Origin: Candidatus Woesearchaeota archaeon
Lineage (GTDB): Archaea > Nanobdellota > Nanobdellia > Woesearchaeales > UBA10216
DNA length: 64,000 bases
Reading direction: 5' to 3'
NCBI GenBank assembly: GCA_016192905.1
Contig: JACPTG010000004.1
Span: 69,745 to 133,744, forward strand
Part shown: positions 1 through 64,000 of the stretch, one piece after another
Position numbering within the stretch: position 1 is the first letter of the stretch
Layout of the letters: each line of letters begins with the position of its first letter
Translations under genes and position numbers: made by a program
Notes under the pieces: generated by a model
Database searches by the model: none
What the model was told of the DNA's origin: nothing
The model's input: the letters and a program-made list of their open reading frames with translations, nothing else

Positions 1-78
1 GCCAAAGTTTCCAATCCCCGTGGCAGCTGAATCATCTGGAAAAGTTTTTTCAACAGCCACAATTACATCAATTACCAT
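1..78 (-). CDS. Partial hypothetical protein (N-terminus MVIDVIVAVEKTFPDDSAATGIGNFG), runs off the window edge
   Basis: Open frame from ATG at 78 on the minus strand to the window edge; divergent from the next genes. Confidence 0.3.
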   Translation of the reverse strand, partial: MVIDVIVAVEKTFPDDSAATGIGNFG

Positions 79-160
79 CGCTATTCTCTAGGGAGCCATA
101 AAGGCCCTGGCTCCTGTAAGCGAATTCTGGGTTAATAAAATTGTTCGAGGTGTTTGTAAA

Positions 161-514
161 ATGGCTGATGCTTATATCGATGGCAAAGTCCTGCCTGCAA
201 ATATGGCGTTTTTTGCTGATGTTGCCGGAACATTGCATCCTGAGTGCATGGGAAGTGGAAATTCAGGATACCGTAATTCAGATGTAGCTGTATTTTCAGG
301 AGGCACTGATTATCGCCTGGTACTGCTTGCGGCGAGAGCTCCGCATCAGATTTATGGGCAGGTTTCCCCAATAGTGCGGGCTGCTGTTGTGGAGGGGGAT
401 GTCAGACCTGAAAACCTGGCAGCGATGCTTGAGGGCGTTACACAGAAATATGTCCAAAGTCCTGGTGAGGCTGTGGGTTATTTGCAAAGGCATTCCGCAC
501 AAACAAAAGGTTAA
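161..514 (+). CDS. Hypothetical protein
   Basis: 117 aa ORF, followed closely by a co-directional ORF. Confidence 0.45.
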   Translation: MADAYIDGKVLPANMAFFADVAGTLHPECMGSGNSGYRNSDVAVFSGGTDYRLVLLAARAPHQIYGQVSPIVRAAVVEGDVRPENLAAMLEGVTQKYVQSPGEAVGYLQRHSAQTKG

Positions 515-528
515 CTGAGGAGTATCCG

Positions 529-849
529 ATGTTGGCATTGAATCGGACTCTTGCCAGCCTGCTGAACAGCATTGAAAGGGGCTGCGAATTCCGCATGGCT
601 GCGGAGGTTTCAGTAAGATACTCAGTGCAGGAAAGCAGGGTTTATTCAACCCTTTATGACAGGAACGTTAAGGGCGGAGTGGTTCTGGCAAGGGAAAAGG
701 ATGGAAGCTTCAGCCTTTGCGGGCTTGGCCTGGTGACAGGGAACTGGTATGGCAGGGGTGACTCAGCCTTTGCAGCTGGATACGATGAGAATATGCCTCG
801 CCAATACAGGGCATTGGTAAGAGTAACTCTAGAAGGTTATGAGCCTTAA
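529..849 (+). CDS. Hypothetical protein
   Basis: 106 aa ORF in tandem with the previous ORF. Confidence 0.5.
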   Translation: MLALNRTLASLLNSIERGCEFRMAAEVSVRYSVQESRVYSTLYDRNVKGGVVLAREKDGSFSLCGLGLVTGNWYGRGDSAFAAGYDENMPRQYRALVRVTLEGYEP

Positions 850-1611
850 AGGCACCTTTGCCCGCCTTACAGTTATCTCCGCACCCTCCTTAAACTGATG
901 CTCATGATGATGGCTGTCAACAACCACAATGCCATTCCAGTTAAGGGACTTTATTTTCAAGGACGCATCAGGCGGAAGCATCCCCTGCAGAAGCCTGGGC
1001 CTTGTCAGCCTGCCGAAAAAAGGCTCCCTGACCAGATATTGCATTCTTTTGTCATGAATGGGAATGCGCTTGCCTCCAGCGCTTCCAATCCAGCCAGTGC
1101 TTCCAGCAGCTGTTGAGACAAGCACGCCGCTGCTCTTCTGGAACTCCTGCCTGCCGCCTATCTTCAAAACATACCTTGCCGTGAGATAAGGCTTTGCGCT
1201 TCCAATGTAAACCTCGTTCACAGCAAGCTCTGGCCTTGAAATCCCGCCCTTGACCCTGATTGTGGACTCAAGCCTGGACAGGCTGACTACCTTATGGCGG
1301 CCCTTCAGCAACAGGCCCAGTTTTCTTTCAAAGTCAGTTTTGGATGCCCTTGCAAAGAACCCCTCGTTTTCCCTCAGATTTGCAGCGACTGAAAGAACAG
1401 GCTGCCTGCCAACATACCTTGCTGTCCTGAGGAAGGTTCCGTCACCCCCAACAGTGATAATCAGGCCAGCCTTTTTCAGCCTGCCTGCCGAAAGCTCATC
1501 CCTGTTTATGCAGGAATGTGCTATTCCGCTTCGGTGCAGCGCCTTCCTTACAACATTCTCTGTCCCAAAAGTGTCCTTATAACACACCACAAGCACGCTT
1601 TTTGGAATCAT
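829..1611 (-). CDS. nadK: NAD(+) kinase-like protein
   Basis: GGDGTFLRTAR motif and STAAGSTGW motif typical of ATP-NAD kinases. Confidence 0.85.
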   Translation of the reverse strand: MIPKSVLVVCYKDTFGTENVVRKALHRSGIAHSCINRDELSAGRLKKAGLIITVGGDGTFLRTARYVGRQPVLSVAANLRENEGFFARASKTDFERKLGLLLKGRHKVVSLSRLESTIRVKGGISRPELAVNEVYIGSAKPYLTARYVLKIGGRQEFQKSSGVLVSTAAGSTGWIGSAGGKRIPIHDKRMQYLVREPFFGRLTRPRLLQGMLPPDASLKIKSLNWNGIVVVDSHHHEHQFKEGAEITVRRAKVPLRLITF

Positions 1612-1645
1612 TTTGTCGTTAAATCCAGGTTCATGTTCCGGCCAT

Positions 1646-4507
1646 TTATTTTATTACTATCGCAGGCTTTCCAGGCATTGCCTGCTTTGCCTTTTGTTCG
1701 CTGCTTTTTTCAGCATCCATAATTTCAATGGCTAATCCGAATTCGTCTTTTATGAAATCTTCAGCTTCCTTCAGCACTTTCAGCTCTTGCGCGTGGCTGA
1801 TTTCTGCCTGTGGAAGTTTTCTTGAGCTTACCATTTTCGGCAGGATTTTTTGTATTTCTTCTCCATGTGCCTTGAAGTTCGTGTCTTGCATTATTCCCTT
1901 CAGGACTTTGTCGGGGTTCTCGTCCATGAGCCTGCTGGCCTTGCTGAAAAGCTCATGCTTCCATTCCGGGCTGACAAGCAGGATTGCCTTGCTTGGCTTT
2001 TCAATGTTGGCCAGCCTTATTATTTCCCTTATATCGCTTATTATGCTCCTTATTAATTCTTCGCTCTTGTCGAGGCTGATTTCTATGGCTTTCTGGTTTG
2101 CCCCGGGCCATTTTTCATGTGATACCAGGCCTTTCTTCCCCATTGCGCTCCAGCATTCCTCTGCAAAGTGGGGTGCAAAGGGGGTTAGCATTATGGTCAG
2201 GCTTTCCGAGTATAGCTTTAGGGCTTTCTTGTTTGGCCTGCCTCTTGTTCGTTTCATGTACCATTTAAGGTTGCGTTGCATTTCCAGGAACGAGTGGTAT
2301 AATGCGCTTTTGAACATCATTTTTTCCATGCATTCTGTTGCATTGCTTATGTTCTGGTTTATCTGGCTTTCAAGCCACTTGTCTATTGCCAGTTCATTTT
2401 CTCTTCCTTTTCCATAATGCTCGGAGATGAATTCGTGCACCTCTGTGAGCTTCTTCTTTGCTGTTTCAAGGAACTCCATATCGTAATTTGCATCATCTAT
2501 TCCTTCTCCTGCGTTTGCTGCTGCAAGCCTGACAATGTCCGGGCCATGCTTGGTATAGAGTTCCCTCATTGTGAAGAAGTTGCCTTTTGACTTGGACATC
2601 TTCTCATTGTTGACCATTATCCTTCCATTTATGATAAAGGCTTTCGGCCAGTATTTCTTAGGGAACAGTGCCACATGGTTGAAGATGCAGAATGACAGGT
2701 GGTTTTGGATTAAGTCCTTTGCAGAGTTCCTGAAGTCAAAGGGATACCAGTACTCAAAATCAGCCCTCATTGTATCAACCATTTTTATTGGTATTCCTGT
2801 TGACTTTGAAACATGGCTGGCTTCCCCTTTGCCGTGGAACACATAATCCCAGAACTCGTCGTTTAGTTTTTCTGTGCTGAACCCGTAATCTTTTGGATTT
2901 TCAAGGTATTTTGATATTGTCCCGTAAGCCATCTGTATGGTGGAATCTGATAGCGATTCTATTACCCAGTTTTGGTCCCATGGCAGCTTTGTTCCAAGGC
3001 CATATTCTCGGGTGCATGCCCAGTGGTCAAGCCAGTCCAGGACATAGTCAAATTGCTTCCTTACAACCTCAGGGTATATCTGCATTGAGCCAAGGCATTC
3101 ATGGGCCTTTTCCTTCCATGCAGGGTCATTGTATTCGATGAACCACTGGTCCTCAACTATCTTCACAACGCAGGGTGTCAGGCATCTGCAGACTACTTTT
3201 CCAGTTAGCTCATGGAACATAACCGCATCCCCTGACTTCAGGAGGTCTTTTTTAATGACCGCCTGGGCCTCAGGTACACTCAGGCCTGCGTACTTGCCGC
3301 AGTTTTTCTTCATTATTCCCTTTCTGTATACAGACCTGTTAAGCTCTCCCTTGGCTTCCTCAAGCTTTTCCTTCTCGGCAGGGGATTTTATCCTGTATTT
3401 GTCAAGCATCTCCTGGCCAAGGTTGTCTCCCATTCCTTCAACGCTGATTATGGATATCGGCTTCAGGCTCTGCACAACTTTGGGGTCCAGGTTGTATTTT
3501 TTAACCATGCCAGGATTAGCCTGGAGGCGCTGGCATTCCATAAGGTCAATCGGGTCCTCCAAAGCAGAATATACAATTCCAGAGCCCACGCCGGACTCAA
3601 TAAACCCTGCAGGGGCGATGTACAGTTCATAGTCAACCAGCGGTCCCTTTGCCCATTTGCCGATTAGCTCAGAGGCCTTTACTTCGCCTATTACCCTGGC
3701 CTTTGAATGCTGCTGCCCTATCTTTTCCACAGCCTCCCTGCTAACCACCCATTTCTCTGAATTGACCTCTACAACGCTGTACGTCACATCAGGGTTCACC
3801 CAGAGATGAGTCTGGCCAAGCAGGGCGTCAGGCCTTGTTGTCCCGGCCATGATATACTTGTCTGAATCCTTCAGCCTGAACTTGGCCCAAATAAAATCCT
3901 TTGGAGTCTCGCCCTCACCATCAGCCCTGTCGTGGTCTCCCACGGGCACGTTGTCTTTAGGACACCATACGACCGGATGCTTTCCTTTTTTCACAAGTCC
4001 CTTTTCATGCAGCCTGTTGAACTGCCATGTAATGAACGCGTCATACGACGGGTTAAGGTGTGTTGTCCTGAACGCATACCTTTCATCAATTGCAAAGCCC
4101 ATTGCCTTTGAATCCTTCAGGGTTTCCTTCGGGAAATAGTCGCACCAGTATTCAGGGTCGGCGAATTTTGGGATTTCCCTCTCATCTATTCCCATTTTCT
4201 TCAGCGTTTCTATCTGCGTTTTTTCGCCCTCCCTGACTCTCTGCGCTGCAGCTATTATCGGGGTGCCGGTGCAGTGGTAGCCGTACTTTGCAAGGACATT
4301 GAAGCCCTTCATTCTCTTATAACGCATCACTATCTCAGAAAAGGTATAAGTGAACAAGTGGCCGAGGTGCAACAGCCCGCTCATGTAAGGGTAGACTATG
4401 GCGACGTAATACTTGGGCTTCTTCCTGTTTCCTGCATCAGCTTGGAATATCCTTTCCCGCTCCCACTCACGCTGCCATTTGGCCGCGATTTTATTAAAGT
4501 CCAGCAT
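1646..4507 (-). CDS. leuS: Leucyl-tRNA synthetase, archaeal type
   Basis: 953 aa; HLGH class I signature (YPYMSGLLHLGHLFTYT) and KMSKSKGN. Confidence 0.97.
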   Translation of the reverse strand: MLDFNKIAAKWQREWERERIFQADAGNRKKPKYYVAIVYPYMSGLLHLGHLFTYTFSEIVMRYKRMKGFNVLAKYGYHCTGTPIIAAAQRVREGEKTQIETLKKMGIDEREIPKFADPEYWCDYFPKETLKDSKAMGFAIDERYAFRTTHLNPSYDAFITWQFNRLHEKGLVKKGKHPVVWCPKDNVPVGDHDRADGEGETPKDFIWAKFRLKDSDKYIMAGTTRPDALLGQTHLWVNPDVTYSVVEVNSEKWVVSREAVEKIGQQHSKARVIGEVKASELIGKWAKGPLVDYELYIAPAGFIESGVGSGIVYSALEDPIDLMECQRLQANPGMVKKYNLDPKVVQSLKPISIISVEGMGDNLGQEMLDKYRIKSPAEKEKLEEAKGELNRSVYRKGIMKKNCGKYAGLSVPEAQAVIKKDLLKSGDAVMFHELTGKVVCRCLTPCVVKIVEDQWFIEYNDPAWKEKAHECLGSMQIYPEVVRKQFDYVLDWLDHWACTREYGLGTKLPWDQNWVIESLSDSTIQMAYGTISKYLENPKDYGFSTEKLNDEFWDYVFHGKGEASHVSKSTGIPIKMVDTMRADFEYWYPFDFRNSAKDLIQNHLSFCIFNHVALFPKKYWPKAFIINGRIMVNNEKMSKSKGNFFTMRELYTKHGPDIVRLAAANAGEGIDDANYDMEFLETAKKKLTEVHEFISEHYGKGRENELAIDKWLESQINQNISNATECMEKMMFKSALYHSFLEMQRNLKWYMKRTRGRPNKKALKLYSESLTIMLTPFAPHFAEECWSAMGKKGLVSHEKWPGANQKAIEISLDKSEELIRSIISDIREIIRLANIEKPSKAILLVSPEWKHELFSKASRLMDENPDKVLKGIMQDTNFKAHGEEIQKILPKMVSSRKLPQAEISHAQELKVLKEAEDFIKDEFGLAIEIMDAEKSSEQKAKQAMPGKPAIVIK

Positions 4508-4622
4508 ACCGCAGCGGGGTAGGCGTTGGCTTTTAAAAGTTTGCCAATATCAACATATTAACTTCAAACTGCCTTGGAACTATCACAAGGCTTTTAATGT
4601 AGCCCTGAGCACGCCTGTGCAT

Positions 4623-5102
4623 ATGGGGTTTTGCATACGAGGTTTTTGGATTTGCGCCCTTGCACTTATCCTGGCAGGCTGTGCTGCACAGGAGCCCAGG
4701 GTTGATTATCTCGGCCCTTCGGATAACCTTTCGATTAGCTATTCCAGCACCAGCTTTGCATTCTCCCCTTACAGGGAAACCATTGAAGTCTTTCCAAACG
4801 GCAGCATAAGCTACCGCTACTACGAGTTGGACAGGGCGGGGCAGGTTGTAAACATCACCGCGGCTTCTGACAAAGAACTGGGCGCTGATTACGACAGGCT
4901 GATATCCATTATAACAGAACAGCCTGATTTCTTCTCGGTTCCAAAAGAGCTCAGGAATGAGCAGTGCAGGGACGGGGCTGAAGAGGAGCTTGCAATTGAA
5001 TATAACGGGAGGTTTCACTCTGTTTCTGCCTCCTGCCCTGAGAACGCCAAGTTTACAAGCATCACCAACTTCCTGAATGGGCTTTTTGCAGCTAACCGGT
5101 AA
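4623..5102 (+). CDS. Putative lipoprotein
   Basis: Internal ATG gives MGFCIRGFWICALALILAGCAAQ, a signal peptide with lipobox LAGC. Confidence 0.6.
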   Translation: MGFCIRGFWICALALILAGCAAQEPRVDYLGPSDNLSISYSSTSFAFSPYRETIEVFPNGSISYRYYELDRAGQVVNITAASDKELGADYDRLISIITEQPDFFSVPKELRNEQCRDGAEEELAIEYNGRFHSVSASCPENAKFTSITNFLNGLFAANR

Positions 5103-5103
5103 A

Positions 5104-5538
5104 TTAAGCTATAACTTCAAGGTCTAGCTTTTCAAAAAGCCTGTCGAAAGTTGCGATTCGGCGGATTTGGCCCATGCGCATTATTGCCTGCGTAGTGCAA
5201 TCTGTAAAGCTGAACGGCTCGTTCGAGGAATCAAAAATCCTGTAAGCCACCTCAAAAGTATGGATATCTGCATGGATTATGCAAATGGTTCCCTTAATCT
5301 GTCTTCCAACCGTTTTAGAGCTTTCCTTGCCAAATTTTCTGAGCGTTACAGACAAAACCTCGTCAAAAACATCTGCTGAGGTCACAGCCAAGCCATATTC
5401 ATTTTCGTCAATAGCCTTTGACAACTCGACGGCCCTTTTGTGGTGTACGTCTGTTTCCATGTAAACCGCCAATAGGTAACTTGCGTCAAGAAAAACAGGC
5501 ACACGCTCACCCGTAAAGAATCTCATCCACCTGCTCAC
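5104..5538 (-). CDS. PIN-domain ribonuclease (VapC-like toxin)
   Basis: VFLDASYLLAVY...FSFTDCTTQAIM...IATFDRLF acidic PIN motifs; overlaps a small upstream antitoxin-like ORF. Confidence 0.8.
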   Translation of the reverse strand: MSRWMRFFTGERVPVFLDASYLLAVYMETDVHHKRAVELSKAIDENEYGLAVTSADVFDEVLSVTLRKFGKESSKTVGRQIKGTICIIHADIHTFEVAYRIFDSSNEPFSFTDCTTQAIMRMGQIRRIATFDRLFEKLDLEVIA

Positions 5539-5740
5539 TATAAAAGGTGGTCTTTCCGTTCCCCTTCTCTGTCTTCCAATTGCTTAGTTTGAGCCTTGGC
5601 TTTCTTGACTCAGCAAGCCACCTCTCTATAGCCAGCGAAAGGGCAGCCCCTACTGGCATCTTCCATCTTGCAGCCTCAGCCTTAAGCTCGCTGAACGCAT
5701 CCTCATCAACATTCTTTATCGTTACCTGTATTCTACCCAT
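5507..5740 (-). CDS. VapB-like antitoxin
   Basis: Small ORF (MGRIQVTIKNVDEDAFSELKAEAARWKMPVGAALSLAIERWL) overlapping the start of the PIN gene; RHH-like N-terminus. Confidence 0.6.
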   Translation of the reverse strand: MGRIQVTIKNVDEDAFSELKAEAARWKMPVGAALSLAIERWLAESRKPRLKLSNWKTEKGNGKTTFYSEQVDEILYG

Positions 5741-5781
5741 GAGGTAAAACAAGTACAACTAGTATTTAAAATTTGCCATTT

Positions 5782-5979
5782 TCAAAACTTCTTGAACTGG
5801 GCAGCGGTGTCAACGAGGTCAACGTGGCCGAGCATCACGCCCCTGCAGCAGTACCTCTCAAGGCCGAGGTCGTCAAGTATCTTTTTCCTGTCCTCACCCT
5901 TCTGCAGGCGCTCCTGGTACTGCTCCCAAAGATGGCCTACAGGCTTCCCACAGCTCCAGCATCGAAGAGGTATTATCAT
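5782..5979 (-). CDS. rpoN: RNA polymerase subunit N (Rpb10)
   Basis: MIIPLRCWSCGKPVGHLWEQY...RYCCRGVMLGHVDL; start set at 5979. Confidence 0.93.
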   Translation of the reverse strand: MIIPLRCWSCGKPVGHLWEQYQERLQKGEDRKKILDDLGLERYCCRGVMLGHVDLVDTAAQFKKF

Positions 5980-6028
5980 GCCCTTCCCCCCATGGCATCG
6001 CATATGCCAAATATCGCGTAAATCATGC

Positions 6029-6439
6029 TCACCTGTAACTCTTCTGCGTCTTTGCCCTTGCCTTTCCTGCACTGTTCGGCTTCCTATCCTCCCTCTGCCT
6101 TACGTCAGCAACAAGAAGGTGCCTGTCGTACTCCAGGAATTCCTTTTCCAGGTCCTTATCCTTGGTGTGGTCAATAAGCGCCCTGGCTATCGTCAGCCTG
6201 GCAGCCTCAGCCTGGCTGAAAATGCCGCCGCCCCTAACATTGACTCTTATGTCCACCTTTGAAACATTATCCCCTGCTATCAGAAGGGGCTCCATTATTT
6301 TCATTCTTGCAAGCCTGGGCTGGTATGCCTCAAGCAGCACGCCGTTTATCCTTACCTCGCCATTTCCAGGCTTTAAGACTGACCTGGCAACTGCCTTCTT
6401 CCTCTTTCCTGAAGTGTTCACTAACTTAACTGCAGTCAT
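6029..6439 (-). CDS. rps9: Ribosomal protein uS9
   Basis: SGKRKKAVARSVLKPGNG...RKPNSAGKARAKTQKSYR C-terminus. Confidence 0.95.
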   Translation of the reverse strand: MTAVKLVNTSGKRKKAVARSVLKPGNGEVRINGVLLEAYQPRLARMKIMEPLLIAGDNVSKVDIRVNVRGGGIFSQAEAARLTIARALIDHTKDKDLEKEFLEYDRHLLVADVRQREDRKPNSAGKARAKTQKSYR

Positions 6440-6843
6440 TTTGCTATAAGCCTGCAAAGCTCCCTCACAGTTATGTAGTTTCTTGCGCTTGACTTTCGTA
6501 TGTCAGCTGCCTCAATAGTTTCCGCCTTTCCGCTGAACTCGGCAGGAAGGCCTATGAAGCACCTGACTTTCCTAAAAGCATCCCTTCCCCTTGCCTTTTT
6601 CCTTGGCACCATCCCCCTGATGGCCCTTCTTACATAGAGGTCAGGCCTTTTCTGGAAAAACGGGCCCTGCGTCGGCTGGCCAAGCTCCGTCCTCAGCCTA
6701 TGCTTAAGCAATATGTCCTTTTTCCTGCCGGTTATAACCGCCTTTTCTGAGTTGACTATAACAACCTCCTCGCCGCCCAATGCCTTTTTTGCAGCCAGAG
6801 TTGCCATCCTCCCAAGTATCAAGCCTGAAGCGTCGATTATCAT
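6436..6843 (-). CDS. rpl13: Ribosomal protein uL13
   Basis: MIIDASGLILGRMATLAAKKALGGEEVVIVNSEKAVITG; RAIRGMVPRKKARGRDAF. Confidence 0.95.
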   Translation of the reverse strand: MIIDASGLILGRMATLAAKKALGGEEVVIVNSEKAVITGRKKDILLKHRLRTELGQPTQGPFFQKRPDLYVRRAIRGMVPRKKARGRDAFRKVRCFIGLPAEFSGKAETIEAADIRKSSARNYITVRELCRLIAK

Positions 6844-7196
6844 CCTATTATCCTCACATTCTTGCCGTCTGAAGAGCTCATGAGTTCTGCGATTGTCATG
6901 GACTTTGCGTTTGCCCTGGATATTTTTTCCTCTGCCTGCCTGGAGAAGCTCCACGCTGCGATGGTCACCGGCTTCTCAAGCACGCCTGAGCTAAGCACCT
7001 TTCCAGGCACAACAACAGTCTCGCCCTCTGCAGCGTGCCTGTTTATCCTTGAAAGGTTGACAGCCCTCCTGTTCCTCGTGGGCTTCTCAAGGTCAGCGGC
7101 TATACGCTTCCAGAGCATTGCCTTCTCTGCATAAGCCTTCTTTCTCAGTTCCTCAATAAGCCGCCTCAGCTGCTCGTTTGTTGGTCCTGTTCTCAT
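6840..7196 (-). CDS. rpl18e: Ribosomal protein eL18 (L18e)
   Basis: Sequence and conserved operon position; NRRAVNLSRINRHAAEGETVVVPGKVLSSG. Confidence 0.93.
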   Translation of the reverse strand: MRTGPTNEQLRRLIEELRKKAYAEKAMLWKRIAADLEKPTRNRRAVNLSRINRHAAEGETVVVPGKVLSSGVLEKPVTIAAWSFSRQAEEKISRANAKSMTIAELMSSSDGKNVRIIG

Positions 7197-7206
7197 TTTC
7201 TTATAA

Positions 7207-7323
7207 TGCGGGGGACGAGATTCGAACTCGCGCACCCACTAAGGGACAAGGCCCTCAACCCTAAGCTCCATACGCATCTGCTCGCATGAATTTGCGCATT
7301 TGGCCAGGCTCTGCCACCCCCGC
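7207..7323 (-). tRNA. tRNA-Leu(GAG) with a predicted 31-nt intron (about 7261-7291) in the 5' strand of the anticodon stem
   Basis: GCGGGGG...CCCCCGCA acceptor, GCA/UGC D-stem, loop UUGAGGG with anticodon GAG, type II variable arm UCCCUUAGUGGGU, GCGAG-UUCGAAU-CUCGU T-arm; conserved location between rpoD and rpl18e. Confidence 0.88.
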
Positions 7324-7326
7324 ATC

Positions 7327-8115
7327 TTATTTTTTACCCAGCTCCTTCTGAAGCTGCTCCAGCTTTTCCTCATAAATGGCCATGGCCTGCCTGAGTATTT
7401 CCCTGCATTCCAGCTGGCCCCATGATTCCACGAAGAGCACGAAGTCATTTTCCTTCTCCTCAACCTTTACAGCGCCGCCTGTCAATTCCTCTATGGAGTC
7501 GCTAATATGGCTCTTTGCCAGCGCCCTTTCATCCACCGATACCTTGCCTGCCTTTGCGCTGAATATAGTCGGGTACTTCTCCACAAGCTCAGGGTCCTTT
7601 ATGTCCCCTGTAACCTTTATTTGCGGGTAATGCTTATAGTAAACCAGGCCAGGGCTCCACTTTGCATGCTGCTTTCCCCTTCCGAGCATTGCTGTAGCCT
7701 CAACCTCAATCTTCTGGCCCTTGAGAAGCTTTACTATGGGCATTTTGCCGTGCACTGGCTTGACCTTAGGGTCCTTTGACTTCAGCTCATCTGAATACAC
7801 GTAAGCTGCCTCTGCTGAGCTTAAGGACAGCTTTGCCTGGCATCTCGCACAGCCTGCGCCATTGCACTTGCATTCCTCAGGAAGGGTGTAATCATCGAGC
7901 TCTGTTTTCAGCGGGACAAGGCCGAGCCTGAGCGCAACCATCTCATCATACAGCACTGAGCTGTTCTTCCGTATTTCCACATCCTCAATTGCAAGGACCG
8001 GGACTTCCTCCATTGCCAAGCGCCTAATGGCGTTCAACATTGCAGAATCAGAGCCTGTAATAAGCACAGCAAGCCTGTTCGCCTTCCTGTCATAGTCAAG
8101 GACCTCGATTTCCAT
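7327..8115 (-). CDS. rpoD: RNA polymerase subunit D (Rpb3/RpoA-like)
   Basis: MEIEVLDYDRKANRLAVLITGSDSAMLNAIRRLAMEEVPVLAIEDVEI; operon position; C-rich CKCNGAGCARC. Confidence 0.95.
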   Translation of the reverse strand: MEIEVLDYDRKANRLAVLITGSDSAMLNAIRRLAMEEVPVLAIEDVEIRKNSSVLYDEMVALRLGLVPLKTELDDYTLPEECKCNGAGCARCQAKLSLSSAEAAYVYSDELKSKDPKVKPVHGKMPIVKLLKGQKIEVEATAMLGRGKQHAKWSPGLVYYKHYPQIKVTGDIKDPELVEKYPTIFSAKAGKVSVDERALAKSHISDSIEELTGGAVKVEEKENDFVLFVESWGQLECREILRQAMAIYEEKLEQLQKELGKK

Positions 8116-8118
8116 TTC

Positions 8119-8523
8119 TCACACTCTCCTTCCCCTTTTACCGCCTTTCTTCCTGCAGCCGTCATGGGGTATTGGCGTGACATCCTCTATTATGCCAATC
8201 TTCAGCCCCATCCTTGAAAGCGCCCTCACTGCGGCCTGCGCCCCTGGCCCTGGGTTGCTTGGGCCGTCATGGCCTCCAGGAGCCTTTATCTTTACATGTA
8301 TCCCGGTAATTCCCTTTTCGAAAGCTGTCTCAGCCGCCTTCTTTGCAGCTATCATTGCCGCTGTCGGCGAACTCTCCATCCTGTCTGCCTTAACAACCAT
8401 CCCTCCCGAGGCCTTGCTTATAGTCTCTGTCCCTGTCACGTCAGTGATGTGTATAATTGTGTTGTTGTAGCTGGAGAAAATGTGCGCGATTCCCCACCTA
8501 GTATCCTGCCTTGCCATTTTCAC
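8119..8523 (-). CDS. rps11: Ribosomal protein uS11
   Basis: [38 protein letters not shown]. Confidence 0.97.
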
Positions 8524-9029
8524 ACAGCCCTTTCCGGGTGGCCTGCCTTTGCAAAAGGCGATTTTTCAGCAAACCCTATCTTATCCTCCTCGTCAGTCCT
8601 GACAAGATACGAGGGGGATGTAACCTTCCTGTTTCCAACCACCACATGCGAGTGAGTTATCATCTGCCTTGACTGGCTGGAAGTCCTTGCAAGGCTCTTC
8701 CTAACCAGCAGTGACTGAAGCCTCCTGTCAAGGATGTTCTTGATGGTTATATCCAGCACAGACTCGAGGCTCCTGCTCCTCAGAAGGCCAAGCGACGAGA
8801 GCCTGCTGAGCAACTGCTCGCTTTCCCTCCCTGACTGAAGCGTCTTCTCTGCAATAAGCCTTTTAGCCTGCGACGTGAATGTCTTGAGCTGCGAACTGGC
8901 CTTCCATATCTCCCTCTTGTTGGAAAGACCATACTCAGTTATCAGCGCCCTTTCATCATCTATCCTTGCCTTCTGCCACAAATGGCTGGGCGTTGAATAC
9001 TTCCTCTTAATCTTCCTCGGGTCGCCCAT
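8520..9029 (-). CDS. rps4: Ribosomal protein uS4
   Basis: [19 protein letters not shown]4 domain [24 protein letters not shown]. Confidence 0.96.
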
Positions 9030-9030
9030 C

Positions 9031-9504
9031 TTACTGCGTCTTGCCGCTCACCTTTTTCTTCACAACCCCAAGAACCTTTCCCTTGTTCCTCCTGAAGTTG
9101 CTCCTTGTGCGCTGGCCCCTAACAGGCGCGCCCATCCCATGCCTTATCCCCCTGTAGCTCCTGATCTTCTTCATGAGCTTGACGTCATTCTCAAGCGAAT
9201 ATGCCAGGTCTGTGGTCAAAAGGTGCTTGTTCAACCCGTCCTCAACGTCCTTCCTCCTGTTCAGCATCCAAGCAGGCATCAGCTCAGGAGCATTCCTAAT
9301 GTTCATCTCAAGGCTCTTAACCTCCTCATCTGTGAGGATTCCTGCCTTCTTCATCCTGTCTACGCTGCTAAGCGAGCAAACAGCTGCAGCAAAAGAGTAT
9401 GATACGCCTTTAATTTTCCTTAAGGCGGCGGCTATCTGCTTGTTGCCATCAAGGTCTGTATTAGCCACCCTTACAAGATACCTGAAATTTTCCTTTTCAT
9501 CCAT
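9031..9504 (-). CDS. rps13: Ribosomal protein uS13
   Basis: SYRGIRHGMGAPVRGQRTRSNFRRNKG. Confidence 0.96.
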   Translation of the reverse strand: MDEKENFRYLVRVANTDLDGNKQIAAALRKIKGVSYSFAAAVCSLSSVDRMKKAGILTDEEVKSLEMNIRNAPELMPAWMLNRRKDVEDGLNKHLLTTDLAYSLENDVKLMKKIRSYRGIRHGMGAPVRGQRTRSNFRRNKGKVLGVVKKKVSGKTQ

Positions 9505-9513
9505 TTTATTTAC

Positions 9514-9592
9514 AGTCCCGAGAATAGAGTCCAGTTGCCTGGCCCTCAGTCGCTTGCCGTCTCCGGCTCACTCGGGCTTATCCGAGGGGATT
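9514..9592 (-). promoter_or_regulatory. Putative structured 5' leader of the rps13 operon
   Basis: On the minus strand: CUCGG-AUAAGC-CCGAG, GCCG-GAGA-CGGC and CCAG-GCAA-CUGG hairpins (two GNRA tetraloops), downstream of TTTAAATAT and upstream of the rps13 ATG. Confidence 0.5.
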
Positions 9593-9674
9593 ATGGAGTG
9601 ATATTTAAAGGTTGCCAAAACCCTGCCTGAAAATGTTGAAAAAGCTTTTTATAATGCCCCGGGTTCGCTGATTC

Positions 9675-10090
9675 ATGGCAGGTCATATCAGGAACATGGC
9701 AGCAGCGGCATACTTAGCTGCAATAACTGCCGGGGTTGCGGCGTGCGGAGGAGCCGGCCAGCCGGCTACGACTCCTGGACCAACTCCAACCCCAACGCCT
9801 CCTCCAACGCTTGAAATGGTCTGCCAGGTTACCCGCGTTGGCGAGTTGGCTGAAAAAAAAGGCTCGGCCCTGTATCTTTAGTGGGGGATGACAGGGGAAG
9901 CGTAATTTATGCAAAATGCGGCTCAGACCAAACAGATGAGGCCTTCTTTTTTGTAGGCCCTTATTCCGGTGTAAAGGCTACTAGGGATAAATGGTATGTG
10001 ATTACGACAGAAAACCGCCAAGGGCCTTACAGAGGATTTCCTATAACAGCCACAGAACTTATTGCACCTCCACCATGGTCAAAGCAGTAA
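9675..10090 (+). pseudogene. Secreted/lipoprotein-like ORF interrupted by an apparent frameshift at an A8 run (9853-9860)
   Basis: Signal-peptide ORF 9675-9881 with a Pro/Thr-rich linker stops just after A8; the following frame (9854-10090) stays open to 10090; A9 would fuse them. Confidence 0.5.
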
Positions 10091-10156
10091 ACCGAAGCGC
10101 CCTTCCCATCGAAGTAATGGAAACTGGAAAGATTATTATAGTTTAGGCTGCACGGA

Positions 10157-10888
10157 ATGTTAGTGGACTTTAAGATCGTCGTGTATTGCCTTGTACTGGT
10201 TCTTTTGGTCGACAATTCCTCTGCTTTCCAGCCAATACTACCTGAACCTGACCCTTGGTTTAATGAATACCTTGTGTTTGACCAGCCATCAATTCCTCAG
10301 GGCGTTTCCATTGACGAGTCTCCACGCCTTTCATGGGACTACAATCAGCCTGAGATGAATGTTACCTACACCATATCCAATTCAGGCCAGAAGCCCTTTT
10401 ACTTTGTAGATATTTATGACTCAGAAGAGCTTTTTTATGAAATCTACGCCAATTCCGGGCTGGTTTATCCCTATAACCCTCTTTATCAAATAGCGGGAGG
10501 AAAGACTTACTATTGGACTCCTGATTTTGACGGGTCAGGCAGCAGATGGCAAGAATACGGAAATAACGTAACAGATTCTGGTTTGAACATTTATTACGAA
10601 GGGGGAAGCAGGAATATCAGGCAGGACAATCGGCCGCACGCTGTGAGTATTCCATCCCCCCACAATTTTGCAATTCAGGGGTTTTACCAAGGAACTCCAC
10701 ACAACCTTACTGGAAAGGTTGTTTACAAGCTTAATGGGAACTATAACCCCGATGCCGGAAAGAGAAGTGGTGGGCAATACCCTGATTATCACCAAACTGC
10801 TCCTGGCTGGGCGTATATTTTGGCACCTGCTGGTCTTATTGCCTTGCTGATAGGCGCAGTATTCCTTCTTAGAAAGATTCACAGGTAA
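10157..10888 (+). CDS. Secreted/membrane-anchored protein
   Basis: N-terminal hydrophobic signal and C-terminal TM (AYILAPAGLIALLIGAVFLLRKIHR). Confidence 0.65.
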   Translation: MLVDFKIVVYCLVLVLLVDNSSAFQPILPEPDPWFNEYLVFDQPSIPQGVSIDESPRLSWDYNQPEMNVTYTISNSGQKPFYFVDIYDSEELFYEIYANSGLVYPYNPLYQIAGGKTYYWTPDFDGSGSRWQEYGNNVTDSGLNIYYEGGSRNIRQDNRPHAVSIPSPHNFAIQGFYQGTPHNLTGKVVYKLNGNYNPDAGKRSGGQYPDYHQTAPGWAYILAPAGLIALLIGAVFLLRKIHR

Positions 10889-10920
10889 CTTTTTTATAGC
10901 TTCGATCAGTCCCTTATTCC

Positions 10921-12135
10921 ATGCTATTCGCCCACATGTCAGACTGCCACATTGGCTCATGGCAGAGGCATCCAAAGCTTTCAGGGGCAAGCACCGCTGC
11001 GTTTAAGCAGGCAATGGACATATGCATCCAGCGGAATGTTGACTTCATACTGATTTCAGGCGACCTTTTTGACACTGCTGTCCCGAATGTTGATTCGCTG
11101 AAGGAAGCAGTGCTCAAGCTAAAGCAGGTCAAAGACTCAGGAATACCCGTATATGTGATTCCCGGCAGCCACGACTACAGCCACTCAGGAAGAACCATGC
11201 TGGACGTCCTTGAGGGAGCAGGGCTTTTTGTCAACGTGTCAAAAATAAGGGAGGCGGGTGGAAAGATTACTGTTGAACTCGCAGAAGATGCAAAAACAGG
11301 AGCAAAGATTGTAGGATTGCCTGGCCTGAAGGGAGGTCTGGAAAAGTCATACTACCTGGACCTTTTCAGGGAGCAGCTTGAGGCTGCTGAAGGCTTCAAG
11401 ATTTTCATGCTGCACAGCGGAATCGAGGAATTCAAGCCCCCCCACCTTGAGCAGATGGAAGCCATCCCCCTGGCTTTCTTTCCGAAGGGCTTTAACTATT
11501 ATGCGGCAGGCCACATACACCACCAGTTCTCAGCCAGGGTAAAAGATTACGGCCTCATAGCCTTTCCAGGGCCTGGATTTCCAAACAGCTTTGACGAGCT
11601 TGAAAGGCTTGGCCACGGAGGCTTTTACATTGTTGAGGCCGCGGACGAGATAAAGCTTGAGCATGTCCCATTAAGGGTGCATAATTTTGCCTCATTCAAG
11701 CTTGACTGCACAGGCCTATCTCCAAGAGAAGTCGAAGCTGCCATTTTGAAATACGCCTCTGCAAACAATTTTGAGGGGGCGATTGTTGGATTAAGGCTGT
11801 CCGGGACCATCAAGGGAGGCAGGACATCTGAGATAAGGTTTAGGGAGATATTTGAATCCTTCCACTCTGCAGGGGCTTACTGCATCCTGAAAAACGCGCA
11901 TTCGCTCTCCAGCGAATTTTTCGAGGAGGTCAAGGTACAGTCAGGCTCGGTAGAGGACATCGAATCAGACCTGATTATTCAGCACGCCGGAAAGCTTTCA
12001 GCATCTGACGCTGCATTCACGAAGTCCCTCCTCTCTGCGCTGTCCGCGGAGAAGGAAGAGGGCGAGCGTCAGGCTGACTTTGAATCGAGGCTGATGGCTG
12101 ACTTTGACAGGCTGCTGTCAGGCCTGAAATTGTGA
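10921..12135 (+). CDS. mre11: Mre11/SbcD-like DNA repair metallophosphoesterase
   Basis: HMSDCHIGS, SGDLFDTAVP, PGSHDYSHSG, AAGHIHHQF motifs. Confidence 0.85.
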   Translation: MLFAHMSDCHIGSWQRHPKLSGASTAAFKQAMDICIQRNVDFILISGDLFDTAVPNVDSLKEAVLKLKQVKDSGIPVYVIPGSHDYSHSGRTMLDVLEGAGLFVNVSKIREAGGKITVELAEDAKTGAKIVGLPGLKGGLEKSYYLDLFREQLEAAEGFKIFMLHSGIEEFKPPHLEQMEAIPLAFFPKGFNYYAAGHIHHQFSARVKDYGLIAFPGPGFPNSFDELERLGHGGFYIVEAADEIKLEHVPLRVHNFASFKLDCTGLSPREVEAAILKYASANNFEGAIVGLRLSGTIKGGRTSEIRFREIFESFHSAGAYCILKNAHSLSSEFFEEVKVQSGSVEDIESDLIIQHAGKLSASDAAFTKSLLSALSAEKEEGERQADFESRLMADFDRLLSGLKL

Positions 12136-12322
12136 AAGTATTCTCCACTTCCACCCTGTAGCCCATCCTCCGCAGCTCTTCCGCAGCCTCATCGCTTAGG
12201 TGGGCGTAAACAGTCCTTATGCTTTCGTATTTTCTGATAACGGCTGCGTCCTTATCGCCAATAATGCCCTCTATCGCATCCATTTCCTGCTCTTCATTCA
12301 ATCTGACAAAATATCCTTGCAT
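12017..12322 (-). CDS. Small I9-propeptide-like protein (possible protease inhibitor/chaperone)
   Basis: MQGYFVRLNEEQEMDAIEGIIGDKDAAVIRKYESIRTVYAHLSDEAAEELRRMGYRVEVENTF resembles inhibitor I9 domains; directly downstream of the subtilase; 3' part is antisense to mre11. Confidence 0.5.
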   Translation of the reverse strand: MQGYFVRLNEEQEMDAIEGIIGDKDAAVIRKYESIRTVYAHLSDEAAEELRRMGYRVEVENTFTISGLTAACQSQPSASIQSQPDARPLPSPRTAQRGGTS

Positions 12323-12327
12323 TTTTC

Positions 12328-13482
12328 TCACCACACAATTCCTTTTATCAAATCAAGCCAACCAGGCTTTCCTCCCCTTACCATTGCATCCGCTCTCACA
12401 AGCCCTGCGCCGTATACATCCCTGTCTCCGTCGCCAATCTTTTTGGCAGTGCTTTCAACCAGGCCATACATGTCACCCTGGCCAGCAACAGGCAACGCCA
12501 AGGCGATGCTTCCTGAAACATGGGGGGCGGCCATTGACGTGCCGCTGAAAGTCGCATAGCCCCTGTTCAGATAAGCTGAAGCTATGCCCACACCAGGCCC
12601 TGTCACATCGTTTGTCCTGAATATGTTGCTGAACTCTGCATGCTCATTATCCCTGTCAGAAGCAGCAACAGCGATTACAGGCTCTCCAAAGGCGGCAGGA
12701 TAGCTTGCGTGAACGCCCCCATCATTGCCCGCGGCAGCGACAAGGATAAGCCCCTTTTCCGCAGCATACCAGCAGATATTCTCAAAGGCAGATGAGGCAA
12801 CAGGGCTCCCAAGGCTAAGGTTTGCGACATCCATTCCATTCTTTATAGCCCATTCAATCCCTGCAATAACGTTGCTTTCGGAGCCAGAGCCGTTCTCGTC
12901 CAGGACCCGCACAGCGTAGAGAGTACAGCCAGGAGCAACGCCATACTCCTTGCCTGCGCAGATGCCTGAAACATGCGTCCCATGGCCCTGCCTGTCAATC
13001 GGATCGCGGCTGTTACCCACGAAGTCATAGCCCTTATTGGACTCAAAGCAGCCTTCAATTTCCGGATGAGTATATTCTGCACCTGTGTCTATTATCGCAA
13101 CCTTCACCCCCTGCCCTGTCGAGTATTCCCAAGCGTCATACGCGCCTATGTTTTCCAGGTTCCAAAGAGAACCGGTTTTGGCCCTCGTTGCCTTCGGAAG
13201 GCTTACAGTCGCTGACGCCTGGACGTCCTTTATAATCCTGCGGAACTCGCCATTATGCCTGCCCAGCATCCTGCGGATGTCCTGCTGGGGAAGAACAGCT
13301 GAAACGTACGGGATACACTCGAAGACGTGCGTCACCCTGCCCAAATTCCCGATGGTATCTTCCGCTGCATCCTTGTCGCAAACCTCAAGCAACACCTCCA
13401 GGCTCCTTCTCCTGCCGAGCTCCTCCTCAAGGAAATGCTGCCTTGCGAGGTGCAGCGCATTACTCCTAATTACGCCAAACAT
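12328..13482 (-). CDS. Subtilisin-like serine protease (S8)
   Basis: AIIDTGAEYTHPE, HGTHVSGICAG, FSGTSMAAPHVSG catalytic Asp/His/Ser motifs; I9-like prodomain; no obvious signal peptide. Confidence 0.93.
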   Translation of the reverse strand: MFGVIRSNALHLARQHFLEEELGRRRSLEVLLEVCDKDAAEDTIGNLGRVTHVFECIPYVSAVLPQQDIRRMLGRHNGEFRRIIKDVQASATVSLPKATRAKTGSLWNLENIGAYDAWEYSTGQGVKVAIIDTGAEYTHPEIEGCFESNKGYDFVGNSRDPIDRQGHGTHVSGICAGKEYGVAPGCTLYAVRVLDENGSGSESNVIAGIEWAIKNGMDVANLSLGSPVASSAFENICWYAAEKGLILVAAAGNDGGVHASYPAAFGEPVIAVAASDRDNEHAEFSNIFRTNDVTGPGVGIASAYLNRGYATFSGTSMAAPHVSGSIALALPVAGQGDMYGLVESTAKKIGDGDRDVYGAGLVRADAMVRGGKPGWLDLIKGIVW

Positions 13483-13568
13483 CCAGAAATACGTACTTCG
13501 CCTTATAATATCCTTATGCCTGCGAAAAGCAAAAAAAATCGTGAAAAATACGAAAACTCTCCGGATTT

Positions 13569-13636
13569 GGCAACAGGATTTCCGATTTTCCGGGCTTTTT
13601 CAGGATTTATTCCGATTATTCCGGAACCCTGTTGCC
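13569..13636. repeat. Imperfect inverted repeat GGCAACAGG...CCTGTTGCC in a TCCGG-rich spacer
   Basis: Perfect 9-bp arms at 13569-13577 and 13628-13636, extended imperfectly (GGCAACAGGATTTCCG vs GGCAACAGGGTTCCGG on the other strand). Confidence 0.6.
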
Positions 13637-13675
13637 TGTTCCCTCCGGACTCCGGAGTGTTTCCGGGCCAGATTT

Positions 13676-14185
13676 TCATATTATGATTTTATCAGCAAGA
13701 ATTCTCCTGAACGCTATTTTCATCCAAGGGCTATAATCCTGACTTTCGCCGATGTCCTGAATGCTTACTGCCCTAACTTCCGACACCTCTGCGGGATTTG
13801 GCCTGAGAGTTCCACCATGCCTGCAGGACAACACAGAGCAGAGCTCATTTTCAGCGCCCAAGCCGAGGTAGGGGATGTTATAGTGGAATTTGAAATGGTA
13901 AGTGATTTCCCTTGCCTCAACTCCCAACTCCTCCCCCAGCCTTCTGGCAGCAGCATCCTCAACAGACTCGCCGGCGAATGGGTGCGAGGCAATAGTAGCG
14001 TCCCAGCACCCGGGCCACAGCCTCTTGCCCTTGCTTCTCCTGGCAAGAACGATTTTCCCATCACTCCTGACAAGTACCAGCAGGAATGCCCTGTGCAGGA
14101 TTCCCATCCCCTCATGGCACTTCTCCTTATCCTCAAGGCAAAGTTCCCTGTCGTTTTCATCAACAACGACTATTTTTTCTGTCAC
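13676..14185 (-). CDS. NUDIX hydrolase, type I IPP isomerase-like
   Basis: ILHRAFLLVLV...WPGCWDATIASHPFAGES...RRLGEELGV...ENELC. Confidence 0.8.
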   Translation of the reverse strand: MTEKIVVVDENDRELCLEDKEKCHEGMGILHRAFLLVLVRSDGKIVLARRSKGKRLWPGCWDATIASHPFAGESVEDAAARRLGEELGVEAREITYHFKFHYNIPYLGLGAENELCSVLSCRHGGTLRPNPAEVSEVRAVSIQDIGESQDYSPWMKIAFRRILADKIII

Positions 14186-14251
14186 TGAATAATTGAGGCG
14201 GTCACTCGCTTATAAAAAACTATATATAACTGTTTCATACGGCCTTCCCAC

Positions 14252-15634
14252 ATGGCTGAGGTAAAGGTTGGTCTGGAGGTGCACGGCTACCTTAATGCCA
14301 GAAGGAAGCTTTTCTGCCTGTGCAAGATTGAAAAGGATGCTGAGCCCAACACAAACATATGCCCTGTCTGCACAGCGCAGCCAGGAAGCAAGCCAATGCT
14401 TCCAAGCAAGGAAGCCCTGGACAGGATAATAGCCATCGGGCTGATGCTTGACTGCAGGATAAATTCCAGGCTCCTATTCCAGAGGAAGCATTACTCCTGG
14501 CCTGACCTTCCAGCGGGCTACCAAAGGACTATTTCCGGAAGCTACTCATTTCCTGTTGGCGTGGAAGGCTCATTCCTTGGAATAGGCATCACCGACGTTC
14601 ACCTTGAGGAAGACCCTGCCAGATGGGAGCCTGAAACAGGATTCGTGGACTACAACAGGTCAGGATACCCTCTTGTAGAGATAGTAACCAAGCCGGACTT
14701 TACCTCTTCCGAGCAGGTAAGGGAATGGGTGAAAAGGCTAGTCACCACGCTATCATATATCAAGGCAGTTGACCCTGAGATGGGAATAAAATGCGACGTT
14801 AACATATCAATCCCGCCAGCATTCCTGAGGGTTGAGGTTAAGAACGTGAATTCGATAAAAAGCATTGCCGCGGCCATAGACCACGAGGCGGCAAGGCAGG
14901 AAAGGATTGTTAAGCAGGGCAAGGCTGTCGGGCATGAGACCAGGGCGTGGAATGAGCAGCTCCAGGAAACCATTTTCATGCGGAGAAAAGAGCAGGCAAT
15001 GGACTACATGTACATCCCAGAGCCAGACCTTCCGGTCATAGATGTCTCGGAAGATTACAGGAAATCTATAGCCAAAACGCTTCCAGAGCGGCCGCATGAG
15101 AAAAAAGAAAGGTATGTGAAGAAGCTGGGAATTGACGCGACTGACGCAGACGTGCTATCATCAGATATACTGCTGGCAGAGCTATTTGAAAAGGTGGCTG
15201 AAAAAATAGAGCCTGTCCTTGCGGCAAGATGGCTCAGGCAGGAGCTGCTGCGGGTACTGCACTACAACAAAAAGGAGCTTTTCGAGCTGGAACTGGAAGC
15301 AAGGCATATCATAGCGCTTCTCAGGCTTGTCGAATCAAGGAAGATTTCAGAAGAAACCGCAAGAAGGCTGCTTGAAAAGCTGGCTGAAAAGCCCTTTGAA
15401 GTTGAGGAATACGTGAAAAAGGAAGGACTGGCTATAATTACTGGCTCTGCTGACCTTGAGAAAATATGCAGCGAAGTGATAGCAGCCAACGAGAAAGCTG
15501 TGCAGGATTACCTGAAAGGCGAGGAAAAGGCGCTCAACTTCATTGTAGGACAGGTTATGGCCAAGACGAAAGGAAGGGCGGATGCGAGGAAGTTGAGGGA
15601 GCTGATTCAGGCAAGGATAAAGCAAGCGGCCTAA
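14252..15634 (+). CDS. gatB: Asp-tRNA(Asn)/Glu-tRNA(Gln) amidotransferase subunit B
   Basis: VGLEVHGYLNARRKLFCLC; DYNRSGYPLVEIVTKPDF; RVEVKNVNSIKSI; Yqey-like C-terminus. Confidence 0.93.
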   Translation: MAEVKVGLEVHGYLNARRKLFCLCKIEKDAEPNTNICPVCTAQPGSKPMLPSKEALDRIIAIGLMLDCRINSRLLFQRKHYSWPDLPAGYQRTISGSYSFPVGVEGSFLGIGITDVHLEEDPARWEPETGFVDYNRSGYPLVEIVTKPDFTSSEQVREWVKRLVTTLSYIKAVDPEMGIKCDVNISIPPAFLRVEVKNVNSIKSIAAAIDHEAARQERIVKQGKAVGHETRAWNEQLQETIFMRRKEQAMDYMYIPEPDLPVIDVSEDYRKSIAKTLPERPHEKKERYVKKLGIDATDADVLSSDILLAELFEKVAEKIEPVLAARWLRQELLRVLHYNKKELFELELEARHIIALLRLVESRKISEETARRLLEKLAEKPFEVEEYVKKEGLAIITGSADLEKICSEVIAANEKAVQDYLKGEEKALNFIVGQVMAKTKGRADARKLRELIQARIKQAA

Positions 15635-15660
15635 TTGAAAAGCTCGTTTTTGCCTTAAAT

Positions 15661-15740
15661 TAATAATAGTGGGCTTACTCTTCGTGTACTAACGCAAGGG
15701 TGACGCAAGGGCATGTTAACAAGGGCAAACGAAGTGAACG
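15661..15740 (+). repeat. Dispersed intergenic repeat, copy A
   Basis: TAATAATAGTGGGCTTACTCTTCGTGTACT...GTTAACAAGGGC resembles 40441-40520. Confidence 0.5.
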
Positions 15741-15854
15741 AAAAACGCAGAGTCAGCCTGCAAGGAAATAGTTTAACTTCAACAATGGATGCAGGGTTTT
15801 CAACACCGCACAAGCAAGCATAAGCTTTATTAAGCGACTTAGTGAAAGCGGCAT

Positions 15855-18800
15855 ATGCAAAAAAGGGGGCAGATTGCGCTATTCCTCATTACAGGAGTCC
15901 TGCTCCTGCTTGCACTTGGCATTCTCTTCAGCCTCCATCGGCCGGCTCCAGAGGTAATGCCCGCGGTTGTCTCATTTGACAGCGTCGTAACCTCCACAAA
16001 GGCTTATGTTTCCTCATGCCTGGACAACGGCCTTAAGGAGGCTGTAGGGCTTAATGGCATTGGAGTTGAAAAAACACAACTCGTAAAATCCGACTTAGAA
16101 TCAGGCGTCCTGAGATGCGTGCAGGAATTTTCAGGCCCCCAACAGGGCTACAAAGTGGAATTTGGAAGCCCAAACACCCAGCTTGAATATTCCAGCTCCC
16201 AGATATCTGCCAACCTGAACCTGCCAGTAAGAGTATCAGGCGATGAAAAGGAGGCATCCTTCAGCGAATTCTCTGACTCGTACAAACTGGCTGAAAATGC
16301 AAGAATCCCTGTTGATTCCAACTGCCGCTCAACTGAGGATGCTGCACTAAGCATTGAAAACGAGGCAGCGCTGAGCATAAAAAAGGGAACCGAGCTGAGG
16401 AACTGCAATCCATCCAGCGGTTTTGTAGATTTATCCATGAGGAAGGTGCCGACCAACTTCAACCACCTGTCCAACCACAACATGGTGGGCAGCAAGGTTT
16501 ACAGGATTGAGCCAGCAGGCATAACCTTCTCCTCACCTGCCTCCTTTGAACTTCCCCTCAACGAGCTGGCAGGCTACAGGCCATCCAAGATAAAGGCAGC
16601 TGTCTACAACGAAAAAGCCAAGCTGTGGGAGCCGGTAAAAACCTTCGTGGACTACAAGCGCGGCCTGATTGTTGGAGAACTCCCGCACCTGAGCTATGTC
16701 TCATTTCAGGACAGCTTCCTCAAAGAGGACGCCATAGTCAGGACAGGATGGATTTACAGGTATCCCGCAGAGGGGGACCTAATATCAGCGTGCTCATCAA
16801 GGCTCAGCCCCAACCAGAGGTCATGCGCCACCGCAACCTTCAAGTTCACCATCAAGCCGTCAAGCCTCATTGCACGGAATGGCGAGAACCTCATCTATGG
16901 AATAGAGCCAACCCTTACCGAAGGGGCAAGGATAACCGGCGTGCGCCTGAACGGCGAGGCTGCTGAGATAGACAACGGGGAACTTAAATCCTCCAATTAT
17001 GCAGGGGGGCTTAACACCCTCGAATTCGAATTGCAAAACAACGGCGAGGGCTGCTGCGGCCTTTCCCTGAAGTTCAGCGCGTCAGGAATGTCAGAAGACT
17101 TCCTTGACTATTACGATTACCACCTGTACAACGAATATACTGTTGAAAAGCTGGTCCAGCCATCTGAAGCCAGCCCAGGCTCGCAGCCAGACGCAATAAC
17201 AGCATCGGCAGTTTACACTCCAAGAACCACCATACAGCAGAGAATAAATACCCTCATGTGCCCGGACTACCCGCTCCTTGAGAACTGCATGTCATTAAAG
17301 CAGCTCTCCACCAGCAGCAATGCAGCTTATTCAGAAGTCATGTGGCTGGTGGAGCGAAGGGGAGGCAACTATGGCGACCCTGGCTACAAGGGAGACAGCA
17401 TCTACCTGGACGAGCTTGAAGGATACGCCAACGCGAAATCAACTCCTGCGCAGGCATACAGCCAAACTGTTGACGTGGAGCAAGCACCCTCCCCGGAGGC
17501 TCAGGCCGCTGGCTGTACCCCCTATACGTGCAGGGCAGAAGGAAGATACTGCGACTGGTGTGCGATAAAAGGAAAAGGGTATGGGCCTGAGGCAGAATGG
17601 TTCAGGGCAACTGACTGCAGCAAACAGTACGGAGGCGACGAATCAGCAACCTGCGAGTGCGGCGACGGAAGGCACATATGCAAGAAACAAGGCGAGGAAG
17701 ACAAGACTATAAAATACGACGAGTGCACAGGCGCCAGCCCGGATAGGATGGTGTGCTCCAAATTCTGGCCGAACACACTAATACGATGCACAAACAAGGA
17801 CGGCTACGGCGCCATAGCTCAGATATGCGACAGCCCATGCGTGGAGGGAACATGCAGCTTCACGCCGCAGCCAACATGCAAAAAAGCCGATGACATAGGC
17901 AAATGCCGCTCAGAAGGAAGATACTGCGACTGGTGCGCAAACCAGGGCTCAGAATACCAGTGGACGAGGACAACCGACTGCGCAGGCCAGTTCAGCGGAG
18001 ACAGCAATGCAGTCTGCAACTGCAATGACGAGGACACGCGGATAAGACCTATAAGAAAACTGGTAACCCATGCGTGCAGTCTTGGAGACCAAACCAAGAA
18101 GGTCAAGTATGATGAGTGCAATGGCGCATCAGTGGGCAGCGTAAAGTGCAGCTCATACTGGCCTGACAGGCTGATAAGATGCAGAAGCCCTGAGGGATAC
18201 GGCGAAGTGATACAGGTATGCGAAGGCAAATGCCAGAAGGGAGGGCAGGGCGAGCCAGACCTATGCCCGAAGCCAAAACCAGGCTGCAACTCAGCATCTG
18301 ACCTCGGAAAGTGCAGCGAAGAAGGAAGATACTGCTCATGGTGCGCCAAAAAAGACCAGGGCTTTGAATGGGCAACCTCCACTGACTGCAACCAACTCCT
18401 CTCAAAGCCCGGCACGTCAAGCTGCGCCTGCGACCAAAAAGGCCACGCATGCACACTTGCTTATGAAACTGGGGGAACAGGAATAGTCGCAACTGAGAAA
18501 AAATACGCCTCCTTCAGCCAGTGCAGGGGCATTGACAAGGGCACTTCAGTCTGCGCAAACGACTGGTCTGTTGAATGCACAAACCCAGGCGAGGCGCTTG
18601 GAATCGTAAGGGAGGTATGCACTTCAGGCTGCAGGGCAGGCTCATGCATACGGCGGGCAGCCCAGAACTGCGTGAGGCCCACAAGGGGAATGACAATAAC
18701 AAGAGACACTGTACTCTGCGAGGGAACATACAGCCTGCCATCCCCAAGGTCGGCAGCGCTTATAGTCAAGGCAAACGGAGTCACGCTTGACTGCAACGGC

Positions 18801-20717
18801 GCAAAGCTCGCCGGAGGGCCGGAAATCCCCTCATCAAGGGAAAGGCTTTACGCAGGCACAGCCATACTCCTCGACAAGGTCAGCGGAGTGACTGTAAAGA
18901 ACTGCGACATCTCACACTACAAGTGGGGAATAGAAGCCAAAGGCGGAGGCGAGAATACAATAAGGGACAACACGCTAAACTACAACTACGACGACACATG
19001 CACAGGGCAGGAAGTGGTTGTTGTGCTGGACAGAGACTATTTTAACAGCCAAGTTCCAGAAGCAGCGGAAAGCTATGGCTGCGGAAAGATTCCAAACTAT
19101 TTCCTCCAGCTAAAGCCCAAATGCACAGCTGAAGGCGAAAAGCCAGAGTACTGCAAAAAGCTCATCTATGCAACCCCTGGCAAGGATTCGCTAAGCCTCG
19201 GCACAGCCCTTCCAGGAATGCAGGGCGACAACCTGGAAATAGGCTACGGCAACAGCGGATTCCTCGGCACGCCAAGGGACGGCTACAAGTTTGAAATGCA
19301 GGATGGAGGAGGCATACGCCTTGACGGCTCAGTCAGGAACAGGATATTCGGCAACAAAATGCAGCACAACTCAAAAGGCATGCTCATGCTGAACTCAAAC
19401 GGAAACATCATTGCAAACAACGACATGGACTGGAATACAATTGCAGGCATACACATGGTAAGCTCAAAGGAAAACACCATCTCATACAACGAGCTCAGCC
19501 ACATCAGGCGCTATGCAGGCCCGGACACCTGGGCCTATGCCCTTGCAGGCGCAGACTCATCAGGCATACTGGCAGAGGACGGCTCAGACATGAACAGGAT
19601 AATGTACAACAACATGGATTACGACGGCGATGGCCTGTTCTTCAGGAACTGGTGCAGGGTGGATGCCAGCGACAGCAACCTCGTCCAGGGAAACAAAGCC
19701 CGATATCCTGTAACAAACGGAATCGAGGCAGGCTTCAGCTGGAACAACGTATACAGGGATAACCATGTAGTGGGAGGAATAGCAGGGATATGGGTAGGAT
19801 TTGAAGTGAACGACCAGATAGTCAACAACTACATCGGAAAGCAGTGGATTTACGGAGGACTTACAGACAGGTTCAGAGGCGACGCAATCTCAGCAGAGTT
19901 CGTAAACGCAAAGGGCTGCGGATTCTACACCAAGGAATGCTCGCCTGACGCAGCCAAGTTCCTCATCCAGGGAAACACCATAGAAAGCCCAAACACAGAC
20001 GGAATAAGCGTAGGCTTCTACAGCGACGACGCATTCGACCTCTCAACCGAAAGGTACATAAAACACGATAATCCAAACGATGACCAGGGCTACTGGGCTG
20101 ACTTCGGAGGGTATTTCGAGCTTGAGGGAAACCAGCTCGTCCTGACAGCAGACCCGCTGGAATCAAAAGACCCGCTGGTCAAAGGCGAGCCAGACCTCGT
20201 CCGCGGGAACCCGAATGAGATGCTTGAGCCACGAAGCAAAAGGCTGGTTGTAGACCTATGCAGGGCCGCAAGATATGAAGATGGCCGCAAGGGGGAACTG
20301 GAAAAGTACAACAAGAAATACGGATACGCCTTCCACGTGGGAGACTACCAGGCGCCGCCACCAGACACTGTAAAGGTGGACATCAACCGCAACACAATAA
20401 CCGGCGCAGGAAGGTCAGGAATAAGGCTCGGCAAAGTTGCAGAGTCAGCGGTTGTCAACAACGAGTTCTCCAACAACGGCCTCAAGTACCCAGACCAAGG
20501 AGGAGACATAGTGACAATAGTGGCCAGCGTAAACAATGACATAACAGCCAATACATTCTGCAAGCCAGGAAAGTGCGAAAATTACTATATAAGAAACGCG
20601 CAGAAGCATGACATTTCAGTGAAAAAGCCAGTCTTCCCAGAACCCATCTCCATAGCCTACACCAAGGTGTACGACAAGTCAAAAGACCCCAACCTGGGCA
20701 AGGTAGAGCTTGCCTGA
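15855..20717 (+). CDS. Giant surface protein: pilin-like N-terminus, three Cys-rich repeats, parallel beta-helix (NosD/PbH1-like)
   Basis: MQKRGQIALFLITGVLLLLALGILF; repeated EGRYC.WCA motif; right-handed beta-helix-like repeats (NTIRDN, NRIFGNKMQHNSKGMLMLNSNGNIIANNDM). Confidence 0.85.
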   Translation: MQKRGQIALFLITGVLLLLALGILFSLHRPAPEVMPAVVSFDSVVTSTKAYVSSCLDNGLKEAVGLNGIGVEKTQLVKSDLESGVLRCVQEFSGPQQGYKVEFGSPNTQLEYSSSQISANLNLPVRVSGDEKEASFSEFSDSYKLAENARIPVDSNCRSTEDAALSIENEAALSIKKGTELRNCNPSSGFVDLSMRKVPTNFNHLSNHNMVGSKVYRIEPAGITFSSPASFELPLNELAGYRPSKIKAAVYNEKAKLWEPVKTFVDYKRGLIVGELPHLSYVSFQDSFLKEDAIVRTGWIYRYPAEGDLISACSSRLSPNQRSCATATFKFTIKPSSLIARNGENLIYGIEPTLTEGARITGVRLNGEAAEIDNGELKSSNYAGGLNTLEFELQNNGEGCCGLSLKFSASGMSEDFLDYYDYHLYNEYTVEKLVQPSEASPGSQPDAITASAVYTPRTTIQQRINTLMCPDYPLLENCMSLKQLSTSSNAAYSEVMWLVERRGGNYGDPGYKGDSIYLDELEGYANAKSTPAQAYSQTVDVEQAPSPEAQAAGCTPYTCRAEGRYCDWCAIKGKGYGPEAEWFRATDCSKQYGGDESATCECGDGRHICKKQGEEDKTIKYDECTGASPDRMVCSKFWPNTLIRCTNKDGYGAIAQICDSPCVEGTCSFTPQPTCKKADDIGKCRSEGRYCDWCANQGSEYQWTRTTDCAGQFSGDSNAVCNCNDEDTRIRPIRKLVTHACSLGDQTKKVKYDECNGASVGSVKCSSYWPDRLIRCRSPEGYGEVIQVCEGKCQKGGQGEPDLCPKPKPGCNSASDLGKCSEEGRYCSWCAKKDQGFEWATSTDCNQLLSKPGTSSCACDQKGHACTLAYETGGTGIVATEKKYASFSQCRGIDKGTSVCANDWSVECTNPGEALGIVREVCTSGCRAGSCIRRAAQNCVRPTRGMTITRDTVLCEGTYSLPSPRSAALIVKANGVTLDCNGAKLAGGPEIPSSRERLYAGTAILLDKVSGVTVKNCDISHYKWGIEAKGGGENTIRDNTLNYNYDDTCTGQEVVVVLDRDYFNSQVPEAAESYGCGKIPNYFLQLKPKCTAEGEKPEYCKKLIYATPGKDSLSLGTALPGMQGDNLEIGYGNSGFLGTPRDGYKFEMQDGGGIRLDGSVRNRIFGNKMQHNSKGMLMLNSNGNIIANNDMDWNTIAGIHMVSSKENTISYNELSHIRRYAGPDTWAYALAGADSSGILAEDGSDMNRIMYNNMDYDGDGLFFRNWCRVDASDSNLVQGNKARYPVTNGIEAGFSWNNVYRDNHVVGGIAGIWVGFEVNDQIVNNYIGKQWIYGGLTDRFRGDAISAEFVNAKGCGFYTKECSPDAAKFLIQGNTIESPNTDGISVGFYSDDAFDLSTERYIKHDNPNDDQGYWADFGGYFELEGNQLVLTADPLESKDPLVKGEPDLVRGNPNEMLEPRSKRLVVDLCRAARYEDGRKGELEKYNKKYGYAFHVGDYQAPPPDTVKVDINRNTITGAGRSGIRLGKVAESAVVNNEFSNNGLKYPDQGGDIVTIVASVNNDITANTFCKPGKCENYYIRNAQKHDISVKKPVFPEPISIAYTKVYDKSKDPNLGKVELA
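17511..18650 (+). repeat. Three tandem Cys-rich protein-level repeats (about 110-130 aa each)
   Basis: Copies at about 17511-17865, 17872-18275 and 18283-18650 share C...(E)GRYC.WCA...TDC...C.C...C...K(Y)..(C)...C...W......C......G......C...C..G.C. Confidence 0.85.
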
Positions 20718-20766
20718 AGGCTGTGTAAACATTTAAATAGCCCTTTCCCACAAAAAAAGAGCGAAC

Positions 20767-23700
20767 ATGCTTAAAAAAGGGCAGGTATCGGCATTCATAA
20801 TAGCAGGAATACTAATCCTTGTTGTAGTCGGCCTTTTCTCCATCAACCGGACAGAGCTTTCAAAAATTCCCAGACAGCCAGGACAAGCACAAACGCCGCA
20901 GATACAGCTTGAACAGGAAGCATTAAGCCTACAGTCATACATGAGCTCGTGCCTTCAGGAGGCATTAAGGGAAGCGCAAGGGATAGGGGTTAATGAAAGA
21001 GACAGGTACGCTGCAGAGAAGCTGATTGAGCAGGAGGCACGGGAATGCTCAGACTTCACAGCCTATGAGGCACGCGGAGTTACCGTAGAAAAAGGCGAAC
21101 CTGCTGCGAAAATCACACAGTCTGAAGACGTCCTGTCCGCAAGCGTAAATTACCCGCTAACCGTAAAAACAAGCGAGTCAGAGCTTTCCTTCAGCAGCTT
21201 CAACGCATACGTAAAGAGGAAAGCCGGATTCAGCCTTGACTCGCCAGGCCCCTTTGTCTTTCCAGACAGCCTTGCGGAGTTCTCCCTGCCTGACGGCCTT
21301 TCAGCCACCATGCCAGACGGCAAGCGCGAAATCACGGTTCAGATAAAGGAAGAAGACCTTGCAAATCCAGAAAACAGTGTCCTGGTGCTAAGCACAGTCT
21401 ACGACCTAAAGCCTGACGGGGCAAAATTTGACCCCCCGCTGCTGCTGACAATAAAGCTTCCAGCAAGGTTCACCCCGGAGCAGGCAGCGAAGTTCAAGGC
21501 CGTATACTGGGATAAGTCAAAGAATTCATGGGAGCAGTTCCAAAGGACATACTATGATGCCGAAAAGCACGCGGTAATCGCAGAAGTCACGCATTTCACA
21601 CACGTCGGAATCTCGGGCGACCCTGAATGCACGCAATTCCCACCCCTGCTCAAAGGGTTCACCAATGACTTTGGCAAAGTGTACGCTGACCCGAACAATC
21701 CGCTTGACTCCCTGCTTATTTCAAACTGCTGCACGCTCTCATGCTACCACATAGCGCCCTACGACCCCAACGAGCCTGGAAAAGGCAGGCGCGTGTACGG
21801 AGACCTCATATTCCGGGACAACTCAGACGTCATGTGCGAAGCGAGCGTCTGCGTCAACAACAACAACTACATAGGCATATACACTGGCCGCGAGAAGAGG
21901 GGCAACGACTACATATCAACAGACAACTCCAAATGCAAGGACCTCACCAACAGGCCGGTAAACCCTGAAGGAAGAGAAGCCCTGCTGAAGGGATGCGGAG
22001 CATCCCAAACAAGCAACGGGCAGCCTCCACCAGCAGCCCCCCCTGCCCCAACCCCCCAACCAGGAGGCCAGCAGTGCAAAGCAGACACTGACCTCGGCAA
22101 CTGCATCGAAAACGGAAGATACTGCTATTCCTGCGCAAAGAAAGAGTCCAAATTCGAATTTACCTTTACAGCCGACTGCAACAACCAGTACTCTGACCAG
22201 GACTCAGCCTGCTCATGCGACGGGAAAAAGCAGATTTGCAAGAAAGCCGGCCAGCCTGACAAGCCAGTCAAATACACCGAGTGCGCAAACGCAGCCGGCC
22301 AGCTAAAGTGCTCAGCCTTCTGGAAGAACAAGGTGCTGAAATGCGCAGCCGACGGCTTTGGCCAAGTCGTGGAGGAATGCGCAGGAAACTGCCAGAATGG
22401 ACAGTGTGCAGCCCCTGCAAACAGGTGCGAGGGGAAGGCCGAACCGTATTACTGCGACAAGCCAGACGCAGGCCAGGAATGGTACCGCTGCCAGGAAGGG
22501 AAGGAACTCGCCAAGAGCGCCTGCAACGAAAACCAAGCCTGCGTCATAAAAAAAGACAGCAAAGGGCTAATCACACTGCCGCCCTGCGAGTCCAGGTGCC
22601 CAGCAGGATGGAAGTTTACAGGAACTTATGGCACTGACAATTCAAAGTGGAGCCAGGATGGGGACCCCTGGCTGAAATACTGCGATGGAAACAAGCAGTT
22701 TTATTTTAACTCCATAGCAAAAGGGGCAAGGTGCGAAAAGCCAGTGAACAACTGCAAGGCAAGCGGGACTTTGAAGAACTATCCTGAATGCTCAGCCGCC
22801 TTTAGGGCAGACCAAGTATGCGCCAAGGATGCGGCGAGCATACTTGTCTGCACAGGTAAGGGTGAGGAAGGCATTATAATTAAGAAATGCGCACAGGATA
22901 CTATTTGCACACTCGGTTTTAGCGGCGCGAACTGCGACCCATGCCCATCACCCCCCTCTGGAGAAAAAGACTTTACCGAATGCAAGGACAACTACAATAA
23001 CCGCGGTCTTATTGAAAACTACTGCGGCTCAGGATGCAACCACGACTTTATAATTGAATGCAGCCCTCCATGCTCAGACCCCAAAAGAATCCCCTGCTTA
23101 CAAAACCCGGGTGTAAGACAGAAAAAGCCCTGCGAGCACGGATGTGTAATGGTGAAATCCACCCAAGGCGCCGAGGAGGCCCAATGCGCAGCATCGCCAA
23201 GCCAGCCCACTCCCCCTGGACCAGGAGCAGCCCCACCGGGAACGCAACCGCCTGGAACTGTGCCGCCACCCCCTGCCGCCCTTGCAGAGTGCAACGGCAA
23301 GTCAGCCAATGACAAGGTATGCGGCCAAGGGAACAACGCTAACTATGTTATTACCTGCTCATCCAACGGGGCAGGCGCTAAAGAGCAAAATGCGTGCGCA
23401 AACGGCTGCCAAAGCGATGCCAACGGGCTGAACGCCCAGTGCAAGGCTGGGCCTCCTACAGTGGCACAGCAATACACCAGTACAGGCAATGACTGTCCCT
23501 TTAAAGGCGAGATTTATTTCTGCGGAGCAGATTCGAGGCTTAGTACATTTAGTGAGTTAAGCAACTATAAAGGCACTGATTCCTTTACAGATTTGTCAGG
23601 GAATGTACTCACTCTTCCCAAGTTTTCAGTGAGATGCAAGGGCAAGAAATGGGAAGCAAGAGAATGCAAAAACGGATGCGACGATTCCAAGGGCAATTGC

Positions 23701-24336
23701 CTAGGGTCTGAGGCGATATGCCCCAAGACTAAAAATGTCCAGTATATTCCAGATACTAACTATAATAGCTATTGTGCAGGCAAGAAATCAGGTTATGCGA
23801 ACTGCATAAAAAAGCCGGCGCCGTCTATATCGATTTATTGCGATGCGTATGGGAACGCGTGTGCTTCCCGCACCACGTGCACTTGCGCTGGAGATAATAC
23901 GTGCCATCAGAACAGCCCTCTCGTAACCTGTACGCCTGACGGCTCTGGCTGCTTTTACGATGCTTTTGGAACTCCTGACTGCTGTCCTAATGTGGGACTT
24001 GAATGCTCAAGAGTTGGACTAGTGGCAGGAGGAATCTGCTCCCCAAGAGACGAGGCTGCATTCGGTACAGAACCTAAGTTCAGGCATCTTGGAGAAACCT
24101 GCACTAATACTGAAAATTCAAGGCTTTTATGTGATTCAAAGGAAAACCTTGTTTGCCGTTATGGCCTTGTTCATGCTGGCCGAGGCACCTGCGTAAAGGC
24201 GGCAGGTCATGGCGAAAAATGCGGAGATCATTTGCGTCTACCACCACATATTGTAAGGTATCCGGACTGTAGCCCTGGTCTGGAATGCAGAGGAAGTGCT
24301 CTCGGAGGAACTTGCCAGATCTTAGGGACTATTTAG
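20767..24336 (+). CDS. Large Cys-rich surface protein with pilin-like N-terminus
   Basis: MLKKGQVSAFIIAGILILVVVGLFS; one copy (about 22075-22420) of the same Cys-rich domain as the upstream protein; Pro-rich linkers. Confidence 0.85.
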   Translation: MLKKGQVSAFIIAGILILVVVGLFSINRTELSKIPRQPGQAQTPQIQLEQEALSLQSYMSSCLQEALREAQGIGVNERDRYAAEKLIEQEARECSDFTAYEARGVTVEKGEPAAKITQSEDVLSASVNYPLTVKTSESELSFSSFNAYVKRKAGFSLDSPGPFVFPDSLAEFSLPDGLSATMPDGKREITVQIKEEDLANPENSVLVLSTVYDLKPDGAKFDPPLLLTIKLPARFTPEQAAKFKAVYWDKSKNSWEQFQRTYYDAEKHAVIAEVTHFTHVGISGDPECTQFPPLLKGFTNDFGKVYADPNNPLDSLLISNCCTLSCYHIAPYDPNEPGKGRRVYGDLIFRDNSDVMCEASVCVNNNNYIGIYTGREKRGNDYISTDNSKCKDLTNRPVNPEGREALLKGCGASQTSNGQPPPAAPPAPTPQPGGQQCKADTDLGNCIENGRYCYSCAKKESKFEFTFTADCNNQYSDQDSACSCDGKKQICKKAGQPDKPVKYTECANAAGQLKCSAFWKNKVLKCAADGFGQVVEECAGNCQNGQCAAPANRCEGKAEPYYCDKPDAGQEWYRCQEGKELAKSACNENQACVIKKDSKGLITLPPCESRCPAGWKFTGTYGTDNSKWSQDGDPWLKYCDGNKQFYFNSIAKGARCEKPVNNCKASGTLKNYPECSAAFRADQVCAKDAASILVCTGKGEEGIIIKKCAQDTICTLGFSGANCDPCPSPPSGEKDFTECKDNYNNRGLIENYCGSGCNHDFIIECSPPCSDPKRIPCLQNPGVRQKKPCEHGCVMVKSTQGAEEAQCAASPSQPTPPGPGAAPPGTQPPGTVPPPPAALAECNGKSANDKVCGQGNNANYVITCSSNGAGAKEQNACANGCQSDANGLNAQCKAGPPTVAQQYTSTGNDCPFKGEIYFCGADSRLSTFSELSNYKGTDSFTDLSGNVLTLPKFSVRCKGKKWEARECKNGCDDSKGNCLGSEAICPKTKNVQYIPDTNYNSYCAGKKSGYANCIKKPAPSISIYCDAYGNACASRTTCTCAGDNTCHQNSPLVTCTPDGSGCFYDAFGTPDCCPNVGLECSRVGLVAGGICSPRDEAAFGTEPKFRHLGETCTNTENSRLLCDSKENLVCRYGLVHAGRGTCVKAAGHGEKCGDHLRLPPHIVRYPDCSPGLECRGSALGGTCQILGTI

Positions 24337-24349
24337 ATTGGGCATAAGA

Positions 24350-24862
24350 TTATTCTTGGCCTTTGCTAACACCCAGCCCCTTATAGAACGCCTTCAAATC
24401 CTTCCCGTCCCTGAGCTCGTAAGGGTCCTCGGCGAAAGTTGCCATAACTACCTTAACCTTGTGCTTCCTGCACAGCCTGATGCTGCGCATTATGTTTTCC
24501 AACATGGCTGTCCTGCCTGCGCCTGACTGCAGGATTTCTGAGAAGGGGAAGCATACCGATACGCCAGCTGCTGCAAGCTCCTTGTATTCAGCGTGCTTGA
24601 GGGGCTGGGAGATGCCTATTACGATATTCGTCTTTTTGTTCCTGCGCTTATAGTCGTCAATCACTACCTGGCCGTCCCTGCTGCCCGCACTAATCAGCTT
24701 TACGCCTGTGTCCTTCTGGTGCTCGAAAATCCTTGCCTGGAGTTCTGCGCCCTTCTTATCAGGGTAATACAGGGCGAGGCTCTTCATACCGAGCCTTTCA
24801 GCCATTTTAATCAGCTCTGCCTCGTTTCCATTTGGCCTGACTATGTCCATAAACATCTGCAA
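24350..24862 (-). CDS. rnp3: RNase P protein component 3 (Rpp30)-like
   Basis: C-terminal RSIRLCRKHKVKVVMATFAEDPYELRDGKDLKAFYKGLGVS resembles the Rpp30 PHP-like fold. Confidence 0.72.
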   Translation of the reverse strand: MQMFMDIVRPNGNEAELIKMAERLGMKSLALYYPDKKGAELQARIFEHQKDTGVKLISAGSRDGQVVIDDYKRRNKKTNIVIGISQPLKHAEYKELAAAGVSVCFPFSEILQSGAGRTAMLENIMRSIRLCRKHKVKVVMATFAEDPYELRDGKDLKAFYKGLGVSKGQE

Positions 24863-24863
24863 C

Positions 24864-25343
24864 TCATGAAAATATTTTAATTTTGAAATATCTGCGGTAA
24901 TACCCCCTGTCCCTGGTTATCAAAGCGTTTGCATTGTTTTGTGCATGGGCGCCAATCAGAAAGTCGGTTATTATGTGATTTCTCCAACGCATTTCCTGGC
25001 CGCAAGCACTGCATTTTAACAAGGTTGCCGCCCCACATTTTGGACAAGCCATTTTCCTATGAGTGCTGAAACTGCTCCACCTGTCAGCTGAAAGTACCAG
25101 ATCGTTTTTTCCCAGTTCTGAAACCTGAACGCCCATGCCTTCCAAAAATGCATCAAGGTCTTCTGCGGGTTTTTTAGAGCTAAGTCTGAAAAAGGCGGAC
25201 AACAGCTCAGTGTAAACCAAGGGGGAAATTATAAGCGCGCCAAGGGCGCTTTGCCTCTCCAGCAGCTGGCTGCTTTTCTGAAAGAATTCCTCATCCCTAA
25301 AAAGTATGTCTAGGAGTATGTTTGTGTCAATCGCTGTTATCAT
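24864..25343 (-). CDS. PIN-domain protein with inserted zinc ribbon (VapC-like)
   Basis: ITAIDTNILLDIL, VYTELL, ITDFLIGAHA, ITRDRGYY PIN motifs; CPKCG...CSACG insertion. Confidence 0.8.
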   Translation of the reverse strand: MITAIDTNILLDILFRDEEFFQKSSQLLERQSALGALIISPLVYTELLSAFFRLSSKKPAEDLDAFLEGMGVQVSELGKNDLVLSADRWSSFSTHRKMACPKCGAATLLKCSACGQEMRWRNHIITDFLIGAHAQNNANALITRDRGYYRRYFKIKIFS

Positions 25344-25552
25344 CTAAGCTCCTTCATCATAGCCTCTGTCCTGTGTTTGCCAAGGTAGCCCGCCCATTTT
25401 TCAATCTCCAGCCTGGGTTTTTTCCGGATAACCGCATTTCCATCCCCTATTTCAAAGTCAATTTCGTCCCCAGCCCTTAATCCGAGTACGCCCCTAATGC
25501 GCTTCGGAATTGTAACCTGGCCTTTGCTCGTCAAGCTAGTCATACTATGCAA
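25340..25552 (-). CDS. AbrB/SpoVT-type antitoxin
   Basis: SLTSKGQVTIPKRIRGVLGLRAGDEIDFEIGDGNAVIRK. Confidence 0.88.
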   Translation of the reverse strand: MHSMTSLTSKGQVTIPKRIRGVLGLRAGDEIDFEIGDGNAVIRKKPRLEIEKWAGYLGKHRTEAMMKELR

Positions 25553-25565
25553 GTATTACGTATTA

Positions 25566-26456
25566 CTATTTAAATATTACTATTCTTGCAATATTACACG
25601 CATTACACGTTTCCCTGCTGCTTGGCTCGCCGCACTCAGCGCAGTAGAGAAGCGGGCTTTCCACAGGCATCTGCTTAAGAAGAGGCGAAAGCTTGAGGAA
25701 AGAATGCACTATTGAAGCCTTGGTACCCGGCGACTTTGACTCGGCATCATTCAGGAAGTCGCGGATCATTGCCCTGAACGACTTGGGGGCGTTCGGGCAC
25801 TCTGAATACTTAATGCTAAAGCCCTGCAGGAAAGAATAGGTAGCTACTTCCTTTTCAGTGCAGAAATACAGGGGCTTGACTCTTGGCGTGAACCTGTTAT
25901 CGGTTAGAACTCCTGTGCTCGGGCCCAGCCTCGCCATAAGGTGAATGTTGCTCTTCATCATATTCATCATTACAGACTGGGCCTCATCATCCAGATTATG
26001 GCCTGTGGCCAGCTTATCATAGCCCCTGGCTGCCTTGTTGAGAAGGTACCTTCTTAATATGCCGCATGGCATGCAAGGAATCTTATAGTTGCTTCTGCTC
26101 ATCAGCTCGTCCAGGGTGAATCCAAACTGTTCCTGGTAAGAGGCAATCTTAAGCTTTATGCCGTGGCTCGTGCAGAATTCCCTGAGGCCTGCCAGTGTTC
26201 CTTCCCTATAGCCTTGGATTCCCTCATCTATGGCTAGGGCCTCCACATCATAGCCCAGCTTTTGAAGGATGTAAAGAAGCGATGTGCTGTCCTTGCCACC
26301 GCTTGCAGCTACAGATATCCTGTCTTTTCGGTCAAGAAGCTGGAACTGCCTTATTGCATTGGCGACTTTACTTTCAAACAACTCAAGAAAATGGCTCTTG
26401 CAATAAGGATTGTCTGTTTCCACTCCTGCTTTTCTGCTGCACTTCCGGCACTGCAT
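25566..26456 (-). CDS. TtuA/NcsA-family tRNA 2-thiolation protein
   Basis: N-terminal Cys pairs, SGGKDSTSLLY PP-loop, PCMPCGILRRYLLN, C-terminal CAECGEPSSRETCNAC. Confidence 0.88.
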   Translation of the reverse strand: MQCRKCSRKAGVETDNPYCKSHFLELFESKVANAIRQFQLLDRKDRISVAASGGKDSTSLLYILQKLGYDVEALAIDEGIQGYREGTLAGLREFCTSHGIKLKIASYQEQFGFTLDELMSRSNYKIPCMPCGILRRYLLNKAARGYDKLATGHNLDDEAQSVMMNMMKSNIHLMARLGPSTGVLTDNRFTPRVKPLYFCTEKEVATYSFLQGFSIKYSECPNAPKSFRAMIRDFLNDAESKSPGTKASIVHSFLKLSPLLKQMPVESPLLYCAECGEPSSRETCNACNIARIVIFK

Positions 26457-26522
26457 CTGCCATGGATGTCAAGAATCGTTTTAATATGTTTGTTTAAGCC
26501 AAATAGCTAAAGAAAGAATAAT

Positions 26523-27320
26523 CTACTTTCCAATCTTCCTTGTGTAAGAGGCAAACATCTTCTCGAAAGATGACGCAAGGAATGGGGAGGTTACGCTGAT
26601 TGCCGAATCGTACAACGGGTTCACCTCTGCATCATCAAAAATCATGAACATTACATTGGAAGAGTCCACAACGCAGAACCTGGCAGCCCCAGGGCAGTCA
26701 AAGACTTCAGCCACAGACCTCAGATCTGAAGCAGCCCTGGCAGACTCCTGACCAGCTATTGGAGCTGCAATCCTTACCTTAACGCCCCTGTCCTTGGCCT
26801 TCTTCAGAAGCTTCATGAACGAGTCCTTTTTCCTGACAATGCCCGCCTGGCTGGTCATAATGTTAATTGACTTGCCTGAATTCCTTATCAGCCCTTCAAG
26901 GTGGTTGTAAATCGCCTTCCTGCCCTTAATGCTAGTCGCAAGCTCAAAAGGCTCAACAACATCTATACCGTTCTTGTAAAGCATATTCAGCTCAGCAAGC
27001 AGGTCAGTCTTCCTAAGCTTGTCAAGAGAGCCCCTCTTCTCATCAGCCTCTTCAGCAATGCGCTTCTTAACCCTGTCAAGGACAGCATCAGGGGAAACGG
27101 CAATGTACTTTATGGGCTTGCCAACCTTCAGCATGATAAAGCCCTTGCGCTCAAGGCTCTCAAGAACATCATACGCCCTTGACCTTGGTACATTAGCCAT
27201 GTCAGAAAGCTCACCTGCAGTTGCAGCGCCCTTGGCCAACAGCGCAGTCCAAAGCCTAGACTCATAGCTGTTAAGCCCGAAGTGCCTTACCTGCTCCAAA
27301 ATCTCCTTCTGAACAAGCAT
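26523..27320 (-). CDS. TrmB-family transcriptional regulator
   Basis: N-terminal wHTH (GLNSYESRLWTALLAKGAATAGELSDMANVPRSRAYDVLESLERKGFI) plus PLD-like C-terminal domain. Confidence 0.85.
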   Translation of the reverse strand: MLVQKEILEQVRHFGLNSYESRLWTALLAKGAATAGELSDMANVPRSRAYDVLESLERKGFIMLKVGKPIKYIAVSPDAVLDRVKKRIAEEADEKRGSLDKLRKTDLLAELNMLYKNGIDVVEPFELATSIKGRKAIYNHLEGLIRNSGKSINIMTSQAGIVRKKDSFMKLLKKAKDRGVKVRIAAPIAGQESARAASDLRSVAEVFDCPGAARFCVVDSSNVMFMIFDDAEVNPLYDSAISVTSPFLASSFEKMFASYTRKIGK

Positions 27321-27412
27321 GGCAGTGGGATAAAAGGGCATTATAAAAAGGTTTTGCTTGTTTTACCACTCAGCGATAGTATATAGATAGTTGACTGTGT
27401 ACCTCCAAACAG

Positions 27413-27590
27413 CCCTCTGACCCCTTGGTTTCTTATGGAGGGTTGTGTTTGTGTGTTCAATTGATAGAAAGTCAGTAGGAAACGCTTCTCTGTTTTCAAC
27501 CAACAGTTCTTTTCTATATTGTAAATAATATTGAATAATTTTTTATAACATAACAATAAACACTTCCACAGGAAACCAGGGTGTGGGGGT
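27413..27590. promoter_or_regulatory. oriC: Predicted replication origin: inverted ORB-like elements flanking an AT-rich segment
   Basis: Minus strand CCTCCATAAGAAACCAAGGGG (27421-27441) and plus strand CTTCCACAGGAAACCAGGGTGTGGGGG (27563-27589), AT-rich DNA between, immediately upstream of orc1/cdc6. Confidence 0.75.
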
Positions 27591-27635
27591 TTAGAAGGGA
27601 ATTAAGACTTTTAAAGATGGTGCGGGTGAGGGTGC

Positions 27636-28844
27636 TTGGGGCAGAGCGGGCTGACAGGGTTCTTTGACAGGTATCTTGAGGCCAAATCCATATTCAGGAA
27701 CAAGGCAGTTCTCCAGTCAGCACACATTCCGCAGGCAGTGCTCCACAGGGAGAAGGAGATTGGCGCAATAGCCGGAATACTGGCGCCAAGCCTGAAAAAA
27801 GAGAAGCCATCCAACCTATTCATATACGGGAAGGCCGGCAGCGGAAAGACCCTCAGCATGCGACATGTCGCGGCAGAACTCGAAATGCATGCCGACGCAA
27901 ACAACATACCCCTCAAAATAGTATACCTGAACTGCAAGCTTAAAAGGATTGCAGACACAGAGTATAGGCTCATAGCCCAGCTTGCAAGGGATTACGGAAA
28001 ATCAATACCGCCAACAGGCCTGCCAACCGACGAAGTCTACAAAATATTCCACCAGGCCATAGACAGCAACAGCTGCGTGAACATAATAATCCTGGACGAG
28101 ATAGACCAGCTCGTAAAGAAAGCAGGGGATGAAATACTGTACAACCTCACCAGGATAAATGACGAGCTGAAAAATGCAAAGATATCAATAGCAGGGATAT
28201 CAAACGACATGGTGTTCCTTGACGCGCTTGACCCAAGAGTTAAATCCTCCTTGTCAGAAGAGGAGATAATCTTCGCACCCTACAACGCCCTGCAGCTGCA
28301 GGACATACTAAGCGAAAGGGCCAGAGAAGCATTCACCGAGAACGCACTGGAGCAGGGAGTGCTTGAGAAATGCGCAGCGTACGCGGCAAGGGAGCATGGA
28401 GATGCAAGACGGTGCCTTGAGCTCCTCAGGGTGGCTGGCGAAATAGCTGAAAGGAACAGCAGCAGCAGCATAGGCATAAGCCACCTGGACGCAGCAGACG
28501 AAAAAATAGAAAGGGACAGGCTCATGATAATACTCACCACACAGCCAAAACAGAGCCAGGCAACCCTATATGCAATAGTGTCAATAGGAATCAGCAGCAA
28601 AGCCAGCATATTCACAGGGGACGTATACGAGCTTTACAAGACAGTATGCAGCAGGATAGGACTAAGGCCCCTGACACAACGGAGGGTATCAGACATTATA
28701 GCCGAGCTGGACATGCTGGGAATAGTCAACGTCAAGGTAATCTCCAAGGGAAGATACGGGAGAACAAGGGAAATTGCGCTTTCAGTCCCAAGCACAACAA
28801 CACCCCGAATGAAGAAAATACTTGAAGAGTCCCTAAACCTGTGA
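27636..28844 (+). CDS. cdc6: Orc1/Cdc6 replication initiator
   Basis: LFIYGKAGSGKTLSMRHV Walker A, IIILDEIDQL Walker B, C-terminal winged helix; start codon uncertain. Confidence 0.93.
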   Translation: MGQSGLTGFFDRYLEAKSIFRNKAVLQSAHIPQAVLHREKEIGAIAGILAPSLKKEKPSNLFIYGKAGSGKTLSMRHVAAELEMHADANNIPLKIVYLNCKLKRIADTEYRLIAQLARDYGKSIPPTGLPTDEVYKIFHQAIDSNSCVNIIILDEIDQLVKKAGDEILYNLTRINDELKNAKISIAGISNDMVFLDALDPRVKSSLSEEEIIFAPYNALQLQDILSERAREAFTENALEQGVLEKCAAYAAREHGDARRCLELLRVAGEIAERNSSSSIGISHLDAADEKIERDRLMIILTTQPKQSQATLYAIVSIGISSKASIFTGDVYELYKTVCSRIGLRPLTQRRVSDIIAELDMLGIVNVKVISKGRYGRTREIALSVPSTTTPRMKKILEESLNL

Positions 28845-28845
28845 A

Positions 28846-30228
28846 ATGGACGAGCAAAAGAAAAAGGCAATAGAGGTTCTCCTAAAAAGAAACGTACTGG
28901 TAAGTCCTGAGCTTCTTGAGAACATAGACAAGCTCGGAATAGAGGAAATTCAGAAGGCACGCAAGGAACCGGGCTCTGTGGAAATCCAGCAGTCATACTA
29001 TGAGCCTCCAAAAAAGAGAGAATGCTCTGACTTTGTGGAATACTACAATGACCGCTTCAGGACAATCGAAAGGATGCTGGCAGCAAGGCCTGAAATGAGC
29101 GGAGCAACAAGCATAAGCAGGCTGAAATTAGGCAGGCAGGAAAAGGCAACAATAATAGGCCTGATAGCAGACAAGCAGACAACAAAAAACGAGCACATAA
29201 TGCTAACGGTCGAAGACCAGACAGGAAGCGCAAAGGTACTGGTCAGCAAGGCCAAGCAGGAGCTTTACAACACAGCCAAGGACTGCGTATTGGACGAAAT
29301 AATAGGAATAACCGGAGCATACAATGGCGAACTCCTTTTTGCAGCAAGCATAATCCACCCGGACGTGCCTACAGAGGAGGCAAAAAAAAGTCCCTATGAA
29401 GGATACGCGGTATTCCTGTCAGACATACACGTGGGCTCAAAGAAATTCCTTGGGGAGGAATTCAACAAGTTCCTAAGCTGGATAAACAGCGAGCTGGGAA
29501 GCGAAGAGCAGAAAGAGCTGGCACGCAAGGTAAAATACGTATTCGTAATAGGCGACATAGTGGATGGCGTGGGGATATACCCTGACCAGGACGAGGAGCT
29601 TGAGGAAAAGGACATCTTTGGCCAGTACAAAAAATGCGCAGAGCTCTTCAGCAGGATACCAAAAGACAAGAAGATAATAATCTCCCCAGGCAACCATGAC
29701 TCGATGAGGATATCAGAGCCGCAGCCGCCCTTCATAGGCGAAATGTTCGTTCCATTGCTAAACCTCCCGAACGTGTACCCTGTGTCAAACCCAGCCTACG
29801 TTACGCTGGACAAGACAGCGGATTTCCCTGGCCTGACAGTACTGGTATACCACGGCTACAGCTTTGACTACTATGTAGCAAACGTGGAAAGCATACGCAC
29901 AAAGGGAGGGTACGACAGGGCAGACCTCATAATGAAGTTCCTTCTCCAGCGAAGGCACCTGAGCCCCACACACTCGGCAACATTATACATCCCATCTGCA
30001 ACAGACAACCTTGTAATAAGAAAAGTCCCAGACATATTCGCAACAGGCCACATCCACAGGTCATACGCCGCCCAATACAAGCACGTAACACTCATCAGCA
30101 GCTCATGCTGGCAGGGCAAGACAAGCTTCCAGGAAAGAATGGGGCATGTCCCCCAACCAGCCCGGGTCCCAATCATAAACCTCCAGACAAGGGAAGTGAA
30201 AATCCTGAAATTCGGGGCTGAAGAATGA
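28846..30228 (+). CDS. DNA polymerase D small subunit (DP1)
   Basis: OB domain plus calcineurin-like phosphoesterase motifs (SDIHVGSK, GDIVDG, PGNHDSMR, TGHIHRS). Confidence 0.93.
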   Translation: MDEQKKKAIEVLLKRNVLVSPELLENIDKLGIEEIQKARKEPGSVEIQQSYYEPPKKRECSDFVEYYNDRFRTIERMLAARPEMSGATSISRLKLGRQEKATIIGLIADKQTTKNEHIMLTVEDQTGSAKVLVSKAKQELYNTAKDCVLDEIIGITGAYNGELLFAASIIHPDVPTEEAKKSPYEGYAVFLSDIHVGSKKFLGEEFNKFLSWINSELGSEEQKELARKVKYVFVIGDIVDGVGIYPDQDEELEEKDIFGQYKKCAELFSRIPKDKKIIISPGNHDSMRISEPQPPFIGEMFVPLLNLPNVYPVSNPAYVTLDKTADFPGLTVLVYHGYSFDYYVANVESIRTKGGYDRADLIMKFLLQRRHLSPTHSATLYIPSATDNLVIRKVPDIFATGHIHRSYAAQYKHVTLISSSCWQGKTSFQERMGHVPQPARVPIINLQTREVKILKFGAEE

Positions 30229-33200
30229 GCATGAACGAGTACTTTGAATCAATCAGCCGCTCACTCAAAAGCGCTTACTCGGCAGCTGAAAAGGCCAGAA
30301 AGAAGGGATACGACCCTGAAACAAAAGTGGACATCCCCCTCGCAAAAAACATGGCAGAGAGGGTAGAGGGCCTCATATCAGCAATCGCCCCTGAAATATC
30401 CGGCAAGGGAATCCCGAAAAGGATAGAGCAGCTTGAAAAGAAATACGGCGCGCTGGCATGGCAGGTATCCCTGATAATAGCAGAAGAAGTGGCCAGGGAG
30501 AAATTCTGCCAGTTCAAAAGCCAAAAAGAAGCCATGGAAGTGGGCATAAGAACAGGATTTGCATACCACACAGTCGGCGTCGTTGCCGCGCCCCTTGAAG
30601 GGTTTGTGGAGTTGCGCATCAAGAAGAGGGCAGACGGGAAAGACTATATCGCGGCTTCATTCGCAGGGCCAATCAGGGGCGCAGGAGGGACAGCGGCAGG
30701 AGTCTGCCTGGTGATTACAGACCACATAAGGAAATGCATGGGCTACGCAGAATACGACCCCACAGAAGATGAAATGAACAGATTCGCGACAGAACTGGAC
30801 GACTACCATGAAAGGGTAACCAACCTCCAATACAAGCCCGCCAAGGAGGAGGTAAAATTCCTCATCTCAAAGCTGCCTGTGGAGGTTGATGGCGAGCCCT
30901 CTGAAAGGATGGAGGTAAGCAACCACAAGGACCTGCCAAGAATAAGCACAAACAAGATACGCTCAGGAGTATGCCTTGTCATTTCCATGCTCGCCCTGAA
31001 AGCGCCAAAGCTGTGGAAGGAACTCAAGCTATGGGGAAAGGAGTTCGACCTGGACTGGAGCTTCCTCGCAACATACATCGCCATGCGAAAGGAAAAGGCA
31101 AAAAAAGTTTCCGGACTCTTTCCAGACTATACCTACATAGCAGACCTCGTGGCAGGACGGCCAGTACTGTCATACCCCCTAAGGCCAGGCGGGTTCAGGC
31201 TAAGATACGGCAAGACAAGAATGAGCGGATACTCATCAATAGGCCTGAACCCGAGCACGCTCGCAATACTCCTCGGATACATAGCAACAGGGACGCAGCT
31301 AAAAACAGAAAGGCCTGGAAAGGCAGCAGCTGTAACGCCCGCAGACAGCATAGACGGGCCAATCGTCAAGCTGAAGGACGGCAGCGTAATAAGGCTTGAA
31401 AGCGAGCACGCCGCAAAACAGCAAAAAGACCAGATAGAGGAAATACTATACCTCGGAGACATACTGGTAAGCTACGGCGACTTCCTCGACAGGGCCCAGC
31501 CACTTGTGCCAGCAGGCTACTGCGAGGAATGGCACATCCAGGAGCTTGAAAAGGCAACAGTAGACCTCTTCGGAAACCTGGACATCGAGAAGCTTGCCGA
31601 GCACACAGAAGTTGCGCCAGAAGAGCTCGGGGCAATAATGCACAACCCCTTCATCGTAAAGCCAACAATGGCGACTGCGCTCAAGATATCTGAAAAAACA
31701 GGCGTCCCACTCCATCCATACTATACGTATTACTGGAACAGCCTGAGCAGCCACGACCTGACTGAGCTGGCAGACTGGCTTGCAAGCGGAAGCATAAGAA
31801 AAGAGGGCAGGATAATCCTGCAGATGAACAAGGCAAAAAGGCACCTTGAAGTCGCAGGAGTGCCACATACAGTGGCAGGGAACGAATACGTCGTGATACA
31901 GGGACAGGAGGCAGAGGCGCTCATCGCAACATTCAGCCTTGACACACAAACAGCAAAACTCCTGGAAAGCCCTGACAAGACGCCAGTCGAAATGCTAAAC
32001 ACCATAAGCAAGGTGAAGGTAAGAGACAAGGGTGGAACATATGTAGGAGCGAGAATGGGCAGGCCTGAAAAGGCAAAAATGCGAGAACTGACAGGCTCGC
32101 CGCACGTACTATTCCCAGTGGGCGCCGAAGGCGGAAGGCTAAGAAGCCTCCAGAGCGCCATACAGGCAGGAAAAGTGACAGCCGAGTTCCCAACAAGAAC
32201 CTGCAGCAACTGCAGCTCAGAAACAATCTACGGCGTATGCGAGGAATGCGGAAAGGCAACAACCATAACGTACAACTGCGCAATTTGCGGAGGCAAAAAT
32301 TGCACGCACAACCCGACAGGATTCAAAAGAATGACCATAAACCCGGACAGATACCTCCAGGCCAGCCTGAAAAAACTGAAGGTAAAAAGCTACCCAGACC
32401 TAATCAAGGGAGTGAAGGGCCTGTCAAACAAGGACCACACACCGGAAAACCTGGCCAAAGGCGTGCTCAGAGCCATGCACGACCTGGCAGTCAACAAAGA
32501 CGGGACAACAAGATATGACATGACAGAGCTGCCGATAACACACTTCAAGCCATTTGAAGTCATGACCCCAGTCCCCAGGCTGCTGGAGCTTGGATATGAG
32601 AAGGACATCAACGGCAACCCGCTAAAGGAGAATGACCAGACACTCGAACTGAAGCCACAGGATTTAATCCTCCCAACAGGGTTCGGGGACGAAAGCGCAG
32701 ACTCTGTACTGTTCAGGGTCGCAAGCTTTGTGGACGACGAGCTAAGGCTGCTGTACAACCAGGAGCCATTCTACAAGCTGAAAAAAAAAGAGGAACTGGT
32801 CGGCCACCTTGTAATAGGCCTTGCGCCGCACATCAGCGCAGGAATGGTAGGAAGGATAATCGGCTTCTCAAAGACGCAGACAATGCTCGCCCACCCGCTA
32901 TACCACGCAGCCATGAGAAGGGACACTGACGGAGACGAGGCATGCGTCATGCTCCTGATGGACGCGCTGCTTAATTTTTCCAGACAGTTCCTCCCTGACA
33001 AGCGAGGAGCAAAAACAATGGACTCGCCACTAGTCCTTACCTCAAAGCTAATCCCTGCCGAGGTTGACGACATGGCACACAGGATAGACGTGGCTTGGAG
33101 ATACCCGCTAAGCTTCTACGAGGCAACACTCCAGCAGAAAATGCCAAGCGGAGTGGAAATACTCCAGTCAAGGCTGGGCACAGACCAGCAGTATGAAGGA

Positions 33201-33668
33201 CTCGGGTACACGCACGAGCTCCACGACATAAACTCAGGCAACACATACTCAGCATACAAGCTGCTGCCTTCAATGGAGGAAAAGCTCAAAGGGCAAATGC
33301 TGCTGGCAGAGCAGATAAGGGCTGTAGACGCGCAGGGGGTCGCAAAAATGGTAATAGAAAAGCACCTCCTCCGGGACATAAAAGGCAACCTCAGGAAATT
33401 CTCAACACAGCAGTTCAGATGCGTAAAATGCAACAAGAAATACCGCAGGCCGCCACTCTCCGGAATGTGCGAGTGCAAAGGCAAGCTGATATTCACAGTA
33501 TCCGAAGGCTCAATAACAAAATACCTCGGCCCTGCGATAAGCCTTGCCGAGAAATATGCAGTATCAGCCTACCTCCAGCAGACGCTGATGCTCACCAAGA
33601 AAAGGGTGGAGGAAGTATTCGGCAGGGACAAGGAGAAGCAGGAAGGGCTTGGAAGGTGGTTTGGGTAG
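30225..33668 (+). CDS. DNA polymerase D large subunit (DP2), intein-free
   Basis: AASFAGPIRGAGGTAAG; HPLYHAAMRRDTDGDEACVMLLMDALLNFSR; C-terminal zinc motif. Confidence 0.96.
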   Translation: MSMNEYFESISRSLKSAYSAAEKARKKGYDPETKVDIPLAKNMAERVEGLISAIAPEISGKGIPKRIEQLEKKYGALAWQVSLIIAEEVAREKFCQFKSQKEAMEVGIRTGFAYHTVGVVAAPLEGFVELRIKKRADGKDYIAASFAGPIRGAGGTAAGVCLVITDHIRKCMGYAEYDPTEDEMNRFATELDDYHERVTNLQYKPAKEEVKFLISKLPVEVDGEPSERMEVSNHKDLPRISTNKIRSGVCLVISMLALKAPKLWKELKLWGKEFDLDWSFLATYIAMRKEKAKKVSGLFPDYTYIADLVAGRPVLSYPLRPGGFRLRYGKTRMSGYSSIGLNPSTLAILLGYIATGTQLKTERPGKAAAVTPADSIDGPIVKLKDGSVIRLESEHAAKQQKDQIEEILYLGDILVSYGDFLDRAQPLVPAGYCEEWHIQELEKATVDLFGNLDIEKLAEHTEVAPEELGAIMHNPFIVKPTMATALKISEKTGVPLHPYYTYYWNSLSSHDLTELADWLASGSIRKEGRIILQMNKAKRHLEVAGVPHTVAGNEYVVIQGQEAEALIATFSLDTQTAKLLESPDKTPVEMLNTISKVKVRDKGGTYVGARMGRPEKAKMRELTGSPHVLFPVGAEGGRLRSLQSAIQAGKVTAEFPTRTCSNCSSETIYGVCEECGKATTITYNCAICGGKNCTHNPTGFKRMTINPDRYLQASLKKLKVKSYPDLIKGVKGLSNKDHTPENLAKGVLRAMHDLAVNKDGTTRYDMTELPITHFKPFEVMTPVPRLLELGYEKDINGNPLKENDQTLELKPQDLILPTGFGDESADSVLFRVASFVDDELRLLYNQEPFYKLKKKEELVGHLVIGLAPHISAGMVGRIIGFSKTQTMLAHPLYHAAMRRDTDGDEACVMLLMDALLNFSRQFLPDKRGAKTMDSPLVLTSKLIPAEVDDMAHRIDVAWRYPLSFYEATLQQKMPSGVEILQSRLGTDQQYEGLGYTHELHDINSGNTYSAYKLLPSMEEKLKGQMLLAEQIRAVDAQGVAKMVIEKHLLRDIKGNLRKFSTQQFRCVKCNKKYRRPPLSGMCECKGKLIFTVSEGSITKYLGPAISLAEKYAVSAYLQQTLMLTKKRVEEVFGRDKEKQEGLGRWFG

Positions 33669-33719
33669 TAAACTTACCAACAAGAATGTTTAAATACTTA
33701 ACAGCAGGGCATCAATGAA

Positions 33720-34427
33720 ATGAAAAGAGGGCAGATAGCTGTCTTTTTGGTGGCTGGCATTCTATTGCTGTTCCTATCCGCCATAGGCTATTATTTCCTG
33801 TTTAAGGCGCCAGAGCCAAGGGCGGAATCGGTAGAGGACTCCGCCACCCAGCGAATAGTTGACATATGCCTGCAGCAGGTTTCAGAGCAGGCTGTAAAGG
33901 ACTTGGCGCTGCAAGGCGGATATTTTGACGTCCCTTCTGCCAGAATTGACCGGGCCACCTACCGCATACCCTTTTACTATGAGCCAGGGCTGAAAAAGGT
34001 CCCGCCAATTGAAACCCTGGAGCTGGAATTTTCCAAATACGTGGATGCCAAGCTTGCAGCATGCGCAGACTTCACAGGCATGGAAAGGCAAGGGTACAGA
34101 ATACAGGCTGGAAAGCCGAAGACATCCACAACCATCGCAGACCAGAAGATATCAATTGAAACGTCATACCCAATTACAATTGAATTAGGCCCGAACAAGC
34201 ACAAGCTTGAGAAATTCAGCCATGACTTCGAGTCAGAATACAAACTAAGCCATGACATCAGCCAGAGGCTTGTGGAGAAAGCCCACCAGGAGCCAATGTA
34301 CGTTGACCTGACATTCCTAAACGGGCTTGAGCAGCCAGTTTCCTACATACCCTACAAAGAGGATATAGGGATTTATGTCGTATTCGGGCCAAATTACCTG
34401 TACATGTTCGGGGTGAAGCTGAAATGA
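33720..34427 (+). CDS. Pilin-like N-terminal module protein
   Basis: MKRGQIAVFLVAGILLLFLSAIGYYFLF plus a domain shared with 15855, 20767 and 49177 proteins. Confidence 0.75.
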   Translation: MKRGQIAVFLVAGILLLFLSAIGYYFLFKAPEPRAESVEDSATQRIVDICLQQVSEQAVKDLALQGGYFDVPSARIDRATYRIPFYYEPGLKKVPPIETLELEFSKYVDAKLAACADFTGMERQGYRIQAGKPKTSTTIADQKISIETSYPITIELGPNKHKLEKFSHDFESEYKLSHDISQRLVEKAHQEPMYVDLTFLNGLEQPVSYIPYKEDIGIYVVFGPNYLYMFGVKLK

Positions 34428-37400
34428 AGGCAGCCATCCTGCTAATCGCAGTAATGGCGCTTGCCACTGCGGCAAATGGACTGCAAACTGCACTGCCAGC
34501 TGACACCCGAATCGCTGATGCCTGTAGCAACTGCATAACAGGAACAGAAATCTGCACCCGGGAGGCAACAGACGTAAAAGACCCTGAAACAGGCCAGGAT
34601 ACAAGGATAAGCGCCCTGTGCGTGGTCAACTGGGCAAGCGAGGAGCTTGACTTCTCAAAGCTTGACCCAGCACTCATAAACGAGAACATCGGCAAGATAA
34701 GCCAGGCAGCGCTTGAAAAGAACATCCACCAGATAAAAGACCTGTCAGCCCTGAAATCAGAAAACGCCAAAAAAAGAGTGGCGGAAACATTCAGGAACAA
34801 ATACGGGTTTGACCTGGAAATAGTATCATCCACAGGCCCAGTCTCCCTGTCTGAGAATGGCCTGCTAAAGGCAGGCGGAGCTGATCTTGACTCAGCCTCG
34901 GTAAGGCTGAACCAGGCCATCACCGGAGTGAAGCTTGAAACAGTGCAGAGCGGATCAGAGCTGCAGAATGTCATAAGGTTCTCGATGAAGGACGCTGATT
35001 TTCTGGTTGTAGGCAACCCTAAACGGATAGGCGCTGCAACAGGAGCTATAACAGTGGAGGGTCTTAAGATTACGCCTGGCCAGGGGCCAAGCCAGATTGG
35101 AGTCAACAACGGCTATGTAACCATTGCCAACGCAAAGGCGGAAAGCGGAAACGACGAAATTTTCGGAAACGCCATATTCTACCTTGCTTCCGACGGCTCA
35201 CTGGACAGGCAAAAGCCAATAAGCCTCAAGGGCGACAACTCCTGGAGCTGCTTTGAAGCAAAAGGGAAATGCGCCAGAGGAAGCCCTGCAGGAGATTCAC
35301 TTTTCGACCCACAGCCATCAGCGGACACAGTAACACTGGTATGCGCGAAGTGCCCGCCAGGCTACTATGACGAATTTGACACCCAACTGCAAAAAGGGGA
35401 AATAACAGGGTATGCAATCCTGGGCGAGGCTCCGAACTCAAGGGGGACTGCTTCAGCCACGATGAGGGTAAGAGGCAGAACACTTGGCAGCTTTGACAGA
35501 ACCTTCGCAGAAGGAAAAGACATCAATACCCTCTACGATCTCATTGACGAGGGCGACAGCGTTGCAGTTGACTTCAAGTTCCTCGGCCAGGAAAGGACAA
35601 GCGGCCAGGTTGGAAGAGTAGTATCCCAAGGCAAAATAATAGACCTTGCATTCGACGCAGACGGAACGGTGCACGCCAAGTACCTCATAACGCCATCGGC
35701 AGCCATACCCATCCATTCGGCGGCGTTCCTGAAAGGCCTCCTCTTCAACGAGGACGGATTCCTAGCCAATGAGCTCGCTACTTACGTTGAGGGCGGCGGC
35801 GAAGCCAGCCTTGAAAAGATGCAAAGGGGAATAGCATCCATACCAAGAATTCAGCAGGCAAACCCTGAGCTGCTGCAATACCTCAAGGCAAGGTTTCCCA
35901 CAGCCAGCGAGGAAGAAATAGGAGAGCACTACCGAAGGCTCAACTACGGCATCTCAGACATCCAAGAAAAGACAGGCAGGACACCCGGATATGATGAAGC
36001 ATTCGCGTACTCGCAAAGGAAAATTTCAGCGCTTGCCAGAATAAAGACTTCTGTAGAGGAGGAGGAGCGCTCAGACAGCCTCCAGCTTGGCCGACTTAAT
36101 GACGCATCTGACCAAATCCTACAAGCCTACATGAACCCCAACAAGCCAACGTACCTTTACCATGAGTCAGCCAGGACAACACCCGACGGGGAGAAAATCA
36201 AAGTCCAAAATGTTTACACAATAAACCAAAATGCAGTGCTCCTAACCGAAAACCTGAATGAGCCAGACCAATATGAATACTACAGGGCACTGCTAAACAA
36301 ACAGTACCAGCGGAACACATACGCGCGGCTACAGTCAGACCCGGCATATGCTGGGCTATCTGAAGAAGACAAGCAGAATGCGGCAGAAGGCGAGCTAAGG
36401 CTGGCACAGGGACTAATCTCAGCCCAAGCCCAGGTAAAGGCGTACAGCAACCTCCTTGACCTCCTAGAAAAGAACAGGGGAAACGTTGCCGCAATCCAGA
36501 AAATCAAAGGGTTGATGTACGCCAAGGACGAGGCCGAAGCATGGCAAATGCTCCAGCAATACAACTCAATGCAAAAAGGCGCTGAGACAATCCTGAACCT
36601 AAGGGCCAAGGGCGCCACCCTCGCCGAAATACAGGCAGGATACCAGAGCAAGGAAGTACAGGCAGCCTTCAACGAGCCCACAATGCGGCTCCTGCTCAAC
36701 GAGGAAGTCATCCTGGACGGGCTCAGAAATGGCAGGCAAACAATAAATGTAAATGGCAAGGACTTTGACATCTCAACGCCAGAGGCAGCGGCCACACTAA
36801 TAGCCCTAAACTACGAGCAGGCTGCAAGGGCATATGCATCCGCCAGGAATTACCCTGAGGCGAACAAGATGGCCCTGGCACTGCTAAGGTACACAATGTC
36901 CACTGAGGATTTTGACATATTCGCGGCAGAACTGGCAAAAAACAGCCACGAATTCAGGATAGACTACGCAGGCGACGGGAGCCTGCCTGTGTTCATTAAC
37001 GCTGAAGGCAAAAGCTATGCAGTCCCGCGAAAAATCCTCGAGCTCATCCAGCAGGGCAGGCTGAACAGCGAAATAGTGAGCTTCTACATCAACAACAACG
37101 CAGAAATCCAGGCCAGGAACGCGCTGATAACAGACCCAAGGCAAATTGCCGACTTGATCCTGCCCTCAGAGTATGCCGACATAGCATTTAACCTTCTTCC
37201 TGAAGGAAAGGGCGCAGGGATAATCCTGGCCCTGACGGCCAAGGGCGCCCTTAAGGGTGCGTCAAACGCAGCCATCGCCAAGGTTTTGTTAAAAGAAGGC
37301 GCAAGGCTTTCCTCAATAGGACTCACAGGATTCGGGCCCTCAAGCAGCAAGGCAGAAGGCGTGCTTGCAAGGATAACAGGATGCAACTCCTGCATCAATC

Positions 37401-39547
37401 CCAAGCTCGTATTCCATACAGCTGGCGGTGGGAACCTGGGCTTTGTCCCAAGCCAGCTGCTGGCCGCAGACGAGTATCAGCGAAGGGCGGCAAAAATCAT
37501 CCGAGACGGGGACATGGGCGGCCTAACAGCCGAAGAAGTATACAAGCAGCTTGAGAAACTAAAGGAAGACTACCTTGCACTGGGGATAAAAGGAGAAACC
37601 TCCCTCAACCTGCAGGCAAATCTCCTGCACGACTTCCTTTCCGGCAAGATACCCCGGGAGGAGCTTCTCTACAGACTGAGGCATGAAGGCCTCTTCGTGG
37701 CAGGAAACAATGTCGTTGTAACTGCGGGCGGCGAATTCGACCTCGGATGGACACTCCACTCAATACAGCCAGACGGCAAGCTTGTCCTCAGGAGAGGGGA
37801 TGAGCTGAAAATTGTGACAAGGGAGGAGGCGCTGATGGAGACGCAGCCTACAGGCAGAACAATTTTCGGACAAGGGGATACAGTATCAATCCAGGGAGAA
37901 GCAGGGGCGGACTCAGACTGGACCATCGTAAGAAGAGTAAGCAACGGCTTCATCCTTGAGAAGAACGGCGCAAGAAAACTTGTGCCTGACGCAGATATCT
38001 TCAACTCAAACGGAGAGCGGCTCGTAAAGGACGTGGACACCAGATACCTGGACGCTGAAAAGCAGGCTGCCGAACAGGCTAAAAAAGAGTCTTCTGACGA
38101 AATCAGGCGGCTGACAGAAATAATTAAGCAGAACCCAAGCGATGCGCAGGCAAAGGCGGCGCTTGAAGCAGCCCAGCGGAGGCTGAAGAGCGCAAAGGAC
38201 TTCCTGAGCCAGCATAGGGAAGACGTAATAAGGGAAAGCCAGCAAGACCTGAACGGCGACATCGGCGGCAAGATAGAGGAGTTTATGGGGGAGGCAGACA
38301 CAACCTTTAGCTCCCAGTCATATATGGCCAGAGGCGGTTATGATCAGAAACTGGTGCAGGATCTCTATATAATTCCGCTGCTCCGCGACCATCGTCTTGC
38401 CGTTGGCCAAACTCCGGTTTATGTCCAAGAACGAGAAATCAAAAGGTTGGCGGAAATGATTGACCTTCTGCATAAGGATGGATTCAGCGACAAGGACATA
38501 GACTATATAACGAACACTGTATTGTTCCAGAGCAAGGAAAGCGCATCAACAACCCTCGCAAACCACGGAATCAATCACTTGCTTGACGACTACAAGGGAA
38601 TAAGAGAACTAACCATCACCCTCTTCGGAACCGAAATTTCAAGAGAGATGAGGATGGCGCTTGCTCAGGGCGCAATATTCCATGACATAGGATATACAAC
38701 AAGGATAATGAGCGATGCAGCGGACTCCCGTACACACTGGACAGAGCTGACAAGCGCGCATCCCCAGATAGGAGGGGGATTCCTTGACGTGCCTGCTGTA
38801 AGAAGGAGGCTCATGGACATGTACGGAAACGAGGCAAAAGCCAACGAAATGATGGAGCTGGTGCATTCAATGGTGGCAGACCATGCAAGAGTTTCAAGGG
38901 ACTTCAAGTCGCTATATGTACAGTGCAAAAAAAACTGCAACGACGCTGAAAAATTCGAGACAGTAGTGCGCGGGTTCGGGCTGATGGACGACCTTTCGCT
39001 CAACAAAGATACAGAACTCATGACAGACCCGGCTGTGTGGAACCTGCTTACCCGCGGCCCAGATGGCAAACTCATGCTTGACAGGACGAGCCTAGACAAA
39101 ATGATGGCCGAGCGCAACTGCGTCCAGAGGCCGCAGGAGCCCAGATGCAAGGCACTGGCAAGCATAAGCGTAGCTACCTTCAACTTCAACGGCCCAAGAA
39201 TTGCAACAGCCGAGGACTACGATGCCAGCAGGCTCGTCACAGAAGGCAAAATATACATACGGTACTCGCAGGACGCTGTTGATGCACTAAAGAGAAGGGG
39301 CATTGGGAGAAGCCCAGTATATTCCTCCGGCGACTTTGAATGCGATAAGAAATGCTCTGATGACGCGGCCGCCGCCATTGAGGCCCTGAAGGCCAAAAGA
39401 GCCAGAGGCGAGCCGATAAGGCCGGAAGAGATGCATATAATGCTGGGTACCCACAAAGACGGAATCGAGCTGTGGACAGACGACCCCTTCCTTGACTGTG
39501 CACAAACATTATTAAGCCCTGTTTGCGCCCAGGTCTATGGAGGTTGA
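34424..39547 (+). CDS. Giant secreted protein (1707 aa) with a C-terminal HD-like domain
   Basis: Signal peptide MKAAILLIAVMALATAANG; HD-like motifs NHGINHLLDDY, GAIFHDIGYT, HPQIGG, MVADHARV; 4-nt overlap with the upstream gene. Confidence 0.75.
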   Translation: MKAAILLIAVMALATAANGLQTALPADTRIADACSNCITGTEICTREATDVKDPETGQDTRISALCVVNWASEELDFSKLDPALINENIGKISQAALEKNIHQIKDLSALKSENAKKRVAETFRNKYGFDLEIVSSTGPVSLSENGLLKAGGADLDSASVRLNQAITGVKLETVQSGSELQNVIRFSMKDADFLVVGNPKRIGAATGAITVEGLKITPGQGPSQIGVNNGYVTIANAKAESGNDEIFGNAIFYLASDGSLDRQKPISLKGDNSWSCFEAKGKCARGSPAGDSLFDPQPSADTVTLVCAKCPPGYYDEFDTQLQKGEITGYAILGEAPNSRGTASATMRVRGRTLGSFDRTFAEGKDINTLYDLIDEGDSVAVDFKFLGQERTSGQVGRVVSQGKIIDLAFDADGTVHAKYLITPSAAIPIHSAAFLKGLLFNEDGFLANELATYVEGGGEASLEKMQRGIASIPRIQQANPELLQYLKARFPTASEEEIGEHYRRLNYGISDIQEKTGRTPGYDEAFAYSQRKISALARIKTSVEEEERSDSLQLGRLNDASDQILQAYMNPNKPTYLYHESARTTPDGEKIKVQNVYTINQNAVLLTENLNEPDQYEYYRALLNKQYQRNTYARLQSDPAYAGLSEEDKQNAAEGELRLAQGLISAQAQVKAYSNLLDLLEKNRGNVAAIQKIKGLMYAKDEAEAWQMLQQYNSMQKGAETILNLRAKGATLAEIQAGYQSKEVQAAFNEPTMRLLLNEEVILDGLRNGRQTINVNGKDFDISTPEAAATLIALNYEQAARAYASARNYPEANKMALALLRYTMSTEDFDIFAAELAKNSHEFRIDYAGDGSLPVFINAEGKSYAVPRKILELIQQGRLNSEIVSFYINNNAEIQARNALITDPRQIADLILPSEYADIAFNLLPEGKGAGIILALTAKGALKGASNAAIAKVLLKEGARLSSIGLTGFGPSSSKAEGVLARITGCNSCINPKLVFHTAGGGNLGFVPSQLLAADEYQRRAAKIIRDGDMGGLTAEEVYKQLEKLKEDYLALGIKGETSLNLQANLLHDFLSGKIPREELLYRLRHEGLFVAGNNVVVTAGGEFDLGWTLHSIQPDGKLVLRRGDELKIVTREEALMETQPTGRTIFGQGDTVSIQGEAGADSDWTIVRRVSNGFILEKNGARKLVPDADIFNSNGERLVKDVDTRYLDAEKQAAEQAKKESSDEIRRLTEIIKQNPSDAQAKAALEAAQRRLKSAKDFLSQHREDVIRESQQDLNGDIGGKIEEFMGEADTTFSSQSYMARGGYDQKLVQDLYIIPLLRDHRLAVGQTPVYVQEREIKRLAEMIDLLHKDGFSDKDIDYITNTVLFQSKESASTTLANHGINHLLDDYKGIRELTITLFGTEISREMRMALAQGAIFHDIGYTTRIMSDAADSRTHWTELTSAHPQIGGGFLDVPAVRRRLMDMYGNEAKANEMMELVHSMVADHARVSRDFKSLYVQCKKNCNDAEKFETVVRGFGLMDDLSLNKDTELMTDPAVWNLLTRGPDGKLMLDRTSLDKMMAERNCVQRPQEPRCKALASISVATFNFNGPRIATAEDYDASRLVTEGKIYIRYSQDAVDALKRRGIGRSPVYSSGDFECDKKCSDDAAAAIEALKAKRARGEPIRPEEMHIMLGTHKDGIELWTDDPFLDCAQTLLSPVCAQVYGG

Positions 39548-39954
39548 TGGCAATGGGGCAATTCAGCCAGTCAATGCAGGCGATAATTGAGGCAGGACGG
39601 CTAACAAAGGCCGCCCTTTCAAGGTCCCAAGGCAAGTGGGACGAAGACCGGCAGCTCCTAAGGCACTTGCAGGAGCTCAGGAATTTTGCGGTGACTGCTA
39701 GCTCTAAGTCATATATAAACGTCGGCAACCATAGGAATATGGGTTTCGAAAAACTTGACGATGCGCTAGGCCAGGCAGCTAAAAATCTCTGTATGTTAAA
39801 CACGCCCGGATTTAATGATAAATCCTCCTGGAACAAAAAAACAAGCCCTGCCAGCGTAAGCAAGAGCGACCTGGAAAACTGGATTAATGAGCTGATGGAG
39901 TCTGCAAGAGAGCAGATAAACCTACATAAGAAGCTGAAACTGCCGGACGATTAA
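39547..39954 (+). CDS. Small helical cytosolic protein coupled to the giant gene
   Basis: ATG overlaps the TGA of the preceding gene by 1 nt; no signal peptide. Confidence 0.65.
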   Translation: MAMGQFSQSMQAIIEAGRLTKAALSRSQGKWDEDRQLLRHLQELRNFAVTASSKSYINVGNHRNMGFEKLDDALGQAAKNLCMLNTPGFNDKSSWNKKTSPASVSKSDLENWINELMESAREQINLHKKLKLPDD

Positions 39955-39975
39955 AGATTCAATCCTCGTCCACTG

Positions 39976-40386
39976 CTATACCCTTACCTTAACCGGCTGC
40001 CTTGCGCCGCAGGCAGAGCACTTGATGAAGAGGAACTTGTCATCCCTCACCAGCTTAGTGTCAGGCTTCCTGCATTCAGGGCAGAGAACAAACTCCTTAA
40101 CGTACTGCTCAATCTTCTCATTAATCCGGGATGCTGAAATCTTTGTCCCGATTATGAAGAGGCCCTTGCTCACCTCGCCAGGAGTTGCAAGCTCCCTCAG
40201 GATATATTTGAGAAGATGCGCCAGCGGCCTATGCAAAAGGTCAGCAATCTGGGGGAAGTTGCTTATGATTGTGCGGTTACCCTGGATGTGGCCCCGAACC
40301 TTCGGAACCTCAAACCTGGAAGTCTCCAAAACCTTCTCAGGCAATTTCTCCCTTCCACGCTCCAAAAGCTGCTTATAGTCCAACAT
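39976..40386 (-). CDS. Translation initiation factor aIF2 beta
   Basis: ISNFPQIADLLHRPLAHLLKYILRELATPG; CPECRKPDTKLVRDDKFLFIKCSACGARQPV. Confidence 0.95.
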   Translation of the reverse strand: MLDYKQLLERGREKLPEKVLETSRFEVPKVRGHIQGNRTIISNFPQIADLLHRPLAHLLKYILRELATPGEVSKGLFIIGTKISASRINEKIEQYVKEFVLCPECRKPDTKLVRDDKFLFIKCSACGARQPVKVRV

Positions 40387-40440
40387 CTCCTGAGGGAAAA
40401 GCCGCTGCTTTTTAAATTGTGCTGAATTTTTGATTATAAT

Positions 40441-40520
40441 GACTAATAGCAGGCTAACTCTTCGTGTACTGTCCTCTTCGTATATGGCGGTTAACTGTAC
40501 AAGGGCTATACGTATTGACA
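40441..40520 (+). repeat. Dispersed intergenic repeat, copy B
   Basis: GACTAATAGCAGGCTAACTCTTCGTGTACT...GTTAACTGTACAAGGGC resembles 15661-15740. Confidence 0.5.
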
Positions 40521-40650
40521 AGGCAAGTGGACATTGGAAACCGTGAACGATGCCAATCAGTACACGTTACATAATCCCGCAGGGGTGGCTGAATCAGGGA
40601 GCCACAGGCTGCTACTTGTTAATAGCTTTTTGTGCAATAACCCAAGAAAA

Positions 40651-41250
40651 TCATTCCAAGACCTTGAGCCTGCCGGGGCGGACCTCAAAAACCTCGCCAA
40701 GCTCTATAAGGCTTCTTATAAGGGCCTCGGCATTTCCCATATTGCTCTTCCTGCTGATTTCCTCAATGTCAGCGCCCTTCCCATCATTTCCAATGTCCAT
40801 CTCCCTAATCAGCTCCCTTATCACCGCTGCGTCTGAAAGGTCAGCTGCAGGAGCCCCTGCAACCTCTTCAATGATGACTGATTCAGCGCCTGAAGGGCCT
40901 GAAAGCAGCAAATCCCTCTCAAGCTCAAGCTGCCTGAGCGCAAGCATCTTCTGAGAGGACCTTGCCGCAATCTCAGGGGAAATGTACGGCTCGGCTCCAA
41001 AAAAACCGAGCCTGCCGATCACATTTATTATTTCACCCACCTCAAATGAGTCCAAAGGCTTAACCTCAGAGCCAAAGCTCCTGACTGCAATTGAGCCCGT
41101 GCCATCATCAACAATGAAAACACCAGGGGTTTTTGAAACGAGGACTCCAATTACATTAACCTTGGCAGCGCTCCTTCCCCTGACTGACGGCTCATCAGAC
41201 TGGGTAAGGGCAGCAAGTTCCCTGACGCTTGCCTTAAGGGCAGGAGCCAT
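40651..41250 (-). CDS. OB-fold (RPA-like) protein with C-terminal winged helix
   Basis: VNVIGVLVSKTPGVFIVDDGTGSIAVRSFG OB-fold; C-terminal wHTH-like segment; next to mcm. Confidence 0.7.
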   Translation of the reverse strand: MAPALKASVRELAALTQSDEPSVRGRSAAKVNVIGVLVSKTPGVFIVDDGTGSIAVRSFGSEVKPLDSFEVGEIINVIGRLGFFGAEPYISPEIAARSSQKMLALRQLELERDLLLSGPSGAESVIIEEVAGAPAADLSDAAVIRELIREMDIGNDGKGADIEEISRKSNMGNAEALIRSLIELGEVFEVRPGRLKVLE

Positions 41251-41252
41251 AC

Positions 41253-44200
41253 CTAAGCCCTCCTGACAAATCCCGGCTTTGGCTCATAAATGTCACCGTC
41301 CCGCTTGAGCTTCTCAATAAGCTGCTCAACGTCAGTCTCTGCAATGCCCTTGTCCAGGGCAATCTTCAGGATATCCTCAACAGGAATCAGGTTTCCAATC
41401 TTGGACTCCAGCTCCTTGATAATATCCCTGACAGCATAAATCCTGCTCCTTTCAGAAGCAGGAATGCCTGTTGAAATGCGGTCAATGTCAATCTGGCCTG
41501 TCTTCCTGTCAAAGCCAACCTGCATCAGGCAGTACCTTACAAGCTCAATAGCCCTCTGCGCATCCTCCTTGGTTACCTTCTGGGAGAGCCGGGTCCTTGC
41601 AGAAGCCTCAGAGAGCCTTATCAGGGCCTCAAGCTGCCTCGCTGAAATCGGAATCGCGCGAACCTCATGCCCCTCGCCGATTCCGAATGTAATCTCCTCC
41701 CTTATGCCCAGGCTCCGCATCTGCACATAAAAGTCCTTAATCTCGTTAAGAGCTGAATCAGTAAGGACAGGACTAATATTCTGCCTTGCATACGCGACGT
41801 ACTTCTTGAGGAAATCAGTGCCAATCTCAGCCTCAATCTGCTCAGGCGTCTGGTGAAGAAAAAGTATGTGCTGCGCCATCTTCTCATCCTTCGCCTTGTT
41901 AGGAATATCAGTAATCGGAAAAATCAGGTCAAACCTGTTAATCAAAGTCGGAGGCATGTCAATCTGGCTCGCGAGCACAGAGAAAGGGTCAAACCTGCCA
42001 AGCTTGGGATTGGCGGCGACAAGGACAGTCGTTCTTGTAAGAAGGGTGGACTGGATGCTTGCCTTGGAAACTGAAAGGGTGTTATGAAGCACCAATCCCT
42101 CACTGACAAACGTCTTTGTAGGCTCAACAGTGACATCGTAAACCCATTTGATATCCTCATTCTCAATTCTTCTGACACTTTTTACAGTGACAAACCTCAA
42201 ATCGCTTTTTACAATAGACAAAAGCTGCCCAAGCTCATTTTCAACTGCTGAAAGCCTCTTCCAGGCAACGCTCCTGGTTTTCTGCAGCAATTCAGAATGC
42301 ATCTGCGAATGCGGCCGCTTTTCAACATAGTAAACCATTGACGAGGAAATCCCGACTTCATTCAACACATCAGCCAGTGGGGTAAGGCTGCCCCTTCTGA
42401 CATCCCTGATTGATTCAGAACAAAGAGCTGCGGCGCATTCATGCAGCTTCAGCCTCACCCTTCCCAATTGCCTGAGCACTATATCCCTATTGGAGTTCTG
42501 GTTCCTAGAAATTATCCTGTTGAAATATCCGTTGCTAAGCCTCAGCTTCTTCAGCAATGCATTAACCCGTTTCAAAATTATCGTCGGAACAGGGTCCCGA
42601 TAGTTTGACTTCCTGGAGCTGCGAGCGCACAAAAACCCTATTCTTGCAAGCCTTTTGTCATCCTGCTCAACAATTTCATCCTTAAAGGCATTCATGCTTT
42701 TAGTGGAGGAAACCACGACTTTGAAATATTTCCTGCCAGCCCTTGATTCAGTCGCTATGTAGCTGTTAACACCGAATTCCAAAAGCAAGTCCTGGAAGTC
42801 CTTGGCCAAGCCGTAAGACGAAGTAATGTAGCCGAACCGTTCGGAATCAACAAACCCATCACCCCTAAAGGCGGCCGCCAAAAACTCCCTCTTAGCTTCA
42901 GAAGAAGAAACCTTAAGCTTGTTGGGGACTCTCTTGAAGTAAGTGTGGCCTTCTGTAACCAAATAGCCCAGAAGCCTTCCAAGCTCCTTTGAAACCCCAC
43001 ATCCCTCCCGAACCGGCAATACCCTTGGAGCGAAGGACAAGTCATTAACCTGAACCTGCTCGGCCGGAATTTCGGCGATTCCCTCCCTAAACAGGTAAAC
43101 AGGGTGCTCAGGAGTAACAACAATCCTCCTGCCATTGCTAAAAGAGATTTCTATGAAGTGGTCAGGAGCAGAATGCCTGGAAACCCTTTTAGCCTTAATC
43201 GGGAAAACTTTCCTGAAGTCTGTCGTAAGCAGTTCAAGATTTTCAACCGGCAAAATTTCACAGTTTATTCCCTGGATTGTCCCATCCTTGTTGGCGTCTA
43301 AAAGGCTGTCAACCAGCTTCCCTATTCTGTGAGTTGAGCCGTCGCCAAGCATAATCTCAAAATCAGGGTGGTAGCTCTGCTGCTCCATGGCCTCGTGTAA
43401 TGCTCCGCTGTCCTCCTCACTCATTTTGTCCAGCTCATCGATACAATTATGCATTATTATGTTATTTGCAACAAAGTTATTTGTACCCTCCATTGTGAAG
43501 TCGTAAACGTATTCCTCGTGCAGCTCTTCAATTGAAACCACCTTATCCCAGAGAACATCGCCCGAAAGCTTCCTTCCCAAATCATCATTCGTCTTACAAT
43601 AATTCCAAAAATACCTGAATACATTCTTTCCAAGCCTGCCGGAATTGCTTTTCAAGAGCCTTCTAAAGAAATCCTGGTGGTTGGGCAAGACATCGATCCT
43701 TCCCTTAATCTCCACGGCAGCCAAAAGATTGCCCTTGGCAATTTTTTCAGGGTGAAGGAAGGTCACATGCTTAAAGAAACTGCTTACCTCCTCAAATCCC
43801 CTTATCGAGCAATGCCAGCTGTGAGTTGATTTTTCCACACTTGAAATAATCCCGAACCTTAGCAATATTTCCTGGAATAATTGAGCATTTTCCCTTATGC
43901 CTGTTGTTATAGTTGCCTCCGTAGGATTCTCCCTGATGCTTCCATCGCCATCAAAAACGCCAGCCATAAATGCGGCTAATGTAGCTCTTGAATATCCCAG
44001 GATTTTTTTGTCGAGACAGTGCAAAGATGACTTATTGCCTGAAGGCACTCCAAAGTCGATAATTCTTTCGGCAAATGCCTTTTGAAAATTAATTATCTGA
44101 CGAACCTCCTTCCTGGTTATGACTTCTTTCCCTCTGATAATGCTACGTCTTCCAGGCGGTGTTGAACGCACGCTAAATTTGACATTCAAATTATGCAGTA

Positions 44201-46973
44201 TTTCAGTAGCGCGACCAATTAGCCCTACATGGCTATTATAGATTGTTGTCACCGCATGCCGTGAGTTTATCGAGATGTGGCCGTCACTGGCAATAAGCCC
44301 GCAAATATAGGCGAAATCTGTGTCGTAGCAGTCACTACCGTCGATGCCATAATTCCTGGGGACAGCAACAAAATCGCCCTCTGAAATCCCGGCTGCCGCA
44401 ACCCATTTGAAATCGGAATCCTTAGCCAGCAGCAGTTCGTTATCCTCAGTGACCTTCAGGCTTCTTCCAGTCCTTGTGGTAAGGAGCAGCACCCTTTTGT
44501 CATTTTTAATCCTGAAAGCTTTTTTTATAGGAAAAGGCTCGATAGCCTTATTTTTTAAGTTCAGGCCAAGAACCTTGAATTTTGGGGAAATGATCCGCTC
44601 CCCATCCCTAAATAGGTCCGCGAATTTTATTTTTTCAAGGCTTTCAGTTATAAACTCTGTATCGCCTGTTGTACAGCAAATCCCGTTATTTGCCAGCACA
44701 AGCGCTCCAGCCTCAAGGCTCCATCCGCCGAGGAATTCGTCGCGCACGACGGCAGCAGTCATGCCAGCGCCTGTAACGCTCTTGCCGCTGATATAGCGGC
44801 CTTTAGGCGCTATTCTGCTTATGCGCTTGAGGAGCTGGCTCTTGCCGGAATTATGGCACACAATACCGTTTGCAATAAACATCTTAGTTACAGGAACCTC
44901 GAAATCATATACATCAGTTACTCCTGCGGGCATAACCCTGACTACACGCTCCCATTTCTGAGGGCCTTTTCTTTTCTGAGTGCTGCTCCTATTCCTTACA
45001 GCAACCAGACATTTTTCCAATGCGGATATTTTTTTCGCAGAGTTAAATCCGATGTGCCTGGCGAACAATCCAATATCCCTGGATCTCCTTATGCATAGGT
45101 TATCCTGGATGATTCTTGACTGGATGCCGAAATACAACAGCAAAAGCTGCACGTCTTTAAGAAGGCCGGCTGAACGTGACTTCAATTGCACAGATACCCG
45201 TCCCCTTCCCTTTGCAAAAGCGCAGCCATCTGCTTCGAACAGCCAGCTAATGAACCTTGAAACAACAATCTTTGGACTTTGGAAAATAGCCTGCGGAACC
45301 CGCTTTTCCTTCAAAAATGACAATGAATGGGCAACCTGCCTGCTGTTAACTTCCACTAAATGCATCTGCTGCCCGGATACAAACTGCCTCAAACCTTGGC
45401 GCCCATCAACTATCGTCTTAATCCCGCCAGCTTTCCTGGCAAAGACCGAAGGCTCCAGGTTAAACTCCTGCCTGAACAATCCCTGGATAATCGCAATCAA
45501 ATCAGTTTCCTCTGAGTTAACGTAGCATGTAAGCCTATAGCCATTCGGATGAATATTCCCGTCGCCAATTATATAGCCGCAGAGGGAAGCAAGGCCCGGA
45601 GTAAAGAATTCAGGGATTGAAACTTCCTTCAGCGGACCACTATGGCTTTCCACCCTTTCAAAGTTTGTCGGGGCCAGCTTTTTTACAATGTTGGGAATGA
45701 CTGGCGCCACTCTTATTGGCTCGTCCAACAAAAGCTCATCAGCCCTTTTCCAGCCTTCCTTTGTCAGGAATGGCTGATTGTATGTGCACGTAACTTCCTT
45801 CCCTGTTTCTGTAACCAGCCGAAGCACCGGCTGGGACCTGTAATGCTGGAAGAGCGTTGCAAAATCATAAGGCAAATCGCTTTCATTCCGCCTTATTTTG
45901 GAAATAACAAGGTTTATTCTTTGCAAATGTCCCTCGCCCAAGCTGCTGATTGGCTGCATGCCCCTGTACAGCAGAGCCACCTGAGAATCTCCTGCGATGC
46001 ATCCAGGGTCACCAACCAGCATCACGTGGACATCACCTCTCGTCGTCATCCCGTCAGGCCGCTGCTTCCTCACCCCGCCCATAAGCTGAAGGACAAGCGC
46101 CTCCTTCACCTTGTCGTAGCCAAAAATCGAAGGCGCGACAGAATCAGTCAACTTCTGGTACACCTTGGGGTCAGAGGCAAGCTCAAGAATCCTCTTTTGC
46201 TCCTCCCTGCTTATCTTAACGTCGTAAAAATCCTCCTGGCTTGAGGAAATGCTGTTCACCTCAAGCAGAAAATCAAACACAGTGGACTTCCCGCCAGACC
46301 TCAGTATTATCGGAACCTCCTTAAGAATACCGACAACCGCAACCCTGCTGCCTGGATTCACCTTCTTCTCTGTAAGGGGGCTGACGAGGTCCTCCTTCAG
46401 AAAGAGGTTAAGCCTCTTGGGCTGCTCGCTGCCCTCAAGGTTTTCAGCAGGCTCCTCAAGAACCATGCTCTGCGCATCCACCATCTCCTTGCTCAGCAAG
46501 GTAAACTTCCCCTTCCTCCCGCAGCTGCACTTGGCAGGCTCGCGAAAGCTCTGGTCAAGCTGGAGCACAGCCATCACCTGGCCGCAGGCAGGGCATTCAA
46601 ACCTCGAAGAAACAACCTGGGGCCTGACATCGCCCTTCTTCTTCACAACGCCCTCAATGTAAAGAAGCCTGCCCAGATGCTCGCTCCTGACAGTCCTGAT
46701 GGCGAGCTTCCTGTCTTCAGGCAGATTGGAAACCCTGACCCTGACGCTGCCCTGGACAGGCAGGTCAATCTGGCTGCAGGCAAGCTCTGCAGACTTCAGG
46801 GAATCCTCAGGGCTGTTAAGAAGCTCCTCAGCCATAGCCGGGTCAAACTTTGACAGCTCTGCAAAATCAATCACCAGGAAATTCTTCCCGGTGCTTACTG
46901 ACTCCAGAAGGGCTGCCTTGTAATTATCCTCAATGAACTCCTGATACTTCCTTACAGACTCCTCAACATTCAC
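41253..46973 (-). CDS. mcm: MCM replicative helicase precursor containing three inteins (extein about 680 aa)
   Basis: LVGDPG/SGKSQLL Walker A, CIDELDKM Walker B, LINRFDLIFPI Arg-finger region; interrupted by three intein segments. Confidence 0.97.
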   Translation of the reverse strand: MNVEESVRKYQEFIEDNYKAALLESVSTGKNFLVIDFAELSKFDPAMAEELLNSPEDSLKSAELACSQIDLPVQGSVRVRVSNLPEDRKLAIRTVRSEHLGRLLYIEGVVKKKGDVRPQVVSSRFECPACGQVMAVLQLDQSFREPAKCSCGRKGKFTLLSKEMVDAQSMVLEEPAENLEGSEQPKRLNLFLKEDLVSPLTEKKVNPGSRVAVVGILKEVPIILRSGGKSTVFDFLLEVNSISSSQEDFYDVKISREEQKRILELASDPKVYQKLTDSVAPSIFGYDKVKEALVLQLMGGVRKQRPDGMTTRGDVHVMLVGDPGCIAGDSQVALLYRGMQPISSLGEGHLQRINLVISKIRRNESDLPYDFATLFQHYRSQPVLRLVTETGKEVTCTYNQPFLTKEGWKRADELLLDEPIRVAPVIPNIVKKLAPTNFERVESHSGPLKEVSIPEFFTPGLASLCGYIIGDGNIHPNGYRLTCYVNSEETDLIAIIQGLFRQEFNLEPSVFARKAGGIKTIVDGRQGLRQFVSGQQMHLVEVNSRQVAHSLSFLKEKRVPQAIFQSPKIVVSRFISWLFEADGCAFAKGRGRVSVQLKSRSAGLLKDVQLLLLYFGIQSRIIQDNLCIRRSRDIGLFARHIGFNSAKKISALEKCLVAVRNRSSTQKRKGPQKWERVVRVMPAGVTDVYDFEVPVTKMFIANGIVCHNSGKSQLLKRISRIAPKGRYISGKSVTGAGMTAAVVRDEFLGGWSLEAGALVLANNGICCTTGDTEFITESLEKIKFADLFRDGERIISPKFKVLGLNLKNKAIEPFPIKKAFRIKNDKRVLLLTTRTGRSLKVTEDNELLLAKDSDFKWVAAAGISEGDFVAVPRNYGIDGSDCYDTDFAYICGLIASDGHISINSRHAVTTIYNSHVGLIGRATEILHNLNVKFSVRSTPPGRRSIIRGKEVITRKEVRQIINFQKAFAERIIDFGVPSGNKSSLHCLDKKILGYSRATLAAFMAGVFDGDGSIRENPTEATITTGIRENAQLFQEILLRFGIISSVEKSTHSWHCSIRGFEEVSSFFKHVTFLHPEKIAKGNLLAAVEIKGRIDVLPNHQDFFRRLLKSNSGRLGKNVFRYFWNYCKTNDDLGRKLSGDVLWDKVVSIEELHEEYVYDFTMEGTNNFVANNIIMHNCIDELDKMSEEDSGALHEAMEQQSYHPDFEIMLGDGSTHRIGKLVDSLLDANKDGTIQGINCEILPVENLELLTTDFRKVFPIKAKRVSRHSAPDHFIEISFSNGRRIVVTPEHPVYLFREGIAEIPAEQVQVNDLSFAPRVLPVREGCGVSKELGRLLGYLVTEGHTYFKRVPNKLKVSSSEAKREFLAAAFRGDGFVDSERFGYITSSYGLAKDFQDLLLEFGVNSYIATESRAGRKYFKVVVSSTKSMNAFKDEIVEQDDKRLARIGFLCARSSRKSNYRDPVPTIILKRVNALLKKLRLSNGYFNRIISRNQNSNRDIVLRQLGRVRLKLHECAAALCSESIRDVRRGSLTPLADVLNEVGISSSMVYYVEKRPHSQMHSELLQKTRSVAWKRLSAVENELGQLLSIVKSDLRFVTVKSVRRIENEDIKWVYDVTVEPTKTFVSEGLVLHNTLSVSKASIQSTLLTRTTVLVAANPKLGRFDPFSVLASQIDMPPTLINRFDLIFPITDIPNKAKDEKMAQHILFLHQTPEQIEAEIGTDFLKKYVAYARQNISPVLTDSALNEIKDFYVQMRSLGIREEITFGIGEGHEVRAIPISARQLEALIRLSEASARTRLSQKVTKEDAQRAIELVRYCLMQVGFDRKTGQIDIDRISTGIPASERSRIYAVRDIIKELESKIGNLIPVEDILKIALDKGIAETDVEQLIEKLKRDGDIYEPKPGFVRRA
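42081..43376 (-). mobile_element. MCM intein 3 (432 aa), after HEAMEQQ
   Basis: Starts Ser (SYHPDFEIMLGDGST), ends VLHN, +1 Thr; LLGYLVTEGH and AAAFRGDGFV. Confidence 0.92.
43446..44675 (-). mobile_element. MCM intein 2 (410 aa), before Walker B (GIC/CIDELDKM)
   Basis: Starts Cys (CTTGDTEFIT), ends IMHN, +1 Cys; LAGLIDADG-like ICGLIASDGH and MAGVFDGDGS. Confidence 0.94.
44850..46001 (-). mobile_element. MCM intein 1 (384 aa), in Walker A (GDPG/SGKS)
   Basis: Starts Cys (CIAGDSQVALL), ends VCHN, +1 Ser; DOD-type motifs LCGYIIGDGN and SWLFEADGCA. Confidence 0.93.
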
Positions 46974-47518
46974 CTTTTCACCTTTTTAAGGTTGTCAACA
47001 AGCTTGTCCAAAGCCTTGTTCACCTCGGACTCAGACTTAGTGCCAGTGCAGACTATCTTCCCATTGCTGAAAAGGAGGAAGGTTGCCTTGATGTCAGGGT
47101 CAATAAGCTTGTACACCAGGCCTGGGAACTGCTCAGGCTCATACTCTGTATTCCTAAGCTTCATGGCCAGCACGTTCAGGTTAAGGTCCATTCCGACAGT
47201 GCCTGACGCAACTATATTCTGAATGTTAATCTCAGGCTTGATGCTTATCCTAATCCCTATCTTCTCAAGGCTCTTGATAATCTTCCTGATGGACTCCTCA
47301 ACCTTGTCCATGGACCGCGCGCCAGTGCACACGACCTTGCCGCTGCTAAAAATAAGGGCAGAAGTCTTCGGCTCCTTAATCCTGATAACCAGCCCTGGGA
47401 ACTGCTCAGGGTTATACTCAGTGTTGGGAAGCGTAGAAGCCATCTTCTCCAAAGGAATGTCATGGTTCAGAGAAGTGCTAACCACAATGTTAACAACCTT
47501 AATTTCCCTCTTGCTCAT
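46970..47518 (-). CDS. tbp: TATA-binding protein
   Basis: Two direct TBP repeats: NTEYNPEQFPGLVIRIKEPKTSALIFSSGKVVCTGA and NTEYEPEQFPGLVYKLIDPDIKATFLLFSNGKIVCTGT. Confidence 0.97.
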   Translation of the reverse strand: MSKREIKVVNIVVSTSLNHDIPLEKMASTLPNTEYNPEQFPGLVIRIKEPKTSALIFSSGKVVCTGARSMDKVEESIRKIIKSLEKIGIRISIKPEINIQNIVASGTVGMDLNLNVLAMKLRNTEYEPEQFPGLVYKLIDPDIKATFLLFSNGKIVCTGTKSESEVNKALDKLVDNLKKVKR

Positions 47519-47718
47519 ACAAAACCCCCCCAAAAGCCCTTTAAAAGGGCTATTTAAATGAAAAGAGCGAGCTCATTTATAAATACTTTTGTAATCCGAA
47601 TGCTATTTTCAAGAAGATAAGCCCCCTTCATTTCCAGTGGAAAAATGGATGGTTTGATTTTGCGCAATTAACATCTGTTTCTTACGCACTTTTAGCATTT
47701 TTTTATAAACCAGATTCT

Positions 47719-47801
47719 TATTATAATACCGATACGCATTACAATATAATGCTACTAATATATAAATCTTTCTATATTATAATGCGATTTTCTATTATAA
47801 T
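47719..47801. repeat. Three copies of TATTATAAT upstream of the AAA ATPase gene
   Basis: 47719-47727, 47775-47783, 47793-47801; each contains palindromic ATTATAAT. Confidence 0.75.
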
Positions 47802-47843
47802 AGGGAAAAGCTTTTATATATGTTCCCTCCTAAGCACAATCAT

Positions 47844-49127
47844 ATGTCAGAATACAATTTACTTTGGAGAAGGTATGGTTTGAAGGAGAATCCTTTCTTT
47901 GTTGACCCCTTGACAATTTCAGGCGATGTTCCTTTATCATTGTTTGTTGGCAGGATTTCTGAAAGAAATGAACTTGGAAACATAATCAGGACAGGAGAAG
48001 CAAGATGCTTGGTAGTGGGGTATCCTGGAGTGGGAAAAACATCTTTAGTAAATTTCGTAAGAAGCGAAGCCGCAAAAAGCGCATTTTTTACACCTATAAG
48101 AGAAATAGAAATTAACAGGAAAATGCCTGGAAATGAGTTCATCATCTTAACGATAAGCGCAATTTATGATACCATAAAGTCTAACGGGATATCACTTCCA
48201 AGAGAACTTGCCCAAAAATTAGATGCGTTATACGAATTAACAAGATATGGAGAACTAACCCCTGAAATTGCCAATTTAAGCTACCTTAACCGACAAAAAT
48301 TAACTGACTTATTTAAAGAACTCATTAATAAAATAGTCTATCCTCGCTTCAAAGGGGTAATACTTCATTACGACAACTTAGACAACATTGAAAATCCCGA
48401 AGATCTGTTAGAGCTCATATCGGATATCAGAGATTTTATTTTAACAAAAAAAATTGTATATATATTTGTCGGGGATTCATTTTTACCATCCACCATTTTC
48501 CAAAAAACCAGAGTTTCATCAGTCTTTTTAACCCCTGCAATTGAAATAAACAAGTTTTCATATGAAGAAACTATCAAAATACTTGAACAGAGGTTGGATT
48601 ATATGAGGATTTCAGAAACTTCAAGAGTAATTCCCCCCTACTCAGAAGGAGCAATCAAAAAACTTTATGATTTATATGAAGGGAATCTCCGAGATATCCT
48701 CACCAGTTTAACGACCTGCGTAAAAGAAACTGCGCAGTCAAATTCTCCAATTTTGATGACCGATGAATCGGTACAAGATATCTTGTATGAAAAGGTAAGA
48801 AAGAACATTTTATCCAAGCTAAGTACGGAAGAAAGAAAAATAGTTCAAATAATGTTAAATTGGGGGGGCCATATGACACCAACCGAGTTATCTAAACAGA
48901 GCAAAAAAATTATCCAAAGCATATCTTCAACATATTTGCCAAAACTTATTGAAGTAGGAGCAGTTAGATTTAAACAAGCTGAAGGAAGGAATAGGTTTTA
49001 CGAGGTTACTCCAGTAATGAAGTGGGCTAAATTGCAACGTTCAGAAAGACAAAAAATGGAATCAAAGGAAAAAATGAGGCAAGAAGTTACAAAAATCATC
49101 AATCGGTCCTTATCAGAATTTTTGTGA
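47844..49127 (+). CDS. Archaeal AAA/STAND-like ATPase with C-terminal winged helix
   Basis: CLVVGYPGVGKTSLVNFV Walker A; GVILHYDNLDN Walker B-like; wHTH-like C-terminus; clearly AT-rich relative to flanks. Confidence 0.8.
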   Translation: MSEYNLLWRRYGLKENPFFVDPLTISGDVPLSLFVGRISERNELGNIIRTGEARCLVVGYPGVGKTSLVNFVRSEAAKSAFFTPIREIEINRKMPGNEFIILTISAIYDTIKSNGISLPRELAQKLDALYELTRYGELTPEIANLSYLNRQKLTDLFKELINKIVYPRFKGVILHYDNLDNIENPEDLLELISDIRDFILTKKIVYIFVGDSFLPSTIFQKTRVSSVFLTPAIEINKFSYEETIKILEQRLDYMRISETSRVIPPYSEGAIKKLYDLYEGNLRDILTSLTTCVKETAQSNSPILMTDESVQDILYEKVRKNILSKLSTEERKIVQIMLNWGGHMTPTELSKQSKKIIQSISSTYLPKLIEVGAVRFKQAEGRNRFYEVTPVMKWAKLQRSERQKMESKEKMRQEVTKIINRSLSEFL

Positions 49128-49176
49128 TGGCCAACCCATAGCAACATATATAAACTACTTGGCCTAGAACTGGGAC

Positions 49177-52100
49177 ATGGGCAAAAGAGGCCAGATATCC
49201 ACCTTTTTAATAGCCGGGCTACTGGCCCTTTTCATCCTTGGAGGAGCAGTCTTCTATGCCAGAAGCACAAACCCTGGGCCAATTACCACAAGCTCAAGCG
49301 CAGGACTGGATTCAGCACTGAACAGCTATGTCCAGAGCTGCATGGACCAGCAGGTAAAGCAGGGCATAATCCAGTTCGGGCTTGGCCCTGCATCAGCCTC
49401 CCAGATACAATACTACATGGACAACCACCTCAAGCCATGCATTGACTTGTCCATCTTCGAAAGGCAGGGAGTGAAGGTGCAGGCAGGAACTCCAAAAGCA
49501 AACGTGGAAATAACAGACAGGGCAGTCACTGCAAGAGCCAACTACCCGATAACACTGATTGCAGAGGACAGGATTCTGGAATTTGAAATATTTGACTATG
49601 CGCTGCCAAGGGTAACGCCGCTTGGCGCAGCAAGGCTAAACACGCCAGCAGGAAGAGTCGTGGCAGAGGCTGATGTTGTAAAAGAGTGGACAAACGGCGG
49701 AGCGACCCTGAAGATAAAGCAGGGAACAGACCTGAAGGGAGAAGGGGAGCTGAAGCTGGAGGACAGAAATGCAGACAGCGGAAACAAGAATGAAGTTGTA
49801 GTCGGCAACATAATCTATTCAATCAAAGGCATAGAATTTGACAAGCCGGCAGAGCTGACCATATCGTATGTGGCTGCGGACATCCCAAAAGGCTACAATG
49901 AGGATTTCCTCGCAATAGCGCGATACGATAAGGAAAGGGACGTATGGGAGTCTGTGGAGAAGAGCACCACTGACAAATTGGTCATTGTTGTAACAGGAAC
50001 TGAGGTGACAGGTGCTGCAGCAGCACCCCCACCTTCGGGTGATATTGCCTCCATAATAATCGGTTCAGGTGCAACAACCGGAAGCGTAACAGGAGAAATA
50101 ACGCAGGCAGGAGACTACGCAATAGTCCTGATGTGCAAGCCCACAAGCCAGGTTCCACAAATAGAATACACAGACTGGCTGTACAGGGAGCAGGTATACA
50201 GCACAGACCGCACGCTGATAGGAAGGGTGGGGTCGGACTGGCAGGTCATAGGCGCTCAGCCTGCACAAGAGCAACAGGCTGCGGCAACTCCTGGCTCTTC
50301 TGATGAAACAGCTGGCGACACAGGGCCTACGGGAAGCGTAATCCAATCACCACCAGCCGACCTGCCAGGGTTAGGTCCTGATTACGGACAACCAGCCCAG
50401 CCAGCAAACCAGCCAACCGGAGCCATAGCGGCGCTGCCATTTGGCGTGATAAGGGAAAGGCCGCACAGGCACGAAAACTTGGTGTGGAGCGGCGGAAGCG
50501 GAGATGCAGACAAAGCCGCACGCAAGCAAACAGGAACGCCCAATGGAAAGCCAAGCATAGGAGACTGGGACGAGGATGACAAGCTTGAGAACGAAGCCGC
50601 ATGCCCGACATGCACCAAAAACCAGGGGCAGTGCAAGCCCAAATGCAAAGCCCTGGCAGTGGAAAAATACAAGGGGGAAGTCTGGGTTGTTGAGGGGCCT
50701 GAGCAGTACAAGCGCATGGCAAATGACGGAATCAAGGATGGAACCACTCCTGAATGCGACTCAGAAGACTGTGACTGCACAGATGACGGGCAGGGCAACA
50801 GGCACTGTGAAAGATGCCCGAAGTCGTGCGTACCAGAAAAGCTTGCCCTCGCAACACCAAACAACTACGGCTATAACAGCGTCGCTGATGTCGGAGGAAA
50901 AGGAGAGTATGAGTACAAGCTGAGGCCTGAAGGAAACAGCTGCGTGAACGTCAAGGATACGCTCAAGATAGACCTAAGGAGCCCGCCAGAAGGGGCATGC
51001 GATGACGAGTGCAAAGGCAAGCTGAACAGCAAGGACGTAAATGTGGACTACAAACCGATACCAGACTCTGACTTAAAGGCGCCCTCAAACAAGCTTGAAA
51101 TTGAAGTGATAAACACCAAGCAGGCAGCATCATATGCAAGAGGATACTTTGAGCTGATAACAGGCACAGGAAACTATCCGAGATGCGCAATCAAGACAGA
51201 GCTGAAAGAAAACTGCCTCTGCGGGACAACGAACGTCAACATACTGGAAGACCACGAAGACACAGACAAGGAAGATTACGGAGAATGGGAGATAAAGGTA
51301 AAGGAGAAAAAATTCTGCTGCGAGGACGGGACTGTTGTGGATGACATTTCAAAGTGCCAGCAGACAGCGTGCCCGACAGAAGCCAACGACACATCGCTTG
51401 CAGCAGCAAACCAAGGGTGCATGTGCGGAAGCCAATACTACGACAACAACCGGGACGGGCCAGGATACTGCTGCTCAACACAGACATGCGTGGGAACAAA
51501 ATGCACGCCGGGCCAGGGACTGGCCACAGGGACAGCAGGAAAGGAAGACCTTGAAATGCATGAATACAAGATGGTGTACAAGAACGGCAAATACTCAATG
51601 TACATGGACACAGAGCTGATTGGAACCTCTGACTCGCAGACAAGGCCAAAAGGAATCTCCATAGGCAACCCGCTTGAGAATGTCGGCGCAGAAGGGACGT
51701 GGACTTCGGTTAAGGTCGAGTCAATCGCAGTTACAGACTCAGCTGGAAAAGAGGTGTTCAAGGAAGACTTCACCGCAGCCCAGCTTGACCCGGCAAAGTG
51801 GGACTCAAAGCCAAGAAACGGCCTAGTGGCTGTAACAGGCGGAGCACTGGAACTGAAGATGCCAAGCCAACAGACATACTCGGCAAGCTTCCCATACGTC
51901 TCAACCAAAGGAGCCGTATTCCCTGAGACCGGGGACTTTACGCTAACCTTCAAAATGCAGTACACATATGTAACAGGCTACGGCGTTTACTTCTATGTTG
52001 GGGACCCTGCAAAAACTGACGGGGTGATGAGCGTAGGCCAGGACAACAGCTGGCCACAGGACAGCGGCAAGTATTACCTCAGAGTATGGCTGGTTGACGA

Positions 52101-53586
52101 CCTGATATACAAGTGCGGGGGAACAGGAGGATGCGGGGGAGAGACATGCAGCCCTGTTGAAACACCCGGCGGCGGAGGCCCTGCAACCCCAGCAAACTGC
52201 GGCAAGCCAAACAAATTTGGAGTGCACACCATGCTCCAGGAATACCCTGTCAGCGAATTCGGAGCGCAGCTTGACAAGGCAAAAGAGCTTGCGGGCGACT
52301 GCGGCATGGTCAAAAACCTTGTTGACGGAGTAGGATATGGGGTTGACATCACAAAATGGTCCACTTTCATAAAGGAAGTCAACAGAAGGAAGATGATACC
52401 AGTGATAAGGCTGCAGGGCAAGCACCAGGGAGACTCCTGGCAGAAGCCAGACCCTGCAAACAACTACGCGGGCATCGCGGCAAAGTACGCAGAGACAGTG
52501 GCGCAGCTTGAGGCAGCATCAGAAATGAAAGTAAGCCATGTAGAGATATGGAACGAGCCAAACCTCGGCGGCGAATGGGGAGGTGCTGCAAATCCTGAAG
52601 AATACGCAGCCTTCCTGCTGGCAGCAGCAAAGGCAATCAGGCAGGAAGACATGAAAGACGGAAAGAGGGATACAAACATCATAAGCGCCGGGCTGGCTGT
52701 GGACGCGCCAACAGGAAACGGCAACATCGCTCCAAATGAATTCATCGAGAGGATGCTCAACGCAAAGCCAGAGCTGAAGGACTACATAGACATATGGGGC
52801 TCACACCCATACCCCCCTGCCCAGACAAAATACAGGGATGAAAGGGCGCAGATAGCGAACAAAGGCCTGAACGTGCCGGCACTCCTGACAGAAATATCAT
52901 GGAAACGGCATGGCAGCGCTCCGGTCACGGCGCAGCAGTTCAAGGACATATACAAGGCCTGGTACGAGGACACGAACACAGCAGGAGCGATAATATGGCT
53001 GCTGAAATCAAACTCATGGAGCGAGTTCAACATGCTGGACAGCTCAGGAAACGGAAATGAATACTACAACGCAATAAAGGAATACAGGCAGCAGGTGGCA
53101 CCGGCACAGGCAGGGCAGCAGACAGGAGGGCAAGGCGGCGGGCAGGCGGGCAGCCAGTTCCAGGCAACCATTACAGGGCCAAGCCAAGTGAGAAAAGCCG
53201 AAGGAGTCAGGTATACGGCCAAAATCTCTCCAGACGAAGGCAAGGCCATATGGGAAGTCAGCCTCCTGGCAAAAAACAACAATAACGCAAATCCCAAAGC
53301 TTGGGGATGCCCTGACGAACCCATAGGAGAGTACTGCCGCGTGTCCAAATTCATATCAGGCCAAGAACGGCGGTCAACCACCATCCCACTGGAATGGTCC
53401 GGCAACACCATGTCAACAACGCAGCCAGGAGACTACACAATGATTATAGAAATGGAAGAGGCTGATGCCAGCAGGCAAAATGCGGTCAAGTGCTCAGGCA
53501 AACAGCCGCTGCCAGCAGGCTTTGTAAGGTGCAACCACAATGCGCCCCAGATGAAGGACAGCCTGCCGCTGAAAATAACAGCCTGA
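49177..53586 (+). CDS. Large surface protein with pilin-like N-terminus, LamG-like region and glycoside hydrolase-like TIM barrel
   Basis: MGKRGQISTFLIAGLLALFILGGAVFY; VEIWNEPNLGGEWGG and ALLTEISW (clan GH-A-like catalytic Glu motifs). Confidence 0.83.
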   Translation: MGKRGQISTFLIAGLLALFILGGAVFYARSTNPGPITTSSSAGLDSALNSYVQSCMDQQVKQGIIQFGLGPASASQIQYYMDNHLKPCIDLSIFERQGVKVQAGTPKANVEITDRAVTARANYPITLIAEDRILEFEIFDYALPRVTPLGAARLNTPAGRVVAEADVVKEWTNGGATLKIKQGTDLKGEGELKLEDRNADSGNKNEVVVGNIIYSIKGIEFDKPAELTISYVAADIPKGYNEDFLAIARYDKERDVWESVEKSTTDKLVIVVTGTEVTGAAAAPPPSGDIASIIIGSGATTGSVTGEITQAGDYAIVLMCKPTSQVPQIEYTDWLYREQVYSTDRTLIGRVGSDWQVIGAQPAQEQQAAATPGSSDETAGDTGPTGSVIQSPPADLPGLGPDYGQPAQPANQPTGAIAALPFGVIRERPHRHENLVWSGGSGDADKAARKQTGTPNGKPSIGDWDEDDKLENEAACPTCTKNQGQCKPKCKALAVEKYKGEVWVVEGPEQYKRMANDGIKDGTTPECDSEDCDCTDDGQGNRHCERCPKSCVPEKLALATPNNYGYNSVADVGGKGEYEYKLRPEGNSCVNVKDTLKIDLRSPPEGACDDECKGKLNSKDVNVDYKPIPDSDLKAPSNKLEIEVINTKQAASYARGYFELITGTGNYPRCAIKTELKENCLCGTTNVNILEDHEDTDKEDYGEWEIKVKEKKFCCEDGTVVDDISKCQQTACPTEANDTSLAAANQGCMCGSQYYDNNRDGPGYCCSTQTCVGTKCTPGQGLATGTAGKEDLEMHEYKMVYKNGKYSMYMDTELIGTSDSQTRPKGISIGNPLENVGAEGTWTSVKVESIAVTDSAGKEVFKEDFTAAQLDPAKWDSKPRNGLVAVTGGALELKMPSQQTYSASFPYVSTKGAVFPETGDFTLTFKMQYTYVTGYGVYFYVGDPAKTDGVMSVGQDNSWPQDSGKYYLRVWLVDDLIYKCGGTGGCGGETCSPVETPGGGGPATPANCGKPNKFGVHTMLQEYPVSEFGAQLDKAKELAGDCGMVKNLVDGVGYGVDITKWSTFIKEVNRRKMIPVIRLQGKHQGDSWQKPDPANNYAGIAAKYAETVAQLEAASEMKVSHVEIWNEPNLGGEWGGAANPEEYAAFLLAAAKAIRQEDMKDGKRDTNIISAGLAVDAPTGNGNIAPNEFIERMLNAKPELKDYIDIWGSHPYPPAQTKYRDERAQIANKGLNVPALLTEISWKRHGSAPVTAQQFKDIYKAWYEDTNTAGAIIWLLKSNSWSEFNMLDSSGNGNEYYNAIKEYRQQVAPAQAGQQTGGQGGGQAGSQFQATITGPSQVRKAEGVRYTAKISPDEGKAIWEVSLLAKNNNNANPKAWGCPDEPIGEYCRVSKFISGQERRSTTIPLEWSGNTMSTTQPGDYTMIIEMEEADASRQNAVKCSGKQPLPAGFVRCNHNAPQMKDSLPLKITA

Positions 53587-53619
53587 AGATTTTTAAAATC
53601 TGCCCGATTTCCCGGCAGC

Positions 53620-53814
53620 ATGCAGGTGTACATTGAAAGGGAGGACAGGCAACTGCAAATGAAGTTCAAGGGAACAGTGGCAGAACTGCTTGAACAGCTT
53701 AAAATCAACAAAGGCACTGTCCTTGTAACAAGGGATAACGAGCTTTTGACTTCTGATGAGAAAGTTGAGGATGCTGATGAGATAAGGATACTGTCAGTTA
53801 TCTCGGGCGGATAA
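53620..53814 (+). CDS. Ubiquitin-fold sulfur carrier (MoaD/ThiS/SAMP-like)
   Basis: 64 aa, ends in ...ILSVISGG; GTVAELLEQLKINKGTVLVTRDNELL. Confidence 0.8.
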   Translation: MQVYIEREDRQLQMKFKGTVAELLEQLKINKGTVLVTRDNELLTSDEKVEDADEIRILSVISGG

Positions 53815-54339
53815 AAAATCCCTAAGCTGCATTATCGCATCAATGCGAAACCTTCCAGGCTCGGCGGGATTCTTAAGCTGAGCATAGGTTTTTGACTTGC
53901 CCTTTGGGATGAAAATAGGGTCATTCCCCCAGCCTTTTTTACCAGCCTCCCGTCGAGCAATTTTTCCCTCCTGGCTTCCAATGAAGCAGACTGGCTCTCC
54001 ACCCGGCTTGCAGTAAGCCACTGCCGACCTGTAAAAGCAGCGCCGGTTTTTCACTCCGCGCATCAATGCAAGGATTCCCTTATTGCCCACCTTTGCAGTC
54101 ACCCATTTCGTGTACGTACCCGGAAAGCCCCCAAGGGCATCGATGAAAAGCCCGGAGTCCTCAACAACAATTGCTTTGCCAAGCTTATCGGAAACAAACT
54201 TCGCAGCTACCTTTGCGATTTCAGCAGGGTCATCAGACCTTATCTCAGGATATTCTGCATGGATGACGTCCACCTTGCCCAAAAGAAGGCTGAACTCCGC
54301 CGCCTTATTCCTGTTCCCTGTAACCAGAGTCACTGCCAT
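53794..54339 (-). CDS. rdgB: XTP/dITP pyrophosphatase (Ham1/RdgB)
   Basis: TLVTGNRNKAAEF; VEDSGLFIDALGGFPGTYTKW; GWGNDPIFIPKG. Confidence 0.94.
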   Translation of the reverse strand: MAVTLVTGNRNKAAEFSLLLGKVDVIHAEYPEIRSDDPAEIAKVAAKFVSDKLGKAIVVEDSGLFIDALGGFPGTYTKWVTAKVGNKGILALMRGVKNRRCFYRSAVAYCKPGGEPVCFIGSQEGKIARREAGKKGWGNDPIFIPKGKSKTYAQLKNPAEPGRFRIDAIMQLRDFLSARDN

Positions 54340-55280
54340 TTTCTTGCAAACCACCTGAAAAGTATGAACGACGCAACAGACGAGGCCGCTATCAGCCCGA
54401 GGATGACAAAGAAGGCATGCTCGCCCTGGACAAGCGGCACGTTCCGTATGTTCATTGAGAAAATGCTGGTAATCAGCATGGGAACTGTTGAGAGCAGGGC
54501 CACCAGGGCAACAATCCTCATGAAATAGTTAAGCTCATTCCCAATAAGGGTTGAATGCATGCTGAAAAGGTTTGAAAGCAGCTCACGCTGAATCTTCTCA
54601 GTGTCAAGAACCTGCAAAGCGTCATAATAAATCTCAGAGAAGTTGTCCCGGTCCTCCTGGCTGAACATCCTGAAGTAGCTTTTCCTCAGCTCATTAAGAA
54701 CATCAATGTTCGCAATAAGCGACTGGTTGAAGTAGCTAAGAGTGATGCTGGTATCATAAATCTTCTGGATGGCGTCCTTTGAAAGGGCCTTCCGCTCCCT
54801 GAAAAGCTCAAGCTTAAGGGATATCTTGTCAACGAAATAAAGGAACTCATCATTAACCTTGTCCAGGACATAATAGATAAAGTATGCAGTGTGCTTCCTG
54901 AAAAGAAACCGCCTCTTGTTCTCAAGCAACGCCCTGGAAAGGTCTCCAAGCACCTTGATAGACTTCCTCTCAACAGTAACCAACAGGCTGCCCACGGCAA
55001 AAATGTGCAGGGGGACGGTAAGAACCTCGCCCTCTGACATTGAAGGCACGCTGAAGATGAGCTCTATATGCCTGCCCACAGTCAACTTGCTCCTGGCGTC
55101 CTCCTCAACAGACTCCTTTAAATCCTGAAGGGGCATCCTAAGGAGTTCAGATATGGACTCAAGGTCAGCCTCCACAGGCTCAACACACCTGACCCATGAG
55201 ACGCCCCTTGAAGGCCCAAACCCCTTAAGGCTCTCAAGGCGCTCAATCCGGTCATTCCTAAGCGCGAAAAGCTCAATCAT
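54330..55280 (-). CDS. CorA-like divalent cation transporter
   Basis: CorA-type helical C-terminus with two TMs and IFSMNIRNVP (variant of the GMN motif). Confidence 0.8.
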   Translation of the reverse strand: MIELFALRNDRIERLESLKGFGPSRGVSWVRCVEPVEADLESISELLRMPLQDLKESVEEDARSKLTVGRHIELIFSVPSMSEGEVLTVPLHIFAVGSLLVTVERKSIKVLGDLSRALLENKRRFLFRKHTAYFIYYVLDKVNDEFLYFVDKISLKLELFRERKALSKDAIQKIYDTSITLSYFNQSLIANIDVLNELRKSYFRMFSQEDRDNFSEIYYDALQVLDTEKIQRELLSNLFSMHSTLIGNELNYFMRIVALVALLSTVPMLITSIFSMNIRNVPLVQGEHAFFVILGLIAASSVASFILFRWFARKWQ

Positions 55281-55356
55281 TCCGGTTGACGAGAATTCCT
55301 GCACATTATAAAAAAGTATCACTTTCAAAAGAAAAAACAATATTTTATGACCAAAA

Positions 55357-57090
55357 TTACCTGTCAAAAGAAATATGCAGGTCCTTAAGCTGCCTTGCAT
55401 CAATTTCAGAAGGCGAGCCGTCCATCGGGCACTCAGCAGATTTTGTCTTGGGAAAGGCGATGACCTCCCGGATATCGTTGAATCCCTGCATCAGGGCAAC
55501 AAGCCTGTCCAGACCAAGCCCCATGCCCCCATGAGGGGGCCCGCCATACCTGTAAGCCTCAAGGAGAAAGCCGAATTTTTTCTCAGCAGCTTTCCTGTCT
55601 ATGCCAACAACCGAAAAAACGCGCTCCTGGACATCAGGCCTGTTAATCCTTATTGCGCCTGAGCCAAGCTCAATTCCGTTCAGCACAATATCGTAAAGAT
55701 TCGCATACACCCTTCCAGGCTCCTTTTCCAGAAATTCAAGATGTTCCTTCTTCGGCATGCAAAAAGGATTATGGTTAAAGTCCCACTTCTGCTCATCATC
55801 CTTCCACTCAAACATGGGAAAGTCAACAACCCAGCAGAACTTAAACTGGCCTGGCTTTATGAGGTTCAAGTCCTCCGCAAGCTTAGTCCTGAGCTTTGAC
55901 AGAATCTCATTGGTTTTCTGCCTTGTGTCTGCGATGAAGAACAGAACTCCTGACTTGACCTTAACCCTATCCTGAAGCCTTTTCTGCACTTCCGGTGAAA
56001 AGTACTTGACAATAGAGCTTTCCAGGCCATCCTTGGAAACCTTCATCCATGCCAGGCCCTTTGAGCCCTGGCCCTTGCACCAGTCAATAAGCTTGTCTAT
56101 GTCACCCCTTGAAATCTCGTGAGGGACAGGAAGGCATTTTACAACCTCAGCATTCCTAAAGACATTAAAATCAGAAGAGCGCGCGATATCAGTGACGTCA
56201 ACCAGCTCAAGGCCAAACCTCAGGTCAGGCTTGTCAGTCCCAAACCTTTCCATCGCCCAGTCATAAGTGAGTACAGGAAACTTTTCAAGCTTCATCCCCA
56301 AAACCCTGCCAAAAACATGATGATACATGGCCTCTACAGTTTCAAGCACATCCGCCTGCTCCACAAAAGACATTTCCAAATCAACCTGCGTGTGCTCAGG
56401 CTGCCTGTCAGCCCTCAAGTCCTCATCCCTCAGGCAGCGGGCAATCTGAAAATACCTGTCAAAGCCCGCAAGCATCAGAATCTGCTTGTAAATCTGAGGG
56501 CTCTGCGGCAAGGCATAGAATTTGCCCTTATGCAGCCTTGAAGGAACAACATAATCCCTGGCACCCTCAGGAGTGGACCTTATGAGAAGCGGGGTCTCGA
56601 CCTCAATGAAGTCTTCCTTTGCGAAATACTCCCTGACTGCCTTAGCCACATCATCCCTGAACTTCAGCCTAGCCTGCATCAATGGACGGCGCAGGTCAAG
56701 GTATCGGTACTTCAGCCTCGTTTCCTCAGTTGCAGCAACCCGGTCGTCAACCTCAACCGGAGGAGTGTCAGATGAGCTGAGAATCTCTAGGGAATCGCAG
56801 AGCACCTCAACCTCGCCAGTCTTCATGCCCGGATTGACCATGCCCTCAGGCCTGCGCCTTACCTTTCCCTCAGCGCGCAGGACAAACTCGCGGCCAAGAT
56901 GCTCAGCCTTCTCATGCACCTCCCTGTTATGCGAAGGGTCAAACACCACCTGCGCGAGGCCATACCTGTCCCTAAGGTCAATGAAGATAACGCCGCCGTG
57001 GTCCCTTCTTGAATTAACCCATCCGCAGACAGCAACCTTCCTCCCGATTTCAGCAGAAGAAAGACTGCCGCAAGTGTGCGTCCTAAGCAT
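55357..57090 (-). CDS. aspS: Aspartyl-tRNA synthetase, bacterial type
   Basis: LRTHTCGSLSSAEIGRKVAVCGWVNSRRDHGGVIFIDLRDRYGLAQVVFDP; GAD-like insertion; GLGLDRLVALMQG. Confidence 0.95.
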   Translation of the reverse strand: MLRTHTCGSLSSAEIGRKVAVCGWVNSRRDHGGVIFIDLRDRYGLAQVVFDPSHNREVHEKAEHLGREFVLRAEGKVRRRPEGMVNPGMKTGEVEVLCDSLEILSSSDTPPVEVDDRVAATEETRLKYRYLDLRRPLMQARLKFRDDVAKAVREYFAKEDFIEVETPLLIRSTPEGARDYVVPSRLHKGKFYALPQSPQIYKQILMLAGFDRYFQIARCLRDEDLRADRQPEHTQVDLEMSFVEQADVLETVEAMYHHVFGRVLGMKLEKFPVLTYDWAMERFGTDKPDLRFGLELVDVTDIARSSDFNVFRNAEVVKCLPVPHEISRGDIDKLIDWCKGQGSKGLAWMKVSKDGLESSIVKYFSPEVQKRLQDRVKVKSGVLFFIADTRQKTNEILSKLRTKLAEDLNLIKPGQFKFCWVVDFPMFEWKDDEQKWDFNHNPFCMPKKEHLEFLEKEPGRVYANLYDIVLNGIELGSGAIRINRPDVQERVFSVVGIDRKAAEKKFGFLLEAYRYGGPPHGGMGLGLDRLVALMQGFNDIREVIAFPKTKSAECPMDGSPSEIDARQLKDLHISFDR

Positions 57091-57137
57091 GACGGCGGAT
57101 ACTCCTGAGCTGTTTATATTTGTTTTGATGGGCAGAT

Positions 57138-57440
57138 TTATAAAAGTTCCAGGCTATCCATCAGCCTCCTCACGTTTTTACTGAGCTCAATGCCCTTATC
57201 AGTCAGCTTGACCTTTTTAATCCTGTCCTGCTTTTCAAATGTCAATAGCCCGGCTCCATTCATCTTTTCCAGCAGGCCTGTCGCGTGCGAGTAAGTGCAA
57301 TGCGCTTTCACAGCCAGCTTGCTGCAATAGTCATCACCTTTTTCACTGCCAATAGTCAGAAGTATTTCTACAGCTTTCCTTCTAACAAAAATGTTGCGCA
57401 ATTGCCCCTTTTGTGATAATGCAATCCTTGTTTTCGCCAT
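57138..57440 (-). CDS. MarR-like winged-helix protein
   Basis: VRRKAVEILLTIGSEKGDDYCSKLAVKAHCTYSHATGLLEKMNGAGLLTFEKQDRIKKVKLTDKG. Confidence 0.75.
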   Translation of the reverse strand: MAKTRIALSQKGQLRNIFVRRKAVEILLTIGSEKGDDYCSKLAVKAHCTYSHATGLLEKMNGAGLLTFEKQDRIKKVKLTDKGIELSKNVRRLMDSLELL

Positions 57441-57648
57441 TTTTTCCCTCTTCGTGCAACGGTTTGCTTACTATCAAGTCCTGCATAACCCCATACTTCA
57501 GCATGGTCTCAGCGCTTGCCAAGGCCAACCTTAGGTTTGCAGCCAGCAGGGGAACGCCTGCGACTGTAACAACCAAGTCAGCGTTTAAAATAACGCCTTT
57601 CTGCAATGCCCTGTCAAGCAGTTCAGCCACCCCTATGTCGGTTTTCAT
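57382..57648 (-). CDS. GvpA/J/M/S-family gas vesicle protein
   Basis: GVAELLDRALQKGVILNADLVVTVAGVPLLAANLRLALASAETMLKYG. Confidence 0.88.
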   Translation of the reverse strand: MKTDIGVAELLDRALQKGVILNADLVVTVAGVPLLAANLRLALASAETMLKYGVMQDLIVSKPLHEEGKNGENKDCIITKGAIAQHFC

Positions 57649-58436
57649 TTCACAAGCTGACCCTGTTCAACAAACGAATAGGGGGGGAAAGGCCCTGCAA
57701 CGCTGTAAGAGAAACCTTTCTCAGCACACATCCCCAGGCATTCAGTGACGAGCCCGGCCTCTTCCCCGTCTACAAGCACGGATACGTTCAACAGCAGGTC
57801 TTCTTCCCTGTTGATGGCCAGCCTAGACTTGTTCACCACTATGTGGCGTGTCACACCCTCCAAACGCCCATAAAAATAGTCAGTGTAGTGGTTTATCTTA
57901 GCCAGCAGCAGTTCGGCAGCCCTTATTTCCAGCTTTTTTCCCAGCAAATAAGCCAATCCTGCGCCCCTTCGCCTAATATCACTGCGAATTGCGTCAAGCT
58001 CATCATCTTTCCCAGATTCACTTTCCAGCCGCTTCCTTTGGCAATAAATCCTTATTCCGTATTCCCTTTTCCCTTTAACAATTCCCCACGTTTTTTCCAA
58101 CAGCTCCCTGTTCTCCTTCATCCATCCCCTTAAATTTTCGCTTGCGCTTCTTCCGCCTTTACCGACAATCAGAGTGCCAAACTTCAGGGGGATCACAGTT
58201 CCAAAGTCGCCCATCGCCTTGCATAACACCTCATTATGCAATGTCACCTGCCTTTTGACTTCTGCAGCGCCTCTTGGCAAATGCAGATTCTCCTCCAGCT
58301 TATGATTATGAACCAGCGCAGCCAGAGCACCTTCTGTGAGTGCAAAAACAGAATTGCCATCTATACCTTCCATATGCCAATCTGCGGCACTTACGTTTAC
58401 CAGTAGGCCATACAGGTACAAGGTTTCAGCAGGCAT
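57645..58436 (-). CDS. GvpF/GvpL-family protein (copy 2)
   Basis: ETLYLYGLLVN N-terminus; GTVIPLKFGTLI; C-terminal SVAGPFPPYSFVE. Confidence 0.9.
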   Translation of the reverse strand: MPAETLYLYGLLVNVSAADWHMEGIDGNSVFALTEGALAALVHNHKLEENLHLPRGAAEVKRQVTLHNEVLCKAMGDFGTVIPLKFGTLIVGKGGRSASENLRGWMKENRELLEKTWGIVKGKREYGIRIYCQRKRLESESGKDDELDAIRSDIRRRGAGLAYLLGKKLEIRAAELLLAKINHYTDYFYGRLEGVTRHIVVNKSRLAINREEDLLLNVSVLVDGEEAGLVTECLGMCAEKGFSYSVAGPFPPYSFVEQGQLVK

Positions 58437-58728
58437 TTTCGTGTTGCAAAACCAATTTGTCAAGAGCGCTGCCAACAAGCCCGTCAAGCTCAGCCCTTAC
58501 CTTTTCCGAAGCCTGCTCCAAGCCGTGCTCTTTTTTAATCCTTTCAATTGTTTCGTCAAGATTCAAAAAAGCAATCCCCAGCCTCTCCACCTCTTCCTCG
58601 CTCAGGGAGCCAGATTCCATCCTGTGGAGCGCCTGTTTTTGCAGGACATCTATTATTATCTCAGCCAACCCCACAACAAGGCCTAAAAGACCCTCTTTCA
58701 GGTCATCGCTTTCTATCTGGACGCTCAT
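58426..58728 (-). CDS. gvpK: Gas vesicle protein GvpK
   Basis: DLKEGLLGLVVGLAEIIIDVLQKQALHRMESGSLSEEEVERLGIAFLNLDETIERIKKEHGL. Confidence 0.93.
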   Translation of the reverse strand: MSVQIESDDLKEGLLGLVVGLAEIIIDVLQKQALHRMESGSLSEEEVERLGIAFLNLDETIERIKKEHGLEQASEKVRAELDGLVGSALDKLVLQHENAC

Positions 58729-59195
58729 TTTGCAAGCTCCAGCACCAAAAAGCCATTCTCATTCCTGATACTCGCAAGTTTTGAGAACCTGCCAGGCAAT
58801 TCAATCATTTTCTTCCACTTCTCCGCCTGCAGCTTCAGGGTTTTGCCTTTCAATTCTATGTGAACCTCTTTCTGCGGCACTTTTGCGGTTAAAAGGAGCT
58901 TATCCCCCCGCATTTCAAACTTGCAGTCATCGCCTATAAACTCCCCAGCCCCTTTTGTTGCTTCCTCAATTATGGGCCTTGCCGAAATCCTTACTTCAAA
59001 AGCCGGCTCCTTTTTCTCTCCTTTTCTCAGGTTATCCCCAATTTGCCTGTCAACTTCCCCAAACCTTTTCTTAAAAGGCCCTGTTTTGGAAAGCCCCCTG
59101 ACAAGTCCGCCCAAAAAAGGGACTGCCTCCAAAAAACTTTTGGAATGGGGAGCTTTTTCCTCTTCCTTGGCATCCAGCCCTTTTCTTCGGCTCAC
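58725..59195 (-). CDS. gvpH: GvpH-like (HSP20-type) protein
   Basis: C-terminal alpha-crystallin-like strands (LLLTAKVPQKEVHIELKGKTLKLQ); position next to gvpK. Confidence 0.7.
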   Translation of the reverse strand: MSRRKGLDAKEEEKAPHSKSFLEAVPFLGGLVRGLSKTGPFKKRFGEVDRQIGDNLRKGEKKEPAFEVRISARPIIEEATKGAGEFIGDDCKFEMRGDKLLLTAKVPQKEVHIELKGKTLKLQAEKWKKMIELPGRFSKLASIRNENGFLVLELAK

Positions 59196-59662
59196 TTTCC
59201 CACCTTCTTTTTACGCTTTTCCTTTCCCACTTTTGTTTTGGGCTTTTCCTTTCTCACCTTGGTTTTACGCTTTTCCTGCTTTCCAGCTTCACGCAACTTC
59301 CACTTGTTGCCGTAAATCCTTTCCGATGGCTTCACTATCGAGTACTTAGGCCTTAATGGGACTGTGCTGTGCGTTGCTTCAAACCTGTGAACCGATTTCG
59401 GCCTGAATCCCACTTCTAATTTACTTGGGAAGCTGCTTGGATTAAGGTTAGGCAGGTTTCCCTCTTTTTTGGCTTTCATCAATGCCTTATTTTTTTGCAC
59501 TTTGGCTTTGTACCTTTCCCTCTGGCTCAGCAAGTTCTGCCTTGCAGCATCACGCCACTGTTCCATCTTCTGAATTGTTCTCAGAAGAAAGTCCCTTCTC
59601 CTTCTTCCAACCATATGGCTTCTGCCAACCGGAGCCCTGCCAATCGAATCCACCATTGTCAT
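59192..59662 (-). CDS. Lys/Arg-rich protein with C-terminal KTKV-KEK repeats (GvpI-like by position only)
   Basis: Very basic; C-terminus KRKTKVRKEKPKTKVGKEKRKKKVGK. Confidence 0.6.
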   Translation of the reverse strand: MTMVDSIGRAPVGRSHMVGRRRRDFLLRTIQKMEQWRDAARQNLLSQRERYKAKVQKNKALMKAKKEGNLPNLNPSSFPSKLEVGFRPKSVHRFEATHSTVPLRPKYSIVKPSERIYGNKWKLREAGKQEKRKTKVRKEKPKTKVGKEKRKKKVGK

Positions 59663-59673
59663 AACCTCTCTTT

Positions 59674-60021
59674 TCAGATTTTGATAATAATCACATTATC
59701 AACTTTTTCCAGCTCAACTTCTTTCCCTTTCCATTCGCCAATTCCTGCCCTGACATTGTAGGCTTTTTCCTTGCTGACATATTTTCTTATGAACGATTGC
59801 AGCTCCCTCTGCCTTTTCTCGCTGCGCTTTGTTATGCTGTGGGCCAAGGTGCCATCAGCCTTTAGCCTGCAGTAAAAGTCCTGCTCAACCAGCCTGCCGC
59901 CCTCTTCCTGGGCAGCCACTGTTATAATTTCTGTGTCGCTAAAACCCAGGCCCTGCGGCTTATGCACTTTCCAGACATCGCTTACATGCAACAGTCTGGC
60001 TTTCTTTATTACGGCTTTCAT
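59674..60021 (-). CDS. gvp-operon conserved hypothetical protein
   Basis: ORF embedded in the operon with a small overlap to its upstream neighbour; family not recognised. Confidence 0.65.
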   Translation of the reverse strand: MKAVIKKARLLHVSDVWKVHKPQGLGFSDTEIITVAAQEEGGRLVEQDFYCRLKADGTLAHSITKRSEKRQRELQSFIRKYVSKEKAYNVRAGIGEWKGKEVELEKVDNVIIIKI

Positions 60022-60022
60022 A

Positions 60023-60376
60023 CTACCCATCAATTTCTTTTTTACTGCTTTGCGCGTAGTCTAAATACTTCCATCCGCAGCCAAGGCAGCCTTTTTCGGT
60101 TTTGGCATAGAGCCCGCTGCGGCACTCAGGGCAGATACTCTTCCCTGATTCCAAAATTTTCCAGGCCGGCGCAGTCAAATCCGTGCCTGAAGGGAACGCC
60201 AATCCGAATTTTGCCGCGGTTTCGAAGCTGGACAGGGCTGCTCTTAACTTAATCCCTATCAGTTCTGTTCCAGCCACGCTGATTGATATGTCGGCATTGA
60301 TGATGAGCCCCTTATCAAGCAGCCTGTCAATAAGCTCTGTCAGTCCTGTTGACTCATAGCTCATTGAGCGTCCCAT
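60023..60376 (-). CDS. GvpA/J/M-family protein with C-terminal zinc ribbon
   Basis: GLTELIDRLLDKGLIINADISISVAGTELIGIKLRAALSSFETAAKFG followed by CPECRSGLYAKTEKGCLGCGW. Confidence 0.85.
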   Translation of the reverse strand: MGRSMSYESTGLTELIDRLLDKGLIINADISISVAGTELIGIKLRAALSSFETAAKFGLAFPSGTDLTAPAWKILESGKSICPECRSGLYAKTEKGCLGCGWKYLDYAQSSKKEIDG

Positions 60377-60391
60377 TTCCAGCCCCCTTTA

Positions 60392-60685
60392 TTACCTGTC
60401 ATAAGCGTTTCCCTCCCTAATGCTGACCTTTGACAGCATTTCTTCAATTTCCTGCGCTATTCTGAGTTGTCGCATAAGCGACTCATGCTGTTCTTTGTAA
60501 GCTGCTTCATCAAGCTCTCCCAGCTCCAACAACAGCCGGTTCTCTTTTATCCGGTTGTTTATCTTTTTGATATCGTACTTCTCCCTTAAGCCGTAATCGC
60601 GAATCAGCTCCAGGAGCCATATCATGTCAAACGGCTGAAGCGAAAACCCCAAAGCCCTTAAAATGACGTCATCCAGTATGAACAT
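60392..60685 (-). CDS. gvpG: Gas vesicle protein GvpG
   Basis: Small acidic helical protein: IRDYGLREKYDIKKINNRIKENRLLLELGELDEAAYKEQHESLMRQLRIAQEI; overlaps the gvpF/L gene. Confidence 0.8.
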   Translation of the reverse strand: MFILDDVILRALGFSLQPFDMIWLLELIRDYGLREKYDIKKINNRIKENRLLLELGELDEAAYKEQHESLMRQLRIAQEIEEMLSKVSIREGNAYDR

Positions 60686-61331
60686 TCTCCCCCCTGATGC
60701 GTATGTTGATGAATGAGTAAGGCGGCCAAGGCCCTGTATAAATGAACCTGAGGCCTTTGTGCCGCTTCTCAAGCATAGATATCGCATTTGAAAATTCTGA
60801 AAGCCTTACCTTCTCCACCAGGAATGAATAGTTCAACAGCAGCCTATCGCTGAAGCTCTCCCCCCTTGAAGCCTTGACGCACAGCCTGCCCAGGCAGTTA
60901 AGAATTTCAGCCTCAGCGCCGCTGTAATCTGCGCCTGCGCCGGGCATTACAACCTTAACCCCAAGCTCGATTTTGCCCTTAACAAGCCCCAAACACGCAT
61001 TAACAGAATCGTAAGCCCTTTCCAATACGGCCTTTAATGTCTCCTCATCCCTGAATACGTTCCCAAAGGACATCGGCACGACAGTGGTTTTCTCAGACAT
61101 CTTTTTAAGTATTTCAGCATGCTGCATTGCTTCGGTTTCGTTTACCAAAGGGTTTAACCTGGGATAGGAGCTTACAACAGCAGCAATGTCCATATAAGGA
61201 ACAATCGTGAAAGGCTCTCCATCCAGCCCTGCAAACCCGAATTCCACAGTTTTCGCATTATTCTTAAGCGGAACTATTCCGTAAACGTACAAATAGCTGC
61301 AATTTTGCGCATCAGCCCCAAATTCCTGCAT
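60669..61331 (-). CDS. GvpF/GvpL-family protein (copy 1)
   Basis: YLYVYGIVPLK N-terminus; VVPMSFGNVFRDEETLKAVLERAYD; RFIYTGPWPPYSFINI C-terminus. Confidence 0.92.
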   Translation of the reverse strand: MQEFGADAQNCSYLYVYGIVPLKNNAKTVEFGFAGLDGEPFTIVPYMDIAAVVSSYPRLNPLVNETEAMQHAEILKKMSEKTTVVPMSFGNVFRDEETLKAVLERAYDSVNACLGLVKGKIELGVKVVMPGAGADYSGAEAEILNCLGRLCVKASRGESFSDRLLLNYSFLVEKVRLSEFSNAISMLEKRHKGLRFIYTGPWPPYSFINIRIRGENVHTG

Positions 61332-61345
61332 TTTCCATTACACCT

Positions 61346-62086
61346 TCAGTTCCCTGTCAAAAGCCGCATTATAAGCGAGTTCGCTTCTGCCTGCTTTTTT
61401 AGCACAACCCAGGCCTGCTCCTTTTCACTTACTCTGTAGATCTTGCTTTTCAGTTTGTACTCGCACACCAGCAAACCATCCTTTTCCAATTCATGGAGCT
61501 TCGGATAAAGCTGGCCCGGGGAAACAAAAACCCTGAATTTCAGATAAAGCGCCTTTATCAGATCAGAGCCACACATTGGATTTGTCATCAGCATTGCAAG
61601 GACAACGCTGTTCAGCTCCCTTTTCACTGCGCCTTCAACAAGTTCAGCGTTAATGTTTTCCAGTTCGTTTTCAGCCTTCCTGCTGGAAAGCATCCTGATA
61701 TTATTAACTGAAAGCACCATTTTGTCATGAATGGCGACAAGTTCCCTTAAAATGGCAGGGTCTATCCCGTCAATGTTGTAAATGCAAACAGCCTGCGGGA
61801 GCATCTCCCAATGCTGCTCCCACTTCGTAAAATCGCTTGAGAGGGAAGAGTTATCAACCACAATATTCCTATCTTTCCAGTTGTTCGGCTCCTCTGGCGT
61901 CCTGACGTCAACAAATAACCCCTTTTTTTCGAAAAACTCATTCCATTTGGAAACGTTGCTGGTGACAAGCACATTGGCGTCAGCCCCGTTTTCGAGCAGG
62001 TGAAACATCAATGTTTCCTCAAAGTTCTGGCTGTTGCACAGGTGCAGGCAATGCTTTGCCAGTCCAAACACAAGGTTGGCGTTCAT
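61346..62086 (-). CDS. Sensor-like (MEDS/DUF835-like) N-terminus fused to PadR-like winged helix
   Basis: ANVLVTSNVSKWNEFFEKKGL...VLSVNNIRMLSSRKAENELEN then SDLIKALYLKFRVFVSPGQLYPKLHELEKDGLL. Confidence 0.65.
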   Translation of the reverse strand: MNANLVFGLAKHCLHLCNSQNFEETLMFHLLENGADANVLVTSNVSKWNEFFEKKGLFVDVRTPEEPNNWKDRNIVVDNSSLSSDFTKWEQHWEMLPQAVCIYNIDGIDPAILRELVAIHDKMVLSVNNIRMLSSRKAENELENINAELVEGAVKRELNSVVLAMLMTNPMCGSDLIKALYLKFRVFVSPGQLYPKLHELEKDGLLVCEYKLKSKIYRVSEKEQAWVVLKKQAEANSLIMRLLTGN

Positions 62087-62364
62087 CGCTGCACATCGCC
62101 CCTTATTATTTTCCTAATCTGCTTAAAGCTCAGTATGTTGCCTGCCGAGTCAAGGTTCAGCTCAAACACGCTTAAAAGGTCGAACTTGTCCGGAATAGCC
62201 TTTCTTTCCAGCACCTCAACCTCCATTCTCCAGCCCTTCTCAGTCTTTTCCAGCAAAGAGACAGACTCCGGCTGCTTATTAAGCAACTCCTGAGCATTTG
62301 AAAAAGCCTTGTTGCGAATTTCCAAAAGACCCATAACAACAACCCCCGCTTTTTTCAGCTTCAT
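62083..62364 (-). CDS. gvpO: Gas vesicle protein GvpO
   Basis: SVSLLEKTEKGWRMEVEVLERKAIPDKFDLLSVFELNLDSAGNILSFKQIRKIIRGD. Confidence 0.92.
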   Translation of the reverse strand: MKLKKAGVVVMGLLEIRNKAFSNAQELLNKQPESVSLLEKTEKGWRMEVEVLERKAIPDKFDLLSVFELNLDSAGNILSFKQIRKIIRGDVQR

Positions 62365-63383
62365 ATGCTGTCCAAAATCTTTTGTTTGCTCAAAAAATCC
62401 TCCTGGCTTTTCGTTTTCGAGACGATGATATCCCCCAACACAGCATTTACGGAGTCCTTGTCGAATTTTTTAAATCCCTTTAGCATGCGGGCAACCATCA
62501 CGCAAGCCCTTGTGCCAATCTTCTCAGCATTCGGCAGCCTTTCCCTAACCCTTCTAACCACGTCAACAATTGCAGCAGCATCCTTCATGTCCAGCTTAGC
62601 GTGCGTCATAACAATCTTAACTTCTGTTTCCCTGTCGTAATAGTCCATGTAAATCCCCACCATCCTGTCCAGCAATGCATCCTGCGCCCTGTGAATTCCA
62701 GCATACTCAACAGGGTTTGAGGTGAAGATTGCCCTGAAGGCCGGATGAACCTTTACATACCTTTCCTCACCAAACTGCGTGGGCAATTCAAGAACCCCTT
62801 CACTAAAAACAGAAAGCAGCACATTATTTGCCGAAGGCTTTGCCCTGCTGAACTCGTTGTAAATAAGCGTGTAGCCGTATTTGCAGGCAAGAGTTAAAGG
62901 ATTATCAGCCCAGTCTGCCTTCAAGATGTCCTTATCCTTGAAAACGTTATGGATATACTTGTCCCTTATAGTGTTAACCTCAACCTCAGAATAACCGCCA
63001 ATCAGGTCAGTTGTTGTTATGCTCTCATCCCCGTTTATCCAAACAACAGGCCTTCCAAGCTCCTTGGCAACTGTCAACGAAATGGCAGTCTTTCCACAAC
63101 CTGTAGGCCCTATTATGTGAACAGGCTGTTTTAGAGAAAGCCAGTTCTTAACCCTCTCCTTCAAGGCCTTTACAGGCTCTGTCTCAACCCAGTACTCAAC
63201 TTCCGGAACAAGGTATTCTGCCTCTACCTTCTCCCTTGTCAATTCCTTGTCCATTACGGCCAGCGAAGACTTCATGTTGCTCAGGGCCTTTTCCTTATTT
63301 TCCAATTCAGCCCTTTTTTCCGAAAACGTCTGATGCATGCGTTTCCCAAGAACTTCTCTCCTATGAACAGCCCTGTAAGCCAT
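62361..63383 (-). CDS. gvpN: Gas vesicle AAA ATPase GvpN
   Basis: PVHIIGPTGCGKTAISLTVA Walker A; TLIYNEFSRAKPSANNVLLSVFSEGVLELP; IFTSNPVEYAGIHRAQDALLDRM. Confidence 0.95.
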   Translation of the reverse strand: MAYRAVHRREVLGKRMHQTFSEKRAELENKEKALSNMKSSLAVMDKELTREKVEAEYLVPEVEYWVETEPVKALKERVKNWLSLKQPVHIIGPTGCGKTAISLTVAKELGRPVVWINGDESITTTDLIGGYSEVEVNTIRDKYIHNVFKDKDILKADWADNPLTLACKYGYTLIYNEFSRAKPSANNVLLSVFSEGVLELPTQFGEERYVKVHPAFRAIFTSNPVEYAGIHRAQDALLDRMVGIYMDYYDRETEVKIVMTHAKLDMKDAAAIVDVVRRVRERLPNAEKIGTRACVMVARMLKGFKKFDKDSVNAVLGDIIVSKTKSQEDFLSKQKILDSI

Positions 63384-63550
63384 ATCTTATGACACCCCCT
63401 TGCACAATTCTTCTGAAACCAGACATTTAACTAAGTTCTGTTTCGGCTTTTGTTTCAGAATCCGAATATGCACGGATACCAATCCCATTAACTTACCACA
63501 ATGTAATCTCAGAATACGAAACAAGCTTTATAAAGGTCCACAGATGATTA

Positions 63551-64000
63551 GTGATAGAAAAGGGGGGGGCGATTACTCGGGCTAAAATTTCTTATGGCAT
63601 AGGCGGCAATGTCCTGCTGGACAATCTGGATTATGGCAAGAATTTGCTCATTCTTCACAGTAGCACGCAGAGGCATGAGCAGCTCTACCGCCGTTTTTTG
63701 CAGCAATCTTCAGAGGGGGGGGGGCGTTAATTTACTTGTGTCTGAGAAAAACAAAAATTGCATGACGAATTTCGACGCCAGAAACATTTCCTTCACGGCG
63801 CTAAACATAGAATCCGTCAATGAAATCAAGAAGGAGGTTTACAAATGCATTGCCGGAGTTGCGAAGGAAGGCAAGAAGTGCCTCCTTATATGCGACTGGG
63901 CAGGGGCGGACATAGATTACGCCACGAGTGAATTCTTTCTCCAGTTTCTGGAGCACCTGAGAAGGAAATCAAAGGCATCATATCCTGAGGCATGGAAAAG
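63551..64000 (+). pseudogene. Sensor-like protein, frame interrupted at a G10 tract (63715-63724); runs off the window
   Basis: Frame 1 ISYGIGGNVLLDNLDYGKNLLILHSSTQRHEQLYRRFLQQSSEGG stops after G10; shifted frame continues GVNLLVSEKNKNCMTNFDARNISFTALNIESVNEIKKEVYKC... Confidence 0.65.

Follow-up and report, generated by a model that had tools for sequence, protein, structure and literature searches.

Gas vesicle genes in the window

Thirteen minus-strand genes, overlapping for the most part and all with open frames, form a gas vesicle (gvp) operon near the end of the 64,000-nucleotide stretch analysed here (the window), as the preliminary description of this DNA had proposed (Table 1). Profile searches bore out their placement in Gvp families: GvpN passed its TIGR02640 cutoff, and GvpO, GvpG, GvpK, two GvpL/F proteins, two PF00741 proteins and PadR passed the Pfam cutoffs. 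Earlier labels for gvpN, gvpO, gvpF/L, gvpG, gvpK and the PadR gene were kept, with the first gvpF/L now assigned to gvpF, the second to gvpL, a gene listed as a basic ORF to gvpI, the zinc-ribbon GvpA/J gene to gvpJ and the GvpA/J/M gene to a gvpM-like form. Our GvpI shares the motif HSTVP..PKYS.V...ER.YG with Halobacterium GvpI, and its profile also scored 33 bits to Natronorubrum. The gvpH-like label is backed by a weak HSP20-like Pfam signal and by alignment with the gene that occupies this slot in DPANN and Methanosarcina clusters, and the gene previously called sensor-PadR-like is read here as a KaiC-like/PadR fusion related to GvpE.

Table 1 Features of the gvp island in window coordinates, extended past position 64000 where indicated
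Feature	Position	Strand	Evidence or remark
Small winged-helix protein	57138..57440	-	Weak HTH matches; conserved in UBA10216 only
gvpM-like, minor GvpA-superfamily protein	57382..57648	-	PF00741; NCBIfam GvpM is best model
gvpL	57645..58439	-	PF06386, E 4.9e-39; best match GvpL
gvpK	58426..58728	-	PF05121, E 1.1e-18
gvpH-like, HSP20-type	58725..59195	-	Weak: 10 bits to Halobacterium GvpH
gvpI	59192..59662	-	Profile 54 bits to Halobacterium GvpI
Conserved protein, 115 aa (119 aa from earlier start)	59674..60021	-	No assigned family
gvpJ, C-terminal zinc ribbon	60023..60376	-	PF00741; NCBIfam GvpJ is best model
gvpG	60392..60697	-	PF05120 above cutoff
gvpF	60669..61331	-	PF06386, E 2.6e-43; best Halobacterium match GvpF
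KaiC-like/PadR regulator 1 (GvpE-like), 246 aa	61346..62086	-	PadR above Pfam cutoff
gvpO	62083..62364	-	PF05800, E 7.5e-22
gvpN, AAA+ ATPase, 340 aa	62361..63383	-	TIGR02640, 336 bits (cutoff 267)
KaiC-like/PadR regulator 2	63544..64000, on to ~64508 outside window	+	PadR domain, E 5.4e-10
Poly-G tract 1 (G8)	63562..63569	+	Six codons past regulator 2 ATG
Poly-G tract 2 (G10)	63715..63724	+	Inside regulator 2
gvpA	C4:134591-134815 (64847-65071 extended)	+	Both NCBIfam GvpA cutoffs passed
GvpC-like gene	65165-65590 (extended)	+	After gvpA; frame open
Winged-helix gene	65596-66105 (extended)		After GvpC-like gene

Both PF00741 proteins inside the window are minor forms, as had been suspected from their sequences. 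The zinc ribbon of GvpJ also occurs in Methanosarcina and is absent from the two haloarchaeal GvpJ proteins compared. All DPANN gvp clusters of sufficient length contain the 115-aa protein, in two copies in Aenigmatarchaeota, whereas searches of Methanosarcina and haloarchaeal clusters gave no match to it. Its predicted model has a pLDDT of 90; the best match in the fold search was the ssDNA-binding protein PrgE, which was discarded as too weak (E 0.04).

GvpA and the opposed unit

The preliminary description saw no classical GvpA. This holds inside the window, and following the contig beyond position 64000 revealed an open gvpA that starts 847 bp past the window end and is divergent from the 13-gene operon. 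The encoded protein scored 128 bits (cutoff 112) and 125 bits (cutoff 100) against the two NCBIfam models and is identical to Halobacterium GvpA at 58 of 67 positions. Related clusters keep GvpA at the same place. The position and helicity of the next gene product fit GvpC, with a profile score of 46 bits to Halobacterium GvpC and an hhalign probability of only 16%. In haloarchaea, the genes A, F, G, J, K, L, M and O are sufficient for gas vesicles, and all of them were found in the host cluster; judged from its genes, the predicted gvp set of the host is complete.

KaiC-like/PadR regulators and poly-G tracts

The profile of the KaiC-PadR regulator family scored 45 bits to Halobacterium GvpE. 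The model of regulator 1 consists of a KaiC/FlaH-like N domain and a PadR domain, and the N-terminal domain of these regulators lacks the Walker A motif. A second regulator of this type, which had escaped earlier notice, precedes gvpA, and its reading frame is broken at two poly-G tracts and nowhere else. In Halobacterium, GvpE raises gvpA promoter activity 70-100-fold (PMC4390858). The two GvpE-like KaiC/PadR proteins probably drive gvp transcription in the host, and they are predicted to control gvpA.

The G10 of tract 2 is the sole G9+ run in the host genome. Runs of 10-15 G or C lie in or beside the gvp regulators of four other DPANN clusters (OS129, UBA10216, NC1918 and G729). A G14 run occurs in a genome of 28% GC. 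Several genomes with independent assemblies have internal runs in one and the same type of regulator, with homologous coding sequence on either side. The tract of G729 is at a kinase/response-regulator junction and not in a PadR gene, and that of UBA10216 adjoins Ns. G10+ runs were present in 66 of 378 genomes of the class; among seven gvp clusters three contained such a run, with at most 0.06 expected (P about 4e-5 or less). No such run was present in four gvp-positive members of the class (G723, G772, G786 and G789) or in the gvp cluster of genome G470. Apart from a 12-bp array in contig C20, no other simple repeat was prominent in the regulators. Starts downstream of the OS129 tract and of host tract 1 could bypass these tracts.

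Host and origin of the island

The 1.43 Mb host genome belongs to the Woesearchaeota (DPANN), a placement based on kinship to Woesearchaeota UBA10216, a member of the same family (genomes G376 and G377 give identical matches), and on the nearest GvpN matches, which are Woesearchaeota/Nanoarchaeota. The earlier reading of a near-complete gvp operon on the chromosome of a DPANN-like archaeon is upheld. A 16S gene is present in the host genome. The gvp genes occupy an 11.7 kb island flanked by aspS and an AMP-CoA ligase gene; the same two flanks are adjacent in a relative without gvp genes (G023), and AspRS is present in 18 of 19 family genomes. Another genome of the host family contains a gvp cluster 76% identical to ours, and Woese/Nanoarchaeota form their own clade in the GvpN tree. 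The gene order is also kept in a further family of this class and among Aenigmatarchaeota. About 2% of the sampled genomes of the class carry gvp genes, as do 2 of 156 Aenigmatarchaeota genomes.

The tetranucleotide profile of the island is the most atypical among 43 segments and its GC content is lower (0.466 vs 0.498), as expected under horizontal gain. Against the sister genus, gvpA shows 33 synonymous codon differences and 1 nonsynonymous, and third codon positions hold 32 of 37 nucleotide differences in gvpA and 150 of 250 in gvpN. The Woesearchaeota host probably gained the cluster horizontally and keeps it under purifying selection. No tRNA gene or Rfam family was matched within the 64-kb window, so nothing in it points to a tRNA-integrated element. 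A viral source was also considered and rejected: a GvpN scan of IMG/VR returned three distant AAA+ proteins (22-23% identity) and no viral gvp cluster.

Interpretation of the locus

Taken together, the locus likely encodes true gas vesicles, was gained horizontally and is probably subject to slipped-strand phase variation. This reading is supported by host counterparts of Halobacterium A, E, F, G, I, J, K, L, M, N and O. GvpA would build the shell, nucleated and grown by GvpF, G, J, K, L, M and O with the ATPase GvpN; the GvpC-like helical protein may stiffen it, and H and I would tune vesicle size. Replication slippage could alter the poly-G length in regulator 2 and so switch production of the full-length protein; a clone would then become a mix of floating and non-floating cells. 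Vesicle formation is predicted here from gene content and switching from the tracts, and buoyancy is the presumed benefit. Two points count against this reading: buoyancy brings small cells little, and regulator 1, which is undamaged, might be enough by itself. We lean slightly towards the broader proposal that DPANN archaea make true gas vesicles with slipped-strand switching in KaiC-like/PadR poly-G tracts as stochastic bet-hedging, a switch that would have arisen repeatedly across DPANN clusters.

The preliminary description had raised an accessory cluster that lacks the shell protein, or a shell of J and M forms put to another use. The window itself, with J and M forms only, invites that reading, and the classical gvpA just beyond it, whose position related clusters share, rules out a missing or repurposed shell. 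That description had also named a chimeric join as a concern, and contamination by Methanosarcina, by a haloarchaeon or by some other source would account for the atypical tetranucleotides and lower GC of the island. Native flanks and the empty site in the relative show that the segment is not a chimera, and with AspRS throughout nearly the whole family, the 76% identical cluster and the separate GvpN clade, such a join is extremely improbable. A decaying acquisition that forms no vesicles now, with regulator 2 reduced to a pseudogene, is very doubtful in our view. The assembly shows this regulator out of frame and most relatives lack gvp genes; against this, all 13 genes of the operon are open, as are gvpA and its GvpC-like neighbour, differences from the sister genus fall mainly at third codon positions, and regulator 2 is broken at the poly-G tracts only.

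More weight, although still on the unlikely side, goes to true gas vesicle genes under conventional regulation, with poly-G tracts that are neutral or are sequencing or assembly errors. Homopolymer lengths in assemblies are error-prone and miscalls frequent, so the 'off' state of regulator 2 may be a miscall; two-colour sequencing produces false G runs, some runs lie at contig ends (G379:C20), and several gvp-positive genomes have none. Errors, however, alter the length of a run and do not easily create one. The recurrence of internal runs in one regulator type with homologous flanking code across independent assemblies, the G14 run in a low-GC genome and the enrichment over background also count against this reading.

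If the phase-variable gas vesicle reading is correct, gas vesicles extend to a superphylum known for tiny cells that are mostly attached to hosts and have little to gain from floating freely. An organelle in such a mostly symbiotic lineage would affect how these cells are pictured: as larger, aggregated or planktonic, or as having another use for vesicles. The cluster would offer a compact archaeal gvp set that includes conserved but uncharacterised proteins (the 115-aa and GvpC-like proteins), and would point to homopolymer phase variation as a means of control among uncultured archaea, testable from existing reads. In the open-access literature searched, neither gas vesicle genes from Woese-, Nano- or Aenigmarchaeota nor homopolymer-switched gas vesicles were reported, an absence that carries little evidential weight.

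Comparison with known systems

The p-vac cluster of Halobacterium salinarum (gvpACNO/gvpDEFGHIJKLM) has the same parts (A, E, F, G, I, J, K, L, M, N and O, with H weak and C uncertain), likewise in two opposed transcription units. In the host, however, gvpN and gvpO belong to the accessory operon, which has the order F-G-J-115aa-I-H-K-L-M, and gvpA with the GvpC-like gene is opposed to them, unlike in the haloarchaeal gvpACNO order. The host also differs in its two KaiC-PadR regulators, the GvpJ zinc ribbon, the extra 115-aa protein and the chromosomal site, and tblastn with Halobacterium GvpD, a P-loop regulator, found no match in the gvp region, window included. GvpI has been stated to be haloarchaea-specific (PMC9501494); if our assignments are right, the host set goes against the view that GvpE and GvpI are confined to haloarchaea. 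Haloarchaeal GvpE matches the host regulator through its C-terminal PadR-type domain, and in both systems the gene adjoins gvpF, whereas the host protein has an additional N-terminal KaiC/FlaH-like domain and occurs in two copies, one with poly-G tracts.

Methanosarcina clusters (M. spelaei and Methanosarcina sp. ERenArc_MAG2) share the N-O-(PadR)-F-G-J-H-K-L-M core, the GvpJ zinc ribbon and a small helical protein after gvpA, and their GvpN is 50-57% identical to that of the host. They differ in having several gvpA copies and no long poly-G tract, and they had no match to the 115-aa protein or the host GvpI profile.

No phase-variable gas vesicle of the poly-G type was found in the open-access literature searched. 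The closest parallel to the tracts is with the poly-G contingency loci of Neisseria and Campylobacter, where, as in the host, a long coding G/C tract that is rare elsewhere in the genome sets the frame by its length. Unlike the bacterial loci, the candidate host locus is archaeal and would control the regulator of an organelle.

Gene content of the gvp cluster

The window spans positions 69745-133744 of contig C4. The host genome (1.43 Mb, 95% complete, 6 contigs) carries the thirteen co-directional gas vesicle (gvp) genes of the preliminary description, all open and mostly overlapping, and Pfam and NCBIfam profiles assigned gvpN, gvpO, two gvpF/L, gvpG, two GvpA-superfamily genes, gvpK and a PadR regulator, in support of that description. 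With the proteins of Halobacterium and Natronorubrum as references for naming, the two F/L proteins resolved as GvpF and GvpL, the Zn-ribbon GvpA-superfamily protein as GvpJ and the small one as GvpM-like, and a gene previously listed as a basic ORF was GvpI, with the stretch HSTVP..PKYS.V...ER.YG in common with the reference GvpI. For a 115-aa operon protein, an OB-like fold is the best that can be proposed. A 1469-aa protein near the gvp genes looks secreted or anchored, has cysteine-rich stretches and probably includes a glycoside-hydrolase-like part.

The apparent lack of a classical GvpA proved to be an edge effect. A PF00741 search of the whole genome gave three matches, the third of which lies 877 bp beyond the window end. 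This GvpA contains DVWARVNLVGIEIL, exceeds the NCBIfam GvpA cutoffs and shares 58 of 67 residues with Halobacterium GvpA. The region upstream of the gene has a TATA-like element and the Shine-Dalgarno-like sequence AGGAGGTGGAGTTAG, both also present in UBA10216, a gvp-bearing genome of the same family. Between the two gvpA genes there are 33 synonymous codon differences and a single conservative change, indicating that gvpA is under purifying selection. Downstream follow a helical GvpC-like protein, which scores 46 bits against GvpC by HMM yet has an hhalign probability of 16%, and a winged-helix protein. As judged from its genes, the cluster has the main testable features of a gas vesicle cluster, with GvpC a putative assignment.

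Positions of features in the gvp region and at comparison loci (L004, the same locus extended past the window end)
Feature	Position	Strand	Remark
Thirteen-gene run	57138-63383	-	
Regulator 2, KaiC-like/PadR	starts 63544	+	between gvpN and gvpA; frame broken at two poly-G tracts
G8 tract in regulator 2	63562-63569		
G10 tract in regulator 2	63715-63724		
gvpA, 74 aa	L004:8592-8816 (64847-65071, extended window coordinates)	+	PF00741, NCBIfam GvpA
1469-aa protein	49177-53586		
146-aa membrane protein and adjacent GIDE-like and LemA-like genes	C4:135797-137779		outside window
Histidine kinase and response regulator of G729	L129:8990-10674		G14 tract at their junction
Get3/ArsA-type ATPase of C20	L062:2303-3202		between regulator 2 and gvpA
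MinD/ParA-like ATPase of G470	L065:5455-6312		after gvpM
Poly-G tracts in RVT_1 genes	L134, L135, L137, L139, L142, L150, L151, L159, L160, L161		tract at ~1501 (L137: 1188)

Insertion site and distribution

In G023, a relative of the same family that is 97% complete and has no gvp genes, ~540 bp separate rdgB-corA-aspS from the next genes, the AMP-CoA ligase, TrmB, PheS and PheT. The same interval of the host genome, with flanking genes 55-86% identical to those of G023, holds an 11.7-kb island of gvp genes together with GIDE-like, LemA-like and MFS genes. The tetranucleotide profile of the island is the most atypical among 43 equal segments and its GC is slightly lower. A chimeric join, the objection raised in the preliminary description, was ruled out by comparing the flanks with G023, whose empty site has the same neighbors, and by checking AspRS, which is native to the family. 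Taken together, the empty site, the native AspRS and the atypical composition point to horizontal acquisition at one defined site of the chromosome. Beyond the gvpA side, both in the host and in UBA10216, comes a gene for a 146-aa membrane protein; the GIDE-like and LemA-like genes beside it are missing from the empty site and may have arrived together with the island.

PF00741 was present in 2 of 19 family genomes, 7 of 378 sampled from the class, 3 of 371 sampled from the phylum and 2 of 156 Aenigmatarchaeota, and GvpN in 2 of 353 genomes of the order. The closest GvpN matches among GTDB genomes were those of Woesearchaeota UBA10216 (76%) and of three Nanoarchaeota MAGs, followed by Methanosarcina and one Aenigmatarchaeota MAG; UBA10216 and G376, also of this family, gave identical matches at identical contig positions. 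In the GvpN tree, which does not place the Aenigmatarchaeota and leaves several deep forks open, the Woese- and Nanoarchaeota sequences formed one clade (100/99) separate from Methanosarcina, haloarchaea and bacteria. OS129, from a different family of the class, has a nearly identical gene order including the divergent GvpA side, and the aenigmatarchaeal G470 shares this divergent arrangement and carries the 115-aa gene twice. G772 (1.8 Mb), with gvp genes on three contigs (L131, L132, L133), apparently has more than one gvp cluster; an additional, divergent GvpJ-like gene is present in each.

Poly-G tracts in the regulators

The pieces of regulator 2 on either side of its tracts align to one unbroken protein in relatives. 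A full-length product of ~320 aa from the ATG needs particular tract-length combinations, of which the assembled one is off, and initiation at a GTG or at an internal ATG could still give partial products. The two tracts are the only G/C runs of at least 8 within 75 kb of this contig, and every such run in the first locus set (~320 kb including controls) was located within a KaiC-PadR regulator or at its start: G10 at the 5' end in OS129, C15 adjoining Ns in UBA10216 and an in-frame G10 ('on') in NC1918. Genome-wide, runs of G9 or longer numbered one in the host (the G10 of regulator 2), three in OS129 (one at a contig end), two each in UBA10216 and NC1918, and none in G023 or C20. In G729 (28% GC), the single G10+ run is a G14 inside the gvp cluster.

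Any G10+ run occurred in 66 of 378 class genomes. On the most permissive background (242 overlapping matches taken as separate runs, ~333 Mb, summed over class genomes), 0.06 were expected in seven 12-kb gvp clusters and three observed (P ~4e-5); the host genome was the discovery case, and the remaining cases were found later. As a control, the first G10+ run was inspected in 29 other class genomes. Ten lay inside reverse transcriptase genes (RVT_1), some with C-terminal HTH_40, and six of these directly precede a conserved GMPLGNLTSQ motif, often dividing the gene into two frames. The reverse transcriptase looks phase-variable or frameshifted. The motif is reminiscent of diversity-generating retroelements. 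Further G/C runs of at least 10 occur within long ORFs of surface- or secretion-like type (L147, L152, L154, L155, L157), the same setting as tracts of bacterial contingency loci. This concentration in reverse transcriptase and surface-like genes indicates that long G runs in the class are non-random in placement, which fits a contingency-tract role.

Proposed control and benefit of buoyancy

In Halobacterium, GvpE raises the activity of the gvpA promoter 70-100-fold, and GvpE is in turn lowered by GvpD (PMC4390858); GvpD had no match in the gvp region of the host. Unlike Halobacterium GvpE, the GvpE-like proteins here bear an N-terminal KaiC/FlaH-type domain without a Walker A motif, a call of moderate confidence given a model with overall pTM of only 0.51. 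The G470 copy also matches Pfam MEDS below cutoff (E 3.5e-5). By analogy with GvpE, regulator 1, which belongs to the accessory operon, and regulator 2, the neighbor of gvpA, may be activators that set gvp transcription, and tract slippage would render regulator 2 stochastic. Were they repressors instead, the sign would be inverted and the switch retained.

For a cell of 0.25 um radius with a density difference of 80 kg/m3, the computed drift is ~0.9 mm/day, similar in magnitude to a one-day diffusion of 0.4 mm; at 1.5 um radius the drift is 34 mm/day. We infer that buoyancy would benefit only cells that are larger, aggregated or attached to a host, and that a mixture of floaters and non-floaters is a natural bet-hedge.

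Comparison with known systems

Our literature searches, confined to open-access papers, turned up no description of gas vesicles from these DPANN lineages. In Halobacterium a ParA gene follows gvpO, and the DPANN clusters of C20 and G470 carry Get3/ArsA or MinD/ParA-like ATPases, possible vesicle partitioning factors. GvpD, E, O and I have been described as haloarchaea-specific, and methanogens as without gvpDE, C and I (PMC9501494); the DPANN GvpI and GvpE-like proteins widen the range given there for GvpI and GvpE. Compared with haloarchaeal and methanogen layouts, the cluster differs in its gene order, its duplicated KaiC-PadR regulators, the 115-aa protein and the poly-G tracts.
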